A DNA stretch of 5,066 bases. Origin: Candidatus Atribacteria bacterium (GTDB lineage: Bacteria > Atribacterota > JALVIU01). Location: positions 1 to 5,066 of the forward strand of contig JALVIU010000141.1 of the NCBI GenBank assembly GCA_027028665.1, read 5' to 3'. This document shows, piece after piece, positions 1-5,066 of this stretch; position 1 is the first letter of the stretch, and each line of letters begins with the position of its first letter. Under the pieces are notes generated by a model that saw only the letters and a list, made by a program, of their open reading frames with translations, was not told where the DNA came from and did no database searches. Made by a program: the position numbers and the translations under genes.

Positions 1-1205
1 CTATCCATTTGTGAAATCTTAATTTTTACATTCTTAGATACTACACTTCTAAAAAGTGTTTCCATGTTTTTTATCTCTTCACCAAGGTCGAAGATCTCTC
101 TTTTTGACTCTCTGTAACTTACATATGTAAGCATCTGTTTTGTCAGTGTCCTTGCCCTAAGTGATGCATCCATAATATTATTTATATACTTCTTTAGTTC
201 CTCTGGTATTTTTAACTCTAAAACGGAGAGATTTCCAATCACAGCGGTCAGCAGATTATTAAAATCATGGGCAATACTTCCTGCCATAAGGCCAAGACTT
301 TCGAGACGTTCTTTTTTTTCTATATATCGCTTTATCTTTTCATCTTCTGTAATGTCTTTTGCAATAGAGAGTATACCTATAAATCTTTTTTTATTATCAT
401 ATATAGGAATTTTTCTTACATCAAAAGATATATCACCCCTGGAAGGTAAATAATACTTGCTCATATGTCTCAATGGGACACCATTTTTTCTAATAATCTT
501 ATCATCAGAAATAGCCTTTATAAAAATCTCCTTAAAATGCTCATCTTTCAGGTAATTTATAAGTTCTTCATTTGTTTTGCCTTTATATTCTATATCGGTG
601 AGTCCATAAAATTCAAGGGCAGATCTATTTGCAAATACCCATTTTCCCTTTTTATCCTTTATTATAATGATATCTGGAATAGAATTTAGTGTGGATTCAA
701 AACGAAATATTAGATCACTTAAGTCGCCAATACCTTTATGTGTTACCAAGAAAACCTCAAAAATTTTTAAAATTGCCCTTAAAAAGTATATATCCTCTTC
801 AGTATATGGATCTCCTCTTTTGCTTATAAGAATAAAACCAAGGTATTTTCTCTTGGTATATATAGGCATAAGCAATACATGTTTTATATCTTTTTCCATA
901 AGATATGTTTTTAATCTCTCATCTTTGATCTTTTCTACATTGCCTATGAAAGGTTGATCAATAGAGGTGTAGTAAGATGGAAGATCCTTCATATCACGAG
1001 GGGTAATACCTTCCTTTTCACATTTTATAAAGGGGACATATATATTTTTTTCATCTAAGAGCTTAAGTCTGTATAAATATATACCGTCTATATCAAAGGA
1101 TAAAGAGAGCCTTTTAAAAAGTCTAGTTATAAGTTTTGAAAGGGAAGTATCCTCCAAAAAAAGATAATCTAAAATATCAGAAATAACTGAATAATACTCT
1201 TTCAT
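1..1205 (-). CDS. Soluble GAF-PAS sensor histidine kinase, partial (C-terminus beyond left edge)
   Basis: Reading leftward from ATG at 1205, 401 codons stay open to the window edge. Residues about 15-150 look like a GAF domain, ending in a typical LGFILISKRG strand followed by a TEEDIYFL helix. Residues about 168-288 are a PAS domain (SIPDIIIIKDKKGKWVFAN, later GILSIAKDITEDE). A short linker leads to the histidine kinase H-box, LGLMAGSIAHDFNNLL, with the predicted phospho-accepting His at residue 313. The HATPase domain, and any receiver domain, would lie outside the window. No signal peptide or membrane segment is visible, so a cytoplasmic kinase sensing an internal ligand or redox state is inferred; the ligand is unknown. 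The start is well fixed: an in-frame TAG lies four codons upstream (1215-1217). The ribosome site is weak, an AGGT at 1213-1216 seven bases before ATG. The gene follows the coiled-coil gene after a 96-base gap containing a hairpin. The partner response regulator is not in the window. Confidence 0.93.
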   Translation of the reverse strand, partial: MKEYYSVISDILDYLFLEDTSLSKLITRLFKRLSLSFDIDGIYLYRLKLLDEKNIYVPFIKCEKEGITPRDMKDLPSYYTSIDQPFIGNVEKIKDERLKTYLMEKDIKHVLLMPIYTKRKYLGFILISKRGDPYTEEDIYFLRAILKIFEVFLVTHKGIGDLSDLIFRFESTLNSIPDIIIIKDKKGKWVFANRSALEFYGLTDIEYKGKTNEELINYLKDEHFKEIFIKAISDDKIIRKNGVPLRHMSKYYLPSRGDISFDVRKIPIYDNKKRFIGILSIAKDITEDEKIKRYIEKKERLESLGLMAGSIAHDFNNLLTAVIGNLSVLELKIPEELKKYINNIMDASLRARTLTKQMLTYVSYRESKREIFDLGEEIKNMETLFRSVVSKNVKIKISQMD

Positions 1206-1219
1206 AGAACTTACCTATA

Positions 1220-1231
1220 GATAAATTTATC
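1220..1231. promoter_or_regulatory. 12-bp perfect palindrome in the leader of the kinase gene
   Basis: GATAAATTTATC is a perfect 12-bp palindrome lying 15 bases upstream of the kinase start codon. On the coding strand it directly follows a run of six G. A dyad this close to a start could be an operator. However, it is mostly A/T in an AT-rich genome and may be chance. No convincing -35/-10 pair was found around it; the best -10-like word, TAAATT, lies within the palindrome without a good -35 partner. Confidence 0.25.
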
Positions 1232-1261
1232 CCCCCTTCTGATAATCAAACCCAATTAAAG

Positions 1262-1294
1262 GGTCTAAACCCCTCTTAGAGAGAGGTTTAGACC
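1262..1294 (-). terminator. Probable transcription terminator hairpin after the coiled-coil gene
   Basis: A perfect 10-bp stem (GGTCTAAACC at 1262-1271 with GGTTTAGACC at 1285-1294) continues past one C-A mismatch into four more pairs (1273-1276 with 1280-1283) and closes on a 3-base loop. It begins seven bases after the stop codon of the coiled-coil gene, the usual place for an intrinsic terminator. The weak point is the tail: on the coding strand it reads CTTTAATTG, not a clean T run, so termination may be partial. It could also act as an mRNA-stabilising 3' hairpin, letting some transcripts continue into the kinase gene. Confidence 0.6.
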
Positions 1295-1301
1295 ATCTTA
1301 T

Positions 1302-2123
1302 CTATTCACTTTCTTTTTCTTCTGCTTCTTCATTTTGGCTTTTTATTTTTACTTCATCTTTATTTTTTTGCAGGAAACTTCCTGTTCCACTTTTACCTGC
1401 AAAGAGTACAACGAGTGCTAAAATTCCTAACAAAAATGCAAGCCATGCTATAAATGTAGTAAAACCTCCTGCTTTTCTCTTTACTTTTTTCTGAAGCTCT
1501 ACAATTTTTTCCTCTGCTTCTTTCTGTGATGCAGCAAAATCCTCTTTTACCTTTGAAAGTGCCTGTCCTATACTTTCTTTCTCTGATTTAAGTGCCTCTA
1601 ATTCCTTTGCAAATGTAGAATTTTGCTTTGAAAGCTCATCTACTTTCTTAGAAAGTGCACTTAAAGTGTTATTTAAAGAAGTTACATTCTCCTTTAGTGA
1701 TTTTAACTCTGGAATTAGGGACTTAAAATTCGCAAGTTCCTTTTTATTGGCCTCTACCTCTTTAAGGATTGAATCAAATCTGGAAGATATATCAGATACC
1801 TTTTTGGTGACCTCTTGAGAAAGACCTGAAAGCTCCTTGTTTACCTTATCTTCAAGGGCATTCATCTTCTCCTGGGCAGATGATACCATCTGTTTTTCCT
1901 CTTCCTTAAATTTTTCAAGCTCACTTACCTTTTGCTGGAGCTTCTTAACACCCATTTCTACATCAAAAATCCTTGCCTTTATATCCTTTAGTTCTCCCAT
2001 AATGGAGCTCTGAAGCTCCTCTACTGTAAGCTCTCTACCTGTAGTTTCAGAAAAAGCAGTTAATGAGAACATAAAAGAAAATAGTATGACAATAGACAAC
2101 ACTATGATACCTTTTGACTTCAT
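1302..2123 (-). CDS. Exported coiled-coil protein with C-terminal membrane anchor
   Basis: I do not recognise a named family for this 273-residue protein. It starts with a signal peptide or signal anchor: a Lys-bearing start, a hydrophobic core at residues 5-24, and a possible cleavage after the AFS at 23-25. Residues about 33-215 are almost entirely charged and heptad-like (Lys/Glu/Leu/Ser-rich), so a long coiled coil is expected. A basic patch, KKVKRK (212-217), precedes a clear membrane segment at about 221-242 (FIAWLAFLLGILALVVLFAG). A roughly 30-residue highly charged tail ends in EEAEEKESE. The inferred topology is an external or periplasmic coiled-coil rod tethered by the C-terminal helix, with the short tail in the cytoplasm. 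A structural, spacer or sensor role is possible, but no catalytic motif is visible. The start is supported by a strong AAGGAGG site (2134-2140) ten bases before ATG. The gene has its own promoter upstream and a hairpin after the stop. Confidence 0.88.
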   Translation of the reverse strand: MKSKGIIVLSIVILFSFMFSLTAFSETTGRELTVEELQSSIMGELKDIKARIFDVEMGVKKLQQKVSELEKFKEEEKQMVSSAQEKMNALEDKVNKELSGLSQEVTKKVSDISSRFDSILKEVEANKKELANFKSLIPELKSLKENVTSLNNTLSALSKKVDELSKQNSTFAKELEALKSEKESIGQALSKVKEDFAASQKEAEEKIVELQKKVKRKAGGFTTFIAWLAFLLGILALVVLFAGKSGTGSFLQKNKDEVKIKSQNEEAEEKESE

Positions 2124-2153
2124 AATATTCTAACCTCCTTTAGATTTATAAAG

Positions 2154-2186
2154 TATTTTGTTTTTAATTATACCAAAAACAAAATA
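2154..2186. repeat. Perfect 12-bp inverted repeat around the -10 of the coiled-coil gene promoter
   Basis: TATTTTGTTTTT (2154-2165) is the exact reverse complement of AAAAACAAAATA (2175-2186). The 9-base spacer, AATTATACC, contains the -10 hexamer of the promoter described next. Each arm has only one G/C base, so an RNA hairpin would be weak, and no T run follows it on the coding strand. An operator for a dimeric repressor is therefore the more likely function, if it has one. The A/T-rich composition makes a chance origin possible. Confidence 0.5.
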
Positions 2187-2195
2187 AAATTACAA
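2167..2195 (-). promoter_or_regulatory. Sigma70-type extended -10 promoter for the coiled-coil gene
   Basis: On the minus strand, TTGTAA (2195-2190) is separated by exactly 17 bases from TATAAT (2172-2167), a consensus -10. TG one base before the hexamer (2175-2174) makes it an extended -10. Transcription would be expected to begin near 2160, leaving a leader of about 37 bases with a strong ribosome site. The -35 lies just beyond the stop codon of the HDOD gene, so the coiled-coil gene can be expressed independently of the helicase-HDOD pair. Confidence 0.72.
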
Positions 2196-2197
2196 CC

Positions 2198-3079
2198 CTA
2201 TCTATGTAAGGAAATGCTTAACCTTTCAAGGGAAAGCATGGTTTCTCTGCGAATTTCAAAAGAGAATTTATCTATAAACTCTCGAGAAAGATTCAAAAAT
2301 TCAAATAATTCGCCATTCAAGACATAATAAGATGCCCCAGGGGTAGTTATACCATAGTATTTTACTATATCATTTGCTACCATGGTAACCACTGAAAGAA
2401 TTCTTGCTTTTTTACCGTGAAATTCCTCAGGTATATGATTATCATGATGAGATTCAATGGCTTTTATATATTCATACGGAAATCTCCACATCCTGGCGAG
2501 AAATCCACCCAAAAAAGCATGATCTATACCTGTAAGAGATCTCTCTATTTCAAAAAAGGGCACCCAATTATCGTTTGACTTTTCAATAGCCTCTTTAAAA
2601 AAAGAAGGGTACATAAGGGCTTCTACTATTTTTCCTATATCGTGCATAAGCGATGCGGTAAATATTTCTCCTATATGAGGAAAATCTATCTCTTTTCCTA
2701 TATATCTTGCTGTAATAGCTGATGCTAAACTGTGAAACCAAAAAGATCTCCAATCATAGTATGGAAGGTGGGTAAGAAATGTCTTGGTCATTGGTTTCAA
2801 TATATATTCAGATAGGTCAGAAAAACCGATTATATTTATAGCTTCTTCTATGTTACTAATCTTTCTTGGAAGACCGTAATATGCAGAGTTTACCATCCTG
2901 AGGATATTGAAAGAAAGAGCAGGGTCAGAGGATGCGATAAATACAAGTTCCCTCTCTATCTCAGGAGATCCCTCTATATCTACCTGGAGAAAGCTCTCAA
3001 GCAACCTTCCCACTTCTGCTAATGTAGGTAATTTTGTAAGGTTTTTTAATTTTCTCTGTATATCCCTATCTTTAAACAT
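2198..3079 (-). CDS. HDOD domain signalling protein
   Basis: This 293-residue protein, numbered from the ATG, is an HDOD-family protein over nearly its whole length, with no separate output or receiver domain. The N-terminal half has the HDOD signature: LPTLAEVGRLL (17-27), then a SSDPALSFNILRMVNSAYYG block (50-69) and IEEAINIIG (77-85). The HD-like half shows WFHSLASA with H116, LMHDIGK with H146 and D147, DHAFLGG with H187, an HH pair at 211-212 and D237. These are the positions that bind metal in true HD phosphohydrolases, so activity cannot be excluded, although most HDOD proteins are thought to act as non-enzymatic signalling or scaffolding modules. No GYP motif follows the HH pair. The ATG overlaps the helicase stop by eight bases (ATGTTTAA), which implies translational coupling. 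A TTG one codon upstream (3080-3082) is an alternative start. No signal peptide or membrane segment is seen, so it is cytoplasmic. Confidence 0.93.
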   Translation of the reverse strand: MFKDRDIQRKLKNLTKLPTLAEVGRLLESFLQVDIEGSPEIERELVFIASSDPALSFNILRMVNSAYYGLPRKISNIEEAINIIGFSDLSEYILKPMTKTFLTHLPYYDWRSFWFHSLASAITARYIGKEIDFPHIGEIFTASLMHDIGKIVEALMYPSFFKEAIEKSNDNWVPFFEIERSLTGIDHAFLGGFLARMWRFPYEYIKAIESHHDNHIPEEFHGKKARILSVVTMVANDIVKYYGITTPGASYYVLNGELFEFLNLSREFIDKFSFEIRRETMLSLERLSISLHR

Positions 3080-5066
3080 CAACTCTTACCTCATTGGAAG
3101 ATAGGTTGAGACAGAGTCCTCTACCCTTTATTGTTTTTATTATATCGCCTCTACCCATTTTCTTTGTAAGCTCCCCTTTATGATAACTTATCTGCTTCAA
3201 AGAAATATCGTAATTATCTTTCCATATATTGGATAAGATTTCATCATAGGTATATACCTTTCCAGGGTTTTTTGCAAGGAGTTTCAAAAGCTCAAATTGT
3301 TTATGGGTAAGGTCTACTCTTCTTCCATAAAATATTACAGTATCTGGCCTATCCTTTTCTATATATAAAACATAGCGGGATTCAGTATCTACAAGAGAGG
3401 ATTCAAGTTCTCTTATAATTTCCACCTTATAATGTGGTATAGGTATATAATTTATTAAGCTATAAGCTATCTCTATTAGCCAGATAAATCTATCCAGGAA
3501 TTCTGTTATAATCCCTGCTGTTAAACGATATCTCTCCTCCATATCCGAAAGTTCTTCTTTATGAATAAAATCGAGAATTATAAAGGTCTTTCTTATATGA
3601 TCTATATCCTTTTCTGTGAGATGCCCTAAAGAGAAGTGTGGAAAGATCTTAGCTATTTTTTCCCACCAGTTAAGATAAAGATTATATGGCATTGGATCAA
3701 GGTAAAACTTATGGAGTGTAGTAACATCCATAAATCGAAAGATAAAATCATCAATAGAAGTAACATCTTTATTTAAAAGCACCTCTTTTATCTTTAAAAA
3801 AGATGCAATATCTACACCTGACACAGCAATGAATCTCCCTAATATAGTAGGGGCCATATTTTGAGCCTCTCTCTTTATAAGTCCTTCTTCTTGTAGAAAT
3901 AAGGTACCTTTTTCTTTATCAATCTCTCCATTATATTTAAAATAAAGTTCCTCTTCCTTTATACCAAATACAATACTCCTTAATAGAAATGTATATACCT
4001 CATGGATATTCCTAAGCTCTATTTTCTGGGTTTTTTCTTTTTTGCATTCTATATGAAACTTATCGAAAAATATCGCCCTTCCATATGTAAATCTTTTTCC
4101 CCTTGCAGCCCTACCTATCATATTTTCTAAAAATCCTTTAGAAATAAAAAAGGATTCAGGAAATATAACATTTCTAAAGGGCATATTCACACCAAAGGCC
4201 AGGGTAGTTGTTGCAAATAAGAGCTTTATCTTACCTTTTGCAGTGAGTCTTTCAATAAACTTCCTCTCTTTATATGTAAGGTCACGACTATGGTATCCTA
4301 TTCCACGTGAAACATATTTATGGATATTTTTTGAAAATAAGGTATTTGGAAGATTTTCTACATCTATATCATGCCATATAGTAGGAAATCTTTCTCCCAA
4401 ATATGAAAAGGCCATTCTTGCCTTGCTTCTTGTAGGAAAAAAAATAATTGCTCCATCCTCTTTCCAAAACCTCTCCAATAAAAGAAAAAATTCTTCATCC
4501 TGACTGTATCTCTTATTTAAAAGTCTCTCTGACTTTATAGAAGATCCCTCTTCCTCCCTCCAATAAAATATACCATCTTCTACATATCCTATATGTAACG
4601 GTGTAGATCTTTTAAAGGATGAAATAAGTGTTGCACCGATATGTCTGGCAAGCCTATGGGGAGAGGATATATAAGATGTAGTAATCAGAATCTTAACGCC
4701 CCTCTTTTTTACATAGGAAAGTATTATATCTATATACGGGCCTCTTACAGGATCTTCTAATATGGTAAGTTCATCAAAGATTAAAAGTCCAATATTTCTA
4801 AGGAAGATCCTGTTTTTTTGAAGAAAATAAGCAAATTTTTCATATACAGTAAGTAATATATCATAGTTACCTTTAAAGATATAAGAGTCTTCACTCCTTC
4901 TTTCATGGGTAGATATACGCAGTGTGGCATCAAAAAAGTTGGTTACAAATTTAAAATCTTCCTCTTTCTCTTCTATTAATGATTTAAGTGGAGAAAGATA
5001 TACGACCTTTTTTCCATTAGAAAGTGCACTTGCTATAAAGTGTTCCACTATAAGAGATTTACCTGA
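3072..5066 (-). CDS. Ski2/Hel308-like SF2 helicase with C-terminal OmpR-type winged helix, partial at N-terminus
   Basis: The frame is open to the right edge; 664 residues are visible, numbered here from the edge. It opens with SGKS (1-4), the end of Walker A. Then come motif Ia SPLKSLIEEK (25-34), a Ski2-type TVYEKF (73-78), motif II DELT (98-101) with a downstream RGP typical of Ski2 enzymes, a divergent motif III TTSY (129-132), motif IV IIFFPTRSKA (207-216), GIGYHSRDL (255-263), motif V ATTTLAFGVNMP (285-296) and motif VI GRAARG (318-323). The next region fits the Hel308 winged-helix and ratchet domains: LGRFIAVSGVDIASF near 409-423, then a helical bundle with ERYRLTAGI near 511-519. The last ~90 residues (about 565-653) are an OmpR/PhoB-type DNA-binding winged helix: VDLTHKQFELLKLLAKNPGK, YDEILSNIW, then TIKGRGLCL for the wing. 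An ATP-driven DNA or RNA unwinding or remodelling role is inferred, with the C-terminal domain targeting it to DNA. The substrate is unknown. It overlaps and probably co-translates with the HDOD gene. Confidence 0.92.
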   Translation of the reverse strand, partial: SGKSLIVEHFIASALSNGKKVVYLSPLKSLIEEKEEDFKFVTNFFDATLRISTHERRSEDSYIFKGNYDILLTVYEKFAYFLQKNRIFLRNIGLLIFDELTILEDPVRGPYIDIILSYVKKRGVKILITTSYISSPHRLARHIGATLISSFKRSTPLHIGYVEDGIFYWREEEGSSIKSERLLNKRYSQDEEFFLLLERFWKEDGAIIFFPTRSKARMAFSYLGERFPTIWHDIDVENLPNTLFSKNIHKYVSRGIGYHSRDLTYKERKFIERLTAKGKIKLLFATTTLAFGVNMPFRNVIFPESFFISKGFLENMIGRAARGKRFTYGRAIFFDKFHIECKKEKTQKIELRNIHEVYTFLLRSIVFGIKEEELYFKYNGEIDKEKGTLFLQEEGLIKREAQNMAPTILGRFIAVSGVDIASFLKIKEVLLNKDVTSIDDFIFRFMDVTTLHKFYLDPMPYNLYLNWWEKIAKIFPHFSLGHLTEKDIDHIRKTFIILDFIHKEELSDMEERYRLTAGIITEFLDRFIWLIEIAYSLINYIPIPHYKVEIIRELESSLVDTESRYVLYIEKDRPDTVIFYGRRVDLTHKQFELLKLLAKNPGKVYTYDEILSNIWKDNYDISLKQISYHKGELTKKMGRGDIIKTIKGRGLCLNLSSNEVRVDV
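3088..3092 (-). promoter_or_regulatory. Ribosome binding site of the HDOD gene, inside the helicase gene
   Basis: GAGGT on the minus strand lies eight bases before the ATG at 3079 and five bases before the alternative TTG at 3082. Both spacings work, but the better start codon and the more usual spacing favour ATG. The site sits within the last codons of the helicase gene, so helicase translation would pass over it, which fits coupled expression. Confidence 0.6.

Follow-up and report, generated by a model that had tools for sequence, protein, structure and literature searches.

The window, by which we mean the whole analysed stretch of 5,066 nucleotides, encodes on its reverse strand a Hel308-like helicase that ends in an OmpR/PhoB-type winged helix, and the same fusion recurs in five bacterial phyla. 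In our reading, the protein is probably a bacterial Hel308-like SF2 DNA helicase, active in repair or at forks, to which an anchor for duplex DNA has been added, and the winged helix has likely been carried at the helicase C-terminus for long evolutionary time. The architecture is that of an extra domain on a known helicase type: both parts are known, and it is their combination for which no description was found in the full text of open-access papers and which no curated family model covers, in line with the original prediction, made from the DNA letters, which knew of no such family. The features of the window considered here are as follows.

3072..5066, reverse strand: Hel308-like helicase with C-terminal OmpR-type winged helix, 664 residues and stop
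4638..5066, reverse strand: RecA1 domain, residues 1-143 (Pfam DEAD residues 1-130 and model), with motif I SGKS at the contig edge and motif II DELT near residues 98-101
4068..4598, reverse strand: RecA2 domain, residues 157-333 (Pfam Helicase_C residues 255-323, invariant columns and model), with motif IVa-like GYHSRDL, motif V ATTTLAFGVN and motif VI ENMIGRAAR
3819..4007, reverse strand: internal winged helix, Hel308-type domain 3, residues ~354-416 (model and fold match)
3393..3809, reverse strand: ratchet-type helical domain 4, residues ~420-558 (fold match and weak Pfam hit)
3075..3368, reverse strand: C-terminal OmpR/PhoB-type winged helix, residues 567-664 (Trans_reg_C core 3111-3326), with recognition helix SLKQISYHKGELTKKM and wing IIKTIKGRGLCLNL
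2198..3079, reverse strand: HDOD-domain protein (HDOD E 6.7e-41), whose ATG overlaps the end of the helicase gene by 8 bases

As originally proposed, helicase and winged helix lie in one unbroken frame of 664 codons. It is 5'-truncated at motif I, and the protein lacks the Q motif and the first part of motif I because the contig ends there. Relatives put the missing N-terminal piece at ~50-165 residues; searching the rest of the genome for this piece returned no match, which is weakly informative since the piece is short. Along the protein, Pfam reports, in this order, DEAD (E 8.6e-15) and Helicase_C (E 2.8e-6), both above the Pfam cut-offs, a weak hit with Hel308 domain 4 (Helicase_dom4_arc, 14 bits, below the 27-bit cut-off), and Trans_reg_C. 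The AlphaFold2 model of the window protein (mean pLDDT 84.9, pTM 0.74) exhibits a helix-helix-helix-strand-strand order in domain 3 and a short low-confidence link between the ratchet domain and the OmpR-type winged helix. A fold search with this model reports archaeal Hel308 crystal structures as the best hits (Z 26-28, ~550-585 residues aligned), the match spanning residues 1-586 and beyond, and the model of a full-length relative matches the same structures. Sequence search of the PDB also returns Hel308 as best for the core (E 1.6e-25), and Hel308-type models rank first for it in NCBIfam. Together, the Pfam, NCBIfam, PDB and fold matches bear out the Ski2/Hel308-like helicase of the original prediction. 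The helicase domain of DNA polymerase theta, Brr2, Ski2 and Mtr4 share the Ski2-like core with ratchet, but their fold scores are lower than those of Hel308 and their accessory domains differ; we know of no member of these four carrying an OmpR-type tail.

In the literature, Hel308 and HELQ figure as repair helicases of archaea and animals. RecA1, RecA2, the internal winged helix and the ratchet are common to archaeal Hel308/Hjm, metazoan HELQ and the window protein, whereas the latter is bacterial and possesses the extra C-terminal OmpR-type winged helix. In place of the DEAH box of Hel308/HELQ, motif II reads DELT in the window protein and DELQ, DEMQ or DEIQ in most relatives. Motif IVa, defined in Hel308/HELQ as AF/YHHAGL (PMC10484726), becomes GYHSRDL in the window protein and, for example, AYHNADL or AFHNADL in relatives, with only the Y/F-H and the L kept. 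The motifs GRAAR and TTTLAFGVN are kept in the window protein and form invariant columns in the alignments with relatives. Both alignment and model indicate that the domain-5 helix-loop-helix of Hel308/HELQ is absent from the window protein, the tail coming straight after the ratchet, whereas long relatives keep it. The truncated window protein scores 106.9 bits with NF040935, for which the Hel308 equivalog cut-off is 1200, and 132.6 bits with the best NCBIfam model (cut-off 891); longer relatives are likewise below the equivalog cut-off. Because it falls below this cut-off and is devoid of the DEAH box and of domain 5, motif IVa being partly kept, the window protein is filed, on sequence and model, as Hel308-like and not as Hel308. 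According to one review, the group that described archaeal Hjm had found nothing similar to its sequence in bacteria or yeast (PMC11355030).

The C-terminal domain was assigned from profile matches and from the secondary-structure order of the model, the Foldseek/VIA lists being filled by the helicase. HMM search reports the Pfam domain Trans_reg_C (E 6.6e-14; residues 581-652; 52.2 bits for a cut-off of 26.2), response-regulator winged helices of the PDB match residues 569-651 by sequence (E ~1e-8), and the best NCBIfam models are VanR/PhoB-type regulators. In a genome-wide Trans_reg_C search, the window domain is recovered at 3111-3326 on the reverse strand (E 4.2e-15), with 3 sites in the whole genome. 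The modelled tail (residues 567-662, pLDDT mostly 84-95) is made up of N-terminal strands, three helices, a hairpin wing and a C-terminal strand, which is the OmpR order. As judged from profiles and model, the tail is thus a true OmpR-type winged helix, as had been predicted, and the span first given for it, 3072-3360, fits the modelled 3075-3368. It shares its fold and strand-helix-wing plan with the PF00486 effector domain of response regulators and scores above the cut-off of that family. In contrast to OmpR/PhoB response regulators, the domain is fused to a helicase and has no receiver: Pfam returns no Response_reg match in the window protein, none of the 22 receiver sites of the genome lies on the window contig, and the full-length relatives are devoid of a receiver domain. 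The helicase tails also possess hallmarks of their own, namely an RPDRI(I/F)F lead-in and an extra C-terminal strand, both additional to the response-regulator domain, a changed recognition helix keeping one histidine, and a (K/G)RG wing. The response-regulator signature R-T-(I/V)-D-V-H-I is replaced, in the window protein by LKQISYHK, with only the H in common. The recognition helix is basic, with a mean net charge of +2.4 in helicase tails as compared with +1.9 in response regulators (+3 in the window protein), and its sequence differs strongly from phylum to phylum. Since the base-contact positions differ from those of response regulators, the specificity of the tail could be altered or lost.

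The original prediction had proposed to collect homologues and ask whether the fusion is conserved, and it is, across Atribacterota, Hydrogenedentota, Sumerlaeota, Armatimonadota (Zipacnadia) and a Coatesbacteria contig, as well as in unassigned bacteria. The relatives were recovered by alignment-based search of genome contigs, the window protein alone as query recovering none; 49 ORFs carry helicase and tail, a count that includes a few duplicate Atribacterota loci. Full-length homologues with the same tail comprise 865-1097 residues. They possess all five Hel308 domains followed by the tail, and their helix-hairpin domain before the tail agrees with the earlier statement that Hel308 enzymes usually end in such a domain. 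A modelled Atribacterota relative (933 residues, pLDDT 82.1) follows the same plan, with the domain-5 helices kept at ~723-780 and a disordered linker (residues 785-819) leading from domain 5 to the tail. Within Atribacterota, a phylum that has received little study, tailed helicases occur in the family of the window and in families f2 and f5; families f3, f4, f6 and f7 gave no long match to the fusion profile. Relatives from Planctomycetota, Zixibacteria and Myxococcales exhibit C-terminal domains without a Pfam name, and HHalign comparison of these divergent ends with the tail profile reports probabilities of 92 and 98% (E 8e-7 and 3.5e-13), as against 0.2% for a Paenibacillus-type C-terminus used as negative control. 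Binatia members end after the domain-5 region. Viral contigs hold only 3 relatives; no phage or plasmid record reaches 80% coverage of the query, and matches fall mainly in the helicase region. A chance match is excluded by the E-values and by the conservation in other genera and phyla. An assembly chimera was also considered and is ruled out, as the fusion recurs in many genomes, including one of 3.29 Mb in a single contig (G061). By sequence comparison, the tail is a regular component in a broad and uncharacterised clade of bacterial helicases and not an oddity of the window genome. Such a wide clade, combining the five-domain plan of Hel308 with a regulator-type DNA-binding tail, would show how OmpR-type domains are reusable outside signalling, and offers a natural setting in which to ask how a Hel308 motor is affected by an added duplex-binding module.

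Phylogenetic analysis of the tails splits those of the helicases from those of response regulators across a single branch (SH-aLRT 97). A second tail tree, built from a trimmed core with 29 response regulators, likewise sets the regulators apart on one side of a branch (SH-aLRT 93, a value that holds with row RR_L025, a contig-cut helicase tail and not a regulator, set aside). On the helicase-core tree, in which many deep forks are weak, tail presence, clear or divergent, needs four changes, which fits an old gain with losses. Because helicase tails separate from response regulators, the trees point to one old capture of the winged helix, then inherited with the helicase. A recent local capture of a response-regulator tail was rejected, as the helicase tails lie apart from the 29 response regulators, many of which come from the same phylum. 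The window row forms a long branch in the core tree (2.85 changes per column), and this, together with the DELT motif II, the divergent motif IVa and the lack of domain 5, suggests that the window protein may have shifted function.

If the motor behaves as its homology and fold suggest, it would translocate 3'-5' on single-stranded DNA as Hel308 does and work at forks or recombination intermediates; for the window protein, 3'-5' ATP-dependent DNA unwinding is predicted, as is DNA binding by its tail. The tail would bind duplex DNA next to the unwinding site, and thereby may load the enzyme at ss/ds junctions or hold it there. In the window protein, which has no domain 5, it may take over the role of brake that this domain has in Hel308. 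A response to phosphorylation would not be expected. Outside Atribacterota the gene neighbours are varied and mostly unrelated, as expected for a stand-alone repair enzyme, and no context is conserved outside part of Atribacterota. A point against the repair-helicase reading is that the helicase gene of the window overlaps an HDOD regulator gene, a hint of a signalling context.

The 8-base overlap suggests translational coupling, in the window lineage only, and the HDOD gene is probably co-translated with the helicase. Beyond it, on the same strand, lie the genes of a coiled-coil protein and then of a PAS histidine kinase. The former (1302-2123, reverse strand; 273 residues) appears to consist of a signal sequence or membrane anchor, then a long coiled coil, and a transmembrane helix at the C-terminus, and returned only generic coiled-coil matches. 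A conserved signalling operon with the HDOD or kinase genes was rejected: HDOD and coiled-coil genes are absent beside the relatives, and the kinase of the window matched only a generic kinase near one relative locus. Several f2/f5 copies of the helicase gene in Atribacterota adjoin instead a cassette encoding an HTH_36/DnaD_N-like protein, a small sigma-70 region 2/HTH_16 protein, DUF1659, DUF2922, a holin-like protein, an M15 peptidase and YvrJ (L034, L040, L045, L047, L049 and L051; partly L035 and L041). The DUF1659/DUF2922 cassette is also present in Atribacterota families without the helicase, and was sought without success in the genome of the window. DUF1659 and DUF2922 occur in Thermotoga maritima as well. 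Upstream of the helicase genes, no convincing tandem repeats and no conserved site were found. Repeats rarer than ~5% of shuffles precede only two genes (L034 and L037); autoregulatory tandem repeats were dismissed, as these low shuffle values come only from T-rich low-complexity sequence.

Alternatively, the tail could be a sequence-specific binder sending the helicase to defined sites on the chromosome, such as repeats, an origin or a terminus of replication, at which DNA would be remodelled or bound proteins removed by the motor. We regard this as unlikely: the OmpR fold, the basic recognition helix, the conserved wing and the inheritance of the tail together with the helicase are consistent with it, but the strong variation of the recognition helices among phyla, the upstream regions without a conserved site and a genomic context that is conserved only in part of Atribacterota argue against it. 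It is equally doubtful that, in a broad and undescribed bacterial clade of Hel308-type helicases, a captured transcription-factor domain guides the SF2 motor by sequence to chosen chromosomal sites and, in the window lineage, replaces the brake.

A poorer prospect is that these helicases are components of conflict or defence systems whose terminal modules are interchangeable. Sister clades do carry other modules, the f2/f5 genes adjoin the sigma-factor, holin and peptidase cassette, and PADLOC models of HamB, from the Hachiman system, match the window protein weakly. However, the HamB matches are limited to the common helicase core and do not extend over the whole model, the checked neighbours of winged-helix members are not defence genes, and the cassette occurs in helicase-less families and was not found in the window's genome. 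No HamA was found among the window genes, the window being cut on the helicase side. Regarding the modules themselves, a Nostocales MAG (L131:4460-7447, forward strand) encodes a caspase (Peptidase C14, EACC1-associated type) fused N-terminally to a Hel308-like helicase, with which L133, L137 and L139 group on the helicase tree. The sister clade of Paenibacillus, Zixibacteria and KSB3 (L127:8001-10751, forward strand; L128, L132 and L116) possesses a different C-terminus with a GEPD...QVTAK-like pattern, which by eye looks like a PD-(D/E)XK nuclease.

The original suggestion of an ATP-dependent transcription regulator, with the winged helix on promoters and the motor acting on DNA or RNA polymerase, finds an echo in the kinship of the domain with PhoB/OmpR effectors, in the overlapping HDOD gene and in the histidine kinase gene further along the strand, but is highly improbable given the missing receiver, the Hel308 fold of the motor, the replaced recognition signature, relatives that lie mostly among unrelated genes without a retained HDOD neighbour or, outside part of one phylum, any conserved one, and upstream repeats confined to two T-rich low-complexity regions.

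Lastly, three short paralogues of 676-724 residues (L047:7744-9918, L048:638-2668 and L049:4033-6132, all on the reverse strand) are devoid of domains 3-5. Their motif VI is degraded (GKAG versus GRAGR) and their winged helix is well conserved; they are possibly inactive helicases kept for DNA binding.
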